From NCBI RefSeq assembly GCF_002797735.1, contig NZ_PGFG01000001.1, forward strand, positions 2,584,001-2,648,000: a DNA stretch of 64,000 nucleotides, read 5' to 3'. Each line of letters opens with the position of its first letter. The first letter of the stretch is position 1. Of this stretch, positions 1 to 64,000 are shown piece after piece. The translations under genes and the position numbers were made by a program. The notes below the pieces were generated by a model. The model was given only the letters and a program-made list of their open reading frames with translations. It searched no databases and had not been told where the DNA came from. The DNA is from Thermoflavifilum aggregans. Its GTDB lineage: Bacteria > Bacteroidota > Bacteroidia > Chitinophagales > Chitinophagaceae.

Positions 1-103
1 CGGCATCATCCGGCCCGCGATGTTGCAAAACATCCGTCATTCTCCGTAAAATATCCGGAGATGAAGAAGACTGAAAATCACAAAAACCGGAAATACCGCA
101 CAT
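1..103 (-). CDS. asnB: Asparagine synthase (glutamine-hydrolysing), N-terminal fragment
   Basis: This is the first 34 codons of a minus-strand gene cut by the left edge of the window. The frame starts MCGISGF and continues to RGPDD. That is the hallmark N-terminus of class-II glutamine amidotransferases such as asparagine synthase B: Cys2 becomes the N-terminal nucleophile after Met removal, and the RGPDD segment lies in the glutaminase active site. The enzyme makes asparagine from aspartate, glutamine and ATP; AsnB-type genes are common in polysaccharide loci. It begins 14 nt after the end of the upstream glycosyltransferase, so it is probably co-transcribed. GlmS and PurF start similarly, but the RGPDD motif favours AsnB. 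The synthase domain is outside the window. Confidence 0.8.
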
Positions 104-116
104 AGAATTAAAATTA

Positions 117-1013
117 TTAAAAAGCCGGGTTAAAAACGTTCCAGTATATAGCCTTCCAGAAAGCCGAAAGGTGAGCAAACTGTTTCTTTATGAGAAAATG
201 AAAAGTATTCTTGGGAACTGTAAATAATACAAAATAGAGCATGAAAAACAAAAATACAGGAAACCGATTATTTCTTCTCATAAACAGCAAACGATTACGG
301 TTAATATAATATGTTTTAAGAACGCTATTTTTCCCCGTAGTCATAGATTCCTTATGGAAGATCAGCGAACGATATTGATAATATATCTTATATCCTGCTT
401 CCCGCAATTTTTCACACCAGTCAAATTCTTCATAGTACAGAAAATAAATTTCGGGTAAATATCCAATTTTATTTATCACATCTCTGGAAATCATCATTCC
501 TCCTCCATGTGCATAATAGGTTTCTCTTATTTCATCGTACTGGCCTTTATCAACCTCCCCGCATCCGATCATTTTATTTCTACCCGTGAATACATTTACC
601 TTGGTATACCCGGCATATTCAATAATATCTTTATGATAATAGTATCTGAATTTCGGGCACACAATACCTGCATCAGGAAAACGGGTAAATACATCCAATA
701 GTCCTTCAATAATATTGGTAGTTAATTCTGTATCGTTATTTACCAAAAATAAATAATCACCCTTCGCATGCCTTATCCCTACGTTGTTACCACCTGCAAA
801 TCCAAGATTTCTATCATTTCTGATAAATAAAACGTCTGGATAAACTTCCTTAAAAAAATGAAAAGGATTTTGTGCGGATGCATTATCTACAATAATAACT
901 TCAATATTCGGGTAGGATAATTTCTTAATAGATTCCAACAATTCGGCAGTATGATGCGGATTATTGTAATTAACCGTGATGATGGAAACAAGCGGTAAAT
1001 TATTCATACTCAT
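117..1013 (-). CDS. Glycosyltransferase family 2 (WbbL-like)
   Basis: A 298-residue GT-A fold glycosyltransferase, probably adding a sugar to a lipid-linked polysaccharide repeat unit at the cytoplasmic face. Visible features are the N-terminal [10 protein letters not shown] strand (about residues 9-18), IIVDNAS (about 40-46), NLGFAGGNN (about 69-77), which is typical of rhamnosyltransferase-like WbbL proteins, and the NND metal-binding equivalent of DxD at about 92-94. A hydrophobic stretch near residues 253-276 may anchor it to the membrane. The start overlaps the end of the preceding glycosyltransferase by 14 nt, or by 8 nt if Met3 is used, which indicates translational coupling. The donor and acceptor sugars cannot be told from sequence. 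Confidence 0.9.
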
Positions 1014-2223
1014 ACAAAGGATTATTTACCTGATGTTGAAAATGAACCGTATGTAAAAAATTGCTTTTTGCCTCCCGGGCAGAAAATAAAGCTAAAAACA
1101 TAGACGAGAAAATATAAGGGACATGAGACAAGCTTGGGAAAAAATATCTGAATAAAAATCCGGATGGCATAGCCAATAACAAGGAAAACACATAGAAGAA
1201 TCCCAGAATAAGAAATACAATCCAGACAGGGTTTAGTACAGAAAAGAATAAGGTAGTTACCCCAAAAAGTATAGTAAAAGCAAAAATACAAGCACCCAGC
1301 AATAACCGAGGTGGAATAAGGGCTTGAAGTACAGACAAATTGAAATAATCGATATTGCCTTTCAGAAGTTGCAGAAATCCATTTCCAATATGGTTTTGTA
1401 GAAATTGGACGTGGCTAAACAACCATCTTTTGCGCTGCCTCGTAAACTGTGAAGAATGGGCCACCTTTTCATCAAATACGATTGCTCTCGGTTCGTAAAA
1501 AATCTTAATTCTGGATTGGGTAAGCAGCAATTGCAGTTGTTTATCAAATCCTCCCAGGGTGTCAATCTGCAGAAATATTTTTTTGAGCAAGTGAAAATCA
1601 AAGGCCATACCCGATCCAATCACAGCAGAACTGAATCCCAAAGCCCTGTTACCCATCCGGAACAAATGATTGTTGATCATTTCACTGGCTGCATCCAGAA
1701 CAGCAAAAGGAGTATCCAGATTTTTGGCCACCCGCTGCCCCTGAATGGCAAGATAACCTTCGGCAAATGATCTATTTATATACATCAAAAAATCGGGATG
1801 CAAAACATTATCTGCATCGCAGATCAATGCTATATCATAATCATCGGTTATTTGCTGAAAAGCTGTATTGATGGCCTTTGCCTTGCTGCTTTTTTCAAAA
1901 TTCACAGGAATCACTTTTGCTCTCGTTGTACGGAGCTTTTCTAGGGTTTCAGGTTGCAACTGATCAGCTATGATATATACGTCAAAACGATCTTCTGGGT
2001 ATCTGATTTTATTATAACTTAATGCCGAGAAAAAAATAACTGCATCTTCCTTATATGCCGGAACCAATATGGCAATTTTGTGATACACTTCAGATACAGG
2101 CAATACAGGTGAAGAAAATTTACGTTGATATATTTTCGCGGCAACGGACAATAAAAGGATGTATCCGACGCAATAACCTGTATATACCAACAACACAGAA
2201 ATAATAAGATAGCCCAGGAACAT
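1000..2223 (-). CDS. Membrane glycosyltransferase family 2, processive type
   Basis: A 407-residue glycosyltransferase with an N-terminal membrane helix (about residues 3-28), a GT2 catalytic domain and three or so C-terminal helices. The catalytic features are VPAYKED (about 54-60), a DAD metal-binding motif (about 136-138) and QRKRW (about 263-267), the Q-x-x-R-W signature of processive synthases such as cellulose and hyaluronan synthases. It therefore probably extends a polysaccharide or adds a backbone sugar at the inner membrane. It lies 21 nt downstream of the sugar-phosphate transferase and overlaps the next glycosyltransferase, so it sits in the middle of a minus-strand exopolysaccharide operon. 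The sugar specificity is unknown. Confidence 0.88.
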   Translation of the reverse strand: MFLGYLIISVLLVYTGYCVGYILLLSVAAKIYQRKFSSPVLPVSEVYHKIAILVPAYKEDAVIFFSALSYNKIRYPEDRFDVYIIADQLQPETLEKLRTTRAKVIPVNFEKSSKAKAINTAFQQITDDYDIALICDADNVLHPDFLMYINRSFAEGYLAIQGQRVAKNLDTPFAVLDAASEMINNHLFRMGNRALGFSSAVIGSGMAFDFHLLKKIFLQIDTLGGFDKQLQLLLTQSRIKIFYEPRAIVFDEKVAHSSQFTRQRKRWLFSHVQFLQNHIGNGFLQLLKGNIDYFNLSVLQALIPPRLLLGACIFAFTILFGVTTLFFSVLNPVWIVFLILGFFYVFSLLLAMPSGFLFRYFFPSLSHVPYIFSSMFLALFSAREAKSNFLHTVHFQHQVNNPLYEYE

Positions 2224-2244
2224 AAAATCTGCATTAGGATGAAA

Positions 2245-3396
2245 TTAAAGCTCTTCCTTTTGAATTATGGCAAAAGGAGTGGAAAAAAGAATCCTGATAT
2301 CTGAAATAAAATTTCGTCTTGTGGCATAATATATATCCAGACTTGTACGCTCCTCCACAGTCATGTCTGGTTTTTTGCTTTTGGTAATCTGCCATAAGCC
2401 GGTAATACCTGCCGGAGCAATGAATCGTGCAGAATATGTATCCGTTGTTAATGTGGTAGCTTCATATATGGGTAAAGGTCGGTTTCCTACCAGCGACATA
2501 TCACCTTTAATAACATTGAAAAGCTGAGGCAATTCATCCAGGCTGGTTTTCCGGAGCAGGCGACCTATCCGGGTCACCCGCGGATCATTTTTTATCTTCA
2601 CAAATTTAGGCGATTGCTGGTGCTGGCAATGATACCGATTCAATTTTTCTATCTCGAGTAGTTGCCTGTCTGCATCCTGAACCATGGTTCTGAATTTATA
2701 AAACTTAAATAACCGGAATCCTTTCCCTGCCCTCAGGGAAATATAAAACACCGGGCCCGGGGAATCCAGTTTAATGGCAATCGCAATGAGCATCAACAAA
2801 GGAGATAGCATCAATAACAGAAAAGATGCCACTGTAATATCGAATATGCGCTTGAAAACATAATCTATTCTCTCCTTCCAGGATATGGTCTCCGATCCCA
2901 ACATTAACACCGGATGCTGAAAACGAATATGGTTGAAATGCTGATAAAACCGGATTTTATGATCAATCACATAAGGATTGGAATCAGCATAAATCAAATC
3001 ATTAATCTGAGGAATCCGGGATTTGTAGTAGTGAATTTCCCGCATTGAATTTTTATGGGTAACAATCAGAAAAACCGGAACTGTACGCAATACAGTAAAT
3101 TCCTGAATGTCATCCAAAAAATTCCTGATTTCCTGAATGGGAAAACGGATATCGCAGAAAATGGCAGAAAGAGAAATCTGATGAGCCTTAACCGGATCGG
3201 GATTTTCGCGAGCTATTCTGAGCAATTCTTCCCTGGCCATGAACAGGTTTTCTGCCCAGATGCCCTGATAGCCAATAGCAGAGAGCTTGATTAACAACTC
3301 AGGTCTGCAGGGTCCTGCAAATAATACCGTTTTATCGCTATCTTGCCTGAAAGCATGAATACCTGCCGACCTGGTGAAGGTGTTAAAAATTTCCAT
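2245..3396 (-). CDS. Pseudo-receiver / polyprenyl-phosphate sugar-phosphate transferase fusion
   Basis: A 383-residue protein whose C-terminal half is a bacterial sugar transferase (WcaJ/PglC type), the enzyme that starts repeat-unit synthesis by moving a sugar phosphate from a nucleotide sugar to undecaprenyl phosphate. Visible motifs are KRIFDI at about 176, one long hydrophobic helix, SPGPVFY, FYKFRTM, the RKTSLDELPQ segment and MSLVGNRP. The first 165 or so residues lack the usual transmembrane bundle. They instead look like a receiver domain (AIFCDIR followed by PVFLIVTHKNS) without a complete acidic pocket, so it is probably a pseudo-receiver. It heads the operon with two glycosyltransferases and asnB. 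The receiver reading is inferred from the strand/helix pattern and needs a structural comparison. Confidence 0.85.
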   Translation of the reverse strand: MEIFNTFTRSAGIHAFRQDSDKTVLFAGPCRPELLIKLSAIGYQGIWAENLFMAREELLRIARENPDPVKAHQISLSAIFCDIRFPIQEIRNFLDDIQEFTVLRTVPVFLIVTHKNSMREIHYYKSRIPQINDLIYADSNPYVIDHKIRFYQHFNHIRFQHPVLMLGSETISWKERIDYVFKRIFDITVASFLLLMLSPLLMLIAIAIKLDSPGPVFYISLRAGKGFRLFKFYKFRTMVQDADRQLLEIEKLNRYHCQHQQSPKFVKIKNDPRVTRIGRLLRKTSLDELPQLFNVIKGDMSLVGNRPLPIYEATTLTTDTYSARFIAPAGITGLWQITKSKKPDMTVEERTSLDIYYATRRNFISDIRILFSTPFAIIQKEEL

Positions 3397-3513
3397 AGTA
3401 CATGAATTATGGGGTTAATGGATGAAAGCATAAAGCACATTTCCTTCACCACAGATTTTTTTCAGCGGACTACATCATCTTATTCTATTTTATTGACAGA
3501 CTTAAAAAGTATA

Positions 3514-3930
3514 TCACCCATGCAAACCAGCCTGTCTGCCCGAGAAGTCCTCTGACATGTCAACTCTCTTCTCAAGTGCTTTTTTGATGGCCTCCAGAAG
3601 ACGGGAAGGATTAAAGGGTTTCACCAAAAAATCGGCCACACCATATTCTTCACATTTTTGATCTATTTCTTCACTGGAAGATCCCGATAAAATAATGATG
3701 GGAATGTTACCGTAAATTGCACTGCTGGTCAGATTCTTCACCAGATCCCATCCATTGATATTGGGCATCTGCAAATCAGAAATGATGACATCAGGCCGGT
3801 TTCCCTGCGAAAGCCAATACATCGCTTCATATCCATCTGAAGCCGTAATCACCTGATAATATTTGCTGATAATGGTATCCAACAAATATCGAATGGGCTT
3901 GCTGTCATCAATAATTAGTATCTTTTTCAT
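3514..3930 (-). CDS. Single-domain response regulator
   Basis: A 138-residue stand-alone receiver domain of the CheY type with no output domain. The start MKKILIIDD supplies the acidic pair at residues 8-9. VIISDLQMPNINGWD carries the phospho-acceptor Asp at about residue 54, IIILSGSS the conserved Ser/Thr, and FLVKPFNP the conserved Lys. The open frame continues upstream to 4077, but that part is low-complexity and includes two RNA-like hairpins, so the start at 3930 is chosen. Its neighbours are exopolysaccharide genes, including a sugar transferase with a degenerate receiver-like domain, so it may tune polymer synthesis by phosphorylation. No cognate kinase is adjacent. Confidence 0.88.
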   Translation of the reverse strand: MKKILIIDDSKPIRYLLDTIISKYYQVITASDGYEAMYWLSQGNRPDVIISDLQMPNINGWDLVKNLTSSAIYGNIPIIILSGSSSEEIDQKCEEYGVADFLVKPFNPSRLLEAIKKALEKRVDMSEDFSGRQAGLHG

Positions 3931-3975
3931 TACTCTATGGGTTTTTGTGGAACTTTGCTGAACCATGACAGACCC

Positions 3976-4010
3976 GGAAGGTCTTCGGCCTTCCTCCTGC
4001 CTGCTGGCAG
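3976..4010 (-). other. Two tandem stem-loops in the response regulator leader
   Basis: Two short perfect hairpins lie between the 42-residue peptide gene and the response regulator: GGAAGG/CCTTCC with a 7-nt loop (3976-3994) and CTGCC/GGCAG with a 4-nt loop (3997-4010). No U-tract follows on the minus strand, so they are not a classic terminator. They could be leader structure or a processing site. Only the inverted repeats are seen directly. Confidence 0.35.
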
Positions 4011-4089
4011 CTGAAGAAAATGAGGAGAAAGGTGTGTATACATTCCACATATGATCTTCTTTTAGGTTAACAAACAACGGATTATCGTT

Positions 4090-4218
4090 TTAGCTGAACA
4101 GATGTTCCAGTACATAAAACAACAGAAATGAAAGGATAATCACCCCCAGTGCCAATACCACCGGATTGGTAATCCATTTTGACTGTGAATGATGTTGTTT
4201 GGTAGCTGTTTGTTTCAT
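4090..4218 (-). CDS. 42-residue single-pass membrane peptide
   Basis: A short frame starting MKQTATKQHH encodes 42 residues. A polar, His/Gln/Lys-rich head of about 17 residues is followed by one hydrophobic helix (NPVVLALGVIILSFLLFYVL, about residues 18-37) and a short tail. The arrangement suggests an N-in, C-out single-span peptide. It ends 159 nt upstream of the response regulator on the same strand, so the two may be co-transcribed. A 75-codon frame over the same bases in another register has no such pattern. The family is not recognised. The clear helix and small neat frame argue for a real gene, but nothing shows its function. Confidence 0.55.
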   Translation of the reverse strand: MKQTATKQHHSQSKWITNPVVLALGVIILSFLLFYVLEHLFS

Positions 4219-4677
4219 AACTCACATTTTTTATGAATAAAAAAATTATCGGAAACAATTTTAACATCGGTGGTTTTTCCGGAATGGTGGCCTTTCTATG
4301 AAAGAACAATGTAAAAGTACGGAGAGCATTTTAGGCTAAATTTCGAAATTGGTAAACGGTTGAAAAATCTTGGTAAATGCACAGATTAAAAAGGTAAAGC
4401 CCTGGTCTGCATGGAAGTACATCTCTATCCGGTCAGCTCATCTGCCTGAAAGCCTTTTCCGGCACCTATATTTAAAGAATAATATACTTAAAATCAGCAA
4501 ATAACAATGTAGATATTAATTAAATATGGATTATTTTCTATGTTAGTCAGCTTTTTCCCGTTTTCCTGGATAGAAAAAAACCGTGATTCACCAATTAGAA
4601 TGGACAGATAACCCATTAGCATGCCGGACCTTACAGGAAAACTATTACTTTGGCCGTGTCAGTTTTTGATTTATTTT
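4219..4677. other. Intergenic region between divergent exopolysaccharide transcription units
   Basis: About 460 bases, AT-rich, with no convincing gene. It must hold promoters for the minus-strand peptide/regulator genes and for the plus-strand glycosyltransferase. The only -7-like element found is TTACTTTG at 4645-4652, a 7/8 match to TAnnTTTG with no good -33 TTTG. If used, it would place the transcript start just ahead of 4678 and support that start codon over the in-frame ATG at 4621. Confidence 0.4.
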
Positions 4678-5877
4678 ATGAGAACAATCGAAATTATATT
4701 CTGGATTTTTGCCGCTGTCATTTTCTACGCCTACATCGGGTACGGTTTACTCGTCATGCTGATGATTTGGGTAAAAAATCATATCGGAAAGTCTTTTCCT
4801 TTACCCTCTGCCGACCATTTTCCGGAACTGACACTAATCATATTTGCCTACAATGAGGCATCCTGTATCGAAGAAAAAATCAAAAACAGCCTGGAGCTTG
4901 TATATCCGGAAAACAAAAAACAAATTCTGGTCGTCACGGACGGATCCACCGATGGGACACCTGATATAGCCCGGAAATTTGAAGGTATTCAGGTATTGCA
5001 TGAACCTGAACGCAAAGGGAAAACTGCAGCCATGAATCATGCCATGGCATTTGTACACACAGAAATTGTGGTATTTACAGATGCCAATACGCTGTTGCGA
5101 AGTGATGCCTTGCTTCAGCTGGTGGCCCCTTATGCAGATCTGCGAGTAGGCGGAGTGGCCGGAGAAAAACAGGTGCTTGCCGATGCTCAGCATGTGGCTG
5201 GGCAAGGCGAAAGCCTTTACTGGCGCTATGAATCGTGGTTGAAGCGAAACGATGGCAAACTCTATACCGTGGTAGGAGCAGCTGGGGAACTGTATTCCAT
5301 TCGCACCCGACTTTATGAACCCCTGCCGGAAGATACCATTCTGGACGACTTTGTTTTATCGCTCAATATTGTACGAAAAGGCTACCGGTTTGCCTATGCT
5401 CCTGAAGCCCGGAGCATGGAAGCTCCTTCGGAATCACTAGCTGAAGAACAAAAACGGAAAATAAGAATTTGTGCAGGAGGATTTCAGGCTATGAGCCGCC
5501 TGCTTCCGCTCTTCAATTTGTTTAAATACAAGCTGGCTTCATTTCAATACATTTCCCACCGTGTACTGCGCTGGGCCCTGGTACCTTTTATTCTTCCCGT
5601 AATTTTTTTATTGAATATAGAGTTGATGCATGCGCACATATCACCTGTATATAACCTGACCGGTTATGGACAGATGTTGTTTTATGCCATTGCCTGGTTG
5701 GGATATGGATTTGCCCTGCAGGGAAAGAAAATTAAAGGCATATATCCGGTTTATTATTTTGTTTTTATGAACGTTGCAGTATACGCAGGCTTATGGCGAT
5801 GGATAAAAGGAAAACAAGAAGTGAAATGGGAAAAGGCAAAAAGGAGTCATTCGTGGATTTCTGCATATATGATGTAA
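4678..5877 (+). CDS. Membrane glycosyltransferase family 2
   Basis: A roughly 399-residue glycosyltransferase with an N-terminal helix, a GT2 domain and two or three C-terminal helices. Motifs are LIIFAYNEA, VVTDGSTDGT, ERKGKTAAMNHA, VVFTDANT (the DxD equivalent DAN), GAAGELYSIR and the acidic DDF segment in PEDTILDDFVL, placing it near the poly-beta-glucosamine/cellulose synthase-like GT2 group. An in-frame ATG at 4621 would add 19 residues. The inner ATG is preferred because it puts the first membrane helix (IEIIFWIFAAVIFYAYIGYG) right at the N-terminus. It starts the plus-strand half of the exopolysaccharide locus and ends 2 nt before the acyltransferase start. The substrate is unknown. 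Confidence 0.87.
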   Translation: MRTIEIIFWIFAAVIFYAYIGYGLLVMLMIWVKNHIGKSFPLPSADHFPELTLIIFAYNEASCIEEKIKNSLELVYPENKKQILVVTDGSTDGTPDIARKFEGIQVLHEPERKGKTAAMNHAMAFVHTEIVVFTDANTLLRSDALLQLVAPYADLRVGGVAGEKQVLADAQHVAGQGESLYWRYESWLKRNDGKLYTVVGAAGELYSIRTRLYEPLPEDTILDDFVLSLNIVRKGYRFAYAPEARSMEAPSESLAEEQKRKIRICAGGFQAMSRLLPLFNLFKYKLASFQYISHRVLRWALVPFILPVIFLLNIELMHAHISPVYNLTGYGQMLFYAIAWLGYGFALQGKKIKGIYPVYYFVFMNVAVYAGLWRWIKGKQEVKWEKAKRSHSWISAYMM

Positions 5878-5879
5878 AA

Positions 5880-7031
5880 ATGAGCAAGATTAAAATATTC
5901 CCTCCCATACAACTGCCCGATCGGCTTCCGGCGCATATTCCTGCACTTGACGGCCTGCGGGGCATGGCAATTTTACTGGTTTTACTGTATCATTGTTTCC
6001 CATTTTTCATCACTAAACTGGGATGGACAGGGGTAGATTTATTTTTTGTACTTTCCGGATTTCTGATTACCGGGATTTTGCTTGACACCAAACATGAAAA
6101 AGGATATTATAAAAATTTCATCATCAGGCGTATACTGAGAATCTTCCCACTTTATTACCTGGTATTGTGCGTGTTGTTTATCTTCATTCCCTTGTTCGGA
6201 TTAGATCAAGTCAGAGGTCATCAGTTTGGCTTTTATCAAAACCATCAGAAATGGTTCTGGCTGTACATGCAAAACTGGCTGTATTCGCTCCAAGGATTCC
6301 CATCCAATCATGCCCTGGTACACTTCTGGTCGCTGGCTGTAGAAGAGCAATTTTATATTTTCTGGCCATTTTTAATCTGGCTGATACCCAGAAGGTGGAT
6401 ACCCGCCACTATATTGATCTTGATAGCTTTTGGCATTTTGTTTAGACTCAGATTAGGATCTTTAATCGGATTAGGATATACCTACCCGTATCTTTCCACT
6501 TTATCCCGAATGGATGCTTTGCTGATAGGGGGAATAATTGCCTATTTGATTCGATTTAAAAAATCATTTTTGGTTCAACACACAAAATCTTTTTTTCTTT
6601 TATCAGTTTTGGGAACACTCATCAGCCTTTTCATCATCAGAAGTGCTAATTTTTTAAACTTATCACCCGTTTATACAATTATAGATATTTTGTTTGGTTG
6701 CCTACTCATCTATAGTTTACATACCGAAACACATGTTTTTTCGCTTTTGTTTCGTTCGCCATTGCTTGGATTTCTGGGCAAATATTCTTACGGAATTTAT
6801 GTTTATCACTACCTGCTTTATCAGATGATAGGCATGCATTTTTTTAAAATAAGCCCAGTAAATGGAATTCCAGAGACTAATTTGATGAATAAACTCACTT
6901 TCGGGATCGCGATCACCGGACTTAGCATTGGAATCAGCTGGATAAGCTACCACGTGTGGGAGAAGCCATTTTTAAGTTTAAAAAAGTATTTCTATCCATC
7001 TTCGGGAAAGAAAACTTCTCAACGCATGTAA
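5880..7031 (+). CDS. Acyltransferase 3 family membrane protein (OafA-like)
   Basis: A 383-residue multi-span protein of the acyltransferase-3 family, which transfers acetyl or other acyl groups to sugars of surface polysaccharides. The N-terminal signature IPALDGLRGMAILLVLLYH gives the catalytic-region His, followed by GVDLFFVLSGFLITGIL, RRILRIFPLYY and HFWSLAVEEQFY, all typical of the family; about ten hydrophobic helices follow. The frame is open back to 5793 inside the previous gene, but the ATG at 5880, 2 nt after that gene's stop, gives the usual family N-terminus. It most likely decorates the polysaccharide made by the neighbouring transferases. Confidence 0.9.
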   Translation: MSKIKIFPPIQLPDRLPAHIPALDGLRGMAILLVLLYHCFPFFITKLGWTGVDLFFVLSGFLITGILLDTKHEKGYYKNFIIRRILRIFPLYYLVLCVLFIFIPLFGLDQVRGHQFGFYQNHQKWFWLYMQNWLYSLQGFPSNHALVHFWSLAVEEQFYIFWPFLIWLIPRRWIPATILILIAFGILFRLRLGSLIGLGYTYPYLSTLSRMDALLIGGIIAYLIRFKKSFLVQHTKSFFLLSVLGTLISLFIIRSANFLNLSPVYTIIDILFGCLLIYSLHTETHVFSLLFRSPLLGFLGKYSYGIYVYHYLLYQMIGMHFFKISPVNGIPETNLMNKLTFGIAITGLSIGISWISYHVWEKPFLSLKKYFYPSSGKKTSQRM

Positions 7032-7236
7032 ATGCAATCAAAAATTACAAGCAAAATATTCTGATTCACAATAAAGGGATGATTTTTTGCGATTACCAGA
7101 TTTTTTAAAGCTTTTACCAATTCCCACACATTCAGAAAAAAACCTCTGAATAGCTTTACAGAAATTTCAATACCCAACCTGTCTCTGATAAAAACCATTT
7201 TTCTGAAAGACAGTTTATTTTCAAATTGTTCGATAT

Positions 7237-10200
7237 ATGAAAAAGTTTTACTTATCTTTCATCCTGATCCTGAGCATCGGCGTCGGTCACAGTCAGTTGT
7301 ATGCTCAGGTGCTTAACCCCAACGACCCCGTAGTTACTTACGATTCAAACCATCCTCCCACCCTGCCCCCCTGGGATTCCATAGGCAAATGGGTGCGGAC
7401 CGTGGACATGAACTGGAATACTACTCAATACAAGTGCTATATATACAGAAATATGGCGTTTCGCCTGTTGTTTCCCAAAACCTGGACGGATACTTCCACC
7501 AAGAAATATCCCATAGTGATTTTCCTGCATGGATTAGGTGAAAGAGGACCTATTTATGATAATGAATTACAATTAAAATGGGAAGGGCAAACCTTTCTGA
7601 ATGCAGTGAATAATGGGCAATTTGATGGCTTTGTACTTTATCCTCAAAGTACGAATGGATTCTGGGGGGAACCGTTATTCAGCAATTTGATTAATATCAT
7701 CAATTACATGTCAGTTAACACCAAGCTGGATCTGAACAGGGTATATATTTCTGGGCTCTCTGCAGGTGGATCGGGGGACTGGGCATTTCTTACCAGTTAT
7801 CCTACCTATTTTGCGTGTGCAGAAATCATCAGTGCAGCCTATACCGGTTTGGCTAATTATATTGATACACTAAAATACATTCCTATCTGGCTATCACAGG
7901 GAGGATTGGATGGGAATCCTTCTCCTAGTACTTCTCAGTATATTGTGAATTTGCTTCAGCAAGCAGGCGCCCCTATTACTTATACAGTGTACCCCAATGC
8001 AGGTCATGGTGTATGGGACCTACATTACGCTGAACCAGATGCTTTTCCCTATTACAATCGCGCGAATAAAACAAATCCGGTTGTTTTTTACGGGCAAACG
8101 CTCTTCTGTCCGGAGGACACCAATAATATACATGTTACATTAGGTATATCTCCAGGGTTTAATGGATATCAGTGGCGCAAAAACGGGGTATTATTACCTG
8201 ACACGACCAATAGTATCGTCGTTACTTCATTGGGTACTTACGATGCACGGATCAAACGGGGTAATACCTGGTCATACTGGTCTGCCACACCGGTAGTCAT
8301 CGGCGTGAAGCCGCCTACGCAAACACCTAATATTCAGGTAGCCCCACACATGAGTACGGTGATTCCGGCCCCAGATAGAAATACATCCGTTACACTCACT
8401 TTGCCATCGGGTTACGTGAGTTACACTTGGAAAAAATATGGTACGGATTCCGTCGTGAGTACCCAGCAAAATTTTACTACCAGTACGCCGGGTAAATACG
8501 TGGCTTTGGTTATGGAAGCCGGCGGATGTTCTTCCCTGCCTTCCGCTCCTTTCACGGTGATTAATGCCAATGGACCCAATCCGCCTGATCCTGCATCCAA
8601 TCCTATAGCCATTGCGCTTTCTCAAACCAAAGTGCAACTTTCCTGGAGCCAGAAACCCAATCCTGTAAATAACGAAACCGGTTTTGAGATCTATCGCAGC
8701 CTGCAGAAAGATACCGGTTATCAGCTGATAGCCATCAATCCGGCCGACTCCACCGTATTTATTGACAGTACAGTAAATCCTAATACCACTTATTATTACC
8801 GGATCCGGGCCATAGACTCCACAGCTGCCAGTGCAACAACAGCTCCTGTAAGCGTGACCACACTTTCAGATAATATTCCGCCTACTCCACCTACATTGCA
8901 ATTGGTAAATGTATCTCCAAATAGCATTTCTATCAAATGGAGCGGAGCCAGCGACAATGTGGGTGTGGTGAAATACTGGATATATATCAATAGTATGAAA
9001 TCATACGTCACTACAGATACGAGTTTTATTCTCACCAACTTGCAACATGACAGCACCTATAGCATACAGGTTAAAGCTCTGGACGCAGCAGGCAATGTGT
9101 CCAACCCAAGTAATCAGATAACTGCCATTCCACGATATGCCGGGTTATCCTATAACTTTTATACCTATACCGGCAATTGGAACAATCTTCCTAATCTGAA
9201 TAACTTAACTCCGGTATTCAGTGGTACATCCAATAATTTCTCCCTTTCACCTGCGACCCAAAGTACATACTTCGCATTTGCCTGGAATGGATACATTCAT
9301 ATACCCTATTCCGGAACATATACTTTTTATACTAATTCGGATGATGGAAGCCAATTGTTCATTAACAATACCCTGGTTGTGAATAATGACGGACTGCACA
9401 GCGCAACAGAAAAGAGTGGCACGTATTCATTTACGCAACCTGGCTGGTATCCGATTACTGTATGGTATTATCAGCAAACAGGCGGATTTTCCTTAACCGT
9501 GTCATGGGCAAAAAGCAGTGGCACAGGCAGCTTTGCCAAATCAGCAATCCCTGACAGTGCTTTTGCGGAAACGGTAAGTCCTTCCGGTGCCCTACCAACA
9601 GCGCCATCCAATATCAAAGCAACCGCTCTTTCCTACAACAAGATTCAGTTGCAATGGCAGGACAACAGCAATAATGAAACAGGATTTGAAATATACCGGG
9701 CAACCAGTTTGGGCGGACCTTATATGATTGTGAATACTACTCCGGCCAATACAACTCAATTTATAGATAGCAGCTTGAAACCTGCAACAACTTATTATTA
9801 CAAAGTGCAGGCGATCAATAAAAATGGGGCATCGGGCTTTAATCTGGCAGATTTGAGCGGTTTGCAATATAAATATTACACCACCACCAGTGCATGGAGC
9901 AATTTGCCCAATTTTGATAGCCTCAAACCTCTTTCCACAGGCACTGTAACCAATGTAACCCTGAGTCCGGCCACCCAGTCTACTAATTATGGATTTATGT
10001 GGACGGGTTATATCCGGATACCTGCAACAGGATCTTACACTTTCTGGACTTACTCCGATGATGGAAGCAAACTATACATCGATACACCTTACCGATATAA
10101 TGCTACTGCACTCGTTAATAACGATGGTTTGCATGGCATGACCTACAAGTCGGGAACTGTCAATCTCACTGCAGGTCGCCACCTGATTACTATCACCTAT

Positions 10201-13200
10201 TTTCAGGCTGGTGGCGGAGCTGGTATGCAAGTGCTATGGGGGCCTTCAAACAACCGTGTTCCCATACCCGACAGTATGTTTGCCAATCCCAACATGTATG
10301 CAACTACTTTATCTGCTCCCGCCATTCCCGTTAAACCTACTCAGGTAACAGCTACCGCCAATAATCCCAACCAGGTTACCCTGAGCTGGCAGGCTGGCGC
10401 AGGCAGCACGCGCTTCCGCATTTACAGGGCTACAGGCGATACGATCCATTTCCAACTACTAGCCTTTGTGAATGGGAACGGTCAGGCCCAATCCTATCAA
10501 TTCATAGATTCAGGTCTGTATGCGAACACCTTATATACTTATCGCATTGCAGCTGAAAATATCCTTGGTCAGGATAGCGGATACAGCAACTGGGATACAG
10601 CAGTTACAGGCAATCATGCACCTCAAATCCTGCAACCGGCAACTTCAAATCAATACCAACTTATTAATCCCAATACTGTTTCACAGATACCGGTGAAAGC
10701 AACGGATGCAGATGGGGATCCACTTACATTGGGTGTGCTGAACCTGCCATCTTTCGGTAGTTTTCAGGATAATGGCGATGGTACAGGTGTAATTACGTTT
10801 ACAAATCCAACGATGAATCAACGTGGACCTTATCCGGGAATTAAAGTTACCGTACATGATAATCATGGTGGAACGGATACGTCAACATTTAATCTGGCAG
10901 TAAACGATATTTATGCGGCTACACCGGTAATTCAGAATCAGATTACTATGAACGTAGCCACCACGCTGGATGATACCTTGAATGCCAATATCCCCACACC
11001 ACGCGACTATGTGTATTTTTCAGTTAGTCCTATGCTGCCCTTCATGAAGCTGGATACGCTGAATGGCAGGCAGGCTGTATTGCATCTGAAGCCTGGATAT
11101 GGTGATGCAGGGAATTATACCATTAGTGTAACCGTAACGGATAAATATGGCTTGCAGAGTTCCGGATTCTTTAACCTGAATGTGAACTATGTAAATCCCA
11201 ATAAGAATTATTACCTGAATTTCAGCTATCAAACGCTTGCTCCTTCACCCTGGAACAACATCACAAGTCCGCAAATTTCAAACATAATGGATGATCAGGG
11301 AAACACGTCTTCTATTGGTTTTCATCTGAATCCGGCTGTGTGGAATGCTTATAATGGAGGTGCAACTACAGGCAACAATTCAGGAGTTTATCCGGATAAT
11401 GTCATGAGAGAATATTATTATTTCGGCATATTCGGAGCACCGGATTCTGTGGAAGGTGTATTTACAGGCCTTGATACAACTCAGAGTTATAATCTTACCT
11501 TTTTTGCAAGCAGTATATGGAATGGTGTAAGTGATAACGGACATACCGTATTTAGAGTGGGCAATAAACTGGATTCCATTTATGTACAGAACAATACCAG
11601 CAGAACTATTACCTTCCAGAATCTGATTCCACAAAATGATGGTACCCTTCACTTCATGATGAAAAAAGGATCAGATGCGCCTGTTGGCTATATCAATGCA
11701 GTGGTTTTATCATCCATTTACGATAATGGATTGCCACCACTCACTCCGTATAATCTGTCTGTCAGAAGCGGTAATAATGCCAACATCCTGAACTGGCAAA
11801 CCAATGCATTCAATACAGCCAAAGGATTTGAGGTTTATCGGAAAGGACCTGCTGATACAGGATTTATTCTCCTGAATCCCAATCCGACAAACGGTGGAGA
11901 CACCACATTTACCGATTCCAATATCCATGGCAATTCCACCTATGCTTATACCATCCGTGCCGTGAATCAACATGGATATTCTGGATTTTCTGATACTGTT
12001 TCTATTACGACTGCCGCTATCAATCCAATTATAAATGGAATTCCGAATAATCTTGTTCTCGCCTATGGTTCATCTGATACCGTGAACTTTACAGGAACGG
12101 CAGACAATATTGACAGCATTAAATTTACCGGAGTAGGTTTACCTGCATTTGTTACACTAATTGATTCCGGTAATAATAAAGGGACGCTTATTATTGCCCC
12201 ATCTTCTCAGGATTATATAGGAAGTTATTCGTTTACCATTGCAGCAACTACCAATCATGGCGGGAAATCATCAACGGTTATCAACGTGCAGGTAAATAAC
12301 AAGTATTTCCGCACCATACTTGTAAATGTTACAAATGCATATAGCCTGGCACCTTCACCATGGAATAACCTGGCAAACTGGGCTTTTGGAAATACAACAA
12401 TTCCGCTTGTTGATAACACCAACAATCCAACCGGTTATTCACTGACCAATGTGGAAACATGGAGTGGATCTGCCGGATATGGAAATATTACCTATAATAA
12501 TTCCGGAATTTTCCCTGACGCTGTGATCCAGTATTTTTATGTACAAACAGATACCAGTACACGTCATTTGATGTTTTCAAACTTAAATCGCGGAAAAAGG
12601 TATAACTTCATATTCTTCAACAGTTCGTTGTATAATACCGGAAGTACTGCCGCAGATTATACTACCACATTCAGAATCGGGAATCAGATTGATAGCCTTA
12701 ATGCTTACCGCAACAGATCGGCGACAGTTCAATTGAATGGTATTCAACCTGATCAGAACGGAAATATCACGGTTAGCATCAGAGCAGGAGCAAATTCTAC
12801 TAATTCAATATTAAATGCTATCGTTGTTGAAGAATATGACAGTAGCTCCCAGGTTATTATTCCACCTACTGATCTTACAGCAAGTATTAATCCATCTAAT
12901 GCAAAACAGGTTGTCCTAAAATGGAAAGATCAGGCATGGAATGAAAGCGGTTATACCGTATGGCGCTCTCTCAGTAAGAACGGAACATATTCCCAGATTG
13001 CAAGCCTACCAGCCAATTCAAAAACTTATATTGACAGTCTGGTAGCAGGAGATACGCGGTATTTTTATAAAATACGAGCCTACAACAGCAATGGAGTATC
13101 AGATTTCAGTAATATTGCAAGTGTAACCACACCATCCTATGCTATTTTCCTGAATTTCAATGCAAGAGAGGCTGGTGCGGGTAGCCCATGGAATAATACC

Positions 13201-14022
13201 AATCGTTTCCCGAACAACGGAGATGTCTATACTGGGCTAAAAGATGCAAACGGAAATCTATCCAATTTAATCTTAACTATTCCACAAAACTTTGAAAGTG
13301 AAAATAATGTTGGGGTAGTTACCGGAAACAATTCAGGAATTTTCCCCGATCAGGTTATGCTGGGAGAATACTATCTCGATAATGGATTGGATACTGTTGT
13401 CATGGTATTGAGCAATCTGAATGTTTCGATGAAATACAACATTGTGTTCTTCGGAAGCCTGGCTGGATTTGGATGGAACAGCATCAGCATGTTCTTCATA
13501 AATGATAAAATGGCTACCCTTAGTGTGGCTTACAATTCAACCCAGACAGCAGAAATAGATAATATTTCTCCCGACCAGAACGGAAAAATAACCATTAAGA
13601 TTATCAATGCCTATGGTACACAATTTGCGATACTGGGTGCGATGGTTATTCAGGCTTATGATGATTATGATGACAATGGTCAGCTGAAGGCTACCCAACC
13701 TGGCAGTCCGTATATGTATCTTAAAATGTCGAATTCGATCCTGAATATAGATCAACATGATGCCATAGCCTATCCCAATCCTTTCCATAATGTGATCCAT
13801 GTGGGCATTCCTGTTCAGAAAACGGGAGAAGATTACCAGATTCGTCTTATGGATGTGAACGGTCAGATAATCTATACAAGGCAACTGGGAACACTTCCCT
13901 CAGGATGGAATGATCTTCGCCTGGATCTGTCCCGGCAGCAATTGTCGGATGGTATGTATTTGCTCAATATTCAGTCAGGCTCCGGTCAACATAACCAAAC
14001 CCTGAAACTCATCCGGAGATAA
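7237..14022 (+). CDS. Giant secreted esterase-like protein with FN3, PA14 and triplicated beta modules, T9SS-sorted
   Basis: A 2,261-residue exported protein. A signal peptide (residues 1-24, ending LYAQ) is followed by an alpha/beta-hydrolase domain resembling feruloyl esterase/PHB depolymerase (about 60-275). It has the oxyanion loop HGLGERG, nucleophile Ser175 in GLSAGG, likely Asp225 (GGLDG) and His257 (NAGHG). After it come FN3 domains near 449-540, 548-633, 787-870 and 1031-1127, PA14 domains near 635-770 and 871-1020, and cadherin-like domains near 1128-1320. Three copies of an unnamed module (about 165 residues) start near 1324, 1689 and 1969, sharing a SPWNN motif and NNSG(I/V)(F/Y)PD. 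A T9SS type-A sorting domain (from about 2178, YPNPF...) closes it. It probably acts on or binds extracellular polysaccharide. A strong terminator follows. Confidence 0.88.
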   Translation: MKKFYLSFILILSIGVGHSQLYAQVLNPNDPVVTYDSNHPPTLPPWDSIGKWVRTVDMNWNTTQYKCYIYRNMAFRLLFPKTWTDTSTKKYPIVIFLHGLGERGPIYDNELQLKWEGQTFLNAVNNGQFDGFVLYPQSTNGFWGEPLFSNLINIINYMSVNTKLDLNRVYISGLSAGGSGDWAFLTSYPTYFACAEIISAAYTGLANYIDTLKYIPIWLSQGGLDGNPSPSTSQYIVNLLQQAGAPITYTVYPNAGHGVWDLHYAEPDAFPYYNRANKTNPVVFYGQTLFCPEDTNNIHVTLGISPGFNGYQWRKNGVLLPDTTNSIVVTSLGTYDARIKRGNTWSYWSATPVVIGVKPPTQTPNIQVAPHMSTVIPAPDRNTSVTLTLPSGYVSYTWKKYGTDSVVSTQQNFTTSTPGKYVALVMEAGGCSSLPSAPFTVINANGPNPPDPASNPIAIALSQTKVQLSWSQKPNPVNNETGFEIYRSLQKDTGYQLIAINPADSTVFIDSTVNPNTTYYYRIRAIDSTAASATTAPVSVTTLSDNIPPTPPTLQLVNVSPNSISIKWSGASDNVGVVKYWIYINSMKSYVTTDTSFILTNLQHDSTYSIQVKALDAAGNVSNPSNQITAIPRYAGLSYNFYTYTGNWNNLPNLNNLTPVFSGTSNNFSLSPATQSTYFAFAWNGYIHIPYSGTYTFYTNSDDGSQLFINNTLVVNNDGLHSATEKSGTYSFTQPGWYPITVWYYQQTGGFSLTVSWAKSSGTGSFAKSAIPDSAFAETVSPSGALPTAPSNIKATALSYNKIQLQWQDNSNNETGFEIYRATSLGGPYMIVNTTPANTTQFIDSSLKPATTYYYKVQAINKNGASGFNLADLSGLQYKYYTTTSAWSNLPNFDSLKPLSTGTVTNVTLSPATQSTNYGFMWTGYIRIPATGSYTFWTYSDDGSKLYIDTPYRYNATALVNNDGLHGMTYKSGTVNLTAGRHLITITYFQAGGGAGMQVLWGPSNNRVPIPDSMFANPNMYATTLSAPAIPVKPTQVTATANNPNQVTLSWQAGAGSTRFRIYRATGDTIHFQLLAFVNGNGQAQSYQFIDSGLYANTLYTYRIAAENILGQDSGYSNWDTAVTGNHAPQILQPATSNQYQLINPNTVSQIPVKATDADGDPLTLGVLNLPSFGSFQDNGDGTGVITFTNPTMNQRGPYPGIKVTVHDNHGGTDTSTFNLAVNDIYAATPVIQNQITMNVATTLDDTLNANIPTPRDYVYFSVSPMLPFMKLDTLNGRQAVLHLKPGYGDAGNYTISVTVTDKYGLQSSGFFNLNVNYVNPNKNYYLNFSYQTLAPSPWNNITSPQISNIMDDQGNTSSIGFHLNPAVWNAYNGGATTGNNSGVYPDNVMREYYYFGIFGAPDSVEGVFTGLDTTQSYNLTFFASSIWNGVSDNGHTVFRVGNKLDSIYVQNNTSRTITFQNLIPQNDGTLHFMMKKGSDAPVGYINAVVLSSIYDNGLPPLTPYNLSVRSGNNANILNWQTNAFNTAKGFEVYRKGPADTGFILLNPNPTNGGDTTFTDSNIHGNSTYAYTIRAVNQHGYSGFSDTVSITTAAINPIINGIPNNLVLAYGSSDTVNFTGTADNIDSIKFTGVGLPAFVTLIDSGNNKGTLIIAPSSQDYIGSYSFTIAATTNHGGKSSTVINVQVNNKYFRTILVNVTNAYSLAPSPWNNLANWAFGNTTIPLVDNTNNPTGYSLTNVETWSGSAGYGNITYNNSGIFPDAVIQYFYVQTDTSTRHLMFSNLNRGKRYNFIFFNSSLYNTGSTAADYTTTFRIGNQIDSLNAYRNRSATVQLNGIQPDQNGNITVSIRAGANSTNSILNAIVVEEYDSSSQVIIPPTDLTASINPSNAKQVVLKWKDQAWNESGYTVWRSLSKNGTYSQIASLPANSKTYIDSLVAGDTRYFYKIRAYNSNGVSDFSNIASVTTPSYAIFLNFNAREAGAGSPWNNTNRFPNNGDVYTGLKDANGNLSNLILTIPQNFESENNVGVVTGNNSGIFPDQVMLGEYYLDNGLDTVVMVLSNLNVSMKYNIVFFGSLAGFGWNSISMFFINDKMATLSVAYNSTQTAEIDNISPDQNGKITIKIINAYGTQFAILGAMVIQAYDDYDDNGQLKATQPGSPYMYLKMSNSILNIDQHDAIAYPNPFHNVIHVGIPVQKTGEDYQIRLMDVNGQIIYTRQLGTLPSGWNDLRLDLSRQQLSDGMYLLNIQSGSGQHNQTLKLIRR

Positions 14023-14034
14023 ACTGAAAACCAA

Positions 14035-14072
14035 AAATCCGGTCCTCCTCCCGGAGGACTGGATTTTTTATT
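14035..14072 (+). terminator. Rho-independent terminator after the giant esterase gene
   Basis: A 14-bp stem with one G-U pair, AAATCCGGTCCTCC against GGAGGACTGGATTT, with a TCCC loop and a following T-run. It begins 12 nt after the stop codon at 14022 and 27 nt before the next gene, separating the esterase gene from the Wzc-like operon or attenuating read-through into it. Confidence 0.85.
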
Positions 14073-14098
14073 ATCTTACACAACAAAGAAATCCTGTT

Positions 14099-16264
14099 AT
14101 GGATATCGTGTATTTCATTCGGGCCGTATGGAAACGCAAATGGCTGATTATCACCATATTCCTGATTACTCTGATTGCGGCCTATTTCTTTACACTACAT
14201 GAAAAAAAGAAATATTTCTCCAAGGCAGAAATCGCTACCGGATTTACCATGAACGATCAGGTAAGGCTGGGTAACGATCAGGGATTCGATATTTATACCA
14301 TTAATCTGAAATTCGACAATATCGTAAAAACCTTCACATCTCCTCAGGTGATCAGCCTGCTTTCCTACAGCTTGATCCTTCACGATCTCAATCCATCACA
14401 GACCCCCTTTCGAAATCCCGATGAGGCAGATCTTCAGCAGATATTCTCCCAAATTCCCAAAAATGAAGTCGTCAAAATCTTCTCCGAAAAGTTAGAGCAG
14501 ATGAAGATGCTTTCTTCATTCGATAGTACAGAAAGAAAGTTAATTGAATTATTGAAAATATATGGATATGATGAAGAATCATTGCTTGCAGATATTCAGG
14601 TATATCGTCTGGAACAAACTGATTATATTGATATTGACTGCACAACAGAGAATCCATTACTCTCTGCATATATCGTTAACACCCTTTGCAAGGAATTCAA
14701 CAGATTTTATACCAGTTATCTGGTACAACGTTCAGCTGAAAACATTCAGTTGCTCGATACGATGATTGCACAAAAAAAGGCTTTCCTTGACTCCCAGCAA
14801 AACCGGCTTAACAATGTACTTCGAGGCGGAGATGCTGCCATTGCAGATGCAAACATTTCCCTGATTCAGGATTATCAAACCAAGCTTCAACAAAAACAAA
14901 GCGATCTGAACAATGCACAAATCGCACTAAAAGAAGTAGAAAAGCAAATTGCACAATATGACCAGTTGCAGAAAACCATTTTCGAAAATAACACATCCAT
15001 TATTCAGTTAAATAGACAAATCAGTGACCTACAGGCTCAGTATGACAATAGTCCATCACCTGATCTCGCTAACAAAATTGCATCTTTGCGCAGACAACTA
15101 CAGGATAAATTATCGGAAAACGCACAAAACTCTCTAAGTGATTTGCCACCAAAAGCCACCTTGATTCAGAAACAATCAGATCTTCAGGTAGAAATCCAAT
15201 CAGACCAGTCCGATATCCAGAATCTGCAGAATTCAATACGTACTCTATCAGCAAACATTCGTTCATCAGCAAGTAAAAGTGTAATTATAGATGCACTCCA
15301 GAAAGAAGTAGATCGTGCCCGTGCTGATTATTTAAATGCACAGGAGAAATACAACAATATCATCAATCAGGGTGCACAGGATGCGGGTTTTAAACAAATT
15401 CTGATCGGACAACCAGCAGTTAATCCCCTGCCTTCACACCGGATCATCATAATGGGATTATCGGGCATTACTGCAGTATGCCTGACCATTTTTATAATTG
15501 TATTCATTGAATATATTGACCTTTCTGTAAAAACACCATCTTTCTTTGTTAAGCAAACAGGTTTACCTATACTAAGCCCTGTTAATAAAGTGAACTTGAA
15601 AAAAAATAAGATATGGGAATTGCTATCCCAGGCCTCTCCGAAATCTGAAAAAAGGCAAAATACAATACGAGAGCTGATTCGGAAAGTAAGGCACCAAATT
15701 GAAAAATCAGGAAATCATATTATTTTATTCACCAGTACTGAACCTCAACAGGGAAAAACTACCTTAATCCAAGCTCTGGCATACAGTTTTAGCCTGAGCA
15801 AAAAGAAAGTGCTCATGATTGATACAAACTTCTGTAATAATGATCTGACAGTTTTAACAGGAGCAAGACCAACATTAGAAAGCTTTTCAACCAGAAACTA
15901 CAAAATCACATATGAAGAACTTGAAAGTCTGATCACACATACATCCATTCCATTGGTTGATGTGATTGGATGTGAAGGAGGTGATTATACACCCAAAGAA
16001 ATCTTACCTGAAGGAAATCTTCTTGAGCACTTAAAAGATTTACTGGATTGGTATGATTATATATTCCTGGAGGCTGCACCCATGAATGAATATACCGATA
16101 CCAAGGAGATGGTGGAATACGTAGATGGGATCATTGCTGTGTTCTCATCTGAAGCAGTAATAAAAGAAGATGACCATGAAGGCATCAACTACCTGAAAAG
16201 CTTAAACGGTAAATTCAACGGAGCTATTTTAAACAAGGTTGAGTTTGAGAATTTAGACCGCTAA
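14099..16264 (+). CDS. Wzc/GumC-like polysaccharide chain-length protein with degenerate BY-kinase domain
   Basis: A 721-residue polysaccharide co-polymerase. It has TM1 at about residues 14-32, a long periplasmic region rich in coiled coil (about 200-430), TM2 at about 449-470, then a cytoplasmic ATPase domain of the bacterial tyrosine-kinase type. Walker A is present (STEPQQGKTT, about 545-554). The Walker A' segment reads VLMIDTN instead of the usual DxDxR form, the Walker B segment is YIFLEAAP with Glu where Asp is normal, and the C-terminal tail (ending EFENLDR) lacks the tyrosine cluster. It may therefore bind ATP without being an autophosphorylating kinase. It heads a compact operon (1-nt gap to the next gene) of polymer assembly functions and probably controls polymer length or export. 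Confidence 0.87.
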   Translation: MDIVYFIRAVWKRKWLIITIFLITLIAAYFFTLHEKKKYFSKAEIATGFTMNDQVRLGNDQGFDIYTINLKFDNIVKTFTSPQVISLLSYSLILHDLNPSQTPFRNPDEADLQQIFSQIPKNEVVKIFSEKLEQMKMLSSFDSTERKLIELLKIYGYDEESLLADIQVYRLEQTDYIDIDCTTENPLLSAYIVNTLCKEFNRFYTSYLVQRSAENIQLLDTMIAQKKAFLDSQQNRLNNVLRGGDAAIADANISLIQDYQTKLQQKQSDLNNAQIALKEVEKQIAQYDQLQKTIFENNTSIIQLNRQISDLQAQYDNSPSPDLANKIASLRRQLQDKLSENAQNSLSDLPPKATLIQKQSDLQVEIQSDQSDIQNLQNSIRTLSANIRSSASKSVIIDALQKEVDRARADYLNAQEKYNNIINQGAQDAGFKQILIGQPAVNPLPSHRIIIMGLSGITAVCLTIFIIVFIEYIDLSVKTPSFFVKQTGLPILSPVNKVNLKKNKIWELLSQASPKSEKRQNTIRELIRKVRHQIEKSGNHIILFTSTEPQQGKTTLIQALAYSFSLSKKKVLMIDTNFCNNDLTVLTGARPTLESFSTRNYKITYEELESLITHTSIPLVDVIGCEGGDYTPKEILPEGNLLEHLKDLLDWYDYIFLEAAPMNEYTDTKEMVEYVDGIIAVFSSEAVIKEDDHEGINYLKSLNGKFNGAILNKVEFENLDR

Positions 16265-16265
16265 C

Positions 16266-17399
16266 ATGAAACTGAAAATTAAATACTGGATTGAATATTT
16301 TTTCAACATATCCCATGCAACAAAAAGCAGGCTTGCATGGGTTGATTATGCAAAAGGAATCGCACTAATTTTGGTAGCCTATCGCCATATCCTTATCGGA
16401 TTTGAAAGAGCCGGGCTACCTATACACATCGTACTGTTAAAGGCAAATGAAATGTTTTTCAGCTTCCGGATGCCATTATTCTTCATTTTATCCGGAATAT
16501 TCATCAGCAAAAGCCTTGAAAAAAGAGGATGGCTTAATCTGATAAAAACAAAATGGCAAACATTATTGTATCCCTACATTATCTGGTGTGTAATACAGAT
16601 CACATTTCAGATCCTGTTTTCCAAATATACCAATTCAGACCGAACCCTGCATGACTATACGTATATCCTCACAAACCCAGATGCGCTTGATCAGATGTGG
16701 TATCTGTTTGCACTTTTTAATGTATCCACGCTTTATATTATTTTGAAATCTCTATTAAAAATACCGTCTTTCGCACAACTGGCAGTGGGAATAATTTTTT
16801 ATTTTCTATCAACCATATACAACAGCGGACCCATAAGGGATCTTCTCTATTTTTATCCCTTTTTTGCCTTAGGTGATCTGGTTTCAGATTATTTGCTAAA
16901 TAAAAAGTTCTACCCTATTTATAGATCGTATGCTTTGTTTTTTAGCATTCTTCCTGCTTTCATAGTTTCACAATGGTATTTCTTGCAACACGAGAATATA
17001 GAATATACCCACATTTTTCAATTTGCCGGAGTAGCACTGATCGGATGTGCCTTTATGTTAAATATATGTTTTATTCTGGGAAAATATGATAAACTGAATT
17101 TTCTGAAGATAGTCGGGTATCACTCATTATATATATATATCCTGCATGTAGGGATAGCTTCATTATTAAGGGCCTTATTCGTGCATGGACTTGAAATCAA
17201 AAACACGAATTTTCTTCTTCCCGTTAACCTCACCCTTTCAATCACGCTTAGCATTATGTTATACAACCTTATTATCAGAAACGGAGGATGGTTTATATTT
17301 ATATTGGACAAAAAAAGGATAAACGATAGCATAAATCAGGAAAAAAAGCCTTTGGTGTTAGGAAATGAAAGCAAAGTAATAGTTTCACCATATAATTAA
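16266..17399 (+). CDS. Acyltransferase 3 family membrane protein
   Basis: A 377-residue polytopic protein. Near the N-terminus RLAWVDYAKGIALILVAYRH gives the Asp and His pattern of acyltransferase-3 proteins, followed by FSFRMPLFFILSGIFI and about ten hydrophobic helices. The KGIALILVAYRH form and MPLFFILSG are nearer to the WecH/fucose 4-O-acetylase-like subgroup than to OafA. It follows the Wzc-like gene after 1 nt and precedes a 33-residue membrane peptide after 1 nt, so it is co-transcribed. It probably acetylates or succinylates repeat-unit sugars. Base composition is clearly more AT-rich than in the flanking core genes. Confidence 0.88.
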   Translation: MKLKIKYWIEYFFNISHATKSRLAWVDYAKGIALILVAYRHILIGFERAGLPIHIVLLKANEMFFSFRMPLFFILSGIFISKSLEKRGWLNLIKTKWQTLLYPYIIWCVIQITFQILFSKYTNSDRTLHDYTYILTNPDALDQMWYLFALFNVSTLYIILKSLLKIPSFAQLAVGIIFYFLSTIYNSGPIRDLLYFYPFFALGDLVSDYLLNKKFYPIYRSYALFFSILPAFIVSQWYFLQHENIEYTHIFQFAGVALIGCAFMLNICFILGKYDKLNFLKIVGYHSLYIYILHVGIASLLRALFVHGLEIKNTNFLLPVNLTLSITLSIMLYNLIIRNGGWFIFILDKKRINDSINQEKKPLVLGNESKVIVSPYN

Positions 17400-17400
17400 A

Positions 17401-17502
17401 ATGAGCGAAAGGCATTCAAACGAAGAAATCCTGGAAATTATCATGACCATATTTATTATTATATGGATAATTATCATATTTCTTAAAATAGAATTCTTTT
17501 AA
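17401..17502 (+). CDS. 33-residue membrane peptide in the polysaccharide operon
   Basis: A tiny frame starting MSERHSNEEI encodes 33 residues: a charged head of about 12 residues, then one very hydrophobic isoleucine-rich helix (about 13-28) and a short KIEFF tail. It lies exactly between the acyltransferase stop (1-nt gap) and the polymerase start (8-nt gap), so it fits the operon's tight spacing like a gene rather than a spacer. The family is not recognised. By position it could be a small regulatory subunit of the acyltransferase or polymerase; this is inference only. Confidence 0.6.
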   Translation: MSERHSNEEILEIIMTIFIIIWIIIIFLKIEFF

Positions 17503-17510
17503 GTACCTGA

Positions 17511-18953
17511 ATGATATCAGCGAACAGAATATATCATAAAAAGTCATACACTGCGATTTTATTTCTGACACTACTTCTGGCAGTAGTACTGATCTCTTAT
17601 GCTTATTCGCTCTCCATGCAGGCAGGGGGAATATTATCTTTTACAATTGTTTCTCTTATAGTTCTGTTTACCAGCATAGCCTATCCAGCAATTGCTTATT
17701 ATTTATGTATAATATATGGATTTCTAATCTATTTTCTCATCAGGCTTCTAAATGTGAGTATACCAGTTAGTATAGGAGGAGAATTATTTACCGGGGCCAT
17801 ATTCCTAGGAATCGTTTTAAGGAAAATTATTCACCATGAACGTTTATGGCATCATATCCATAACATTTTAACCTATACTTATGTAATTATTTTAATTTAT
17901 TTTGGTTTGGAGGCATTTAACCCTAATGCCTATCCGCCAGTCGGATGGATGAAGATATACCCTGTCACAATGATGGGATTCTTATTTTATCTGATTTCAT
18001 TATACCTGTTTAAAACTGAAAGAGAAATTTATTTTTTCATCAAATTCTGGATTGCATTGGCTCTGCTGGTTGCGTTATATGGCTGTTACCAACAATGGAT
18101 GGGACTGCCACCATGGGAATACAGGCAATTAATGAAAAATCCACATACATTCGGAATATTTTTTCAGGGCGGATTTATCAGAAAATATTCTACTTTATCT
18201 GATCCGGCAGCATTTGGAGTATTTCTATCCGGAAGCATCGTTTTTTGCATCGGCCTTCTATTAATGAAACTCCCTGTAAAGAAATCCGCTTTACTCATTG
18301 TTGCAATTATCTTCATGCTGTTGGGCATGTCCTACTCAGGGACCCGTACAGCAACAGCCATCATACCATTTGGAATAATTTTTCTTGGTTTACTTACAAT
18401 TCAAAACAAAAAAACACTTCTCGTTGTGGGGGGAACATTGCTCATTGGAAGTATGCTGGTGCTATCACCCCTCCAAAATGGAGTACTTAACCGGGTAAGA
18501 AGTGCATTCCATCCCAGCCAGGATCCTTCCATGGTCGTAAGGGATCTAAATAGAAAATCAAAGCAATCCTATATGCATCATCATCCCATAGGAGGAGGAA
18601 TGAAGACAACCGGATTTGATGCACTGGAATTATACCCACATCATCCTCTTGCGGGATTTCCCCCCGATAGCGTATTTGTTCAGAACGCTCTTGAAATCGG
18701 ATGGATAGGTTTTATGATTCAGCTTATAACATACTTTATTATACTAAAATTTGCCATACATGAATATTATCATCAGAAATCACCAAAACAGAAATTTATT
18801 TTCGCCGGATTTGCAGCTGCTCTTTTTACGTGGTTTTTGTCAGATTATTCACAGGGGGCCGTCAGCAATTTCAGCATAAGTTTTATATATAATGGAATTC
18901 TTGCAGCTATGGTAAAGTTAAAGTATATTCAGTCAGAAAAAAATTACACATGA
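17511..18953 (+). CDS. Wzy/O-antigen ligase-like polysaccharide polymerase
   Basis: A 480-residue integral membrane protein with about 10-12 hydrophobic helices and a large loop (about residues 320-400) between late helices. SYSGTRTATAIIPFGIIFLG and the long loop containing HHHPIGGGMKTTGFD resemble the Wzy_C/O-antigen ligase family, which polymerises or transfers lipid-linked saccharides at the periplasmic face. The gene is in the middle of the polymer assembly operon, between the 33-residue peptide and the TolC-like gene, which it overlaps by 4 nt (ATGA). Whether it is a polymerase or a ligase cannot be decided; the presence of a Wzc-like protein favours polymerase. Confidence 0.82.
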   Translation: MISANRIYHKKSYTAILFLTLLLAVVLISYAYSLSMQAGGILSFTIVSLIVLFTSIAYPAIAYYLCIIYGFLIYFLIRLLNVSIPVSIGGELFTGAIFLGIVLRKIIHHERLWHHIHNILTYTYVIILIYFGLEAFNPNAYPPVGWMKIYPVTMMGFLFYLISLYLFKTEREIYFFIKFWIALALLVALYGCYQQWMGLPPWEYRQLMKNPHTFGIFFQGGFIRKYSTLSDPAAFGVFLSGSIVFCIGLLLMKLPVKKSALLIVAIIFMLLGMSYSGTRTATAIIPFGIIFLGLLTIQNKKTLLVVGGTLLIGSMLVLSPLQNGVLNRVRSAFHPSQDPSMVVRDLNRKSKQSYMHHHPIGGGMKTTGFDALELYPHHPLAGFPPDSVFVQNALEIGWIGFMIQLITYFIILKFAIHEYYHQKSPKQKFIFAGFAAALFTWFLSDYSQGAVSNFSISFIYNGILAAMVKLKYIQSEKNYT

Positions 18954-19678
18954 AAAAGATTTTAAAATTCTGTGTTCTCCTTCTTGTATTGAAGCCTGCT
19001 ATATTGTTTGGACAGGAAAATGCTCAGCAACAAGGGCGTAGCGATGTAATTTATGGTATATATATTCCTCAGGACGATCCTGTGGCAAAGCAGCTGGTAC
19101 TTCTTGCACTCGAAAATGCAGATGCCAGATCAGCCGAACTCCAGGTGGAAGCTGCCAATGAGCAACTCAAGCTTGCCAAAACTGATTGGTGGAATAATGT
19201 GGCTTTATCAGGAAACATAAATGAATATTCAATTAGTCCACCCAAAAATTTAACCAATATTTACTATCCCAGATACAACTTTGGGGGTACCATTCCATTA
19301 GGAATATTTACCACGCATGCACATAAGGTAAGGCAGGCACGAAAAGAACTGGAAATTGCACAAATGGCCAAGCTGAGTAAATTTGAGGAGATCAAAACCA
19401 ATGTACTGAGCAGATACCAGGATTATCTGATGTATAAGCAACAACTGAGCATAGAAACTTCTGTGGTGGAAAACCTGTACAACACCTATCTGCAGGCTGA
19501 ACAAAAATTCAGAAACGGACAAATAAGTGTGGATGAGTATAACAAAGCCCTGCAGTCCTATAATGAAGAACTCAGTAAAAAAATTACTATGCAAAGGAAC
19601 CTTAATGTATCGAAACTGGAGATCGAAAGGTTGATCGGGGTACCCTTAGAGAATGTATTAAGAGCAGTAAATAAATAA
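18950..19678 (+). CDS. Short TolC-like outer-membrane efflux family protein
   Basis: A 242-residue exported protein with a signal peptide (about residues 1-21, ending LFGQ) and long amphipathic helices. Segments such as ADARSAELQVEAANEQLKLA and the GGTIPLGIF strand match one repeat of the TolC/OEP fold. Classical TolC proteins have two such repeats in about 430-470 residues, so this is half-length. Start and stop are clean, so it looks like a short form rather than a truncated gene. Position suggests a role in moving polysaccharide across the periplasm or outer membrane. The next gene is open in the same frame directly after this gene's TAA stop. Confidence 0.8.
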   Translation: MKKILKFCVLLLVLKPAILFGQENAQQQGRSDVIYGIYIPQDDPVAKQLVLLALENADARSAELQVEAANEQLKLAKTDWWNNVALSGNINEYSISPPKNLTNIYYPRYNFGGTIPLGIFTTHAHKVRQARKELEIAQMAKLSKFEEIKTNVLSRYQDYLMYKQQLSIETSVVENLYNTYLQAEQKFRNGQISVDEYNKALQSYNEELSKKITMQRNLNVSKLEIERLIGVPLENVLRAVNK

Positions 19679-19876
19679 AAACATTCAACACATAATCCTA
19701 TAACAAGTACACAAAAATTCAATGCAGCTGCTTTAGCAGAGAGATTTTTTTCCAGAAAATATCTGCATGCCATAATTATTATCCTATCCTTACCAACAGC
19801 TGCACTTCTACTTTCCTCACTAAGATGGCATTACCTGGTTGATAGCCCGATATTTCAATACATAGCCAGAAAGCTA

Positions 19877-21268
19877 TTGGACGGCGCTATACCATACAAG
19901 GAAATATTTGATATGAATATGCCAGGTACGTACTGGATACATATGGCTACCCTTCAACTATTTGGTGAATCAAACCTGGGATTTCGTATAGTAGATCTTT
20001 TGTTTCTATGTATCACCCTGTTTGCCGGAGGTAAAATATTAAAGCCATTCGGAATCACATCAATTTTGCTTTTCGTAATCTCATTTGCTAGTATTCATCT
20101 TTCGGGAGGAGAAGTAGCTATGGGTGAAAGAGATTTTTTCATGATAGCATGCATCAGTGTGTCTATATGGCTATTCCTGAATGCACAAAAGAAATTTTAT
20201 TTCCTGAATCTGTTTTTATCCGGAATATTTTTGGGATATGCAACAGGAATTAAACCTACAGGAATCTTATTCTTTATTCTCCTTTGTGGTGCTCTTTTCT
20301 TAAGTCAGAAAGATGATCATAAAAAAATGCTTAAAGGAACCTTGTTCATAACAATTGGTTATCTTTTTTTTCCTGCTTTATTTGTTTTATGGATTGTGGA
20401 TAAAGGTGGATTATCAAGTTTTCTGGATATGCTTATTCATTATCTGCCTATATTCAATAAGGGGGCTAAAAACTCTATTTTTACCCTGATAAGCACAATA
20501 TGGCGAACACCGGTTGGGATATTGCTTGTTTTCTTTATTTTGAGCATACCCTTTCTAAAAGAGTTGATACATGATAATAGCAAAAAAAGAATAATCAATT
20601 TGTTAATTCTTTCCGGAATCCTATTCTCTCTTATGCATTATCTGGTACAGGGTACTGATTTTTATTATCATTTATATCCTCTATATTTTTTTTCATCTGT
20701 ATTTCTTTCCATTATCATCTATTATCTGCTGAGATCAGATGATAAAAGGATAAAATTATTTGGATTCCTGATGATAATATCATGGATGTGTATATTAGAC
20801 TTATTCACTATTCCAACAATTGTAAAAAAGGCAAACCCTATAAATCAATATGACAGGCAGGTAGCGGAGCAGCCAGCTATGATTCAGGAAATAGTAGACA
20901 AATTGAAAAAAGACTCCATTCATGAACATGAAAAGGTACAGGTGTTTGATGAATTAGGAGGTGGGCCTAATGTACTTTTAGAATTGCATGCTGATATCCC
21001 CACCAGATTCTTACAGGAAGTTCATTTCACGGAAATGGAATGGAAGGGGGTTTTCCCACCTTATCTGCAAAGCTTATGGGATGAATTTATTTTTGGACTT
21101 TACGCCCATAAGCCACGATATACTGTTATGTTCAAAAGCAGCTATTTTTACCTGAACAAAGCAAGTAATGAAGGAGAGAAAATTGAGCTCAATCATTTTA
21201 TCAAAGAATATTATAGGCCCATTGCAGAGACAGAAAAGTACATCATTTATAAAGTAAAAGATTTCTGA
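19877..21268 (+). CDS. GT-C type membrane glycosyltransferase, start unclear or frameshifted
   Basis: A polytopic protein of at least 463 residues with about ten helices, resembling the dolichyl-phosphate-mannose-type (GT39/ArnT-like) families that use lipid-linked sugar donors. The given start is a TTG inside the conserved first-loop region: the codons just upstream read VDSPIFQYIARKLLDGAIPYK in slices, preceded by a hydrophobic helix, so the true N-terminus is upstream. No ATG, GTG or TTG exists in frame between the previous gene's stop (19676-19678) and 19877. An ATG at 19722 would give a normal N-terminus (MQLLLAERFFSRKY) if one T were added to the T-run at 19732-19734. Either a rare start codon, a natural frameshift or a sequencing error is involved. 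Confidence 0.75.
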   Translation: MDGAIPYKEIFDMNMPGTYWIHMATLQLFGESNLGFRIVDLLFLCITLFAGGKILKPFGITSILLFVISFASIHLSGGEVAMGERDFFMIACISVSIWLFLNAQKKFYFLNLFLSGIFLGYATGIKPTGILFFILLCGALFLSQKDDHKKMLKGTLFITIGYLFFPALFVLWIVDKGGLSSFLDMLIHYLPIFNKGAKNSIFTLISTIWRTPVGILLVFFILSIPFLKELIHDNSKKRIINLLILSGILFSLMHYLVQGTDFYYHLYPLYFFSSVFLSIIIYYLLRSDDKRIKLFGFLMIISWMCILDLFTIPTIVKKANPINQYDRQVAEQPAMIQEIVDKLKKDSIHEHEKVQVFDELGGGPNVLLELHADIPTRFLQEVHFTEMEWKGVFPPYLQSLWDEFIFGLYAHKPRYTVMFKSSYFYLNKASNEGEKIELNHFIKEYYRPIAETEKYIIYKVKDF

Positions 21269-21298
21269 TTTTAATGCAGCAGTGTTTAATTTATTTGC

Positions 21299-21321
21299 TT
21301 CAGCCCTGACCTGTAGCTGAA
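21299..21321. terminator. Possible weak bidirectional terminator
   Basis: A 6-bp inverted repeat TTCAGC/GCTGAA with an 11-nt loop lies between the convergent glycosyltransferase and alcohol dehydrogenase genes and is followed by an A/T-rich stretch. The stem is short, so this is tentative. Confidence 0.3.
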
Positions 21322-21337
21322 AAATAAAAGATCTTCA

Positions 21338-22327
21338 TTATTCCATCTTCAATACCGCTGCGCCTTTGATGCGGCCGGCCTTCAGATCGGCCAGGGCATG
21401 ATTGGCCTGATGAAGAGGATAGAAGCTGACTTCGGTGTGAATGGGAATATGCGCAATAGTCTGGAAAAAAGTTTCTCCGTCTTCCCGGGTAAGATTGGCT
21501 ACTGACTGGATGCTTCGTTCTTCCCAAAGCCAGCGGTAAGGGAATGATGGGATATCGCTCATATGAATGCCACCGCAGATCACCTGTCCGCCTTTATCTA
21601 CTGCCTGCAACGCCTGAGGAATCAACGCTCCTACCGGTGCAAAGAGGATAGCTGCATCTAGCTTGACAGGCGGCAGTTCAGATGAACCTCCGGCCCAAGA
21701 TGCACCCATACGCCGGGCAAAACGCTGCCCTGGCTGATCGCCATCACGGGTAAAAGCATATATTTCCTTCCCCTGGCTGACTGCGATCTGTGTGAGAATA
21801 TGCGCTGCGGCACCAAACCCATACAGGCCAATTCGCCTGGCCGATGAACGAATCATGCGATAGGAACGAAAACCAATCAGCCCCGCGCAAAGCAGAGGTG
21901 CCATTTCCGGTCTGCGGCAGTTTTTAGGTAAAGCAAAAGCATAGTCCTGATGCACAACGGTATATTCAGCATATCCTCCCTGCCGGGTATAACCGGTAAA
22001 CAAAGCCCGCTCACACAGGTTTTCCATGCCTTTCTGACAATACACGCAATGCCCGCAGGTATAGCCCAGCCAGGGAATACCTACCCAATCGCCTACCTGC
22101 CAGCGGGTAACATCTGTGCCCAGTGCTTCGACCCGGCCGATGATTTCATGTCCGGGAATCAAAGGCAAAAGCGGATCAGGTAGTTCACCATCCACCACAT
22201 GCAAATCCGTCCGGCATACGCCACAGGCCACAACGCGCACAAGGATTTCTGCCGGCGCAGGCTGCGGAACAGGCCATTGCTCTCTCTGCAAGGGTTTACT
22301 CACTTCATGAAGAACCATGGCCTTCAT
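21338..22327 (-). CDS. Zinc-dependent alcohol dehydrogenase
   Basis: A medium-chain NAD(P)-dependent alcohol dehydrogenase of about 329 residues. It has the catalytic-zinc ligands CGVCRTDLH and PGHE, four structural-zinc cysteines in CGHCVYCQKGMENLC, and a Rossmann region around RIGLYGFGAAAH. The Rossmann glycine motif is GFGAAAH, as in the AdhP-like zinc-binding alcohol dehydrogenase subgroup. The frame opens at 22345, but a perfect -7 element (22351-22358) would put the transcript start almost on that ATG, so Met7 at 22327 is preferred; it gives the usual MKAMVLHE start. It lies 39 nt downstream of a 105-residue gene and may also be read from that gene's promoter. Substrate range is unknown. 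Confidence 0.88.
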   Translation of the reverse strand: MKAMVLHEVSKPLQREQWPVPQPAPAEILVRVVACGVCRTDLHVVDGELPDPLLPLIPGHEIIGRVEALGTDVTRWQVGDWVGIPWLGYTCGHCVYCQKGMENLCERALFTGYTRQGGYAEYTVVHQDYAFALPKNCRRPEMAPLLCAGLIGFRSYRMIRSSARRIGLYGFGAAAHILTQIAVSQGKEIYAFTRDGDQPGQRFARRMGASWAGGSSELPPVKLDAAILFAPVGALIPQALQAVDKGGQVICGGIHMSDIPSFPYRWLWEERSIQSVANLTREDGETFFQTIAHIPIHTEVSFYPLHQANHALADLKAGRIKGAAVLKME

Positions 22328-22350
22328 GTACGTTGGGAAGTGCATTTCTT

Positions 22351-22358
22351 CAAATCTA
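22351..22358 (-). promoter_or_regulatory. -7 promoter element for the alcohol dehydrogenase
   Basis: Read on the minus strand the element is TAGATTTG, a perfect match to the Bacteroidota TAnnTTTG. Two TTTG tetramers lie 9 and 13 nt upstream, closer than the usual 18-20 nt, so the -33 box is uncertain. Confidence 0.45.
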
Positions 22359-22366
22359 CTGAAATA

Positions 22367-22684
22367 TCAAACAAAAGCAACATGGCTTAGCTCAGCCTGG
22401 CCAGCATATGCCCTAAACAAGCGATCAAACAATACCCTGAGGATCTGCAATACATCTCTGCCTTTCAAATTACCGGTAACTGTGCGATCCGGGCCATCCA
22501 ATTTTAGATAAACCATGTACTGGCCTGCCTCTTCCTCAACCACACGCACCCCCACATATTCAAGCCGAATACCCCTTTTCTCAGCCCGTTCAATTTCCTT
22601 TACGCACTGCCTAAGCACAGGCAGAAAATCGTCTTGCTTTTGCAAATGAATAGAAATGGCGGCAGCATAATTATCTAATCTCAT
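22367..22684 (-). CDS. Uncharacterised 105-residue protein
   Basis: A small soluble protein of 105 residues with no signal peptide or membrane helix. It begins MRLDNYAAAIS and is rich in charged residues, with an alternating helix/strand pattern (a helix from about residues 15-37, strands around 41-62 and a C-terminal helix near 75-92). The family is not recognised. It has its own -7 box and, further upstream, two Crp/Fnr-type operators, so expression is probably tied to redox state, oxygen or a second messenger. The downstream zinc alcohol dehydrogenase is the likely partner in the transcription unit. Confidence 0.75.
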   Translation of the reverse strand: MRLDNYAAAISIHLQKQDDFLPVLRQCVKEIERAEKRGIRLEYVGVRVVEEEAGQYMVYLKLDGPDRTVTGNLKGRDVLQILRVLFDRLFRAYAGQAELSHVAFV

Positions 22685-22719
22685 AGTAAAAAAGATTTTT
22701 AAAACTGGAGAAGATATAA

Positions 22720-22727
22720 CAAACTTA
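22720..22727 (-). promoter_or_regulatory. -7 promoter element for the 105-residue gene
   Basis: On the minus strand this is TAAGTTTG, a perfect TAnnTTTG match 36 nt before the start codon. No TTTG is found at -33, which would be consistent with a promoter that depends on the activator sites just upstream. Confidence 0.6.
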
Positions 22728-22750
22728 TGCGCTAAAAACCATCTAAAAGG

Positions 22751-22785
22751 TGATCGAAGTCACTGTATCGTGGTGACTTTAGTCA
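22751..22785. promoter_or_regulatory. Tandem Crp/Fnr-type operators
   Basis: Two TGA-N6-TCA sites, TGATCGAAGTCA (22751-22762) and TGACTTTAGTCA (22774-22785), have centres 23 bp apart. Relative to a transcript start estimated 5 nt past the -7 box at 22720, their centres fall near -41 and -64, the classic activator positions. A 7-bp inverted repeat AAGTCAC/GTGACTT (22757-22779) overlaps both. A further GTGAA-N5-TTCAC repeat lies at 22799-22813. Confidence 0.5.
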
Positions 22786-22823
22786 ACTCATACAATCGGT
22801 GAAACCTGTTCACATAAAACCGT

Positions 22824-22853
22824 TTTCGCAGGTACAAGGAATTCGTACATTTG
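22824..22853 (+). promoter_or_regulatory. Promoter of tRNA-Arg
   Basis: A perfect -7 element TACATTTG (22846-22853) with a -33-like TTTC (22824-22827) and an 18-nt spacer lies just upstream of the tRNA gene, placing the transcript start a few bases before the mature 5' end. Confidence 0.65.
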
Positions 22854-22862
22854 CATCGTGTT

Positions 22863-22934
22863 GGCCCCGTAGTTCAATGGATAGAACAGCGGTTTCCTAA
22901 ACCGTTAATACAGGTTCGATTCCTGTCGGGGCTA
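22863..22934 (+). tRNA. tRNA-Arg (anticodon CCT)
   Basis: A full cloverleaf can be drawn. The acceptor GGCCCCG pairs with CGGGGCT (first pair G-U), followed by T8-A9, D-stem GTTC/GAAC, anticodon stem GCGGT/ACCGT with loop TTCCTAA, and T-arm ACAGG-TTCGATT-CCTGT, with discriminator A. The anticodon CCT decodes AGG (arginine). CCA is not encoded; the following bases are CTA. Confidence 0.95.
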
Positions 22935-23020
22935 CTAAACCTGCATAATAATTTTACGGGCATCATCAGGGAAATATATCGGTCCTGCAGCGAATGAATA
23001 AGCAAAATAAGTTCAAAGGT

Positions 23021-24253
23021 TTAATCCAGCACTTCAATCTGATTGCGAAGCAAATCGTCAATCGTTTCGCGGGAACGAATCAGGTGATATTGATTATCTT
23101 TCACCAGTACTTCAGCAGGCCGCAAGCGGGAATTGTAGTTGGATGACATTTCAAATCCATAGGCACCCGCATTGTAGAATACCAGCAAATCGCCTTCGCG
23201 GATTTCATTGATTTTCCGATCCCAGGCAAAAGTATCGGTTTCACAGATATATCCCACCACGGTATAAATGCGCTCCGGCCCTTTGGGATTGGAAATATTG
23301 CGAATCATGTGATAGGCATCATAAAACATCGGGCGGATCAGATGATTGAATCCGGAATTGACACCGGCAAACACCGTAGCCAATGTTTGCTTGATTACAT
23401 TCACCTTTACCACAAAATAGCCTGCTTGGCTAACCAGGTATTTACCGGGTTCAAAACATAAGGTAAGCGGACGATGATATTGAGCTGCAAACTGATTAAA
23501 CAAGGTGGACAATTTTTCACCCAACAAATCAATATCTGTTTCCGTATCATCGGGATGATAGGCTACTTTAAAGCCGCTGCCCAAATCAATAAAATCGAGC
23601 TGATCAAAATGCTGAGCCATATCCAGCAATATTTCCACGCCCCGCAGAAACACATCCACATCTTTGATTTCCGAACCTGTGTGCATGTGCAGACCGTTCA
23701 CATGCAAGCCAGTTGACTTGACAATACGTTCTATATGCCGGATCTGATGAATAGAAATACCAAACTTGCTATCAATATGTCCAGTTGAAATTTTGTAATG
23801 CCCGCCCGCATTGATATGCGGATTGAGGCGAATGCACACCGGATAGGATCCGCCAAAGCGATTTCCAAATTGTTCCAGGATGGAAATATTGTCAATATTG
23901 ATTTTAACACCCAATTCCTTGGCAGCTATCATTTCATCCAGATCCACACAATTCGGTGTAAAGATGATTTGCTGAGGTTCAAAACCTGCACGAAGTCCCA
24001 GCTGCACTTCCTGAATGGAAACCGTATCCAGTCCTGCACCCAGCTGCCGCATGAGTTTCAATATATTGATATTGGTCAATGCCTTGCAGGCATAATAAAT
24101 TTGCACCGGAGCCTTCTGAAAAGCTTTTTTCATCTTTTCGTACTGCCGCTGAATTTTCTCAGCATGATATACATATACCGGAGTGCCGAACTGGTGGGCA
24201 ATATCCATCAATACCTGTCCGGGCAATACATCTGCATGGGTATGTCGGGCCAT
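23021..24253 (-). CDS. lysA: Diaminopimelate decarboxylase
   Basis: A 410-residue PLP enzyme of the alanine-racemase-fold decarboxylase family, catalysing the last step of lysine synthesis: meso-diaminopimelate to lysine and CO2. The PLP lysine is Lys57 in YYACKALTN. Further family features are HMHTGSEI, IDLGSGF, CFEPGKYLV, the catalytic Cys in GYICETDTFA, and the C-terminal YNAGAYGFEMSSNYNSR. Length is normal for LysA. A perfect -7 element lies 27 nt upstream, so it has its own promoter. It shares no obvious operon with its neighbours. Ornithine or arginine decarboxylases of this fold are less likely given the CETD motif. Confidence 0.92.
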   Translation of the reverse strand: MARHTHADVLPGQVLMDIAHQFGTPVYVYHAEKIQRQYEKMKKAFQKAPVQIYYACKALTNINILKLMRQLGAGLDTVSIQEVQLGLRAGFEPQQIIFTPNCVDLDEMIAAKELGVKINIDNISILEQFGNRFGGSYPVCIRLNPHINAGGHYKISTGHIDSKFGISIHQIRHIERIVKSTGLHVNGLHMHTGSEIKDVDVFLRGVEILLDMAQHFDQLDFIDLGSGFKVAYHPDDTETDIDLLGEKLSTLFNQFAAQYHRPLTLCFEPGKYLVSQAGYFVVKVNVIKQTLATVFAGVNSGFNHLIRPMFYDAYHMIRNISNPKGPERIYTVVGYICETDTFAWDRKINEIREGDLLVFYNAGAYGFEMSSNYNSRLRPAEVLVKDNQYHLIRSRETIDDLLRNQIEVLD

Positions 24254-24279
24254 AAATCAAACAATCATGGGAAATGGGG

Positions 24280-24287
24280 CAAATTTA
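24280..24287 (-). promoter_or_regulatory. -7 promoter element for lysA
   Basis: On the minus strand the element is TAAATTTG, a perfect TAnnTTTG match 27 nt upstream of the lysA start codon. No -33 TTTG is found at the right distance. Confidence 0.5.
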
Positions 24288-24305
24288 GGAGAAATCCCCT
24301 TGCAG

Positions 24306-25682
24306 TTATGATTTTAAATTTTCTTCTGCAAAAAACTGATGAAAATACGGAATGGTTTCAATGCCTTTGAAAAAGTTGGCCAGATCGAATTTTTCATTGG
24401 GTGCATGCAGGCAATCATCATCCAAACCGAAACCTAAAAATACCGTATGTGCTCCTAATGTTTTCAGGAACACGGAAGTAATGGGAATGCTACCACCCCC
24501 ACGCACGGGAACCGGTTCTTTACCCAAAGTGGCCTGCATAGCCCGGGCTGCTGCCCGATAAGCTGGATGGCTGATGGGCAACACATAGGGATCACCGCCA
24601 TGCAAAGGTTTGACTTCTACCTGTACACTTGTGGGAGCTATCTTTTTTAGGTGATCGCCAAGCAATTGGGTGATTTTCTGATGATCCTGATGCGGCACCA
24701 GCCGGCACGATATTTTGGCGTAGGCTTTTGATGGCAATACGGTTTTGGCACCTTCGCCAGTATAGCCGCTCCAGATGCCATTGATTTCAAGCGTAGGGCG
24801 GATTCCAATCCGTTCTCGTGTGGTATAGCCTTTTTCACCCCAGAAATCGCGTACACCTGTTTCCCGCTTAAACTGTTCCGGATCAAACGGAGCCTTTGCC
24901 AGCAAAGCACGTTCTTCCGCCGGAATTTCTTCCACGTCATCATAAAAGCCTGGAATATTCACCCGATTATCTGCATCATGCAGTTGGGCAATCATCTGGC
25001 AGAGAATGGTGGCCGGATTGGGCACAGCTCCCCCATACACTCCGCTATGCAAATCATGATCGGGGCCCGTTACTTCCACTTGCACGTAAGCCAGTCCGCG
25101 CACGCCCACATCAATGGAAGGCTGCTGCAGGCTAATCAGGGCTGTATCACTCACCAACACCACATCACACTTCAGCATATCGCTGTGTTGCTGTACAAAT
25201 GCGGCCAGGTGTGTGGAACCAATTTCTTCTTCTCCTTCAATGATAAATTTCAGGTTCACAGGCAGCGTTTGCGTGCGGGTCATGATCTCCAGTGCTTTTA
25301 CATGCATAAAAAACTGGCCCTTGTCATCGCTGGCTCCCCGTGCGTAAATCCGTCCATCACGAATGATAGGATCAAACGGATCATGATGCCAAAGCGAAAG
25401 CGGATCTACAGGCTGCACATCATAATGTCCATAAACCAACACGGTGGGTAACTGATCGGATATATGTTTTTCAGCATATACTACCGGATGGCCAGCTGTT
25501 GGGAATATCTGCACCCTATCAGCACCAGCCTGTTCCAGATATTGTTTAACCAGTTCGGCACATCGCTGAACATCCTGCTTATGAGCTGTATCTGTGCTGA
25601 TGGAAGGAATACGGAGCAATTCACTCAACTCCTTCACAAACCGATCACGATGTGCCGAAATATAGTCCTGCCAAGCTTTCAT
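24306..25682 (-). CDS. M20 family dipeptidase
   Basis: A 458-residue zinc peptidase of family M20 that cleaves dipeptides or short peptides, probably in the cytoplasm as there is no signal peptide. Visible metal and catalytic motifs are VYGHYDVQPVDP (His and Asp), ARGASDDKGQFF (bridging Asp), EGEEEIGSTH (catalytic Glu and metal Glu) and GGSIP near the C-terminus. A dimerisation domain is inserted in the middle (about residues 195-350). Length matches the CNDP/PepV-like M20 dipeptidases. A near-consensus -7 element (TAAACTTG, minus strand, 25700-25707) with TTTG 16 nt further upstream lies before it. Confidence 0.92.
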   Translation of the reverse strand: MKAWQDYISAHRDRFVKELSELLRIPSISTDTAHKQDVQRCAELVKQYLEQAGADRVQIFPTAGHPVVYAEKHISDQLPTVLVYGHYDVQPVDPLSLWHHDPFDPIIRDGRIYARGASDDKGQFFMHVKALEIMTRTQTLPVNLKFIIEGEEEIGSTHLAAFVQQHSDMLKCDVVLVSDTALISLQQPSIDVGVRGLAYVQVEVTGPDHDLHSGVYGGAVPNPATILCQMIAQLHDADNRVNIPGFYDDVEEIPAEERALLAKAPFDPEQFKRETGVRDFWGEKGYTTRERIGIRPTLEINGIWSGYTGEGAKTVLPSKAYAKISCRLVPHQDHQKITQLLGDHLKKIAPTSVQVEVKPLHGGDPYVLPISHPAYRAAARAMQATLGKEPVPVRGGGSIPITSVFLKTLGAHTVFLGFGLDDDCLHAPNEKFDLANFFKGIETIPYFHQFFAEENLKS

Positions 25683-25699
25683 ACAATAAGATTATCACA

Positions 25700-25727
25700 C
25701 AAGTTTACGTCTTTTCACTTAAACAAA
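25700..25727 (-). promoter_or_regulatory. Probable promoter of the M20 dipeptidase
   Basis: On the minus strand TTTG (25727-25724) is followed after 16 nt by TAAACTTG (25707-25700), a 7/8 match to TAnnTTTG. The spacing is a little short. Confidence 0.35.
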
Positions 25728-25772
25728 AACAGTTGAAAAGATCAGAAGTTTGGTATTAGGAAAAAGATTCTT

Positions 25773-26873
25773 TCACCGTGCATGCTCCAGATGATTGGGA
25801 ATACATACCTCAAAGGTGGTACCTTCACCATACACAGAGCGTACATCAATTGTGCCTCCCATACGGTTGACAGCTTCTTTGGCAATATATAATCCAATGC
25901 CTGCACCTGGCTTGTTCAAGCTTTTGGTTCGGAAAAACATTTTAAAAATGTTTTGCAAATGCTCTTGAATGATTCCGATACCATTGTCTGATACTTCAAT
26001 TACAGCCTGGCTGGGATTTACTTTTACCCGAATTGCCACCCAGGGATTTTGCTCATCAGGCTTCTGATATTTTATGGCATTGGATATCAGATTATTCAAT
26101 ACCACATTCACACGAAAGTTATCACCAATAAAAGGTACAGGTTGATCTACATCAATTTTAAATTCCACATTGAGATGCAGATGCCGGAAACTTTCAATGG
26201 TATCTTCAATTTGTTGCCTGAAGTTGATGGGTTCATATTCAATTTCCAGTCTTGAATTCTTGTAATATTCAATGATTTTTTGGATAAAATCATCCAGGCG
26301 CAGCACGCTGGTTTCAATCATCTGCATGTATCCATTCGGATCAATGACCGACTGATCCATTTTAGCCAGGTTCAGGATACCGAGCACCGACATCAACGGT
26401 GAGCGCAAATCATGGGATACACTGTAAATAAAGCGACTCAGTTCATCGTTGGTTTTTTCCAGCATCTGCATTTTTTCTCTCAGCTCCACCCGGGTTGTAT
26501 AGATTTCATACGCATTATGAATCGTATTATGCAGTTCGGCTTCATTCCAGGGTTTGCGGATATACCGGTAAATACGGCCTTCGTTCACGGCTTCAATCAG
26601 GGCTTCCATGTCCATATGTGCTGTTAGCAGCACCCGCAAAGGATCTGGATATTTTTTGCGGATATCGGCCAGGAATTCCACACCTGTCATGCCCGGCATT
26701 CGCTGGTCGGCAATCACAAGATGGATAGGCTGTTCCTGTTCAAGAATCTGGTAGGCTTCATCGAAATGGGGGGCAGTAAAAACATCATATTCACGTCGAA
26801 AGGTGGCACGAAATGCAGCCAAATTATTGACCTCGTCGTCCACATACAATATCCTGATGCGTTCTGCAGGCAT
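25773..26873 (-). CDS. Response regulator-histidine kinase hybrid (REC-HisKA-HATPase)
   Basis: A 366-residue cytoplasmic protein. An N-terminal receiver domain (about residues 5-120) has ILYVDDE, the phospho-Asp in VIADQRMPG (about 55) and the Lys in RKPWNEAEL. A short coiled coil leads to a HisKA domain with SVSHDLRSPL (about 154-163) and an HATPase domain with the N box (LNNLISNAIKY), G1 (VSDNGIGI) and G2 (GAGIGLYIAKEAV). There is no DNA-binding output, so phosphoryl groups probably pass on to another regulator. It begins 34 nt after the sensor kinase gene on the same strand and is the last gene of the GNAT/E1/sensor operon. Composition is like the core genome. Confidence 0.92.
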   Translation of the reverse strand: MPAERIRILYVDDEVNNLAAFRATFRREYDVFTAPHFDEAYQILEQEQPIHLVIADQRMPGMTGVEFLADIRKKYPDPLRVLLTAHMDMEALIEAVNEGRIYRYIRKPWNEAELHNTIHNAYEIYTTRVELREKMQMLEKTNDELSRFIYSVSHDLRSPLMSVLGILNLAKMDQSVIDPNGYMQMIETSVLRLDDFIQKIIEYYKNSRLEIEYEPINFRQQIEDTIESFRHLHLNVEFKIDVDQPVPFIGDNFRVNVVLNNLISNAIKYQKPDEQNPWVAIRVKVNPSQAVIEVSDNGIGIIQEHLQNIFKMFFRTKSLNKPGAGIGLYIAKEAVNRMGGTIDVRSVYGEGTTFEVCIPNHLEHAR

Positions 26874-26907
26874 ACACTTGGTTGTTTTAATCCCTCAGCT
26901 CCTGAGT

Positions 26908-29103
26908 CTACGCGACCGGTTTTGGGGTTGTGGGTAAAATTATAATAAATTCCGATCCCTTTCCATAGGTAGTTTCTACAAAAATTTTTCCTCCGTGTTT
27001 TTCGACAATGCTATACACGATGGGCAATCCAAGCCCAGTACCTTCGCCCACTTCCTTAGTGGTAAAGAATGGCTCAAATATTTTTTGTTTGATTTCGGGT
27101 GTCATGCCGGTTCCGGTATCGGCCACACTGATGCGGATGTGCTGCCCGTCGGGTTCCATACCTGTGGTGATGATGATTTTTTGTTTTTCATTTGCTTGTT
27201 CGCCTGACAATGGGAAGGATTTGAGCTTGCTTTTAATTGCGTGGATAGCATTGGTAAGCAAATTCATGAGCATTTGATTCACCTTGCCGGGATAACATTC
27301 TATAAGCGGCAGCTGGGCGTAATGCTTTTCGACTATCACGTTGTCAGGAATAGAGTTATTAAGCAGAATAAGGGTGGAGTCAATGCATTCGTGGATATCT
27401 GCTTTTTTGAGTTCACTTTCATCCAGGCGGCTGAAGATGCGCAATCCGCGGATGATTTCGGTCGTACGTTCCGCACCTTCTTCAATACCTTTCAGCAGAA
27501 TGCGAATTTCATCAATCAATTCAGGATAATGGATTTTCTTTTTAATTGCTTCAATTTCTTCCATGGCATGTGCGGGAAGCAAAAGCTGCAGTTGTTTTTC
27601 ATAGGCCTGGATAAGGGCTATCAGATCGAACAGATCCATCTGGAGGGGTTTCACGTTGGATTTGACGAAGTTGATGGGGTTATTGATTTCATGGGCAATG
27701 CCGGCAGTGAGTTGTCCCAGAGTAGCCATTTTTTCAGCCTGTATGAGCTGTACCTGAGCATCCTGCAGGTTTTTGAGGGTTTGAAGAAGCTCCAGGTTAG
27801 CTTTCTCCAGATCTTCGGTGCGTTTTTTCACCATGCGATCCAGGGTAATATTTTGCTGGCTGAGCACCATCCGCACCTCTTCTGATTTGGACAACATCGC
27901 CAGCTGCGCCTGTTCCTTCTCAGCTTTGTAAGTATTGATTTTATCGGCAAGGGCAAAAGAAAGTAACATTGTTTCCAAAGATGAACCGATTTCGAGAGAA
28001 TAAGAGGTAAAAATATTAAATGGTAAAACATTAAAATTTCTTAATACAAAAACAATGACAGAAGTCAAAAAAACTCCAAGGGCTAATAAAAAAAACTTAG
28101 CCGGTTTATAACCTGTAAGTGCAACTCGAATACCTATTAAGATAGCTAAAAAAGATCCAAATAAAGCTGAAGTCTGTAGAAAAAGAAAGCTTTTTAAGCG
28201 AAAATTGAGCAATAATAGGAATAAAGAGATGGTGTAGAGTGCTCCTATTAAATAAAGAATATATTTACCAGATTTAAAAGTTGATTTTAAGTTTAAAAAA
28301 TTCATAATAAATAAAATCGCTGCATATCCATTCAATATAGGCACAATAAAATCGCAATTCATAGATAAGTAACGTGAATATGGCCATATAAAAAGGTTGC
28401 CGTATCCATTTAAAGTAACTTGTGTTAACCCAACAAAGAAAATATAAATAACATAAAATAAATAGTTATCATCTAATGTAGCAATATAAATAAATAGGTT
28501 ATAAAATATCATAATAAATATAATGCCTACATAGATACCAAAAATTAGATTTCTTAAGCTAATTTGATTGAGAACACTATAATTTGAACCTACAAATATT
28601 GGTAATTGAAGTTGTTTATAACTGCGAAATCTTACGTAAAAAGTATTAAAACCACTATTAGGAAGAGAAAATAAGAAATCAGGTACGTTATATCCAGGGA
28701 CTTGTGAATCTTTAAAGTTATATTGTCCTTTTGATATTTTATGTATTAATCCGTTATTCACATAAAAAAGATCAATTGAATCGATTGTTGGATAAGCAAT
28801 ATCTAATATTAGATTCTTATCATCTGATTGATTAAGTATTGAAAACTTAATCCAATAAGTATACCCTGTAATTCCAAAATTTAGGAACCTATATGAGGAA
28901 TGAATAAAATTAATGGAAGAATCATAAATGATATCATTAATTGATAACCTTGATGAAGAATCAACAAAATAATAAATATCTTTACCTATATTAACTAAAT
29001 CTTTTGAATTATAAAACTTAATCGTATCTAATCCATCAGGAAAAGAATATAACTCATGAAATGTAAATATAAATAATATTAATATTTTAAAAAATCTAAT
29101 CAT
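26908..29103 (-). CDS. 7TMR-DISM sensor histidine kinase, compositional mosaic
   Basis: A 731-residue membrane kinase. A signal peptide/first helix (about 1-20) is followed by an extracellular 7TMR-DISMED2 sensing domain (about 25-180, including GYTYWIKFSI), a seven-helix 7TMR-DISM bundle (about 185-385), a coiled coil (about 390-455), HisKA with GIAHEINNPINFV (His near residue 468), and HATPase with the NLLTNAIHAIK N box and DTGTGM and GTGLGL glycine boxes. The DISMED2 domain is thought to bind carbohydrates or other small molecules. It overlaps the upstream E1-like gene by 4 nt (ATGA). The sensor half is strongly AT-rich while the kinase half, below about 27,950, has normal composition, suggesting a domain join by recombination. 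Confidence 0.92.
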   Translation of the reverse strand: MIRFFKILILFIFTFHELYSFPDGLDTIKFYNSKDLVNIGKDIYYFVDSSSRLSINDIIYDSSINFIHSSYRFLNFGITGYTYWIKFSILNQSDDKNLILDIAYPTIDSIDLFYVNNGLIHKISKGQYNFKDSQVPGYNVPDFLFSLPNSGFNTFYVRFRSYKQLQLPIFVGSNYSVLNQISLRNLIFGIYVGIIFIMIFYNLFIYIATLDDNYLFYVIYIFFVGLTQVTLNGYGNLFIWPYSRYLSMNCDFIVPILNGYAAILFIMNFLNLKSTFKSGKYILYLIGALYTISLFLLLLNFRLKSFLFLQTSALFGSFLAILIGIRVALTGYKPAKFFLLALGVFLTSVIVFVLRNFNVLPFNIFTSYSLEIGSSLETMLLSFALADKINTYKAEKEQAQLAMLSKSEEVRMVLSQQNITLDRMVKKRTEDLEKANLELLQTLKNLQDAQVQLIQAEKMATLGQLTAGIAHEINNPINFVKSNVKPLQMDLFDLIALIQAYEKQLQLLLPAHAMEEIEAIKKKIHYPELIDEIRILLKGIEEGAERTTEIIRGLRIFSRLDESELKKADIHECIDSTLILLNNSIPDNVIVEKHYAQLPLIECYPGKVNQMLMNLLTNAIHAIKSKLKSFPLSGEQANEKQKIIITTGMEPDGQHIRISVADTGTGMTPEIKQKIFEPFFTTKEVGEGTGLGLPIVYSIVEKHGGKIFVETTYGKGSEFIIILPTTPKPVA

Positions 29104-30227
29104 CTAACAATGGACTCAATGTCAACATAATATCTTCCTGATTTAGTAAACTCACCATTAAAGATACGCCTAACAGTATCCGTAACAATTGCACCTCCTA
29201 ACATAACAGAGGATGCTAGCTGCGGCCAAGTAGTAATTGTTTTACCAATTTGAGTTAAAGAAAATTTCATTCTTGGTGACATGTTTTCTACACCTGCAAT
29301 TGGTCCTAGAATTTTTATTTTATCTTCAATTGACAAATTTGATATCGACTTATAATCTAGATTATTAACTAACCCATGAAGTATTGGATACTGTTGATCT
29401 AAATCAAATCTTTCGATATCAACCATTCCCCTATCATTCGTATCCATAACTACTGGAATTTTATAATCCCGCGCTTTAATCCTTGAAAGAATTTTAATAT
29501 CCACACTATCACATTCTTCAATGATAACATCCAATTTCTTACCATTATCAAATATGAAATTGTCAATATTTTCTTCATTTATTCCCTCATTGTAACATTT
29601 CAACTTTATGTATGGATCTATTAAAGCTATTTCACGAGCAGCTACAATTGCTTTGGGCATTGATAAATTCTTTATACTTGTTCTAATCCTATTTAGATTA
29701 CTCAAATCAATTTTATCAAAATCAGCTAACCTCATTTCACCACAAACCCTTTCCATAGCTAATGTTATTGCCGCTGACTGTCCAACGGATAAGCCAATAA
29801 TACCAACACATTTTTTAGAAAAATTAGCCTGTTCCTCTTTAGTAATCTTATATAAATTTCTAGAAGTCCTTAATTCAAAAAACTCTTCTTCACCTAAAAT
29901 ATGAATTAATGCATTCTCCCATGGATAAAAAGCCCAAACTCCATAATTTACTTCATTTTCTTCGCCTAATAATTCCCTAATTAAAGTTTTTAGATCTTCC
30001 TTTCCTATTTTTTTATTTGGATTTCTAATGATTATTAACTCACGCAACTGGTCGATAATTTTATCATATATATTTATACATGGATATTTTTGGGGTAAAT
30101 TATTTAAGAATTCGATATCTTTCTCTGAATCAATTTTAAAAAATATAGGAGAATACGTCTCATCTATATTTCCTATGAGGTTATTTAGAACTTCAGAAAA
30201 ATCAGATAAATGAAAACAGTTAATCAT
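29100..30227 (-). CDS. E1/ThiF-like adenylating enzyme (Rv1355c-like)
   Basis: A 375-residue protein. After an N-terminal region of about 135 residues with no clear domain comes a ThiF/E1-type Rossmann adenylation fold: VGIIGLSVGQSAA (nucleotide loop, about 141-153), LADFDKIDLSNLNR (about 167-180, the D-x-D and SNLNR signature of E1 enzymes) and PKAIVAAREI. No CxxC zinc pairs and no obvious catalytic cysteine are seen. The layout resembles the ThiF part of Rv1355c-type proteins without the nitroreductase part. These enzymes adenylate a carboxylate; the substrate is unknown. It starts 4 nt after the GNAT-like gene and overlaps the sensor kinase, so the three are translated together. Strongly AT-rich. 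Confidence 0.8.
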   Translation of the reverse strand: MINCFHLSDFSEVLNNLIGNIDETYSPIFFKIDSEKDIEFLNNLPQKYPCINIYDKIIDQLRELIIIRNPNKKIGKEDLKTLIRELLGEENEVNYGVWAFYPWENALIHILGEEEFFELRTSRNLYKITKEEQANFSKKCVGIIGLSVGQSAAITLAMERVCGEMRLADFDKIDLSNLNRIRTSIKNLSMPKAIVAAREIALIDPYIKLKCYNEGINEENIDNFIFDNGKKLDVIIEECDSVDIKILSRIKARDYKIPVVMDTNDRGMVDIERFDLDQQYPILHGLVNNLDYKSISNLSIEDKIKILGPIAGVENMSPRMKFSLTQIGKTITTWPQLASSVMLGGAIVTDTVRRIFNGEFTKSGRYYVDIESIVR

Positions 30228-30231
30228 AAAA

Positions 30232-30918
30232 TCAAAAATCTAGATTATAATCAATCAATACTTTACCTATTCTTGTATTATATTCAATTGTCTGGATAGG
30301 ACTACTTGAAAGAGAAATTATAGTATTTCTAATTTCTTCTTCAGAACTTGGTAAGTTAACTAAATCTTCCACTGTCATCACTGTTGCAATCATATTTTCT
30401 TTTGGATATTTAAATTTTCCTTCATCTCCTACTGACTTTTGAATGGTAAATCCAAGTCTTAAACAATACCTTACAGTTGCAGGAGCACATAAAGCATGAA
30501 GCTTCTCAACTCCCAACATTCTTGCTATAGTAATTCCTGTCCATCCTAAGTAAAGGCTACCTACCCCATTCATTGCCATACTTTTAGAATTCCACAGGCC
30601 ACATAATTCGGCTGTCTTGAACTTCGGATTAAAAACCAAATCATAAATCTTTTGATCAGCTTTACCTACGGCATCTATTAAAGGTAGCGTTACTTTTCTA
30701 TCTACCAATTGAACTCTTGCACCGCCTAATACCTTCTTATCGGGAATAGATTCAATAAGAATAACATAAGTATTATCATGATATACCCATTCGGGTGTAT
30801 TAGAAGTTATCATACTTATGCCATATATTTCGAGTAATTTTCTATGACCCTCTATGAATCTAAAACAAGCATCCGGGTCATCAATGGCTCTGAAAGCACT
30901 AAATCTATACTTTACCAT
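30232..30918 (-). CDS. GNAT-fold acyltransferase resembling LuxI/FeeM autoinducer or N-acyl amino acid synthases
   Basis: A 228-residue cytoplasmic protein with the strand/helix order of GNAT enzymes in their LuxI/FeeM-like form. VLGGARVQLVD (about 63-73) corresponds to the conserved substrate strand, LPLIDAVG (about 78-85) follows, AELCGLWNSK (about 103-112) matches the position of the synthase E-x-S-R-F strand, and then come a long helix (GWTGITIARMLGV) and a C-terminal lobe ALCAPATVRYCLRLGF, the usual acyl-donor helix and strand. It may make a small N-acylated signal or modify an amino acid. It opens the four-gene operon, 64 nt after the SDR gene. The family call rests on pattern only; an ordinary GNAT acetyltransferase is possible. 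Confidence 0.65.
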   Translation of the reverse strand: MVKYRFSAFRAIDDPDACFRFIEGHRKLLEIYGISMITSNTPEWVYHDNTYVILIESIPDKKVLGGARVQLVDRKVTLPLIDAVGKADQKIYDLVFNPKFKTAELCGLWNSKSMAMNGVGSLYLGWTGITIARMLGVEKLHALCAPATVRYCLRLGFTIQKSVGDEGKFKYPKENMIATVMTVEDLVNLPSSEEEIRNTIISLSSSPIQTIEYNTRIGKVLIDYNLDF

Positions 30919-30982
30919 TGTGGATCAAAATAACCTGGATTAAGCTCCCTAAATTATACCTTTTTTCAAACATTTTCTTAAC

Positions 30983-31792
30983 TTATAGCAAATTCTTTTC
31001 TGATTCGGCGAATAACCTGTGCATGACCCTATCCAGCCACGCCGGAGGCATCCACCGGCTGAGCCAGTAATAAGCCGTAGACATCCAGCCGGGCGTGATG
31101 GTTTTGCGTTGCCGGAAAAGCCCATCCAATGCTACACGAGCCACATATTCCGGCCTCTCATGTGCCGAACGGAAAAGCCAGCCATTAATCTTCTGATGCA
31201 CCACCGGATCCTGTTTATGTGAAACACCGCCCGGACACAACACCGACACATAAATACCCTGTGACCTGAGCTCCGTGCGCAAAGCCCGGCTGAAAGAATA
31301 AATATATGCCTTGGTCGCAGAATACACTGCCTTGTACGGCACATGCAGAAATCCAGCAGCACTGCCTACATTTAGAATATAAGCCGGGCGATGTGCCTTT
31401 AGTTCTTCTATGAATACACGCGTGAGTTGCGTAGTAACCTGAATGTTTAACTGGATCATCTGTGTGATTTGCTCGGGTTGCAGCTCTTCAAAATGATGCC
31501 TGCCACCCAAGCCAATATTATTGATAAGCAGGCGAACAGCATAATGCTGATCCCTGCACCACTCCCATACCCGCATGACACTATCTTGCTGCAAAAAATC
31601 TATGCCCAGATAATCCGTTTTCACCCCATACTGATCCCGAATCTGTTGTGCCAATCGTGCTAAGTCATCGCCTGGCAAGGCTACCAGTAAAACAGGAAAT
31701 TTTCGCCGTGCACATTCCTCTGCCAGTGCTTTTCCTATACCTGCACTGGCACCGGTTATCAAGGCATAGCAGAGAGTTGTGTTATCATGCAT
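30983..31792 (-). CDS. Short-chain dehydrogenase/reductase
   Basis: A 269-residue NAD(P)-dependent oxidoreductase of the classical SDR family. The cofactor motif is TGASAGIGKALAEE (TGxxxGxG, about residues 14-27), with NNIG at about 92, the catalytic Ser in NVGSAAGF and the Tyr/Lys pair in YSATKAYIYSFS (YxxxK). A C-terminal region of about 60 residues with a hydrophobic/aromatic stretch resembles the DltE/YqjQ-type SDRs. Substrate is unknown. Its composition is normal, unlike the AT-rich gene that follows 64 nt downstream, so the two may not be an ancestral pair even if some read-through occurs. Confidence 0.9.
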   Translation of the reverse strand: MHDNTTLCYALITGASAGIGKALAEECARRKFPVLLVALPGDDLARLAQQIRDQYGVKTDYLGIDFLQQDSVMRVWEWCRDQHYAVRLLINNIGLGGRHHFEELQPEQITQMIQLNIQVTTQLTRVFIEELKAHRPAYILNVGSAAGFLHVPYKAVYSATKAYIYSFSRALRTELRSQGIYVSVLCPGGVSHKQDPVVHQKINGWLFRSAHERPEYVARVALDGLFRQRKTITPGWMSTAYYWLSRWMPPAWLDRVMHRLFAESEKNLL

Positions 31793-31903
31793 AAGGGGTT
31801 GTTTGTTCGAATGTAAATGAAATTTTGTCCAGATGAAGCAAGAACATGATTGTACCTAACAAGCATAAATCTTTTGCATTCACTCATGAACAATGTTAAG
31901 GCC

Positions 31904-32881
31904 TTATACACATGCTGATCGCAACCAATCAATCGTATATCGCATGCCTTCTTCCAGGCTGCGCGCATGGTAACCAAGCTCCCGGCGGGCTTTTTCGCTG
32001 CTTTTGATCCAATCATACGGAATCTTGCGTACCCATTCCGGTGTGAGCAATGGCCTGTATCCCAATTTTGCTTTTAGCCATTCAATACTGGTAATGCTAT
32101 AAATAACTGGTACCGGCAAATGAAACAAAGGATAATGAACCTGACTGAGTTTTCTTAGCAGATCAAAGAATCGGTCATAGCTGGCTGGTTCGCCGCCCAA
32201 CAGATAAGCTTCTCCTGCCCGCCCCTTTTCCATGACCAGCTGAATGCCCTGTGCTACATCTTCTACAAACACATAATCCATGGTGCCTTTTCCATTTCCC
32301 GGAATCACATGCCATTTGCCCAACAAATAATCGCGCATCATGAGGGTAGCAGAATTGCTCTCATCCACAGGGCCCGGGCCATACACCTTGGTAGGATAGG
32401 CAATCACCAGCTCAACCTGATCCTGATAGCTTCTGGCTATTTGTTCACCCATCCATTTAGAACTTTCGTATGTGGTATGCAGTTCCGGACGCAAAGGTGT
32501 TGTTTCCTGTACGGGCAATCCGTTTTTTGCAGGTGGCAGAATGCCGGCTGTGGAAACCAGGCATACTCTGCTGACATGGGTAGCGATGGCGGCCTGCATC
32601 ACATTTCTCGTGCCTTCTGCATTTACCTGAAAATAATACTGCCTGTTGCGATGCCAGGCTCTTGCATAGCCGGCCAGATGATAGGCAAATTCGCAGCCTT
32701 CCATGGCTCGTTTTACGGCGTCAGGTGAAGTGATGTCGCCTTCAAACCAACGCAGCTGCGGCGTATCAGCAGCATGAGTCTGCCGGGATAATACATGCAC
32801 CACATGATGCTGTGCCATTAATCTTTTTACCAAATACGAGCCAATGAATCCGGTACCACCGCTTACAAATATGTTTGCCAT
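31904..32881 (-). CDS. NAD-dependent epimerase/dehydratase family protein
   Basis: A 325-residue extended SDR. The Rossmann motif is FVSGGTGFIGSYLV (GxxGxxG), with HLAGYARAW, the Ser/Thr region LVSTAGILPP, and YESSKWMGEQ holding the YxxxK catalytic pair. It most resembles the dihydroflavonol-4-reductase-like/hopanoid-associated sugar epimerase subgroup that reduces or epimerises nucleotide sugars or ketones. It lies 111 nt upstream of the SDR gene on the same strand, so the two could form one transcription unit. The exact substrate cannot be told. Confidence 0.88.
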   Translation of the reverse strand: MANIFVSGGTGFIGSYLVKRLMAQHHVVHVLSRQTHAADTPQLRWFEGDITSPDAVKRAMEGCEFAYHLAGYARAWHRNRQYYFQVNAEGTRNVMQAAIATHVSRVCLVSTAGILPPAKNGLPVQETTPLRPELHTTYESSKWMGEQIARSYQDQVELVIAYPTKVYGPGPVDESNSATLMMRDYLLGKWHVIPGNGKGTMDYVFVEDVAQGIQLVMEKGRAGEAYLLGGEPASYDRFFDLLRKLSQVHYPLFHLPVPVIYSITSIEWLKAKLGYRPLLTPEWVRKIPYDWIKSSEKARRELGYHARSLEEGMRYTIDWLRSACV

Positions 32882-33051
32882 ACATCAATCATCCAAATAA
32901 CACCACAGGAAACTGCAGCATAGCTGCATCCCGCAGTGAGTCTGAATAAAGATAACATGAACTTTCATTTTTTGCATAAAAAATCATCTTCCCATACCTG
33001 TATTCCATTATTGCAGTTATTTCCATCCATGCGAGGCAGCCAAATATCCTG

Positions 33052-33059
33052 TAACTTTG
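33052..33059 (+). promoter_or_regulatory. -7 promoter element for fumC
   Basis: TAACTTTG is a perfect TAnnTTTG match 21 nt before the fumC start codon. It supports the ATG at 33080 and argues against an upstream in-frame ATG at 32936, which would lie outside the transcript. Confidence 0.55.
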
Positions 33060-33079
33060 AATCGTTCAAATCAACAGCC

Positions 33080-34480
33080 ATGGAATACCGCATTGAAAAA
33101 GACACACTGGGCGAGGTGAAGGTGCCTGCAGATGTATACTGGGGTGCTCAAACGGAACGCTCGCTGGAAAATTTTCCCATTGCACGTGATATCAACCGTA
33201 TGCCCATTGAAATTATCCGTGCATTTGCCTATCTGAAAAAAGCCGCAGCGCTAACCAATGCCGATCTGGGGGTGCTGAGCCGCGAAAAAGCCGAACTCAT
33301 AGCAAAGGTGTGCGATGAAATACTGGAAGGCAAACTGGATGATCAGTTTCCGCTGGTGGTTTGGCAAACCGGGTCGGGCACACAAACCAACATGAATGTC
33401 AATGAAGTTATTGCCAATCGCGCTCACGTCATGCAGGGAGGCAAACTCACCGATTATCCCAAGGTGCTTCATCCCAATGATGATGTAAACAAATCGCAAT
33501 CATCCAACGACACTTTTCCTACAGCTATGCATATTGCAGCCTACAAAATGCTGGTGGAGCTGACGTTGCCGGGTATTCAAAAGTTGCGGGATACGCTGGC
33601 TGAAAAGTCAAAAGCATTCTGGAAAATTGTGAAAATCGGACGTACGCATTTCATGGATGCAACGCCGCTTACGCTCGGGCAGGAATTCAGCGGTTACGTG
33701 TCACAACTTGATCATGGCATCCGCGCTATTCAGCATACCCTGCCGCATCTGGCCGAGTTGGCACTGGGCGGCACAGCTGTGGGAACGGGCATCAACACGC
33801 CTCCGGGCTTTGCTGTGAAAGTGGCTGAGAAAATTGCAACCCTCACCGGACTGCCTTTTGTTACTGCAGAAAATAAATTTGAATCACTTGCTGCACACGA
33901 TGCAATTGTGGAAGCCCATGGAGCCCTGAAAACTGTAGCCGTAAGCCTTATGAAGATTGCCAATGATATTCGTATGCTCAGTTCAGGTCCCCGTTGTGGT
34001 ATTGGTGAAATTCATCTTCCTGAGAATGAACCCGGCTCTTCCATCATGCCCGGAAAGGTAAATCCCACCCAGTGTGAAGCGTTGACCATGGTGGCAGCAC
34101 AGGTATTGGGCAATGATGTTGCCATCAATGTGGGTGGCAGCAATGGCCATTTTGAGCTGAATGTATTCAAGCCCATGATTATTTACAATTTTCTCCATTC
34201 CGCCAAACTCATTGGCCAGGCCTGCCTGTCGTTCAATGATCGTTGTGCAGTTGGCATTGAACCTATCCATGAAAACATTCAGCGGCATCTGCAAAATTCA
34301 TTGATGCTCGTTACGGCCCTGAATCCGAAAATTGGCTATTACAAAGCAGCTGAAATTGCACAAAAAGCGCATCGTGAACACAAAACCCTGAAACAGGCTG
34401 CCGTGGAACTGGGATATGTGAAGCCTGAAGAGTTTGATGAGTGGGTGGATCCGATGAAAATGGTAGGTAATCTGGATTGA
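33080..34480 (+). CDS. fumC: Class II fumarate hydratase
   Basis: A 466-residue enzyme that interconverts fumarate and malate in the citric acid cycle. Family features are the opening [20 protein letters not shown], the [11 protein letters not shown] segment, the [16 protein letters not shown] substrate region and the fumarase/aspartase signature [13 protein letters not shown] (about residues 317-329). [11 protein letters not shown] lies further on. Length is exactly that of FumC (460-467 residues). An upstream in-frame ATG adds 48 residues without homology and lies ahead of the promoter, so the inner start is used. Aspartase is the main alternative, but the N-terminus and active-site region fit fumarase better. 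Confidence 0.95.
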
Positions 34481-34576
34481 TTGGGCGATCTGATCCACAT
34501 TTTATGCTTGCGTGCCCGGTGGAAATATCATCCGCTGATATATGGGTGCTGTAAAAAATAGGTGAGACGCTTTTTT

Positions 34577-35611
34577 ATGCATACCTGGATATTGGAAAAG
34601 CCGGGACTGTTTTCCCGCACTGAACCTGGCCACATGGCCGACCCTGCTGCAGGCGAGGTGCTGGTGAAAGTTCATCGGATGGGTTTGTGTGGTACCGACT
34701 ACCATGCATACCAGGGCGAGCAACCGTATTTCGCATATCCCCGTCTGTTGGGACATGAGTTAGGGGTGGAGGTGATCGCAACAGGCGAAGATGTGCAACA
34801 GATAGCCGCAGGTGACCGTTGTGCAGTGAGACCCTATCTAGCCTGTGGACGTTGCGATGCCTGCCTGCGAGGATATACAAATGCCTGCGAACAGATGCAG
34901 GTACTGGGCGTGCATGTGGATGGCGGGCTGCAGTTGTATCTGAAGCTGCCCGCCTCTCAGCTTCATAAATCCTCCACACTTTCTTTTGATGCATTAGCTC
35001 TGGTAGAGCCTCTCAGCATCGGTGCCCATGCTGTGCATCGGGCGCGGTTGCAAGCCGATGATCGGGTGCTGATTCTAGGTGCAGGGCCTATTGGCCTGGC
35101 GGTAGCTACCTTTGCCGGATTGCATCAGCTGCAAAAACTGGCAGTGGCCGATCTGCAGGCACAGCGCCTTAGCTTTCTGCAAAAACTTAGTTTTCCCCAA
35201 AGGCCCTCGCCGGTATTGCTCAGCCAGGAGCCTATGGAACAGATTTGCGCCGCTTTTGATGGCAAAAAGCCTACTGTGATCTTCGATGCCACCGGAAATG
35301 CCCGCTCCATGGAGCAGTGCTTCTCTTACGCAGCGCAGGGTGCCAGAATCATTTATGTGGGCTTGTGTCAGCAACATCTTTCCTTTTCAGATCCCCTCTT
35401 TCACCAGAAAGAACTCACATTATTTGCCAGCCGCAACAGCCTGCCCGCAGATTTTGCATATATTATCGAACTGTTGGAAAGCGGCCACCTTCAGGTTCAG
35501 GCATGGGTTACCCACCGCTATCCCCTTGCACAACTTCCCCAAGCCTTTGAAGCAATCCACCAAACCCGGGATGATATATGCCTGAAAGCAATGATAGATA
35601 TGGAAACATAA
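34577..35611 (+). CDS. Zinc-dependent dehydrogenase (RspB/sugar-alcohol type)
   Basis: A roughly 344-residue medium-chain dehydrogenase. Catalytic zinc ligands are in GLCGTDYH and LLGHELGVEV, structural zinc cysteines in CGRCDACLRGYTNAC, a Glu ligand region in LVEPLSIGAHAV, and the NAD-binding loop is LILGAGPIGLAVATF. It resembles the galactonate/sorbitol/L-threonine dehydrogenase and RspB subgroup, so a sugar acid or polyol is a likely substrate. A GTG five codons upstream (34562) is possible, but the ATG at 34577 matches the family's start. It is followed by two hairpins that separate it from the convergent Sus locus. Confidence 0.88.
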   Translation: MHTWILEKPGLFSRTEPGHMADPAAGEVLVKVHRMGLCGTDYHAYQGEQPYFAYPRLLGHELGVEVIATGEDVQQIAAGDRCAVRPYLACGRCDACLRGYTNACEQMQVLGVHVDGGLQLYLKLPASQLHKSSTLSFDALALVEPLSIGAHAVHRARLQADDRVLILGAGPIGLAVATFAGLHQLQKLAVADLQAQRLSFLQKLSFPQRPSPVLLSQEPMEQICAAFDGKKPTVIFDATGNARSMEQCFSYAAQGARIIYVGLCQQHLSFSDPLFHQKELTLFASRNSLPADFAYIIELLESGHLQVQAWVTHRYPLAQLPQAFEAIHQTRDDICLKAMIDMET

Positions 35612-35613
35612 AA

Positions 35614-35668
35614 ATGCCCTTCACGAAGAAGGGCATCAGAAAATAAAACCTGCCGGCTAACCGGCAGG
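35614..35668. terminator. Double-hairpin bidirectional terminator
   Basis: Two perfect hairpins lie between convergent genes: ATGCCCTTC/GAAGGGCAT with a 5-nt loop (35614-35636) and CCTGCCGG/CCGGCAGG with a 4-nt loop (35649-35668). A-runs flank them on both sides. They end the dehydrogenase transcript on one strand and the Sus operon transcript on the other. Confidence 0.8.
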
Positions 35669-35681
35669 ATAACCCATAAAC

Positions 35682-36803
35682 CTAATTCACTTTTTTCATG
35701 CTGAAGGTATAATTCCCGGCCACACTCAGGTTGAGTGTGATCAGGTATTTGCCATCGCTGGGTACTGGAATATTGCTGCCGTTGTAGATTAGCTGGCCAT
35801 TATCAAAACCAAAGTTGATATCCCATGCATGGTTAGCCCTGAACTTGAAGCTACCACTGCTCACCAAGTTTACGGTCACGCTCCAGGTTTGCGTGGAAGG
35901 ATCGAAAGTCATATCCGTATCGGTGCTCCAGCCCCCGGGTGTAGCATCGCCAATTACGGACCATGTGGTGCGGGTTGCGCTCCAGGTGAGGTTGCCGGTA
36001 TTGGCAATGAGGCGGTAGTAACCCGTGCCGGGTACTTGCAGGTTGCCGGCGCCACCATCAGTGCTGAGATTTCCGGAAGCTGTGCCGGCGGCAGCATCGA
36101 GTGTCATGTTGCCCCCATCTCCATAGTTGATATGGCTCCAGTCGGGTGCACTGGTGAATTTAAACTGGAAGGTGCCGCCGGGTGGAAAATACACATAGCC
36201 TTCATATATGCCGTTGGCTTTCACCGAAGCCACTTTGGGGGCTGCGGCCGGATTCCAGCCCTGATAGTCGCCCGGCACCCACAGCGAGGGATAATTGATG
36301 ACCACCTGGTAGGGCGTTACCTGCAGCACCAGCGAATCAGAATAAACCGTAGGTACCAGGGAGGGGTTTCCATTAAACTGATTTACGTTACTGGCCAGCC
36401 TTACCAGCACCGTGCCGGATTGGCCGAAAGGCAAACCCAGACTTTGGATGGCCAAGGTATTGAAATCGGCCACAGTAAAAGAAAAGCTCGTTTTGTTGAT
36501 CCCTGCCGTCACGTTTACCGGATTGTGAAAACTATCGGCAGGCACATCAAATTGCAGGGTATAGGTCACATCGGCATTGTAACCGTAATTCACCGGTGCC
36601 CAGCTAAAGGTAACGGCTGTCTGGCTGGCCTGAGAGCTATCGAGTACCAGTGTGGTAGCCGAGCTTTGCAGTGTAGGAGCTGCTTTGGGCAGCTGCAGCA
36701 CAGCCCGTATTTCATCTTTTTTACAGGCCGAATAACCTGTGATGATCAGGAGTCCAGCAACGGTCATCAGCAGGCGATGAAAAGATATGTTACGCATGAT
36801 CAT
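35682..36803 (-). CDS. SusE/SusF-like outer-membrane starch-binding lipoprotein
   Basis: A 373-residue surface lipoprotein. The N-terminus has a hydrophobic helix and a lipobox ending GYSAC (Cys near residue 27). A SusE N-terminal Ig-like domain (about 40-170) is followed by two beta-sandwich binding modules (about 175-270 and 280-370) with aromatic patches such as LWVPGDYQGWNP and VIGDATPGGWSTDTDM, the typical starch-binding tryptophans of SusE/SusF. It would hold maltodextrin at the cell surface for the SusCD transporter. It is the last gene of the operon, 22 nt after the SusD-like gene. Met3 at 36797 is an equally possible start. Confidence 0.88.
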   Translation of the reverse strand: MIMRNISFHRLLMTVAGLLIITGYSACKKDEIRAVLQLPKAAPTLQSSATTLVLDSSQASQTAVTFSWAPVNYGYNADVTYTLQFDVPADSFHNPVNVTAGINKTSFSFTVADFNTLAIQSLGLPFGQSGTVLVRLASNVNQFNGNPSLVPTVYSDSLVLQVTPYQVVINYPSLWVPGDYQGWNPAAAPKVASVKANGIYEGYVYFPPGGTFQFKFTSAPDWSHINYGDGGNMTLDAAAGTASGNLSTDGGAGNLQVPGTGYYRLIANTGNLTWSATRTTWSVIGDATPGGWSTDTDMTFDPSTQTWSVTVNLVSSGSFKFRANHAWDINFGFDNGQLIYNGSNIPVPSDGKYLITLNLSVAGNYTFSMKKVN

Positions 36804-36825
36804 TTCGTTTTAAATTAAACCATCA

Positions 36826-38415
36826 TTAATAACCAGGGTTCTGGGTGAGATGCGGATTGGCGATGATATCATCAGCTGAAATCGGATACAGGTTGAGATG
36901 GGCATCCACACCCTGACCATTTTTCACACCTCCCTTCCAGGGCCAGAGGTACGTGGAAGAAGTGAATTTGCCGAAACGGATCAGGTCGGTACGGCGAATA
37001 GCTTCCCAGTAAAGTTCTCGGGCTCTTTCATCGAGGATGAAATCGGGTGTAAGGTCACTGGCAGTGATATTCCCGCTGGTGTTACGATAGGCTCTTTGCC
37101 GGAGCTGATTGATATAATTCACAGCCGTATTGACATCGCCACCACTGCCACCTCGCACAACAGCTTCGGCATACATTAGGTAAACCTCACCGAGGCGGAA
37201 CAGCGGGAAGTCCAGATCCACAAATGTACCGGTGGGATCAGAACCTGGATTACCATGTGAGTCTATGTTTTTAAACTTGGTTATGGCATAACCGTTGCTG
37301 AAGTCCTTTATGTCGCTGATTTCCAGTGTCTGGCCATTGGTATAAAACATAGCCCGCTTATCCACTGAGCTGTCGCCATTGGGGAACAGGTTCACTAGAT
37401 TTTTGGTGGTACGCAGTCCAGCCCAGCCGCCGGTAATTCCGTAGTCACTGGCATTCATATTTCCACCCACAGCCGCATGCACCAGGAAGGTGGTGTTGCC
37501 ATACGATTGGGAAGTGAGCCCGTTGGCACGAAGTGGGAAGATGATTTCACCGGTTTGCCGGTTGTCAATTTCAAACAGCTGGGCATAGTTGCTGGCCAGG
37601 TGATAAGCACCGGATTGGATGATTTTATTGCAATAGGTGATGCAATCTGTCCATCGTGCCTGGCCGGTGTAGACCTGGGCATTCAGATATAACCTGGCGA
37701 GCAAAAACCAGGCACAGGCTTTATCCGCCCGGCCATATTCATTTTGCCCTGGATCGGGCAGCAGGTTTTGAATATCCAGCAACTCACTTTCCACATATTT
37801 AAACAAATCGGCCCGGCTGATCTGAGGAGGAAGAAATTTACCCACCGGATCGTTTTCCGTGGCAAAAGGTGAATTGCCAAAGAAATCGAGTGCCACCCAA
37901 TAGGCAAATGCACGAAGAAAGCGGGCCTCTGCTTTGTAAGTGGCAAAATTAACCGTATCCTGTGGTGAGAATTTGGAGAGGTCAAGTTTATCCATTTCCC
38001 GGAGAAACTCATTGCAGGCAGCAACTTCAAAAAATACCCGGTTGTACATGAGTTTCAGAAAACTCATATTGGCTGTCCAGTTCATCAGATGATACTGCTG
38101 CAAATCGGCATCATTCCAGGAAATCACGGCTTCGTCCGTAGGCAGTTCTTCCGCTTCCCAGAAATTGCGGAAAAAAGTATTAGATCCTATATCAGAAGCC
38201 TGGATATCGGGCTCGTTCACCTGATCCTGTCCGCTAAGTGTAAGGCCGGCGTAAAGTTTAGCCAGAGCTTGTTTGATGCTTTGCGGGTTGCTGAATACCG
38301 TAGCTGATGTAACCTGTATGTAAGGCAGGCGGCTCAGGTCTTTGGTACAAGAATCAAGTCCCCACAAACCTACAGTAGCCAGCCCAATGATGAGATATTG
38401 TTTGATGCGTTTCAT
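36826..38415 (-). CDS. RagB/SusD family nutrient-uptake lipoprotein
   Basis: A 529-residue outer-membrane lipoprotein with signal peptide and lipobox GLDSC (Cys near residue 23). The SusD-like N-terminal region (PQSIKQALAKLYAGL), the TPR-like helices (FLRAFAYWVALDFFGNSPF) and the C-terminal ELYWEAIRRTDLIRFGKF segment are classic SusD features. SusD acts as the lid over the SusC porin and delivers bound glycans to it. It lies directly downstream of the SusC-like gene (19-nt gap), forming the pair required for TonB-dependent glycan import. With the adjacent amylase and SusE-like gene, the likely ligand is starch or maltodextrin. Confidence 0.95.
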   Translation of the reverse strand: MKRIKQYLIIGLATVGLWGLDSCTKDLSRLPYIQVTSATVFSNPQSIKQALAKLYAGLTLSGQDQVNEPDIQASDIGSNTFFRNFWEAEELPTDEAVISWNDADLQQYHLMNWTANMSFLKLMYNRVFFEVAACNEFLREMDKLDLSKFSPQDTVNFATYKAEARFLRAFAYWVALDFFGNSPFATENDPVGKFLPPQISRADLFKYVESELLDIQNLLPDPGQNEYGRADKACAWFLLARLYLNAQVYTGQARWTDCITYCNKIIQSGAYHLASNYAQLFEIDNRQTGEIIFPLRANGLTSQSYGNTTFLVHAAVGGNMNASDYGITGGWAGLRTTKNLVNLFPNGDSSVDKRAMFYTNGQTLEISDIKDFSNGYAITKFKNIDSHGNPGSDPTGTFVDLDFPLFRLGEVYLMYAEAVVRGGSGGDVNTAVNYINQLRQRAYRNTSGNITASDLTPDFILDERARELYWEAIRRTDLIRFGKFTSSTYLWPWKGGVKNGQGVDAHLNLYPISADDIIANPHLTQNPGY

Positions 38416-38434
38416 ATACTCAAGTTTTCCTGGT

Positions 38435-41380
38435 TTAAAAATGAATATTCAATCCCAGCGCATACGTCCGGGGAACCGGATATACATTTCCGTCAATGCC
38501 TCCAAATACTTCCGGATTCACCCCGCGGTATTTGGTGATCACAAAGGCGTTTTGTACAAAGGCATTTACAGCCAGCTGCACATCGCTGTGTGCAATCTTG
38601 CCGAAATTATAGCCCAGTGTGATGTTGTCCATTCGCAGGAACGATGCGTTTTCCACGTAATAATCCGAGAAATACTGGCTGTTCTGGAATTTGGTAAACA
38701 GGTAATCGGTAGATGCATTGCCGATGTAGCCCAAAGAATTGGAAATGCTGTTGTAGGTATCCATGGTAGAAAGCACGTTGTTGTACACATAATTGCCAAT
38801 ATCTGCGCGGGCTACGAACGACAGAGTCCAGCGCTGATAGGTAAACTGCGAGCTGAATCCAAGCGTCACCTTCGGATCGGGTGATTTATACCGGTAAAAC
38901 AGATTATTGGGATCATTGTTTACGTCTTCATACACACCTTCAATGGGATGGCCGGTGGCATCATACACCTGCTTGTACACATAAAAGGTATAGGCCGGAT
39001 AACCCACGGTGTTGATCTGAATGGTGTTGCCCGTACCACCTGCAATATGGCCTACCAGCTGATTCTGGGCAGCTGAGTCAGCCGAATTGGAAAGTTTCAG
39101 GATCTTGTTCTGGTTGTAAGCAATATTGAAATTCAGATTCCAGGTAAATTTCTGGGTGGTGACCGGTGTGGCATTCACGGTAAATTCAATTCCCCGGTCT
39201 CCCAGGCTGCCGATATTGGTGAACACATGGTTGCTCAAGTTGCCCAATGCCGGCGTCGTAATATCGGCCAGCAAATTGGTGGTTTTCTTGTAATACAAGT
39301 CCAGGCTACCATTGATGCGTTGGTTCAGGAAACCAAAGTCGAGCCCTACATTGTAGGTAGCTGTTTGTTCCCATTTGATGTTTTCATCATAAGCTTCGGC
39401 ACGATAGGTTTGATAGAAAGTATTGCCAAACGGATATTGTGCGACAGTGGTACTCAGGGTATAAATGGGCAGATACGGATAATCGTTTCCGATTTCCTGC
39501 TGTCCGGTAACTCCATATCCCAGCCTGAGTTTCAGATCGGAAACCGTACGGGAATCTTTCAGGAAACCTTCCTGGTTGATGCGCCAGGCCAAAGCTACGG
39601 ATGGGAAATTACCCCAGCGGTTGGCCGGACTGAACCGGGAAGAACCATCACGCCGGATGGTGGCGGTGAGCAGATATTTATCCCGGAACGCATAGTTCAG
39701 ACGGGCATAAAACGATACCAGTGTATGCCGCGAAGAGTCGGGCAAAGGAGCTCCCGGCAGCGTGTCACCTTTTTCATTCAGATACGGAAAGGAAGGACTA
39801 CCCCGGAAGAAATCCTGGTATTCATACCCTGCCGTTACATCAAAATGGCTTTTCAACTCAGGCAGCGTGTGGGTATAGTTTAGGTAAAAGTCGAACAGCT
39901 CGTTGCGATTATACTGCTGATAATGATTTCGGTAACCTCCCTGCAGATAATTCATAGCTGCAATGGCAGGAATTACCACGTTGCCTTCTCCCTGGGAAAT
40001 ATCATAGCCGGCATTCAGATGAGCCTTCAGGTCGGGGAGGGCTGGCAGGTTATAGTCTAATTCGATATTGCCAATGCTGCGTTTCACGGTGCTTTTGTCG
40101 GATCGCAGCATCAGGTCTGCAACGGGATTGCGGGGAGCCTGTGGATTGGGATTGCCCTGATTATCGGTCCATTCAAAATAGCCGCCAAATTTGCTGTTGG
40201 GATCATATACTGGTTGCGTGGGATCCATCCGTAATGCATCTCCAATGGCGGCCTGGTTAGCAAAACGGTTGTTGTTGTAAGCGCCCTTCAGGTTGATGGT
40301 GGCTTTCAGGCTATGGTTAAAGAAACTGGGCGTTAGGCTCAGATCCACGCTGGTACGCTTCAGATAGCCCGTTTTCAGGATACCGTTCTGATCCAGATAA
40401 CCCACCGAAAGGCGATAAGGCAGGCCAGGAATACCGCCCGTAAAGCTCAAGTTATTGTCACTGCTGAAAGCCGTCTGATAAATTTCATTCTGCCAGTTGG
40501 TATTGGCATTACCGAGCAGGGCTTTCTGCTGGGCAGTACCTTGCTGGTTGATGATGCTGCGAATCTGGTCGGCATTGAGCACACTCACTTCCTTGGTTTT
40601 TGTGGAAAGAGATTGTACGGTGTTCACATTCACGGCGAGTTTGCCTCCGGCTATGCCTTTTTTGGTGGTAATGATGATCACGCCATTGGATGCACGATTT
40701 CCGTAAATCGCAGCGGCAGAGGCATCTTTCAGCACGGTAATAGATTCAATGTCTTCCGGGTTGATAAGGCTCAGCGGATTGGGAGAGCCGGCGATGCCAC
40801 TGTTGGCCAGGGGCACACCATCAATCACAATCAACGGATCGTTGCTGGCATTCAGAGAAGCTCCTCCGCGGATGCGGATCACGCCACCCGCACCAGGCAA
40901 TCCGCTGGAAGGGGTGATGACCACACCCGGAATTTTGCCCTGGATAAGCTGATCGGGCGTGGAAATAACACCTTGCTGAAAATCTTTTGCATTCACCGTG
41001 GCAATGGAACCCGTCAGATCTTTTTTCTGCTGGGTACCGTAACCGATCACCACCAGCTCATTCAGTGAAGCGGCCGACTGAGCAAGGGCAACCTGCAGGG
41101 GAGAACTGGTTTGACCCACAGGAACCATTTTCTGGGAGTATCCTACATAAGAGAAAATCAGGGTATCGTGGCCCGGAGGCAGCGACAATTGAAAAGCACC
41201 CTGATCATTGGTTATGGTTCCCGAAGCTGTGCCTTTGATCTGCACAGATACTCCGGGCAGAGGCTGCCCGGATTGGGCATCTTTTACCACACCTTCCACC
41301 GTTCTGCCTTGTGCCCAGGCACTACTAACAGAAATACTCAACCCAAGTACCAGCAGCCACAAGGCCTTCCAGCCAGGCAT
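38435..41380 (-). CDS. SusC/RagA family TonB-linked outer-membrane transporter
   Basis: A roughly 981-residue outer-membrane importer. The signal peptide (MPGWKALWLLVLGLSISVSS, ending AWAQ) is followed by a carboxypeptidase-regulatory-like domain (GRTVEGVVKDAQSGQPLPGV), a TonB plug with VIRIRGGASLNASNDPLIVI and ASAAIYGNRASNGVII, and a 22-stranded barrel ending in the hydrophobic strand NIHF. These are SusC features; it imports SusD-bound glycans using TonB energy. The frame opens 24 codons further upstream (41452), but the start at 41380 gives a normal signal peptide. It is the first of the SusC-D-E genes and sits 117 nt downstream of the secreted amylase. Confidence 0.95.
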   Translation of the reverse strand: MPGWKALWLLVLGLSISVSSAWAQGRTVEGVVKDAQSGQPLPGVSVQIKGTASGTITNDQGAFQLSLPPGHDTLIFSYVGYSQKMVPVGQTSSPLQVALAQSAASLNELVVIGYGTQQKKDLTGSIATVNAKDFQQGVISTPDQLIQGKIPGVVITPSSGLPGAGGVIRIRGGASLNASNDPLIVIDGVPLANSGIAGSPNPLSLINPEDIESITVLKDASAAAIYGNRASNGVIIITTKKGIAGGKLAVNVNTVQSLSTKTKEVSVLNADQIRSIINQQGTAQQKALLGNANTNWQNEIYQTAFSSDNNLSFTGGIPGLPYRLSVGYLDQNGILKTGYLKRTSVDLSLTPSFFNHSLKATINLKGAYNNNRFANQAAIGDALRMDPTQPVYDPNSKFGGYFEWTDNQGNPNPQAPRNPVADLMLRSDKSTVKRSIGNIELDYNLPALPDLKAHLNAGYDISQGEGNVVIPAIAAMNYLQGGYRNHYQQYNRNELFDFYLNYTHTLPELKSHFDVTAGYEYQDFFRGSPSFPYLNEKGDTLPGAPLPDSSRHTLVSFYARLNYAFRDKYLLTATIRRDGSSRFSPANRWGNFPSVALAWRINQEGFLKDSRTVSDLKLRLGYGVTGQQEIGNDYPYLPIYTLSTTVAQYPFGNTFYQTYRAEAYDENIKWEQTATYNVGLDFGFLNQRINGSLDLYYKKTTNLLADITTPALGNLSNHVFTNIGSLGDRGIEFTVNATPVTTQKFTWNLNFNIAYNQNKILKLSNSADSAAQNQLVGHIAGGTGNTIQINTVGYPAYTFYVYKQVYDATGHPIEGVYEDVNNDPNNLFYRYKSPDPKVTLGFSSQFTYQRWTLSFVARADIGNYVYNNVLSTMDTYNSISNSLGYIGNASTDYLFTKFQNSQYFSDYYVENASFLRMDNITLGYNFGKIAHSDVQLAVNAFVQNAFVITKYRGVNPEVFGGIDGNVYPVPRTYALGLNIHF

Positions 41381-41496
41381 TACCAAAACCCGGCGGGCGT
41401 GGCAGCTTGGGGGACAGGTATGAGTCCAAAATGGTGTCAAAACATCTGGCATACGTATATGAGTTTGGTTTTACTTGTTGAACAATGAAAAGTTAT

Positions 41497-44448
41497 TTAA
41501 GGAATAATCAGTTTCTGGGTTACCATTCCCAATTGACGGGCTGATAGCTCTACGAAATACAATCCGCCTTCTGCACTGCGCACATTTCCAAAAGGCCAGC
41601 TGATTACATAATTCCCGGCATACTGAAATCCATTGTATAGGGTAGCCACCACTTCGCCCCGAGCATTTACCACGCGAAGCAGGATATAGTCATTATCGGG
41701 CAGATAATAATTGAATTGAATGGTTTGTTGCCGGGATGCCGGATTGGGAAAGACTTTCAATGCCATGCTGCTGCCCGTGCCTGGCAACCATACGGGTGAT
41801 TTCTGCTGCGTGGTATCGGATATCTGGTCCACATTCCGATCTACAAACACATGATATTCACCGGGTGAAAGAGCAATGGTAAGGCCTGTCTGCTGCAACT
41901 GAAAAGCGCTATCCGGTGAGTTCTGCAGGGAGACATAATCATACCAGGTTCCCGCATGCGGGAAATTGACCGTGGCTCCATGAGGCACTACATCAAAATT
42001 ACCCACCACTACCACATCCAGCGAATCGCCGGTGAGCACCATGGTTTTTACTGCCCCACTCAGGTTATATTGCACCTGCCCCTGCGTGAAGGTGGATGTA
42101 TAAGCCGGCATCTGCCGCAGGCGAAACAGGCGCTGATATACTTGAAACAAACCTTGCCGGCGCTTATCCTGCAGGTAATCCCAACGTATGGGCTTATCGG
42201 CCAGGCGGCAGGCTCCGCTGGGATCTACCGTGCCGTTGGTGCAGGTGTTGATGGAATAATCATATCCCAGCTCTCCAAATTCCCACAACATTTTGGGACC
42301 TGGCATCATAGCCCAGAATGCCGTGGCCATAGCATTGCGTTTCAGACCCGTGGCCGTATCCTTGGTGTTATATGATCCGCTGCTATTGCCATACTGTTCA
42401 TTTTTATACATCAGTCTTTCTTCATCGTGGCTTTCCTGATAGGTGACCAGATTGGGCTGCGACCAGCCCCGGGCAGTATACAAACCCCAGCTGAAATCCC
42501 AGGTATTACCGGAGGGTGATGGCGAGCCATAGCCCATGGTGGCCTGATTAAAAGCATCATTCAGATTACCCCAGAGCATCATGCCCTGTGCAGCATATAC
42601 TTTTTCTTCGCTATTGTCGGCAAACATTTCCAGGATACAATAACTGCCGGGCGAAATCTGCTGCAGCTGGCTGTAAATAGTATCCCAGATGGCCACCCGT
42701 GAGGAATCATAAGCGTTCCAGAGTGCCACATTGCAGTTGTTTCCCGTGCTGTCGCACGACCGTTTTTGGGTAAATCCTTTGGCCAGATCAAACCGGAATC
42801 CGTCCAGGTGATATTCCGTAAGCCAGTATTGCATAACCCGATAGGTGAATATTTTGGTGGCCGGGCTTTCATGATTGAACTGATATCCCACGTTGAAAGG
42901 ATGGGTTGGTACGGGATTGAACCAGGGATTATCTGCTGCAGGCCGCTGCAGGGCTTTGTCCCAGTACATCTGCACCATGGGACATTGCCCAAACGCGTGA
43001 TTCAATACCAGATCCATGATCACCGCCATACCCTGTTGATGGCAGGCATCAATAAACTGTTTGAGGGCAGTGGCAGTGCCATAATATTTATCGGGTGCAA
43101 AAAAGAAATCCGGATTATAGCCCCAGCTGTCATTCCCTTCAAACTCCGTGAAAGGCATTACTTCTATGGCATTCACGCCCAGCCGCTTCAGGTAGCCAAG
43201 TGTATCTTTCAAAGTTTGCCAGTCGTGTGCAGCAATGAAATCGCGTACCAGCAATTCATAGATAATTAAATTGTGCTGATCGGGTCGCCGGAATCCGCTA
43301 TCATGCCATACATAAGCTGGCTCACCAGTCTCTAGCACACTTACGATTCCGCTGGTTTTGCCCGTGGGATAGGGTTTTAGGTTGGGATATACTGAAGCGG
43401 GAATGGCCGGATCGTAATCAGGATCCAGAATCAGATGTGCGTTGTAATCGGCCACTTTGATGGTATCATCAATCACATACTGATAGGCATACGGCTGCTG
43501 GGGTGTAAGCCCCGTGATGCGAATCCAGAAATAGTTGCTGTCAGGCGTCTGGTGCATCTGATAGGCTGGCAATTGCTGCCAGTTATTGAAATCACCTATT
43601 ACCACAATATGGTGCTTGCGGGGCGCATACAGCACCAGCACTACCGAAGTGTCGCCAGGTTCATAGTTTATGCCTTCTGAAACACCTGATGGCAAGGGCA
43701 GGGTGGTGGTGGGTGGTGCAATATAAAAGCTGAAGGTATCAGCCGATGGCTGTGAACCATACAGACCCTTTACAACCAGCATCTGATTGCCTGAATCTGC
43801 CAGCACAACCCGGCTGGAAAGACTGTCGGACAACGTACTATCCACTTCCCTACCATTGTACCACAGGCTCAGATTCCCACTATGGCTGGCTACAGCCTGC
43901 ACAGGTAGCGTATCTCCCTGGTTCAGATTCAGTGGTTCCGGAACAGGTCCATACTTCGGTTGACGATACGGATAACTGAAACGCACATGGAAACCCGTAT
44001 CATATACCGGAATATACATATCGCTGCCATCGGCATTGCGCAAAGCCTGAGAACCACTTCCGTTGCGGAACAGAATGGCAATCTTCAAAATATGTTCGCT
44101 GGTATCCGTAATGCCGAAATAGCTTCGCAAGTCCCCGGAAATTGTGTAAGTCCATCGGCTGTTACCCGCATACGTACATTGGTAAGCCACATTCGTAGTG
44201 CCCCACTGGGAGTGTACATACCGCCAGTCAGACGAACTGGTGCTTTTGTTGGTAATAACCCCGATATGTACATATACATCCGTAACAGGTGTGTAATTCA
44301 ATAACCCCTGATTACCGAAATGTGCATCCGCCGTGATTTGCAGATGGGAACTTTGCTCAGTGGGGAAGGCAGGATAGGTAGATAATAACTGACCCCTTAG
44401 AGGGACGATGAATAGGAAACATAACAAAAATGTGTAAACCTGCTTCAT
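41497..44448 (-). CDS. Secreted alpha-amylase family enzyme with T9SS sorting domain
   Basis: A roughly 983-residue GH13 enzyme. After a signal peptide (MKQVYTFLLCFLFIVPLRGQ) come N-terminal beta domains, a CBM48-like module with VVIGDFNNWQQL (about residues 300-310), the catalytic barrel with nucleophile Asp in GFRFDLAKGF (about 552), acid/base Glu in CILEMFADN (about 607) and Asp in YQESHDEERL (about 672), then a C-terminal T9SS sorting domain with FPNPASRQ. It would cut starch outside the cell or at its surface for the SusCDE system. Unlike the lipoprotein SusG of Bacteroides, it is sorted by T9SS. The upstream promoter overlaps a 17-bp palindrome. The frame opens at 44520; the ATG at 44448 gives the signal peptide. 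Confidence 0.93.
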   Translation of the reverse strand: MKQVYTFLLCFLFIVPLRGQLLSTYPAFPTEQSSHLQITADAHFGNQGLLNYTPVTDVYVHIGVITNKSTSSSDWRYVHSQWGTTNVAYQCTYAGNSRWTYTISGDLRSYFGITDTSEHILKIAILFRNGSGSQALRNADGSDMYIPVYDTGFHVRFSYPYRQPKYGPVPEPLNLNQGDTLPVQAVASHSGNLSLWYNGREVDSTLSDSLSSRVVLADSGNQMLVVKGLYGSQPSADTFSFYIAPPTTTLPLPSGVSEGINYEPGDTSVVLVLYAPRKHHIVVIGDFNNWQQLPAYQMHQTPDSNYFWIRITGLTPQQPYAYQYVIDDTIKVADYNAHLILDPDYDPAIPASVYPNLKPYPTGKTSGIVSVLETGEPAYVWHDSGFRRPDQHNLIIYELLVRDFIAAHDWQTLKDTLGYLKRLGVNAIEVMPFTEFEGNDSWGYNPDFFFAPDKYYGTATALKQFIDACHQQGMAVIMDLVLNHAFGQCPMVQMYWDKALQRPAADNPWFNPVPTHPFNVGYQFNHESPATKIFTYRVMQYWLTEYHLDGFRFDLAKGFTQKRSCDSTGNNCNVALWNAYDSSRVAIWDTIYSQLQQISPGSYCILEMFADNSEEKVYAAQGMMLWGNLNDAFNQATMGYGSPSPSGNTWDFSWGLYTARGWSQPNLVTYQESHDEERLMYKNEQYGNSSGSYNTKDTATGLKRNAMATAFWAMMPGPKMLWEFGELGYDYSINTCTNGTVDPSGACRLADKPIRWDYLQDKRRQGLFQVYQRLFRLRQMPAYTSTFTQGQVQYNLSGAVKTMVLTGDSLDVVVVGNFDVVPHGATVNFPHAGTWYDYVSLQNSPDSAFQLQQTGLTIALSPGEYHVFVDRNVDQISDTTQQKSPVWLPGTGSSMALKVFPNPASRQQTIQFNYYLPDNDYILLRVVNARGEVVATLYNGFQYAGNYVISWPFGNVRSAEGGLYFVELSARQLGMVTQKLIIP

Positions 44449-44559
44449 GGTAGGGGCCAGGAATTTAATGTTTATGCCTATGTTAATATTGTCAAACACA
44501 TATACATCCAGTTTATCCATTTTCTAACCAGAAACCCTTACAAAATGGATGTATACGAT

Positions 44560-44576
44560 TGCGTAATTATTACGCA
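44560..44576. promoter_or_regulatory. Perfect 17-bp palindromic operator
   Basis: TGCGTAATTATTACGCA reads the same on both strands around one central base. It overlaps the 3' end of the amylase -7 element and the expected transcript start, where a bound repressor would block transcription. Size and symmetry suit a LacI-family regulator, but no such gene lies in the window. Confidence 0.6.
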
Positions 44577-44605
44577 AAGTATAACTAAATTTCGTTAACT
44601 GCAAA
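44575..44605 (-). promoter_or_regulatory. Promoter of the amylase gene
   Basis: On the minus strand, TTTG (44605-44602) is followed after 18 nt by TATACTTTG (44583-44575), which matches the Bacteroidota -33/-7 pattern except for one extra base inside the -7 box. The start codon is about 127 nt downstream, leaving a long leader. Confidence 0.5.
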
Positions 44606-44795
44606 ATTTTTTAAGGATAAAATGAACTTGCGTTTGGCTTTATGTTCGGATAGCAGAGAGGGATCGGGGGTGTGATTTTACCATTGATGAAACAAAACTT
44701 GTATACCCCCCTGCCTAAAAACCCGAAGTCGTTTAGGTCTGGATTTTCATTTTATTTTGATTCGTGAAATCAGTTGTGGATGGAATCTAAGCTTG

Positions 44796-46091
44796 CTATT
44801 CGGGTTTCAGGTAGCACACACCACCTTTCATCACCAGCTTTACGTTGCGGATATCCTGAATCCGGCGAGAGGGATCACCTTCCACAGCAATCAGGTCAGC
44901 CAGAAGGCCGGGCCTTATGCGACCGACTTCATCGGCAATATGAAATACATCCGCATTCACGGAGGTAGCGCTTCGCAAAACGTCGATCGGTGCCATACCA
45001 TATTCCACCATAGCTTCCATTTCACGGGCATTGTCACCATGTGCAAATACACCTACATCACCACCCATGCAGATGGTTACCCCTGCCTGCAAGGCTTCCC
45101 GGAAGCTGCGTTTCTTTTCTGCAATACGCGGTGGATCCGGATCTATGCCTTTGCGCCATCCCTGGTAAGATGCGATAGCTTCATCGGCCGCTATGGTAGG
45201 ACATAGGGCAATGCCTTTTTGTTTCATCAGCCTGAATACATCGGCCGTACCGAAATCGCCGTGTTCAATGGTATTTACACCAGCCAGAATGGCCCTTCTC
45301 ATCCCCTCGGCGGTAACGGTATGCACAGCCACGATGCGTCCGCTGCTATGAGCCACTTCCACAGCTGCTTTTAGTTCATCCAGCGTAAAAGTGGGTTCAT
45401 TTTCTCCCCTCGGACCCCATCGGTAATCTTCGTAAATCTTAATTACATCAGCCCCTTGCTTAATCTGGTCGCGCACCGCCTGCATGATACCATCTATGCC
45501 CGAAGCTTCCTGGGCACCCTGCGGCACCTGCCAGTCGGGCCTGAATCCTTTGGGGCCATATGCGCCTGTAGCCACAATAGCCCTTGTTGCGCACAGCATA
45601 CGCGGACCCGGAATGATTCCTTTCTCAATGGCCTGCTTCAGCCCCACATCGGCATCATCAGCACCCTCCGTGCCGAGGTCTCTTTCTGTGGTGAAACCGG
45701 CCAACAGTGTAGCCCGGGCATGCACCACCGCTCTTGCCACACGCTCAGCAAAAGATTCTTTCAACACCTGATCATCCCACGATGTTTCGTTGTAGGGATG
45801 CAAAAACAAATGTCCATGACCTTCGATAAGCCCGGGCAGCAAAGTCATGCCCTTTAAAACCAGGACTCTGGCCTGCAGAGGGATGGAAAAGCTGCCTGAA
45901 TCTCCGGCTGCTGCAATCTGATTGTCTTTTACCATGACCCACCATCCGCTGTGCATCTGTTCGCCATCAAATACCCGATCTGCTTTGAATACATAAATCT
46001 GCTGGCTATCCGCATTGCGTATCTGGGCATGGAGAAAAGTAAAACCCAACAGATGATAAAAAATCAGTAAGGTGAATACAAACCTGTGCAT
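44796..46091 (-). CDS. Exported amidohydrolase family protein
   Basis: A 431-residue metal-dependent hydrolase with a signal peptide (about residues 1-22, ending FLHAQ). Features of the amidohydrolase superfamily are LLPGLIEGHGHLFLHP (HxH), VIKIYEDYRWG with the carboxylated-Lys position, IVAVHTVTAEGMRRAILAG (His), TIEHGDF (His) and CMGGDVGVFAHGDN (Asp). It resembles the imidazolonepropionase-like/Xaa-Pro dipeptidase group found as exported enzymes in Bacteroidota. Substrate is probably a peptide or cyclic amide. It is on the same strand as the amylase, 347 nt upstream of it, and probably forms a separate unit. Confidence 0.9.
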   Translation of the reverse strand: MHRFVFTLLIFYHLLGFTFLHAQIRNADSQQIYVFKADRVFDGEQMHSGWWVMVKDNQIAAAGDSGSFSIPLQARVLVLKGMTLLPGLIEGHGHLFLHPYNETSWDDQVLKESFAERVARAVVHARATLLAGFTTERDLGTEGADDADVGLKQAIEKGIIPGPRMLCATRAIVATGAYGPKGFRPDWQVPQGAQEASGIDGIMQAVRDQIKQGADVIKIYEDYRWGPRGENEPTFTLDELKAAVEVAHSSGRIVAVHTVTAEGMRRAILAGVNTIEHGDFGTADVFRLMKQKGIALCPTIAADEAIASYQGWRKGIDPDPPRIAEKKRSFREALQAGVTICMGGDVGVFAHGDNAREMEAMVEYGMAPIDVLRSATSVNADVFHIADEVGRIRPGLLADLIAVEGDPSRRIQDIRNVKLVMKGGVCYLKPE

Positions 46092-46213
46092 GACATGAAA
46101 ACTATATTTAAAAATAAAATTTTCATTTCATCCAAACATGCTAAAGCCAAACAAATTTTCAAACGTAAGCATCATCTTCCCTGTTCTATATTTTATTGCA
46201 GGATATCTGAGCC

Positions 46214-46243
46214 TTTGTTTTTCAATAAGATCCCTTAACTTCG
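46214..46243 (+). promoter_or_regulatory. Promoter of the SIMPL-domain gene
   Basis: TTTG (46214-46217), 18 nt, then TAACTTCG (46236-46243), a 7/8 match to TAnnTTTG with ideal spacing. The transcript would start near 46248, which rules out an in-frame ATG at 46138 and fits the signal-peptide start at 46294. Confidence 0.6.
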
Positions 46244-46293
46244 GGAAAATGAATGCACAACACACAACATGTTTTTTGAAAATTGATTTTCCT

Positions 46294-47013
46294 ATGTTAT
46301 ACAGATTATTTATGTGGATTGCACTGGCGGGAACCTGCAGCTTGTCTGCCATCACAGTGGTTCATGCTCAGAACAAAAATTTCATTGATCAACCTTATCT
46401 GGAAGTTTCGGGCATGGCTGATACTTCCGTTACGCCCGATGAAATTTATCTGCACATTCAGATCTCTGAAGCCGACACGAAGGGAAAAACATCGGTAGAA
46501 GATCAGGAACGGAAAATGGTGGATGCGCTGAAATCTCTGGGTATTGATCCGGAAAAAAATCTGTTTACCAGCGATCTAGCAAGTAACTTTCAATCTTATT
46601 TTCTCAGAGGCAAACAAATCTTAAAATCAAAGGATTATCTGCTGAAAGTCTCTACAGCCGTACAGGCCACACAGGTACTCATACAGCTGCAAAATATGGG
46701 CATTTCTAATGTTTCTTTGGATCATGTGGACTATTCGAAAAAGGAACAGGTTAGAAACCGGATGCTTGCCAAAGCCATAGAAGATGCACATGCCAAAGCA
46801 AAATCCATGGTAATGCCCCTGCATCAAAATATCGGTAAGGCTATTCATATCGTAGAAACTAGCGGAGGTCCCATCATGCCCTTGCAGGCCAATGCTATGA
46901 AAATGTCTGTAAGAACTTATGTACAGGATCAGGAAGCAGAACCACTCCCGCAAATTGATTTTGAAAAGATCAAAATTCAATCATCCGTGAATGTAGTATT
47001 TGCTTTGGAATAA
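46294..47013 (+). CDS. SIMPL-domain (DUF541) periplasmic protein
   Basis: A 239-residue exported protein with a signal peptide (MLYRLFMWIALAGTCSLSAI, ending VHAQ). The remainder is a SIMPL/DUF541 domain: LEVSGMADTSVTPDEIYLHIQISE at its start, the YLLKVSTAVQATQVLIQLQNMGI central part and AIEDAHAKAKSMVMPLHQNIGKA near the C-terminus. Members are periplasmic or outer-membrane proteins linked to oxidative stress (YggE) or signalling; no catalytic residues are known. The frame opens at 46138, but promoter position and signal peptide support the start at 46294. It appears to be a single-gene unit. Confidence 0.85.
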   Translation: MLYRLFMWIALAGTCSLSAITVVHAQNKNFIDQPYLEVSGMADTSVTPDEIYLHIQISEADTKGKTSVEDQERKMVDALKSLGIDPEKNLFTSDLASNFQSYFLRGKQILKSKDYLLKVSTAVQATQVLIQLQNMGISNVSLDHVDYSKKEQVRNRMLAKAIEDAHAKAKSMVMPLHQNIGKAIHIVETSGGPIMPLQANAMKMSVRTYVQDQEAEPLPQIDFEKIKIQSSVNVVFALE

Positions 47014-47112
47014 ATGCATGTGATGTGGAGAAGATAATATCGTATTTGTTTAGAATCATTCTTTAAGATGATAAAACAAAATCAGCGATTACCAACAGAG
47101 ATTAATCTGATT

Positions 47113-47130
47113 GAATTTGTCTGCAAATTC
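47113..47130. repeat. Inverted repeat upstream of the deacetylase
   Basis: GAATTTGTCTGCAAATTC is a perfect 7-bp inverted repeat with a 4-nt centre, 18 bases before the deacetylase start. Flanking ATCT/AGAT bases could extend it with a bulge. It may be an operator or an mRNA hairpin over the translation start region. Confidence 0.4.
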
Positions 47131-47147
47131 AGATGATAAAGTGAAGT

Positions 47148-47789
47148 ATGATGTACTGGACACGCACACCTTTCTGGATCAAATCCATGTTTCCCGACTG
47201 GATCTGGGATGTAAAGGAGGCTCAGCCTGCTGTGTATCTGACCTTTGATGACGGACCTCACCCGGAGATTACACCGTTTGTACTGGAACAGCTCCGGAAA
47301 TATCATGCACATGCTACCTTTTTTTGTATTGGTCATCGGGTGGTGAAATATGCTGATGTATATCAACAAATATTCATTGAAGAACACAGCATAGGCAATC
47401 ATACCTACGATCATCTGGATGGATGGAATGTGCCTGCACAGAAATATACAGACAATGTAATGCTGGCAGCTGTACATATCAACAGCCATCTGTTCCGCCC
47501 GCCATACGGACATATTACGCCCTGGCTGTATCGAAAATTAAAAAAACAATTGCCCAACATACAGGTTGTCATGTGGAATGTGTTAAGCGGTGATTTTGAT
47601 ACTTCCCTTTCACCACAGGTTTGTGCAGAGAAAGTATTGTTTAAAACACGACCCGGTTCTGTAATTGTATTTCATGATAGTGAAAAAGCACGACCACGTC
47701 TGGAATATGCGCTCCCGAGGGTATTGGCTTACTTCGAAAAAAAAGGATGGGCGATGAAAGCTTTGCCCTATCAAAAAATCAATTTGTAA
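47148..47789 (+). CDS. Polysaccharide deacetylase family protein
   Basis: A 213-residue NodB-type deacetylase. Motif 1 is LTFDDGPHPEIT (catalytic and metal Asp), motif 2 is GNHTYDHLDGW (H-x3-H metal pair), then LFRPPYGHITP, MWNVLSGDFD and VIVFHDSEKA, all at the expected spacing. There is no signal peptide, which is common for the short Bacteroidota homologues. It removes N-acetyl or O-acetyl groups from sugars such as chitooligosaccharide or peptidoglycan units. The TatD-like gene begins at the base after its stop codon, so the two are co-transcribed. The exact substrate is unknown. Confidence 0.92.
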   Translation: MMYWTRTPFWIKSMFPDWIWDVKEAQPAVYLTFDDGPHPEITPFVLEQLRKYHAHATFFCIGHRVVKYADVYQQIFIEEHSIGNHTYDHLDGWNVPAQKYTDNVMLAAVHINSHLFRPPYGHITPWLYRKLKKQLPNIQVVMWNVLSGDFDTSLSPQVCAEKVLFKTRPGSVIVFHDSEKARPRLEYALPRVLAYFEKKGWAMKALPYQKINL

Positions 47790-48560
47790 ATGGAATGGAT
47801 AGATACGCACACACATTTATTTCTTCCTGAATTTGATGCGGATCGGGATGAAGTGATTCAAAGAGCTCTACAGTCAGGCGTGACATATATGTTATTGCCC
47901 AACATTGATGAAAATAGCCTGCAGGCTTTGTATGCGTGTGCAACAAAGTATGCTGGTTGCTGCAAAGCCATGATGGGATTGCATCCCTGCTCAGTCAATC
48001 AGGAGGTAAAAAAACAATTGCAAATCATTGCAAAGCAATTCGATGAAAAAAAATTCATCGCCGTGGGTGAAATAGGACTCGATTATTACTGGGATCTTAG
48101 CTATCGTGCAGAACAGCTGGAAGCATTTCGTACACAGCTGCAATGGGCTGGTGAATGGCATTTACCGGTATCCATTCATAGTCGTTCTTCATTGGACGAT
48201 TGCATTCAGGAAATAAAAAACATTCAACGCGGACAATTAAAGGGCGTATTTCATTGTTTCACCGGAACTATTGAGCAGGCTAAACAAATTATTGATATGG
48301 GATTTGCACTTGGCATAGGCGGCGTTATTACCTTTCAGAAAAGCACAGCCCTGCGGGAAACCATCAGCCAGATACCGCCGGAACATATCGTGCTGGAAAC
48401 AGATGCACCTTATTTATCTCCCGTACCTTTTCGCGGTAAAAGAAATGAAAGCAGCCGGATTCCCTATATTGCCCAGACGCTTTCATCTCTGTATGGTTTC
48501 CAACAAAGTGAAATAGCACGCATTACCACAGCAAATGCCTTGCGGATTTTCCCGATATGA
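47790..48560 (+). CDS. TatD family metal-dependent hydrolase
   Basis: A 256-residue TIM-barrel metallo-hydrolase. Family motifs are IDTHTHLFLPEFD (HxH), AVGEIGLDYYWD (metal Glu), PVSIHSRSS (His), GVFHCFTGT (His) and VLETDAPYLSP (Asp). TatD-type enzymes act as 3'-5' exonucleases or DNases in DNA repair and turnover and occur as single-domain proteins of about 255-265 residues, which fits. It begins immediately after the deacetylase stop codon with no gap. Confidence 0.95.
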   Translation: MEWIDTHTHLFLPEFDADRDEVIQRALQSGVTYMLLPNIDENSLQALYACATKYAGCCKAMMGLHPCSVNQEVKKQLQIIAKQFDEKKFIAVGEIGLDYYWDLSYRAEQLEAFRTQLQWAGEWHLPVSIHSRSSLDDCIQEIKNIQRGQLKGVFHCFTGTIEQAKQIIDMGFALGIGGVITFQKSTALRETISQIPPEHIVLETDAPYLSPVPFRGKRNESSRIPYIAQTLSSLYGFQQSEIARITTANALRIFPI

Positions 48561-48753
48561 ACAAACAATCAACAAAACAGTAAAACAAAAATTGCTTTTT
48601 TGTAAAACATTGAAACAAAATCAAATGATCGCATTCAACTATCCAACTGCCAGATGCCATGGAAATATGTCTGCTTTGAAAATAAAAAGGAAATTTGCTG
48701 TACAGGCTTTCTGCTGAAAATCATAAGCTTGTCTGACAAATGATCCAACGCCC

Positions 48754-49920
48754 ATGGCCAACCGCAAACCGATTTATCTGGATTATTGTGCTACCACACC
48801 TTGTGATCCTGCTGTAGTGGAAGCCATGCTGCCTTTTTTTACCACCTATTTTGGCAATGCTTCTTCGGCTAGTCACCGGTATGGCTGGGAAGCTGCCGAA
48901 GCTGTACAGATAGCCCGTGAACAGGTTGCGAAGCTTATTCATGCCTCACCCGATGAAATCTTGTTTACCAGCGGTGCGACAGAGGCCTTGAATCTGGCCA
49001 TTCAAGGCTTGTTTACCCATTATCATGCAAAAGGCAATCATCTGATAACCTGCACCACCGAGCATCATGCCGTGCTGGATACGATGCAGTTTTTGGAACA
49101 ATACCGGGGAGCTAAAGTCACCCGTCTGCCTGTAAATGCAAACGGAAGATTGGACCTGGAAGAACTTGAAAATGCCATAACCAATCAAACCATACTCATC
49201 TGCCTGATGTACGCCAACAATGAAACCGGCGTATTGCATCCGGTAAGAACCATTGCGGAAATAGCGCACAAGCACGGCATTCCTTTTCTTACGGATGCTA
49301 CCCAGGCGGCAGGCATCCTGCCCATAGATGTGGAAAGAGATGGTATGGATCTGATGGCGATCAGCGCTCATAAGATGTATGGCCCCAAGGGGGCGGGAGC
49401 TTTATATGTGCGCAAACGTTTCCAGGGGCGACGGCTGCAGCTGGTGCCTTTGCTACACGGTGGTGGTCAAGAAAAGGGAATGCGATCCGGTACGCTGAAT
49501 GTGCCTGCCATTGTGGGCTTTGGTAAGGCAGCCGAGCTGGCTTTGCAATACCGGGAAGCAGCATATATACGTCTGCAAAAACTGCGTGATCAGCTGGAAG
49601 AAGCGCTGCGTATCGCAGGATGTAAGATTCATGTGCATGCCGAGCCCCGGCTGCCACATGTAACCCACGTTTATACACCCGGCATACCCTCGCGCATCCT
49701 GATTCCCGCATTGGCTGCAGAATTGGCCTTATCCGCCGGCTCTGCCTGCAGCAGTGCCACAGGCCAGCCCAGCCATGTACTAAAAGCCATGGGTCTAAGC
49801 GACGAAGAAGCTTTCAGCAGCCTGCGCATCTCCGTAGGACGCTTTACCACGGAAGAAGAACTGCAACACAGCATCCACCTGATCGGCAATGCTATCCAAC
49901 GTTTTCGTCAGGCCGACTGA
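48754..49920 (+). CDS. Cysteine desulfurase (NifS/IscS family)
   Basis: A 388-residue PLP enzyme that takes sulfur from cysteine, giving alanine and a protein-bound persulfide for Fe-S cluster or thiolated tRNA synthesis. It shows PIYLDYCATTPCDPAV at the start, TSGATEALNLAIQG, the CTTEHHAVLD histidine, the PLP lysine in AISAHKMYGPKG (about residue 207) and the active-site cysteine loop SAGSACSSAT (about 330-339), typical of the IscS/NifS group I enzymes. Length is normal. It ends 9 nt from the convergent cytochrome gene. No iscU-like gene is adjacent, so the pathway role (Fe-S or tRNA) is not settled. Confidence 0.93.
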   Translation: MANRKPIYLDYCATTPCDPAVVEAMLPFFTTYFGNASSASHRYGWEAAEAVQIAREQVAKLIHASPDEILFTSGATEALNLAIQGLFTHYHAKGNHLITCTTEHHAVLDTMQFLEQYRGAKVTRLPVNANGRLDLEELENAITNQTILICLMYANNETGVLHPVRTIAEIAHKHGIPFLTDATQAAGILPIDVERDGMDLMAISAHKMYGPKGAGALYVRKRFQGRRLQLVPLLHGGGQEKGMRSGTLNVPAIVGFGKAAELALQYREAAYIRLQKLRDQLEEALRIAGCKIHVHAEPRLPHVTHVYTPGIPSRILIPALAAELALSAGSACSSATGQPSHVLKAMGLSDEEAFSSLRISVGRFTTEEELQHSIHLIGNAIQRFRQAD

Positions 49921-49929
49921 AATCAGGAC

Positions 49930-50388
49930 TTACTGCTGGCCCGATTGAGCATCAATATAGGCTAGGATATTGTCAATGTCTTCATTCGAAAGCTGGGGGA
50001 AAGGCGTCATCTGCACCTGGTTATATTCCTTGTACAGGTTGATGGCTGCCGTATCGCCGCTGTTGATCACAGCCTGCGAATTGCGAATCCAGTTGTAAAG
50101 CCATTGCTTGCTGCGGATTTTGGTAACACCGGCAAGAGGTGGTCCGATCAACTTTTCATGGATGCGGTGGCAGGCCGAACAATTGGCCTGAAACAATTCC
50201 TGCCCCTTTTCCACTGCACTGCCGGCTGAAGAAGCTGTGCTAGCAGATGGAGATGTGGCAGTTGTTGCAGAAGATGCATTGCTGACAGGACTTGATGTGC
50301 CAGCCGACTGGTTGCTGCTATTGCTTCCGCACGCTGCAAGCAGGCCCAGCAGCACCGCAGTAGTACCAGTCCACAAAATCTTTTTCAT
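49930..50388 (-). CDS. Cytochrome c lipoprotein
   Basis: A 152-residue exported protein with a lipoprotein signal (MKKILWTGTTAVLLGLLAAC, Cys20), a low-complexity Ser/Ala/Thr linker (about 21-60), then one class-I cytochrome c domain with haem motif CSACH and downstream PPLAGV, ending near the haem-ligand Met in QVQMTPFPQLS. The protein is probably anchored in the periplasm and carries single electrons, perhaps to a terminal oxidase. The frame opens 12 codons upstream (50424), but the ATG at 50388 gives the signal peptide. It faces the cysteine desulfurase gene with a 9-nt gap. Confidence 0.9.
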   Translation of the reverse strand: MKKILWTGTTAVLLGLLAACGSNSSNQSAGTSSPVSNASSATTATSPSASTASSAGSAVEKGQELFQANCSACHRIHEKLIGPPLAGVTKIRSKQWLYNWIRNSQAVINSGDTAAINLYKEYNQVQMTPFPQLSNEDIDNILAYIDAQSGQQ

Positions 50389-50530
50389 GATGGATGGATT
50401 TTTGAGTTTCGACAAAAATAGCACGTTAGCCGTTTACCACAGCAATCATTTCCTGTTTGTGATTTGTGAAAATGACAGAAAACAGATATCCAAACCTCCA
50501 TAAATCTTATCTTGCACAGTTGTTTATGCT

Positions 50531-51274
50531 ATGCGGGCCATTCTGAAAAAAGAAATCAGCCAGTTTCTCAGCCATCTGGTGGGATACATTTCGCTGATCA
50601 TCTTCTGGGTAGTATGTGGATTGTTTTTATTTATTTTCCCGGATACTAGCCTGCTTAATGCGGGCTACGCCACTCTCGATGAATTGTTTACGCTGGCTCC
50701 CTGGTTTTTTCTGTTCTTCATTCCCGCACTCACCATGCGCAGCTTCGCCGAAGAATATCGCAGCGGCACCATGGAACTGTTGTTTACCAAGCCGCTTACC
50801 CATGCACAGATTATACTGGGGAAATATCTGGCTTGTGTGGTACTGATGATTATCGCTCTGTTGCCAACCCTTATGTATTATGCTACCATCAGGCATTTTA
50901 CCGATCCAGGCATTCCACTAGACAACGGCGGCATTGCAGGATCGTATGTGGGCTTACTGTTGCTGGGAAGCAGTTTTGCTGCCATGGGCATGTGGACATC
51001 CTCGCTTACGTCCAACACGATTGTGGCTTTTCTGCTGGCCCTGTTTGTAGGTTTCCTGTTTTATTTCGGCTTTGATGCACTGAGCCATTTGCAGGCATGG
51101 CAGGGCACGCTGGATTATTACGTGCAGATGATTGGCATTCAGTTCCATTACCAATCCATCAGCCGGGGTGTTATAGATACTCGTGATGTGATTTATTTTC
51201 TGAGTGTGATTTTCTTTTTCTTATACCTGACGCATCTGAATCTGAAATACAGATTCATTCAATTAAACGGATGA
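50531..51274 (+). CDS. gldF: Gliding-motility ABC transporter permease
   Basis: A 247-residue ABC-2 type permease with six hydrophobic helices. It opens MRAILKKEISQFLSHLVGYI and has the FAEEYRSGTMELLFTKPLT motif seen in GldF and related permeases. Together with the next gene it matches GldF-GldG of the Bacteroidota gliding apparatus, whose ABC component is needed for gliding in some species but is also found in non-gliders. The ATPase subunit GldA is not adjacent. The next gene starts 16 nt downstream. Confidence 0.9.
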   Translation: MRAILKKEISQFLSHLVGYISLIIFWVVCGLFLFIFPDTSLLNAGYATLDELFTLAPWFFLFFIPALTMRSFAEEYRSGTMELLFTKPLTHAQIILGKYLACVVLMIIALLPTLMYYATIRHFTDPGIPLDNGGIAGSYVGLLLLGSSFAAMGMWTSSLTSNTIVAFLLALFVGFLFYFGFDALSHLQAWQGTLDYYVQMIGIQFHYQSISRGVIDTRDVIYFLSVIFFFLYLTHLNLKYRFIQLNG

Positions 51275-51290
51275 TTGAAAAGCCGAATTG

Positions 51291-53009
51291 ATGCAAAAGT
51301 CAACTTCTTCATCTGTGTGGAAAAAATATCTGGGCCGTGCTTTCGGCATGTTATTGATTCTTTCCGGTTTGAATGTGGCATCAGCTTATGTCCATACCCG
51401 GTGGGATTTAACAGCTGAAAAACGATTTACACTTTCGCCTGCCACCATCCGTTTGCTAAAACATATCCATGAACCCATCCGGATTCAGATTTACCTGAGT
51501 GGCAAATTACCAGCCGGTTTCCGGCATCTGTCAGAAAGCATTCGGGATTTACTGAACAACTTCCGCAATTATGCCGGCTCGCGCATACAATTTAGCTTCA
51601 TTGATCCCGCTTCGTTCCCGGATTCAGTCAGATCGAAATTATATGATTCACTAACAGCCAAAGGGATCACTCCTTACAACCTGCAAGTACAACTCAGTGC
51701 TGCTGAAGGTTATTCTGAAAAACTGATTTTTCCCGGCGCAGTACTCAAAACCGGAAACAAAGAACGAACCATTGATTTGCTTGAAAGCAAAATAGCGGAT
51801 AATGCACTGGCTTCGCTGAATAATGCAGAAGCTTTGCTGGAATATAAATTTGCAAATGCTATTTATCACTTGCAGCAAACCAATCCTCCACTGATTGGTT
51901 ATATGCTGGGCAACGATGAACCCCTCGATCCGCGCGTAAATGATGCATTGACAATTTTAGCCAAAAACTATCTGGTTGATACCATTCCATTGAATAGTTA
52001 TCCTTACATTCCTCAGGATTTTAAAGCTATTGTATTTATCAAGCCTGAAAAACCTTTTACCACATCAGAAAAACTGAAGATTGATCAATATCTCATGCAT
52101 GGTGGTAAAATCCTGTGGTTTGTGGATGATTTAAATGCATCCATGGATAGCCTGAAGGATAAAACCAGTTTCATTGCTTTTGATAAAAACCTGCACCTGG
52201 AGGATTTGTTTTTTACCTATGGTGTGCGTATCAATCCCGATCTGATCCAGGATCTGCAATGCGATATGATTCCGCTGGTAGTGGGCCATGCAGGCAATCA
52301 GCCTCAGATACAGCTGGTACCCTGGCCTTATTTTCCTTTGCTTGCGCCCACGGACAATAGCCCTATCGTAAAAAACATGAATCCTGTATTGGGACATTTT
52401 GTAAACAGTGTGGATACGGTAGGCACACCCGACATCCGCAAAACCATCCTGCTTCGTTCATCGGCTTACAGTCGCATCATAGGATCACCGGTAAAAGTAT
52501 CGTGGAATGATGTGCGCATCAAGCCCGATCCGGCCTTGTTTCAGCATCCGTTCATACCTGCTGCCGTATTGCTGGAAGGACGTTTCCGCTCCATGTTTAT
52601 GAACCGGCTTGATCAGCAAACGCTGGATAGCCTGAACCATGTGTTTCCCCAGCCGGTGGCCGACAGCAGTGTGCCAACAGCTATGATTGTGGTGGGCGAC
52701 GGAGATATGGCTATGAATGAAATATCAGCCAGAGAAGGGCCTTTGCCCATGGGCAATAATGCCTACACACATGTGCAATATGCCAATCCACAATTTTTTG
52801 CCAATTGCCTGGAATACCTGACAGACACCAGTGGCATCATGCAAAGCCGGAACAAAACATTTATCCTGCGACTCATGAACTCAACCCACATCGAACAGCA
52901 AAAAAACCTCTGGCAGGCACTTAACTTCCTTGTACCAATTGCCTTTGGAATATTAATTGGAGCTGCATTTCAGATGTTTCGCAAAAAATCATATTTCACC
53001 GGCATCTGA
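51291..53009 (+). CDS. gldG: Gliding-motility-associated ABC transporter auxiliary protein
   Basis: A roughly 572-residue protein with an N-terminal helix (about residues 15-35), a large extracytoplasmic domain and a C-terminal helix (FLVPIAFGILIGAAFQMF). The YVHTRWDLTAEKRFTLSPAT opening and the IKIDQYLMHGGKILWFVDD-like segment (KLKIDQYLMHGG) are hallmarks of GldG and ABC-type_uncharacterised membrane proteins. It follows gldF after 16 nt and forms one operon with it. A TTG directly before the ATG could be read as start, but ATG is preferred. Confidence 0.9.
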   Translation: MQKSTSSSVWKKYLGRAFGMLLILSGLNVASAYVHTRWDLTAEKRFTLSPATIRLLKHIHEPIRIQIYLSGKLPAGFRHLSESIRDLLNNFRNYAGSRIQFSFIDPASFPDSVRSKLYDSLTAKGITPYNLQVQLSAAEGYSEKLIFPGAVLKTGNKERTIDLLESKIADNALASLNNAEALLEYKFANAIYHLQQTNPPLIGYMLGNDEPLDPRVNDALTILAKNYLVDTIPLNSYPYIPQDFKAIVFIKPEKPFTTSEKLKIDQYLMHGGKILWFVDDLNASMDSLKDKTSFIAFDKNLHLEDLFFTYGVRINPDLIQDLQCDMIPLVVGHAGNQPQIQLVPWPYFPLLAPTDNSPIVKNMNPVLGHFVNSVDTVGTPDIRKTILLRSSAYSRIIGSPVKVSWNDVRIKPDPALFQHPFIPAAVLLEGRFRSMFMNRLDQQTLDSLNHVFPQPVADSSVPTAMIVVGDGDMAMNEISAREGPLPMGNNAYTHVQYANPQFFANCLEYLTDTSGIMQSRNKTFILRLMNSTHIEQQKNLWQALNFLVPIAFGILIGAAFQMFRKKSYFTGI

Positions 53010-53011
53010 TT

Positions 53012-53019
53012 TATCTTTG
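53012..53019 (+). promoter_or_regulatory. -7 promoter element for the TerC gene
   Basis: TATCTTTG, a perfect TAnnTTTG match 31 nt before the terC start codon and just after the gldG stop. No TTTG is present at the normal -33 distance; a TTTC lies 14 nt upstream. Confidence 0.45.
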
Positions 53020-53050
53020 AACAAAATCGGTTTACTTCAAATAAAGGCTT

Positions 53051-53983
53051 ATGTCAAATACCCTTATCACCTATTCGCTTTTTGCTATTGTGCTGCTTTT
53101 TGCATTGATCTTTGATCTGGGGCTGATTAACAAAAAAGGAAAAAAAGTATCAGTCCAAATGGCCGTCTGGCAGACGATTTTATGGGTAAGCCTATCGCTG
53201 GCTTTCGGTATATGGGTGTGGTTTGAAAACGGACATGAGCTGGCTATTGAATATTACAGCGCATATCTGATGGAATGGTCTTTGTCTGTGGATAATATTT
53301 TTGTATTCATTCTCATCTTCGCTGCGTTTGACATCGGTGAGAAGCATTATGGCAGGGTATTGATGGTGGGTATTCTGATGGCTATTGTGCTGCGCATTCT
53401 TTTCATCTTTGCAGGTATCAGCCTGGTCAGCCGTTTTCATTGGATTTTGTATATGTTCGGTGCTTTTCTGGTTTATACTGGCTTTCAGATGTTTTTTTCA
53501 AAAGAAGATCGGGAGTTTAAACCGGATGAAAACCGCATGTATCGTTTTCTGAAGAAATATTTTCCTGTAAGCGATGGCATGGATGCAGAAGGCAATTTCT
53601 TTATCCGGGAATCCGGCAAAAGAAAATTATCCCGTTTGGGCGTGGTAGTAACCATTCTGGCAGGAACAGATGTGGTATTTGCCATGGATTCCATTCCGGC
53701 TGTGCTGGCCATTTCCCAGCATAAACTGGTGGTATATACTTCCAATATTTTTGCTGTGTTGGGATTGCGTTCCTTATTTTTTTTGCTGCAAGGTGCAGTC
53801 AACCGGTTTGCTTATCTGCAGCAGGGTGTATCCGTGATTCTTGTGTTTATCGGTTTGAAGATGCTGGCTGAATTGTTACACCTGCATATTCCCACTTATA
53901 TTTCCCTGTTGGTCATTGTATGCTGCATAGGCATCAGCATCGGAATATCCATGCTGGTAGCCGGCAGAGATAAACAATCCTGA
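53051..53983 (+). CDS. TerC/Alx family membrane protein
   Basis: A 310-residue integral membrane protein with about nine helices. Family features are AIVLLFALIFDLGLINKK at the start, EWSLSVDNIFVFILIF (conserved Asp in a helix), the loop RLGVVVTILAGTDVVFAMDSIPAVLAI (in parts: AGTDVVFAMDSIPA), and VLGLRSLFFLLQGAV. TerC/Alx proteins are implicated in Mn/Ca export and in metal loading of exported proteins. Length matches Alx (about 320). The MurF-Alr gene starts 4 nt downstream, so they are likely co-transcribed. Confidence 0.93.
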   Translation: MSNTLITYSLFAIVLLFALIFDLGLINKKGKKVSVQMAVWQTILWVSLSLAFGIWVWFENGHELAIEYYSAYLMEWSLSVDNIFVFILIFAAFDIGEKHYGRVLMVGILMAIVLRILFIFAGISLVSRFHWILYMFGAFLVYTGFQMFFSKEDREFKPDENRMYRFLKKYFPVSDGMDAEGNFFIRESGKRKLSRLGVVVTILAGTDVVFAMDSIPAVLAISQHKLVVYTSNIFAVLGLRSLFFLLQGAVNRFAYLQQGVSVILVFIGLKMLAELLHLHIPTYISLLVIVCCIGISIGISMLVAGRDKQS

Positions 53984-53987
53984 AATT

Positions 53988-56495
53988 ATGCCAGCCTATT
54001 CACTGGAACAAATAGCCAACATTACCGGCGGAACCTACATGGGCCACATTGATGCAGGATATATCATTACACATTTATGTATTGACAGCCGCACCCTGGT
54101 GGATGCTGAACATACTTTGTTCATTGCATTAAAAGGCGAAACCCGTGATGGGCATGATTTCATAGAAGATGCATATACCAAAGGAATCCGCTGTTTTTTA
54201 ATCAGCCATCCTTCTGCAGCTGAAAGATTTTCGGATGCAGCCTTTATTCTCGTACAGGATACGCTTGCTGCGTTGCAGAGGCTGGCAGCCTATCACCGAA
54301 GCAGGTTTCAGATTCCTGTCATAGGCATTACTGGCAGCAATGGAAAAACAATTGTAAAGGAATGGCTATTTCAATTGCTAGCCAAAGATTATTATATCGT
54401 CCGAAGCCCAAAAAGCTATAACTCACAAGTTGGTGTACCGCTCTCCGTCTGGCAAATGGAAGAGACACACCAGCTGGCTATTTTCGAAGCGGGCATTTCG
54501 CGTCCGGGAGAAATGGGTAAGCTGGCCGATATCATTCAACCGAGCATTGGCATTTTCACCAATATCGGAGATGCCCATCAGGAGGGATTTTCCGGTATAG
54601 AACAAAAAGTAGCCGAGAAAATGCTGCTGTTTACAAAAGTGCAATTGCTGATATACCGGAAAGATTATCCGTGGATTCAGCAGGCAGTTGTAGATTTGCA
54701 ACAGCAAAGAAGTGCAGCACAACATCCATTGGAAATATTTGACTGGTCTGCAAGTGAAAAAGCACGCCTGCAAGTAACCTCCGTTTCAAAAGATCCGCAT
54801 CATGTCCGTGTAGAAATTTATTATCAGCAACAGATGCATTCGTTGCAAATACCTTTTACGGATGATGGTTCTTTTGAAAATGCCATGCATGGTGTGTGCC
54901 TGATGTGCTGGATGGGATATGACTGGAACACCATTCAGGAGCGGATTTCCCGGTTGCAACCTGTTGAAATGCGGCTTTTTCTCAAACATGGCATTCACGG
55001 TTGCGTGGTGATCAATGATAGTTACAACAGCGATCTTCATTCGCTGGCCATAGCGCTGGATTTTTTGCAGCAACAATCATCCGGCCTGAAAAAAACCGTG
55101 ATTCTGAGTGATATGTTGCAAAGCGGGCGCGATGAACAGGAATTGTATCAGCAGATTGCCGGGCAGATGCAGCAGAAAGGTGTGGAGCGGCTGATAGGTG
55201 TGGGTCCACGATTGATGGAAAACCGACATTTTTTTGAAAGCATTCCGGGTTTGGCATGCAGTTTTTATCCTGATACGGCCGCTTTCATGCAGGCCTTTTC
55301 ACCTGACGATTTCCGGGAAGAAGCCATTTTACTGAAAGGAGCCAGAATATTTGCTTTTGAAAAAATCAGCCGGCTGCTGGAACAGCGCCTGCATGAAACC
55401 ATTCTTGAAATCAATCTGCAGGCCATTGTGCATAACCTGAAGCTGTTTCAGCGCTTTCTCAGACCCGGTGTGCAGATGATGGCAGTCGTAAAAGCCTTTT
55501 CTTATGGCAGTGGCAGCGTGGAAATTGCTAGCTTGCTAGCCTATCATGGCGTGCATTACCTGGCAGTAGCCTATGCCGATGAAGGAATTGCCCTGCGCAA
55601 GGGCGGCATTCGCTTGCCCATACTGGTGATGAATCCGGAGCCGGGAAGTTTTCAGGCTATGATTCAGTGGAATCTCGAGCCGGAGATTTTTACACTTACA
55701 CAGCTCAGGCAATTTGTCCGGGAGGTGCAACAGGCAGGACAGACCGGATTCCCAATTCATCTGAAGCTTGATACCGGCATGCATCGGCTGGGGTTTGAGC
55801 CGACACAGCTGCCTGCTCTTGTGGAGGCTTTGCAGCAGATGCACCCCTACATTCGCGTAGCCAGCGTGTTCAGCCATTTTGCAGCCAGCGAAGACCCGGC
55901 ACAAGACAGCTTTACCGCCCGGCAGGCAGAGTTGTTCGAATCCATGAGTCAGCAGCTGCTGCAGGCCCTGCCCTATCCTGTAAAACGTCATCTGGGCAAC
56001 AGTGCTGCCATCCATCGCCATCCGCAATGGCAATATGATATGGTGCGGCTGGGCATCGGCTTGTATGGCGTCGACAGTGACCCGGAAATCCAGAAGCAAC
56101 TCCAGCCGGTAGCAACCCTCAAAACCACCATCGCACAAATTAAACATCTGATGCCCGGCGAATCCGTTGGCTATGGCCGGGCTGCCAGGATAGAAAAGCC
56201 CACCACCATTGCCACCGTGCGCATCGGCTATGCCGATGGTTACCCACGCCGCCTAAGCCATGGAAAGGCCTGGATGCTTGTACATGGCCAACAGGCCCCT
56301 ACCATCGGATGGATTTGCATGGATATGCTGATGCTCGATGTGTCGGGCATTCCCGATGTCAGAGAAGGAGATGAAGTGATTGTATTTGGTGAAGCATTGC
56401 CTATCCAGCAACTGGCGCGCTGGGCCGATACAATTCCCTATGAAATGATGACTACCATTTCCCAACGTGTCAAAAGGGTGTACTACCAGGAATAA
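53988..56495 (+). CDS. MurF-alanine racemase fusion
   Basis: An 835-residue fusion of two peptidoglycan precursor enzymes, a known arrangement in Bacteroidota. Residues about 1-455 form UDP-N-acetylmuramoyl-tripeptide:D-alanyl-D-alanine ligase (MurF), with ATP loop IGITGSNGKTIVKEW and NDSYNSD. Residues about 460-835 are a PLP alanine racemase with the lysine in VVKAFSYGSG, YGRAARI, RIGYADGYPR, and WICMDMLMLDVS; the second catalytic Tyr lies in the YGRAARI-to-RIGYADG region. Alr supplies the D-alanine that Ddl joins and MurF adds. The stop directly abuts the stop of the convergent gene at 56496. Confidence 0.95.
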   Translation: MPAYSLEQIANITGGTYMGHIDAGYIITHLCIDSRTLVDAEHTLFIALKGETRDGHDFIEDAYTKGIRCFLISHPSAAERFSDAAFILVQDTLAALQRLAAYHRSRFQIPVIGITGSNGKTIVKEWLFQLLAKDYYIVRSPKSYNSQVGVPLSVWQMEETHQLAIFEAGISRPGEMGKLADIIQPSIGIFTNIGDAHQEGFSGIEQKVAEKMLLFTKVQLLIYRKDYPWIQQAVVDLQQQRSAAQHPLEIFDWSASEKARLQVTSVSKDPHHVRVEIYYQQQMHSLQIPFTDDGSFENAMHGVCLMCWMGYDWNTIQERISRLQPVEMRLFLKHGIHGCVVINDSYNSDLHSLAIALDFLQQQSSGLKKTVILSDMLQSGRDEQELYQQIAGQMQQKGVERLIGVGPRLMENRHFFESIPGLACSFYPDTAAFMQAFSPDDFREEAILLKGARIFAFEKISRLLEQRLHETILEINLQAIVHNLKLFQRFLRPGVQMMAVVKAFSYGSGSVEIASLLAYHGVHYLAVAYADEGIALRKGGIRLPILVMNPEPGSFQAMIQWNLEPEIFTLTQLRQFVREVQQAGQTGFPIHLKLDTGMHRLGFEPTQLPALVEALQQMHPYIRVASVFSHFAASEDPAQDSFTARQAELFESMSQQLLQALPYPVKRHLGNSAAIHRHPQWQYDMVRLGIGLYGVDSDPEIQKQLQPVATLKTTIAQIKHLMPGESVGYGRAARIEKPTTIATVRIGYADGYPRRLSHGKAWMLVHGQQAPTIGWICMDMLMLDVSGIPDVREGDEVIVFGEALPIQQLARWADTIPYEMMTTISQRVKRVYYQE

Positions 56496-57119
56496 TCATA
56501 AGCGGTAGGTTGTATCATTCACCTTCGCAAAACGAAGCATAGCAGAGCCTCCCCCTTTTTTGTCATTCACCTGAAAGAAATAAATACCGGGAGAGAGATG
56601 TTTCAGATCGGTGGCAAACAGATTATTCCCTTGTTTTAAATTCACCAGATAAGATTGCCATATTTTGCCATTTAGATCAACCAGCGTAATATTGGCAATG
56701 GAAGCCTGTGGCGAAATAATGGCAAAATGCACCTGCCGGGTGCTGTCCACATACAAATTACCGATCATCAGCGAGGTAATTGGTTTATTGATTGCTGCGG
56801 CCGAAGTATAATAAAGTCTGCCACTTGCATCCTGTTCGGCTATCCGATAGTAAATTTTTCCTCCAATAGGTTTGGGATCGTCAAAATAGTAATGTTGCAC
56901 GGCCTGACCACCGACACCCGTCGTTTGACCAATGGCTACAAAATGCGTACTATCCAACGATCGCTGAATGATAAACTTTTCACCGGCAGGAGCATTGCGG
57001 GTTATCCAGTGCAGATGAACCACCTCCTCTGTTGCATTATAATCAGCAGAAAAACCAATCACAGTGGGAGGTCGCAGCGCCACTCCCATGGATAATCCCA
57101 TCCACACGACATACATCAT
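56496..57119 (-). CDS. Secreted FN3-like protein with T9SS-type C-terminal domain
   Basis: A roughly 207-residue exported protein. A short hydrophobic N-terminus is followed by an FN3/Ig-like beta domain (VVHLHWITRNAPAGEKFIIQ and SLDSTHFVAIGQTTG, about residues 30-120). The last 75 or so residues resemble a T9SS sorting domain, with ITLVDLNGKIWQS and LSPGIYFFQV. Its role is unknown, perhaps an anchored binding protein. The frame opens at 57131, but a perfect -7 element at 57136-57143 would place the transcript start there, so Met5 at 57119 is preferred. It is convergent with murF-alr with no bases between the two stops. Confidence 0.7.
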   Translation of the reverse strand: MMYVVWMGLSMGVALRPPTVIGFSADYNATEEVVHLHWITRNAPAGEKFIIQRSLDSTHFVAIGQTTGVGGQAVQHYYFDDPKPIGGKIYYRIAEQDASGRLYYTSAAAINKPITSLMIGNLYVDSTRQVHFAIISPQASIANITLVDLNGKIWQSYLVNLKQGNNLFATDLKHLSPGIYFFQVNDKKGGGSAMLRFAKVNDTTYRL

Positions 57120-57134
57120 AAGCTTGCCCATGGC

Positions 57135-57152
57135 GCAAAGCTACAGCTTTGC
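57135..57152. promoter_or_regulatory. Inverted repeat overlapping a -7 element between divergent genes
   Basis: GCAAAGCTACAGCTTTGC is a perfect 7-bp inverted repeat with centre TACA. On the minus strand it contains TAGCTTTG (57143-57136), a perfect TAnnTTTG. It could be the promoter of the FN3-like gene with an overlapping operator. The plus strand reads acetyl-CoA synthetase about 75 nt on. Confidence 0.4.
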
Positions 57153-57226
57153 CATTTTTCATTTTTTATGAAAAAGGTTAAATTTAACCCGTCAATTGTA
57201 AACCTTGTTTAAAAAACCGTTCTGAC

Positions 57227-59155
57227 ATGTCATACCCCTACCAGATCCGAACATTTGAAGAATATCAGAAAGCGTATCAAAAAAGCGTGCAAGACCCGGA
57301 AGGCTTTTGGGCCGAGATTGCAACACATTTTACCTGGCATAAAAAATGGGATCGTGTGCTGGAATGGGATTTCAAAGGCCCGGGTGCACCTATTGTAAAA
57401 TGGTTTATCAACGGCAAGCTGAATATCACGGAAAATTGCCTGGACCGACATTTGCCTACCCGGGGCCATCAGCCTGCCATCATTTGGGAACCCAACGATC
57501 CGGAAGAACACTATCGGGTGCTCACTTATCAGCAGTTGCATGATAAAGTATGCCAGTTTGCCCAGGTTTTGAAAAACAACGGCGTAAAGAAAGGAGATCG
57601 GGTGTGTATTTACATGGGCATGATTCCTGAACTGCCCATTGCCATGCTGGCCTGTGCGCGTATCGGAGCTATTCATTCTGTTGTATTTGGTGGTTTTTCA
57701 GCGCAATCCATCGCCGATCGGATCAATGATGCTCAGTGTTCGGTAGTAATTACCTGCGATGGTGCTTTCCGGGGCAACAAGGATGTACCCCTGAAATCTA
57801 TTGTAGATGATGCGTTGGTACAATGTCCGACTGTAAAACGGGTAATTGTATATACCCGTACCCGTACACCGGTATCTATGATCAAAGGACGCGACGTGTG
57901 GTGGGAAGATGAACTGAAAATCGTGGAAACACAGGGTAATCCTGATTGTCCGGCCGAAATAATGGATGCCGAAGATCCGTTGTATATCCTTTATACCTCG
58001 GGTTCTACCGGTAAGCCCAAAGGAGTGTTGCATACCACAGCTGGCTACATGATTTACACTAATTACACGTTTGTCAACGTGTTTAATTATCAGCCCGGCG
58101 AAATTTATTTCTGCACAGCCGATATCGGATGGGTAACAGGTCATAGCTACATTCTCTATGGTCCTCTTTCTGCCGGTGCCACCACACTGATGTTTGAAGG
58201 GATCCCCACTTGGCCCGATGCAGGCCGTTTCTGGGATATTGTAGACAAACACCGAGTCAATATTCTCTATACCGCACCCACGGCTATCCGCTCACTGATG
58301 GCACATGGCCTGGATTTTGTCAAAAACAAAAAACTCGATACCCTGCGCGTCTTGGGCAGCGTGGGTGAACCCATCAATGAGGAAGCCTGGGAATGGTTTT
58401 ATGAACATATCGGCAAAAAACGTTGCCCCATCGTTGATACCTGGTGGCAAACCGAAACCGGTGGCATCCTGATTTCACCTATTGCCACTGTAACTCCCCT
58501 GCGCCCCTCCTACGCTACTCTTCCCCTGCCCGGTGTACAACCAGCTGTGATGGACGAAAAAGGCCAAGAAATCCAGACACCTGAAGCCACTGGTAATCTT
58601 TGTATCAAATTCCCCTGGCCCGGCATGTTCCGTACCACCTGGGGTGATCATGAACGCTGCCGCAAAACCTACTTTGATCCCTACCCCGGTTATTATTTTA
58701 CCGGCGATGGTTGCATCCGTGAAAAAGATAGCTATTACCGTATCACCGGACGCGTGGACGATGTGCTGAATGTAAGCGGCCATCGCATAGGCACGGCAGA
58801 AATTGAAAATGCCATCAACATGCACAGCGATGTAGTGGAAAGCGCCGTGGTAGGCTTCCCGCATCCTATTAAGGGTCAGGGTATCTACGCTTTTGTGATT
58901 TGTACCCACCTGGATGATCCGGAACTAACACGAAAAGATATTCTGGAAACTGTTTCCCGTGTAATCGGCCCCATTGCAAAACCTGACAAGATTCAGTTTG
59001 TAAAGAATCTGCCCAAAACCCGAAGCGGTAAAATCATGCGCCGCATCCTGCGTAAAATTGCAGAGGGAGAAATGGAAAACTTTGGCGATACTACATCCCT
59101 GCTCGATCCATCGGTGGTAGAAGAAATCAAACAGGGACGCCTGGCCATGAGTTAA
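57227..59155 (+). CDS. acsA: Acetyl-coenzyme A synthetase
   Basis: A 642-residue AMP-forming ligase that activates acetate to acetyl-CoA through acetyl-AMP. Motifs are the P-loop YTSGSTGKPKGV (about residue 251), VDTWWQTETGG (acetate pocket and acyl-AMP binding), YYFTGDGCIREKDSYY and the C-terminal KTRSGKIMRRILR, whose Lys is the classic acetylation-controlled catalytic residue. N-terminal ACAS_N region (about 20-80) is present and length matches AcsA (about 650). The gene stands alone, with a clear terminator after it. Regulation by lysine acetylation is known in the family but not shown here. Confidence 0.96.
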   Translation: MSYPYQIRTFEEYQKAYQKSVQDPEGFWAEIATHFTWHKKWDRVLEWDFKGPGAPIVKWFINGKLNITENCLDRHLPTRGHQPAIIWEPNDPEEHYRVLTYQQLHDKVCQFAQVLKNNGVKKGDRVCIYMGMIPELPIAMLACARIGAIHSVVFGGFSAQSIADRINDAQCSVVITCDGAFRGNKDVPLKSIVDDALVQCPTVKRVIVYTRTRTPVSMIKGRDVWWEDELKIVETQGNPDCPAEIMDAEDPLYILYTSGSTGKPKGVLHTTAGYMIYTNYTFVNVFNYQPGEIYFCTADIGWVTGHSYILYGPLSAGATTLMFEGIPTWPDAGRFWDIVDKHRVNILYTAPTAIRSLMAHGLDFVKNKKLDTLRVLGSVGEPINEEAWEWFYEHIGKKRCPIVDTWWQTETGGILISPIATVTPLRPSYATLPLPGVQPAVMDEKGQEIQTPEATGNLCIKFPWPGMFRTTWGDHERCRKTYFDPYPGYYFTGDGCIREKDSYYRITGRVDDVLNVSGHRIGTAEIENAINMHSDVVESAVVGFPHPIKGQGIYAFVICTHLDDPELTRKDILETVSRVIGPIAKPDKIQFVKNLPKTRSGKIMRRILRKIAEGEMENFGDTTSLLDPSVVEEIKQGRLAMS

Positions 59156-59185
59156 TAAATTGTGCTATTCATCTGCTCTGGACTT

Positions 59186-59226
59186 ATTCCCTTGCATACA
59201 AGAAATGTTGCGAGGGAATTTTTTTT
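59186..59226 (+). terminator. Rho-independent terminator after acsA
   Basis: An 11-bp stem ATTCCCTTGCA/TGCGAGGGAAT (one G-U pair) with a 12-nt loop is followed directly by a T-run. It starts 31 nt after the acsA stop codon. Confidence 0.8.
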
Positions 59227-59480
59227 GAAACTATCAGTTTGGATCCTGATGATCATCCTACATCATTTTAACGGAAATTCTTTCCAGGATTAAATTTCTT
59301 TCATCTTAGCTACAAACGGTAGCATGCATTTTTGTATTTTTTGGATCTGCAGGATATCCCATCGTTTTTGTTTTTGAAAATAAAATAGCATGAGCCCTTC
59401 ATCTTCATGTTTTCATTTCACAGACGCAAAACATTATTTAATTCGTTTAATGCTTACTTTGTGAAAGAAACTTTGTGAAT
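59227..59480 (+). other. Non-coding stretch before the S41 protease gene
   Basis: No gene is seen. Just before the protease start is a direct repeat, ACTTTGTGAA twice with a 4-nt gap (59456-59479 region), whose first copy includes TTACTTTG, a 7/8 -7 match. No -33 TTTG is found, so promoter status is uncertain. Confidence 0.35.
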
Positions 59481-61175
59481 ATGATTTTCCGGAAAAACAA
59501 ATGGAAAATGCTGGGTGCGGGTTTGCTGCTCGGTTTGGCCGGCATGGGTATATGGGCCTTGCGGACGGACGATAAATATTTTGAGATCATCAAAAGCCTA
59601 GACATTTATGCCAGCGTGCTTCGTGATCTGAATACGTATTATGTGGATAGCCTCTCTCCTTTTTCCCTGATGCGTACCAGTGTAGATGCCATGACAGGCT
59701 CGCTGGACCCTTATACCACATTTTATCCGCAGGAAGATGTAGGCGACCTTACTTTTCAGACAACCGGAAAATACGGAGGAACGGGCATATCCATCCGTCG
59801 GGAGGATGATCATATACTTATCACCGATGTGTTGCAAGACAGCCCTGCCGGCCTGGGCGGATTAAGACCCGGCGATCGCATTGAAAATATTGATGGCCGC
59901 GAAGTGGACAGTCTTTCCGAAGATACAGTGAGCAATCTGCTACGGGGTGTGCCAGGCACCTCTGTGATCATGCGCATTTACAGACCTTATCTGCAACAAC
60001 GATTTACAGTGAAATTGGTGCGGGCCGAAATTGGCCTCCGCAGCGTACCCTATGCATTCCGACTTGCAGACGGGATGGGCTATATCCGCCTCCAGCAGTT
60101 TACGCAAGGTTGCAGCCGGCAGGTAAAACAGGCGCTGGATTCCCTGAAAAATCTCCCTGGTGGCTTGCAGGGACTCATCATTGATTTGCGGGGCAATCCG
60201 GGCGGCCTTCTGGAAGAAGCCGTAAAAACAGCTAACCTGTTCATCGATCCCGGACAAACCATTGTGAGCATCCGCGGGCGCATACAAGCTTGGAACCAGA
60301 CCTATCGCACCACAGAACGGGCCGACGATGATAGCATACCACTGGCCGTGCTTATCAATCACCAGTCGGCTTCTGCTGCTGAGATTTTGGCCGGTGCCCT
60401 GCAGGATCTGGACAGAGCTGTGATTATCGGACAGAGATCCTATGGCAAAGGACTGGTGCAAACCACGTATGATTTACCCTATGACACCAAAATGAAAATT
60501 ACCACTGCCCGCTATTATACGCCCAGTGGCCGCTGCATTCAGGCCGTGACCTATTCCCATCAGGGCGATATATTGCAACAGGATTATATACCCGACTCTT
60601 TGCGGCAAAGCTATAAAACTGCTCATGGCCGTATCGTGAAAGGCGGTGGTGGTATAGAACCCGATATTCCCCTCAGGCAACAGCATCTGAGTGAAATTGC
60701 AGAGGATCTGCTGGTCCATCATATGATTTTCGATTACGCTACCCGTTATTTTTATGCACATGAAAAACCCGCTTCACCAGACAATCTGATACTCACAGAC
60801 CGTGATTATACATCCTTCCTCGAATTTCTTCAGGAAAAAAATTATCATTTTCAATCCAATGCATCCCAGCTGCTCGATCAGTTTACGGATCAGGTGCAGA
60901 TGTCCGGCTGGTGGGAACAACTGCGCCAGCAGACAGATTCACTTCGCCGCACATTGAATCAGATCGAAACAAAACAATTGCTTGCCCATCGTGAAGAAAT
61001 TATGCAATTGCTGAAAGCTGAAATTGCTGATCGCTACTGGCCGCAGCAAGGTGAATGGCTGGTTTCTCTGCAATCTGATGAAATCATTCTTAAAACCATT
61101 CATATCCTGCGCGATCAGAAAAGTTATCGTGCCTTGCTTATGCCTGCATCATCCGACATTGCACATACTCATTAG
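59481..61175 (+). CDS. S41 family C-terminal processing peptidase
   Basis: A roughly 564-residue periplasmic serine protease of the CtpA/Prc type, anchored by an N-terminal helix (about residues 8-24). It has a CtpA-like helical region, a PDZ domain (YGGTGISIRRED to GLRPGDRIENIDG, about 95-175), and the S41 catalytic domain with LIIDLRGNPGGLLEEAV, nucleophile Ser in NHQSASAAEILAGA and Lys in RSYGKGLVQ, the Ser/Lys pair of the family. The roughly 170-residue C-terminal helical region is longer than in CtpA. It trims periplasmic proteins from the C-terminus. A GTG two codons upstream (59475) is also possible. The amidase gene follows 96 nt later. Confidence 0.92.
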   Translation: MIFRKNKWKMLGAGLLLGLAGMGIWALRTDDKYFEIIKSLDIYASVLRDLNTYYVDSLSPFSLMRTSVDAMTGSLDPYTTFYPQEDVGDLTFQTTGKYGGTGISIRREDDHILITDVLQDSPAGLGGLRPGDRIENIDGREVDSLSEDTVSNLLRGVPGTSVIMRIYRPYLQQRFTVKLVRAEIGLRSVPYAFRLADGMGYIRLQQFTQGCSRQVKQALDSLKNLPGGLQGLIIDLRGNPGGLLEEAVKTANLFIDPGQTIVSIRGRIQAWNQTYRTTERADDDSIPLAVLINHQSASAAEILAGALQDLDRAVIIGQRSYGKGLVQTTYDLPYDTKMKITTARYYTPSGRCIQAVTYSHQGDILQQDYIPDSLRQSYKTAHGRIVKGGGGIEPDIPLRQQHLSEIAEDLLVHHMIFDYATRYFYAHEKPASPDNLILTDRDYTSFLEFLQEKNYHFQSNASQLLDQFTDQVQMSGWWEQLRQQTDSLRRTLNQIETKQLLAHREEIMQLLKAEIADRYWPQQGEWLVSLQSDEIILKTIHILRDQKSYRALLMPASSDIAHTH

Positions 61176-61259
61176 AACATCCGAAGGATTTGTTGATCCA
61201 TTTCGAAAACAACATCCATTTATTCATATTGTCTTCCCACTCATCAATAGGTTGTACTT

Positions 61260-61267
61260 TATCTTTG
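61260..61267 (+). promoter_or_regulatory. -7-like element next to the amidase start codon
   Basis: TATCTTTG is a perfect TAnnTTTG match ending 5 nt before the ATG. If active it would make a leaderless or nearly leaderless mRNA; no -33 TTTG is at the right distance, so chance occurrence is possible. Confidence 0.3.
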
Positions 61268-61271
61268 GAAA

Positions 61272-63056
61272 ATGAAAGCAGGATTGACAGCTTTTTCTTT
61301 CCATACAAACAGGCAAATAATTAGGAGTATTTACTGGCTTGGGGTATGGATATGCATGATAGGTGGCATGGCACTTCCGTCGTATGCCCAACGCCCATTT
61401 ATCCGGCTTCAGCAGCCCGGCCGTATCACGCTGGTTGTGCACGATAGTGTGCAATATATTTCCGGTGCTACCTGCAAAGGCTGCCAGCTTATTGTACAGG
61501 ATACACCCGTTAGGGTATATACCACAGGAGGTTTTGCAGCACGGGTGTATTTGCATGCCGGTGAAAACCCGATTGTGTTGCAAGCCCGCAACAAAGAAGG
61601 ACTTGCATATAATCTGCAGATTGTTTACCGTTATGAACCTCCCCAACCGATTGCTGTCAGGGATTTTGCCATTGCCCGCATCTATACCAACCCTGGTGTT
61701 ACCAGCTGGCTGGCTCCTGGCGATATCATCCACATCAGAGTTATCGCTCAAGCTGGTTGCAAGGCTTTTTGGTTGCATCATCTTCCTTTAACCGAAATGG
61801 TAAACCAAGAAGATAGCCTGGCAGGCATATACGAAGGAAATTATCAGGTATCTGCTACAGATCTGCTGAACGGCCCTATTCAGATCATGCTGCAAAATGC
61901 TGCAGGCCAGACGATCACCGCCTACACACCAAATGCTTTTTATACCTGGCCTGCATCTGCAGTGGTTGGGAAAACAACGGGAGACAGGCCTTTTATGCAA
62001 TACAGCCTCGGGGAAGATCGCCTGGGTGCAGCCAAACGCAGCTATCTCGATACCGGAATCTGTATGCAGGTCGATGGCCAGTTTGGTGATTTCTATCGGG
62101 TAAAACTCGCACCCGACCAACATGCCTATGTGCCTGTCGAAAATCTGCAACTATTACCTGAAGGCACGCCTATACCGCATGCCACTCTTGGAAGCTGGAA
62201 AGTTTGGGGTGATAGCCTGTATGATTATGTGCAGATCCAGACTGGCATACGACTGCCATACGATGTGCAGATTTACGATCATCCTGGGCAAATCATTGTT
62301 CGCCTCTACGGAGCCGTATCCAATACCAACTGGATATTTCAGTATTTATCCGTCAAAGAAATCAGCCAGGTGCATTTGCATACGGTGGCCGACGGCGTGG
62401 TGGAAGCCCATATCAACCTGAAACATCCGCAGCCCTGGGGCTGTATTTTGCAATATGCAGGCTCTGCTTTGGTGGTAAAAGTAAAACGCCAGCCAGCTAA
62501 CCTAAACCTTGCACATCTCCGCATCGCCATTGATGCCGGCCATGGCGGTAGCAATACCGGAGCCACGGGCCCTACCGGCGCAAAGGAGAAAGACCTTACC
62601 TTGCTCCTTGCCAAAGAGCTCAATGCTGCCCTTCAACATGCAGGCGTGCAAACCATCATGACTCGTACCAACGATACCAGCCTTTCCATGCAGGAACGGG
62701 AAAATCTGTTGTACCAGGCCGATCCCGACCTGTTGCTCAGCATTCATCTTAATGCATCGAACAATCCCATCGATATCTCGGGCACCAGTACCTATTACCA
62801 TTACGCGGGTTTCCGCCCGTTAAGCCTTGCCATTTACCATCGCTTGGTAGCAACGGGACTGCAGGAATTCGGCAATATTGGCAACTTCAACTTTGCGCTT
62901 AACGGATTAACAGATTTCCCCAATGCGTTGATTGAAGTAGCCTTCCTAACAAACCCGGCCGACGAAGCCCGTATCCTGAATCCTGCATTCCGAGAAAAAA
63001 TCATCCATGCTATCATTTCCGGACTAAAGGATTTTCTGGATGAGTGTAAAAAGTAA
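61272..63056 (+). CDS. N-acetylmuramoyl-L-alanine amidase
   Basis: A 594-residue exported protein. A signal peptide/anchor (about residues 17-42, ending PSYAQ) is followed by a roughly 370-residue region of beta-rich domains including an SH3-like segment, and a C-terminal amidase_3 domain (about 415-590) with zinc-binding motifs IAIDAGHGGSNTG (His), EKDLTLLLAKEL (Glu), LLLSIHLNAS (His) and NALIEVAFLTNP (Glu). The enzyme cuts the bond between N-acetylmuramic acid and L-alanine in peptidoglycan. It follows the S41 protease gene on the same strand and probably shares a cell-envelope role. A -7 element lies only 5 nt upstream of the start codon. Confidence 0.93.
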   Translation: MKAGLTAFSFHTNRQIIRSIYWLGVWICMIGGMALPSYAQRPFIRLQQPGRITLVVHDSVQYISGATCKGCQLIVQDTPVRVYTTGGFAARVYLHAGENPIVLQARNKEGLAYNLQIVYRYEPPQPIAVRDFAIARIYTNPGVTSWLAPGDIIHIRVIAQAGCKAFWLHHLPLTEMVNQEDSLAGIYEGNYQVSATDLLNGPIQIMLQNAAGQTITAYTPNAFYTWPASAVVGKTTGDRPFMQYSLGEDRLGAAKRSYLDTGICMQVDGQFGDFYRVKLAPDQHAYVPVENLQLLPEGTPIPHATLGSWKVWGDSLYDYVQIQTGIRLPYDVQIYDHPGQIIVRLYGAVSNTNWIFQYLSVKEISQVHLHTVADGVVEAHINLKHPQPWGCILQYAGSALVVKVKRQPANLNLAHLRIAIDAGHGGSNTGATGPTGAKEKDLTLLLAKELNAALQHAGVQTIMTRTNDTSLSMQERENLLYQADPDLLLSIHLNASNNPIDISGTSTYYHYAGFRPLSLAIYHRLVATGLQEFGNIGNFNFALNGLTDFPNALIEVAFLTNPADEARILNPAFREKIIHAIISGLKDFLDECKK

Positions 63057-63107
63057 CCCATGCGTAAAAAATCTGATTTTTGTCCACCATTTCGATGGGC
63101 AATCCCT

Positions 63108-63115
63108 TAACTTTG
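63108..63115 (+). promoter_or_regulatory. -7 promoter element for the AhpD-like gene
   Basis: TAACTTTG, a perfect match 20 nt before the start codon. The nearest TTTG lies 25 nt upstream, beyond the usual 18-20 nt. Confidence 0.45.
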
Positions 63116-63134
63116 TCCAAATTGCCTCTCAGGT

Positions 63135-63476
63135 ATGCATCCCGACGTAGAAGCTTTTCACACATACCGACAGCGGATGAATGAGCTCATCCTGAGCAAA
63201 CAAAACAAGGTGATTAACCGGCTGTTCAATCTGGATACCAATACCTATCAGGATGGAGCTTTGCCGGCAAAAGTCAAGGAAATGCTGGGGCTTGTAGCCA
63301 GCATGGTGTTGCGCTGTGATGATTGCATCAAATATCATCTTGGCAAATGCAAGGAACTGGGTGTAACCACGGAAGAAATGTATGAAATCTTTGCCGTAGC
63401 CAATATTGTAGGGGGTACAATTGTAATTCCGCATACGCGCCGGGCTGCAGAATACTGGGAAGCCCTGCAGCAATAA
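63135..63476 (+). CDS. AhpD-like carboxymuconolactone decarboxylase family protein
   Basis: A 113-residue all-helical protein of the CMD/AhpD family. The C-x-x-C pair and following His in RCDDCIKYHLGKC (about residues 57-69) are the redox-active centre of AhpD-like proteins, which use them in peroxide or thiol chemistry; muconolactone decarboxylases lack the cysteines. GVTTEEMYEIFAVANIVGG matches the C-terminal helix pattern. It sits 60 nt upstream of the 2-oxoacid:ferredoxin oxidoreductase beta gene on the same strand and may be co-transcribed, giving a link to redox metabolism. Confidence 0.88.
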   Translation: MHPDVEAFHTYRQRMNELILSKQNKVINRLFNLDTNTYQDGALPAKVKEMLGLVASMVLRCDDCIKYHLGKCKELGVTTEEMYEIFAVANIVGGTIVIPHTRRAAEYWEALQQ

Positions 63477-63538
63477 CACCATGATATAAAATATTCCATA
63501 ACGCCAAACGTTTTACCATCAATCAATTTTAAAGAATT

Positions 63539-64000
63539 ATGGACACAACAGCTGTGCAGACGCCTCAATCCCTGACTCCGAAGGATTTTGCCACTGATCA
63601 GGAAGTGCGCTGGTGCCCGGGTTGCGGCGATTATTCGATTCTCAAGCAGGTGCAAACCGTAATGCCTACGCTGGGTATTCCAAGGGAAAACATCGTAATT
63701 ATCTCAGGCATTGGTTGTTCTTCACGTTTCCCTTATTACATGAATACTTATGGCATGCACTCCATTCATGGCCGTGCTACTGCCATTGCTTCTGGCCTGA
63801 AAGCCTGCCGGCCTGAACTCAGCGTATGGATTGTAACGGGCGATGGTGACGGCCTTTCTATCGGTGCCGGACATATGGTACATATCCTGCGTCGCAATTT
63901 CGATGTCAATATTTTGTTGTTTAACAATCAGATTTACGGGTTGACAAAAGGGCAATATTCACCCACTTCTGAAGAAAACAAAATTACCAAATCCACACCC
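63539..64000 (+). CDS. 2-oxoacid:ferredoxin oxidoreductase beta subunit, 5' part
   Basis: The first 154 codons of a gene cut by the right edge. [14 protein letters not shown] and [17 protein letters not shown] are typical of the beta subunit of 2-oxoglutarate/2-oxoacid:ferredoxin oxidoreductase (KorB type), and [12 protein letters not shown] is the thiamine-diphosphate and Mg-binding motif. The enzyme oxidatively decarboxylates a 2-oxoacid to an acyl-CoA with ferredoxin as acceptor. In KorA/KorB operons the alpha subunit usually precedes beta; here the gene just upstream is AhpD-like, so alpha must lie elsewhere or beyond the edge. Substrate (2-oxoglutarate or another) cannot be fixed. Confidence 0.9.

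What the first reader, a model, noticed from the sequence alone, without database searches (positions are those of the whole stretch)
25773..30918. Four-gene operon pairing an autoinducer-synthase-like GNAT and an E1-like enzyme with a 7TMR-DISM sensor kinase and a receiver-kinase
Seen: four minus-strand genes in order, with gaps of 4 nt, a 4-nt ATGA overlap and 34 nt. Known: LuxI/FeeM synthases are GNAT-fold enzymes that make N-acylated small signals, ThiF/E1 enzymes adenylate carboxylates, and 7TMR-DISM kinases sense extracellular ligands. Inference: the first two gene products could make or cap a small (N-acyl or peptide-like) signal that the sensor kinase detects and passes to the receiver-kinase, that is, a self-contained cell-cell or environmental signalling unit. 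There is no DNA-binding output in the operon, so the relay must reach an outside regulator.
Basis: partly seen in the sequence, partly recalled or inferred. Interest (0 to 1): 0.8.

Follow-up and report, generated by a model that had tools for sequence, protein, structure and literature searches.

The report
Bacteroidota acyl-amino-acid signalling operon
Four neighbouring genes look like a complete chemical signalling kit of a large bacterial group: two enzymes that probably build a small fatty amino-acid molecule, and a membrane sensor with a relay protein that most likely detect it.

Summary
The four-gene operon is real and its genes stay together far beyond chance: of 150 loci with the GNAT-like gene (152 examined, sets overlapping), 148 have the 7TMR-DISM kinase on the same strand, and the two misses lie at contig ends. 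P0001 models (pLDDT 92) closest to the N-acyl amino acid synthase FeeM. P0002 is the cyclase half of the Rv1355c/TrzS type, the enzyme of N-acyl oxazolone synthesis; the flavin-oxidase half is missing here. Elsewhere the ThiF slot holds ThiF-FDO, an FAD oxidase, a SAM methyltransferase or an ICMT-like methyltransferase. In the window's genus, at one syntenic locus, GNAT+ThiF+sensor-half come as two strongly diverged alleles while transmitter half and receiver-kinase stay 82-97% identical. In the 11 loci with FAD oxidase or methyltransferase the sensor half follows the tailoring enzyme rather than the lineage; over the whole set that effect is not significant. The layout resembles the Phc quorum-sensing operon. 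Best reading: a two-component signalling system whose signal is a capped N-acyl amino acid, here probably an azlactone. Product, ligand and output are inferred, not shown. My searches of the open PMC library found no earlier description.

The parts
30232..30918 (-). P0001: FeeM/LuxI-fold GNAT, predicted amino-acid N-acyltransferase (signal synthase)
   Evidence: AF2 mean pLDDT 92; best PDB fold match FeeM, then AHL synthases and GNATs; 21 invariant residues in an alignment of 49 sequences
29100..30227 (-). P0002: ThiF/E1-like adenylating cyclase of the Rv1355c/TrzS type, without the flavin oxidase half
   Evidence: NCBIfam Rv1355c family 444 bits over profile 8-339/722, cut-off 476 for the full fusion; 48% identity over 273 residues to a Rhodococcus Rv1355c-family protein; ATP-site residues invariant in 25 sequences
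26908..29103 (-). P0003: 7TMR-DISM sensor histidine kinase
   Evidence: Pfam DISMED2 40-171, 7TM 184-388, HATPase 607-726
27940..29103 (-). sensor half of P0003 (residues 1-388), part of the exchangeable AT-rich cassette
   Evidence: GC3 17% against 49% in the transmitter half; identity to congeners jumps at about this point
26908..27939 (-). transmitter half of P0003, conserved backbone
   Evidence: 82-97% identity within the genus; genus one clade, support 100
25773..26873 (-). P0004: receiver - histidine kinase without DNA-binding domain (PhcR-like architecture)
   Evidence: Pfam REC 8-118, HisKA, HATPase; 83-97% identity within the genus
27940..30930 (-). diverged AT-rich cassette: GNAT + ThiF + sensor half
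   Evidence: 0.59-0.81 nucleotide identity to congener G007 in 150-nt bins against 0.85-0.97 outside, two bins at the very end of the alignment excepted; concatenated tree rejects genus monophyly, p-AU 0.0008

Best explanation
The operon is a self-contained two-component cell-cell (or self-) signalling unit. P0001 joins an acyl group to the amino group of an amino acid. P0002 activates the carboxylate with ATP and closes it, most likely to a saturated 5(4H)-oxazolone (azlactone); no oxidase partner was found to desaturate it. The product leaves the cell or enters the membrane and is read by the ectodomain and 7TM part of P0003, whose kinase half passes phosphate to the receiver-kinase P0004 and through it to regulators outside the operon. 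Other Bacteroidota use other caps (desaturated oxazolone, FAD-oxidised, methylated) on the same core, with a matching sensor half. Shown: gene conservation, families and folds, cassette exchange, sensor-tailoring match in the rare classes. Inferred: product, ligand, phosphate route and output.
For: Neighbourhood: 148 of 150 GNAT loci have the sensor kinase, 133 the receiver-kinase, 140 a free-standing REC. In one 296-genome phylum sample 12 genomes have the GNAT; 11 have a match of 146 bits or more over the ThiF half of the Rv1355c profile, all 11 among the 12 (my bit limit; 256 of 296 have some weaker match to ThiF or nitroreductase relatives). Synthase: model nearest FeeM (Foldseek E 4e-7; VIA-align Z 16.9, rmsd 2.8 over 175), with BjaI, MesI, RpaI, LasI, TofI and EsaI among the top rows. 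Cyclase: TrzS type; TrzA+TrzS make N-acyl tryptazolones, cyclising before oxidation (PMC12856293). Cassette: at one syntenic locus in four genomes of the genus, window against G469: GNAT 33, ThiF 46, sensor 34, transmitter 87, REC-HK 90%; cassette monophyly rejected, relay parts one clade. Of 62 pairs with transmitter >=80%, 9 have sensor <45%; GNAT is 30-46% in 7 of these and 62% in one; in the other 53, GNAT median is 87% with one below 60%. Partial Mantel GNAT-sensor given transmitter and REC-HK 0.385, 0 of 1000 permutations. Sensor and chemistry: Parapedobacter indicus L207 (methyltransferase) has a transmitter 73-82% like three Parapedobacter ThiF-FDO loci but a sensor 30-32% like theirs and 36-45% like methyltransferase loci of other organisms; random quartets as good: FAD 3 of 1000, MT 1 of 1000. 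The Phc operon has the same layout (PMC8578825).
Against: No molecule, binding or output is measured. L084/L129 differ in the sensor (30%) but not in GNAT (86%), ThiF (76%) or transmitter (88%): a sensor exchange without synthase exchange. Over the whole set, tailoring class does not predict sensor similarity once transmitter and GNAT are controlled (338 of 2000; ThiF types merged 725 of 2000), nor does ThiF against ThiF-FDO (277 of 2000), while transmitter similarity does go with class (12 of 2000) and GNAT similarity with ThiF against ThiF-FDO (0 of 2000). AU tests on ThiF alone (p 0.32) and sensor alone (p 0.17) do not reject genus monophyly. The low-GC3 signature is not general. In 18 GNAT-first loci the GNAT-sensor partial correlation vanishes once ThiF is controlled (0.077, 262 of 1000), so adjacency on the DNA explains part of the co-variation. 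No free-standing receiver lies beside the operon in the window. Oxazolones were found mainly in cell pellets in print (PMC12856293, PMC10404671).
Confidence: 0.7

Rival explanations
1. The two-component pair senses another cue and simply controls a dedicated pathway for an N-acyl amino acid lipid used in the envelope, as a surfactant or as an antibiotic; the molecule is output, not input.
For: Oxazolones were found mainly in cell pellets and are tied to stress in print (PMC12856293, PMC10404671). N-acyl tyrosine derivatives of Stieleria are antimicrobial (PMC12856293 discussion). L084/L129 shows a sensor exchanged without the synthase.
Against: The sensor half tracks GNAT beyond transmitter and relay and, in the rare classes, the tailoring enzyme. 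No other neighbour family was found in more than 30 of the 150 loci (the families were not annotated).
Confidence: 0.17
2. The co-variation is a by-product of mosaic horizontal transfer of adjacent DNA: the block is exchanged because it is contiguous, with no ligand match between synthase and sensor.
For: GNAT, ThiF and sensor half are adjacent; in 18 GNAT-first loci the farther partner (GNAT) loses its link to the sensor after control for ThiF.
Against: In the window's genus the exchange stops inside the kinase gene at the sensor/transmitter joint. In L207 the sensor matches the tailoring class while GNAT does not: pair percentiles 0.25-0.68 for GNAT, 0.84-0.99 for sensor.
Confidence: 0.09
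3. The E1-like protein serves a ubiquitin-like conjugation or a thiamine/molybdopterin pathway, and the GNAT is a protein acetyltransferase.
For: It belongs to the ThiF superfamily. Neighbours were not searched for E2, JAB or sulfur-carrier genes.
Against: No ThiF or MoeB model scores above 65 bits, against cut-offs of 152 or more, while the Rv1355c model gives 444 bits. The GNAT model is nearest FeeM.
Confidence: 0.04

Closest known systems
TrzAS / TyzACB / OxzAB N-acyl oxazolone pathways (PMC12856293, PMC10404671)
   Same: Amino-acid N-acyltransferase with FeeM/BjaI-like fold near a ThiF cyclase; P0002 is 48% identical to a Rhodococcus Rv1355c-family protein; TrzA-like neighbours of such genes in Actinomycetota align collinearly with the P0001 family (hhalign prob 63%, E 7e-5 for one comparison).
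   Different: No flavin oxidase in the window; joined to a 7TMR-DISM kinase in the Bacteroidota loci examined. Neither paper's main text holds 'two-component' or (PMC12856293) 'kinase' or (PMC10404671) 'histidine kinase'.
Phc quorum sensing (phcBSRQ; PMC8578825, PMC11960443)
   Same: Operon layout synthase - histidine kinase - receiver-kinase without DNA-binding domain - receiver; small lipophilic signal with a capped carboxylate.
   Different: The signal is a fatty acid methyl ester made by a methyltransferase; phylum and synthase differ; homology of PhcS/PhcR/PhcQ to these proteins was not tested.
FeeM / LuxI-type synthases
   Same: Fold, and probable reaction (acyl transfer to an amino acid amine).
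   Different: No Pfam LuxI-family hit; Pfam FeeM matched by only 1 of 49 members.
ComQXPA and agr pherotype cassettes
   Same: Synthase and sensor half vary as a block while the rest of the kinase and the next regulator are conserved (pattern recalled; starts of the abstracts of PMC4008528 and PMC4408185 seen in a listing).
   Different: Peptide signals, Firmicutes, no shared genes (recalled).

Membership tests
N-acyl oxazolone biosynthesis (Oxz/Tyz/Trz) | ThiF-like cyclase of the TyzB/OxzB/TrzS group | tested here: met
   NCBIfam NF005901 444 bits, under the cut-off of 476 set for the full fusion; 48% identity to a Rhodococcus Rv1355c-family protein
N-acyl oxazolone biosynthesis (Oxz/Tyz/Trz) | adjacent amino-acid N-acyltransferase with FeeM-like fold | tested here: met
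   fold only; activity not tested
N-acyl oxazolone biosynthesis (Oxz/Tyz/Trz) | flavin-dependent oxidase (FDO), fused or adjacent | tested here: not met
   P0002 stops after the ThiF part; no FDO match in the window's whole genome; fused FDO in 68 of 133 distinct loci
N-acyl oxazolone biosynthesis (Oxz/Tyz/Trz) | oxazolone detected | not testable with these tools
   needs LC-MS
LuxI AHL synthases | LuxI-family sequence signature (Pfam) | tested here: not met
   no Pfam hit for P0001; 49 members match only DUF3182, Acetyltransf_1 and FeeM at E<=0.1
FeeM N-acyl amino acid synthases | fold | tested here: met
   best match in both aligners
FeeM N-acyl amino acid synthases | Pfam FeeM sequence profile | tested here: inconclusive
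   1 of 49 members, E 6.5e-4; P0001 itself none
ThiF/MoeB cofactor enzymes | equivalog score above cut-off | tested here: not met
   65 bits or less against cut-offs of 152 or more
Phc-type two-component quorum sensing | gene layout synthase-HK-receiver/HK-receiver | tested here: met
   REC-HK in 133 of 150 and a free-standing REC in 140 of 150 loci; the window itself has no free-standing REC beside the operon
Phc-type two-component quorum sensing | homology of kinase and relay to PhcS/PhcR/PhcQ | not tested
   no Phc sequence was fetched
Phc-type two-component quorum sensing | kinase responds to the operon's own product | not testable with these tools
   bench test needed

The most novel reading that the evidence does not exclude
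A quorum-sensing family not found described, spread through Bacteroidota, in which N-acyl amino acid derivatives, oxazolones foremost, are the signals. One acyl-amino-acid core is capped by interchangeable enzymes (cyclase, cyclase-oxidase, FAD oxidase, methyltransferase, ICMT-like methyltransferase) to give chemical dialects, and synthase plus sensor half move between genomes as pherotype cassettes onto a conserved phosphorelay. Oxazolones would gain a receptor and a function, and 7TMR-DISM kinases a new class of ligand.
Probability: 0.45. Interest if true: 0.93.

Novelty: new variant of a known kind. Interest (0 to 1): 0.85.

Why it matters
The physiological role of oxazolones is called a major unresolved question in PMC12856293. 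Here enzymes of that type sit beside a dedicated membrane sensor in at least 133 distinct Bacteroidota loci; one scan found 449 relatives of the GNAT, of which I saw 80. The signalling idea becomes directly testable with a candidate receptor in hand. If true, it would give a large environmental phylum a chemical language of its own, define ligands for 7TMR-DISM kinases, and offer natural synthase-sensor pairs and chimeras for engineering.

Tried and rejected
Cofactor roles for P0002 were rejected on profile scores. Hydrophobic transmembrane codons as the reason for the AT-rich block were rejected: GC3 is low too, and GNAT and ThiF share it. A general low-GC signature across loci was tested and not found: mean GC3 differs from the transmitter by -3.5 (GNAT), -0.7 (ThiF) and -0.1 (sensor) over 115 distinct loci. 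A whole-set effect of tailoring class on the sensor was not found. The P0003 model (mean pLDDT 79, pTM 0.55) listed only kinase-domain matches among the 50 PDB rows shown and says nothing on the ligand site. A Streptomyces plasmid has a ThiF relative next to an ordinary GNAT that does not match the P0001 family. A direct tblastn of P0001 against plasmids found nothing. Promoter and terminator scan: 14 promoter-like sites against a mean of 23 in shuffles, no terminator; uninformative. The first REC-HK tree was not finished; a smaller one was. The 22 outside rows were chosen after seeing which were near, with four long-branched rows left out, and the genus was named as a group after the identity tables had been seen. 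Literature searches for a prior description gave none linking ThiF or oxazolones to 7TMR-DISM kinases. Limits: open PMC papers only; of the 133 papers only 12 were listed; three searches with '7TMR-DISM' returned zero papers and I ran no control that the term is found at all; the OxzAB paper was not read.
Full report
Observation. The four ORFs exist as described. The window is bases 2,584,001-2,648,000 of a 2.84 Mb single-contig genome. Congener G007 has the contig length and gene position of Thermoflavifilum thermophilum DSM 14807, so the genus is Thermoflavifilum or very near it. Domain content is confirmed by Pfam.

The two enzymes. P0001 has no Pfam hit, no NCBIfam hit better than E 0.1 and no PDB sequence match; a profile of 49 members finds nothing in the PDB sequences better than E 0.24. 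Its AlphaFold2 model (49 sequences, mean pLDDT 92) matches best, in Foldseek and in VIA-align 2, the N-acyl amino acid synthase FeeM (E 4e-7; Z 16.9, rmsd 2.8 over 175 residues), followed by AHL synthases and some ordinary GNATs at Z 15.8 and below. P0002 scores 444 bits with NCBIfam 'Rv1355c family' over positions 8-339 of 722, under the cut-off of 476 for the whole fusion, and is 48% identical over 273 residues to a Rhodococcus Rv1355c-family protein. E1 ATP-site residues (G142, S147-G149, D169, D171, N177, N179, R180, K192, D240) are invariant in 25 sequences; their roles are recalled from ThiF/MoeB. In PMC12856293 (abstract, part of the results, discussion) and PMC10404671 (abstract, two sections, passages), Rv1356c/Rv1355c are TrzA/TrzS: TrzA N-acylates tryptophan, the ThiF part cyclises it with ATP, and a fused flavin oxidase (FDO) then desaturates it; with oxygen limited, the cyclised saturated intermediate accumulates. 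The window lacks the FDO in the gene, and a search of its genome with an FDO from another locus found none (no separate control was run, though the fusion profile matches over both halves in G111, G076 and G194). A saturated azlactone is therefore the predicted end product. TrzA-like neighbours of Rv1355c-family genes on actinobacterial plasmids align collinearly with the P0001 family (three sequences; hhalign 63%, E 7e-5 for one comparison).

Conservation. The P0001 family occurs in 12 of 296 phylum genomes and ThiF relatives at E<=1e-20 in 80 of 394 family genomes. A pattern scan of one genome for each of 84,980 species found 449 relatives, of which the best 80 were kept. I examined 152 loci: the window, 11 phylum loci, 60 family loci (of the 78 other positive genomes) and the 80 named ones; the sets overlap in places. 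150 hold the GNAT; the other two (L107, L125) end at a contig edge. On the same strand within 7 kb, 148 have the sensor kinase, 138 ThiF (82 fused to FDO) and 133 the receiver-kinase; 140 have a free-standing REC nearby. The two without the kinase lie at contig ends. Of the 17 without the receiver-kinase, 11 are flagged as near a contig end, but one of these (L181) has 5 kb of sequence after the kinase and may truly lack it, and 6 are not near an end. Phylum and named loci were picked by the GNAT, so their kinase counts are not built in: 12 of 12 and 78 of 80.

A variable tailoring slot. The 12 loci without ThiF hold, between GNAT and kinase, an FAD_binding_4 oxidase (6), a class I SAM methyltransferase (5) or an ICMT-family methyltransferase (1). 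All could act on an N-acyl amino acid; ThiF and ICMT both act on a carboxylate (family knowledge).

Cassette exchange. In four genomes of the genus (window, G007, G399, G469; a fifth, incomplete one, G519, had no ThiF match) the operon lies between the same SDR and M20 peptidase genes. The order is GNAT-ThiF in the window and G007, ThiF-GNAT in G399 and G469. Window against G469: GNAT 33, ThiF 46, sensor 34, transmitter 87, receiver-kinase 90%. Even against G007, bins outside the cassette are 0.85-0.97 identical at the DNA level, two bins at the alignment's end excepted, and bins inside are 0.59-0.81, with GC3 17-23% against 44-51% and an edge at the end of the 7TM domain. A concatenated cassette tree rejects one clade for the genus (p-AU 0.0008, 26 rows), as does GNAT alone (p 0.0035); sensor alone (0.17) and ThiF alone (0.32) do not. 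Transmitter (62 rows) and receiver-kinase (26 rows) trees hold the genus together with support 100.

Co-variation. With 62 loci (10 of 72 dropped as incomplete) and with 115 distinct loci (incomplete loci and repeated GNATs dropped), GNAT and sensor distances correlate after control for transmitter and receiver-kinase (0.25, 0 of 2000; 0.385, 0 of 1000). GNAT and transmitter, controlled for receiver-kinase and sensor, give 0.087 (24 of 1000). Among 62 close pairs, 9 have a replaced sensor; GNAT is replaced too in 7 (30-46%), intermediate in 1 (62%) and kept in 1 (L084/L129, 86%). The nine pairs are about five events; four of them are the single event in the window's genus.

Sensor and chemistry. 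Among 133 distinct loci, all 11 FAD or MT loci have sensors closer, on average, to same-class loci that are farther by transmitter than to their five nearest other-class mates. The nearest sensor neighbour is same-class in 10 of 11, against 7 of 11 for GNAT and 7 of 11 for transmitter. L207 is the clearest case: one protein whose transmitter is like that of three Parapedobacter ThiF-FDO loci (73-82%) and whose sensor is like those of methyltransferase loci elsewhere (36-45%, against 30-32% to the three); a fourth Parapedobacter locus, L189 (ThiF), is farther in both (57% and 25%) but close in GNAT (74%). The single ICMT locus has the most isolated sensor of all 133 (best 34%), though its transmitter is 73% like a ThiF-FDO locus. 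Random quartets of loci, against one representative of each of four lineages that I defined, reach the observed sensor percentiles 3 (FAD) and 1 (MT) times in 1000; for GNAT 2 and 58. Against this, class permutation over the whole set is not significant for the sensor (338 of 2000) but is for the transmitter (12 of 2000).

Mechanism. A dedicated synthase, a membrane kinase whose sensing half co-varies with it, a receiver-kinase and free-standing receivers form the layout of phcBSRQ, where the signal is a fatty acid methyl ester and PhcR is a receiver-kinase without DNA-binding domain (PMC8578825 abstract and passages). I therefore read the operon as a two-component signalling system that reads its own N-acyl amino acid product. 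No free-standing receiver lies beside the operon in the four genomes of the window's genus, and the window's genome has no close relative of the divergent receiver of other loci apart from P0004 itself (53%; next best 33%; the second, smaller receiver was not searched for). There the output must run through P0004 to other regulators.

Novelty. The parts are known; their union, the chemistry-sensor match and the cassette behaviour were not found described (searches and their limits in Tried and rejected).

Noticed in passing
   Followed up: no
L032, L035, L037: GNAT and sensor half are AT-rich in GC3 relative to the transmitter (L035: 23 and 23 against 44) while ThiF is near normal in L032 and L035: a smaller exchange unit than in the window's genus.
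   Followed up: partly
L175, L180, L182 (Olivibacter): Receiver-kinase and REC lie upstream of ThiF instead of downstream of the sensor kinase: a rearranged order.
   Followed up: no
L085:11026-13151: The sensor kinase reads as two ORFs (551 and 162 aa): broken gene or sequencing error.
   Followed up: no
L251, L252, L253 (mycobacterial plasmids) and L250 (Streptomyces plasmid): Rv1355c-family or ThiF genes beside cytochrome P450, TetR and dienelactone hydrolase genes, or beside a beta-ketoacyl-ACP synthase III, with no annotated acyltransferase next to them (the annotation is incomplete): perhaps other chemistries around the same cyclase.
   Followed up: no
L204 (titled Azovibrio restrictus MAG) and L208 (titled Bacteroides sp. 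MAG): Same gene lengths and spacing throughout the operon; the Azovibrio label is probably a misbinned Bacteroidota contig.
   Followed up: no
window 30983-32881: SDR and epimerase-like genes directly upstream on the same strand keep their place in all four genomes of the genus. I did not look for them beside the operon in other genera.
   Followed up: partly
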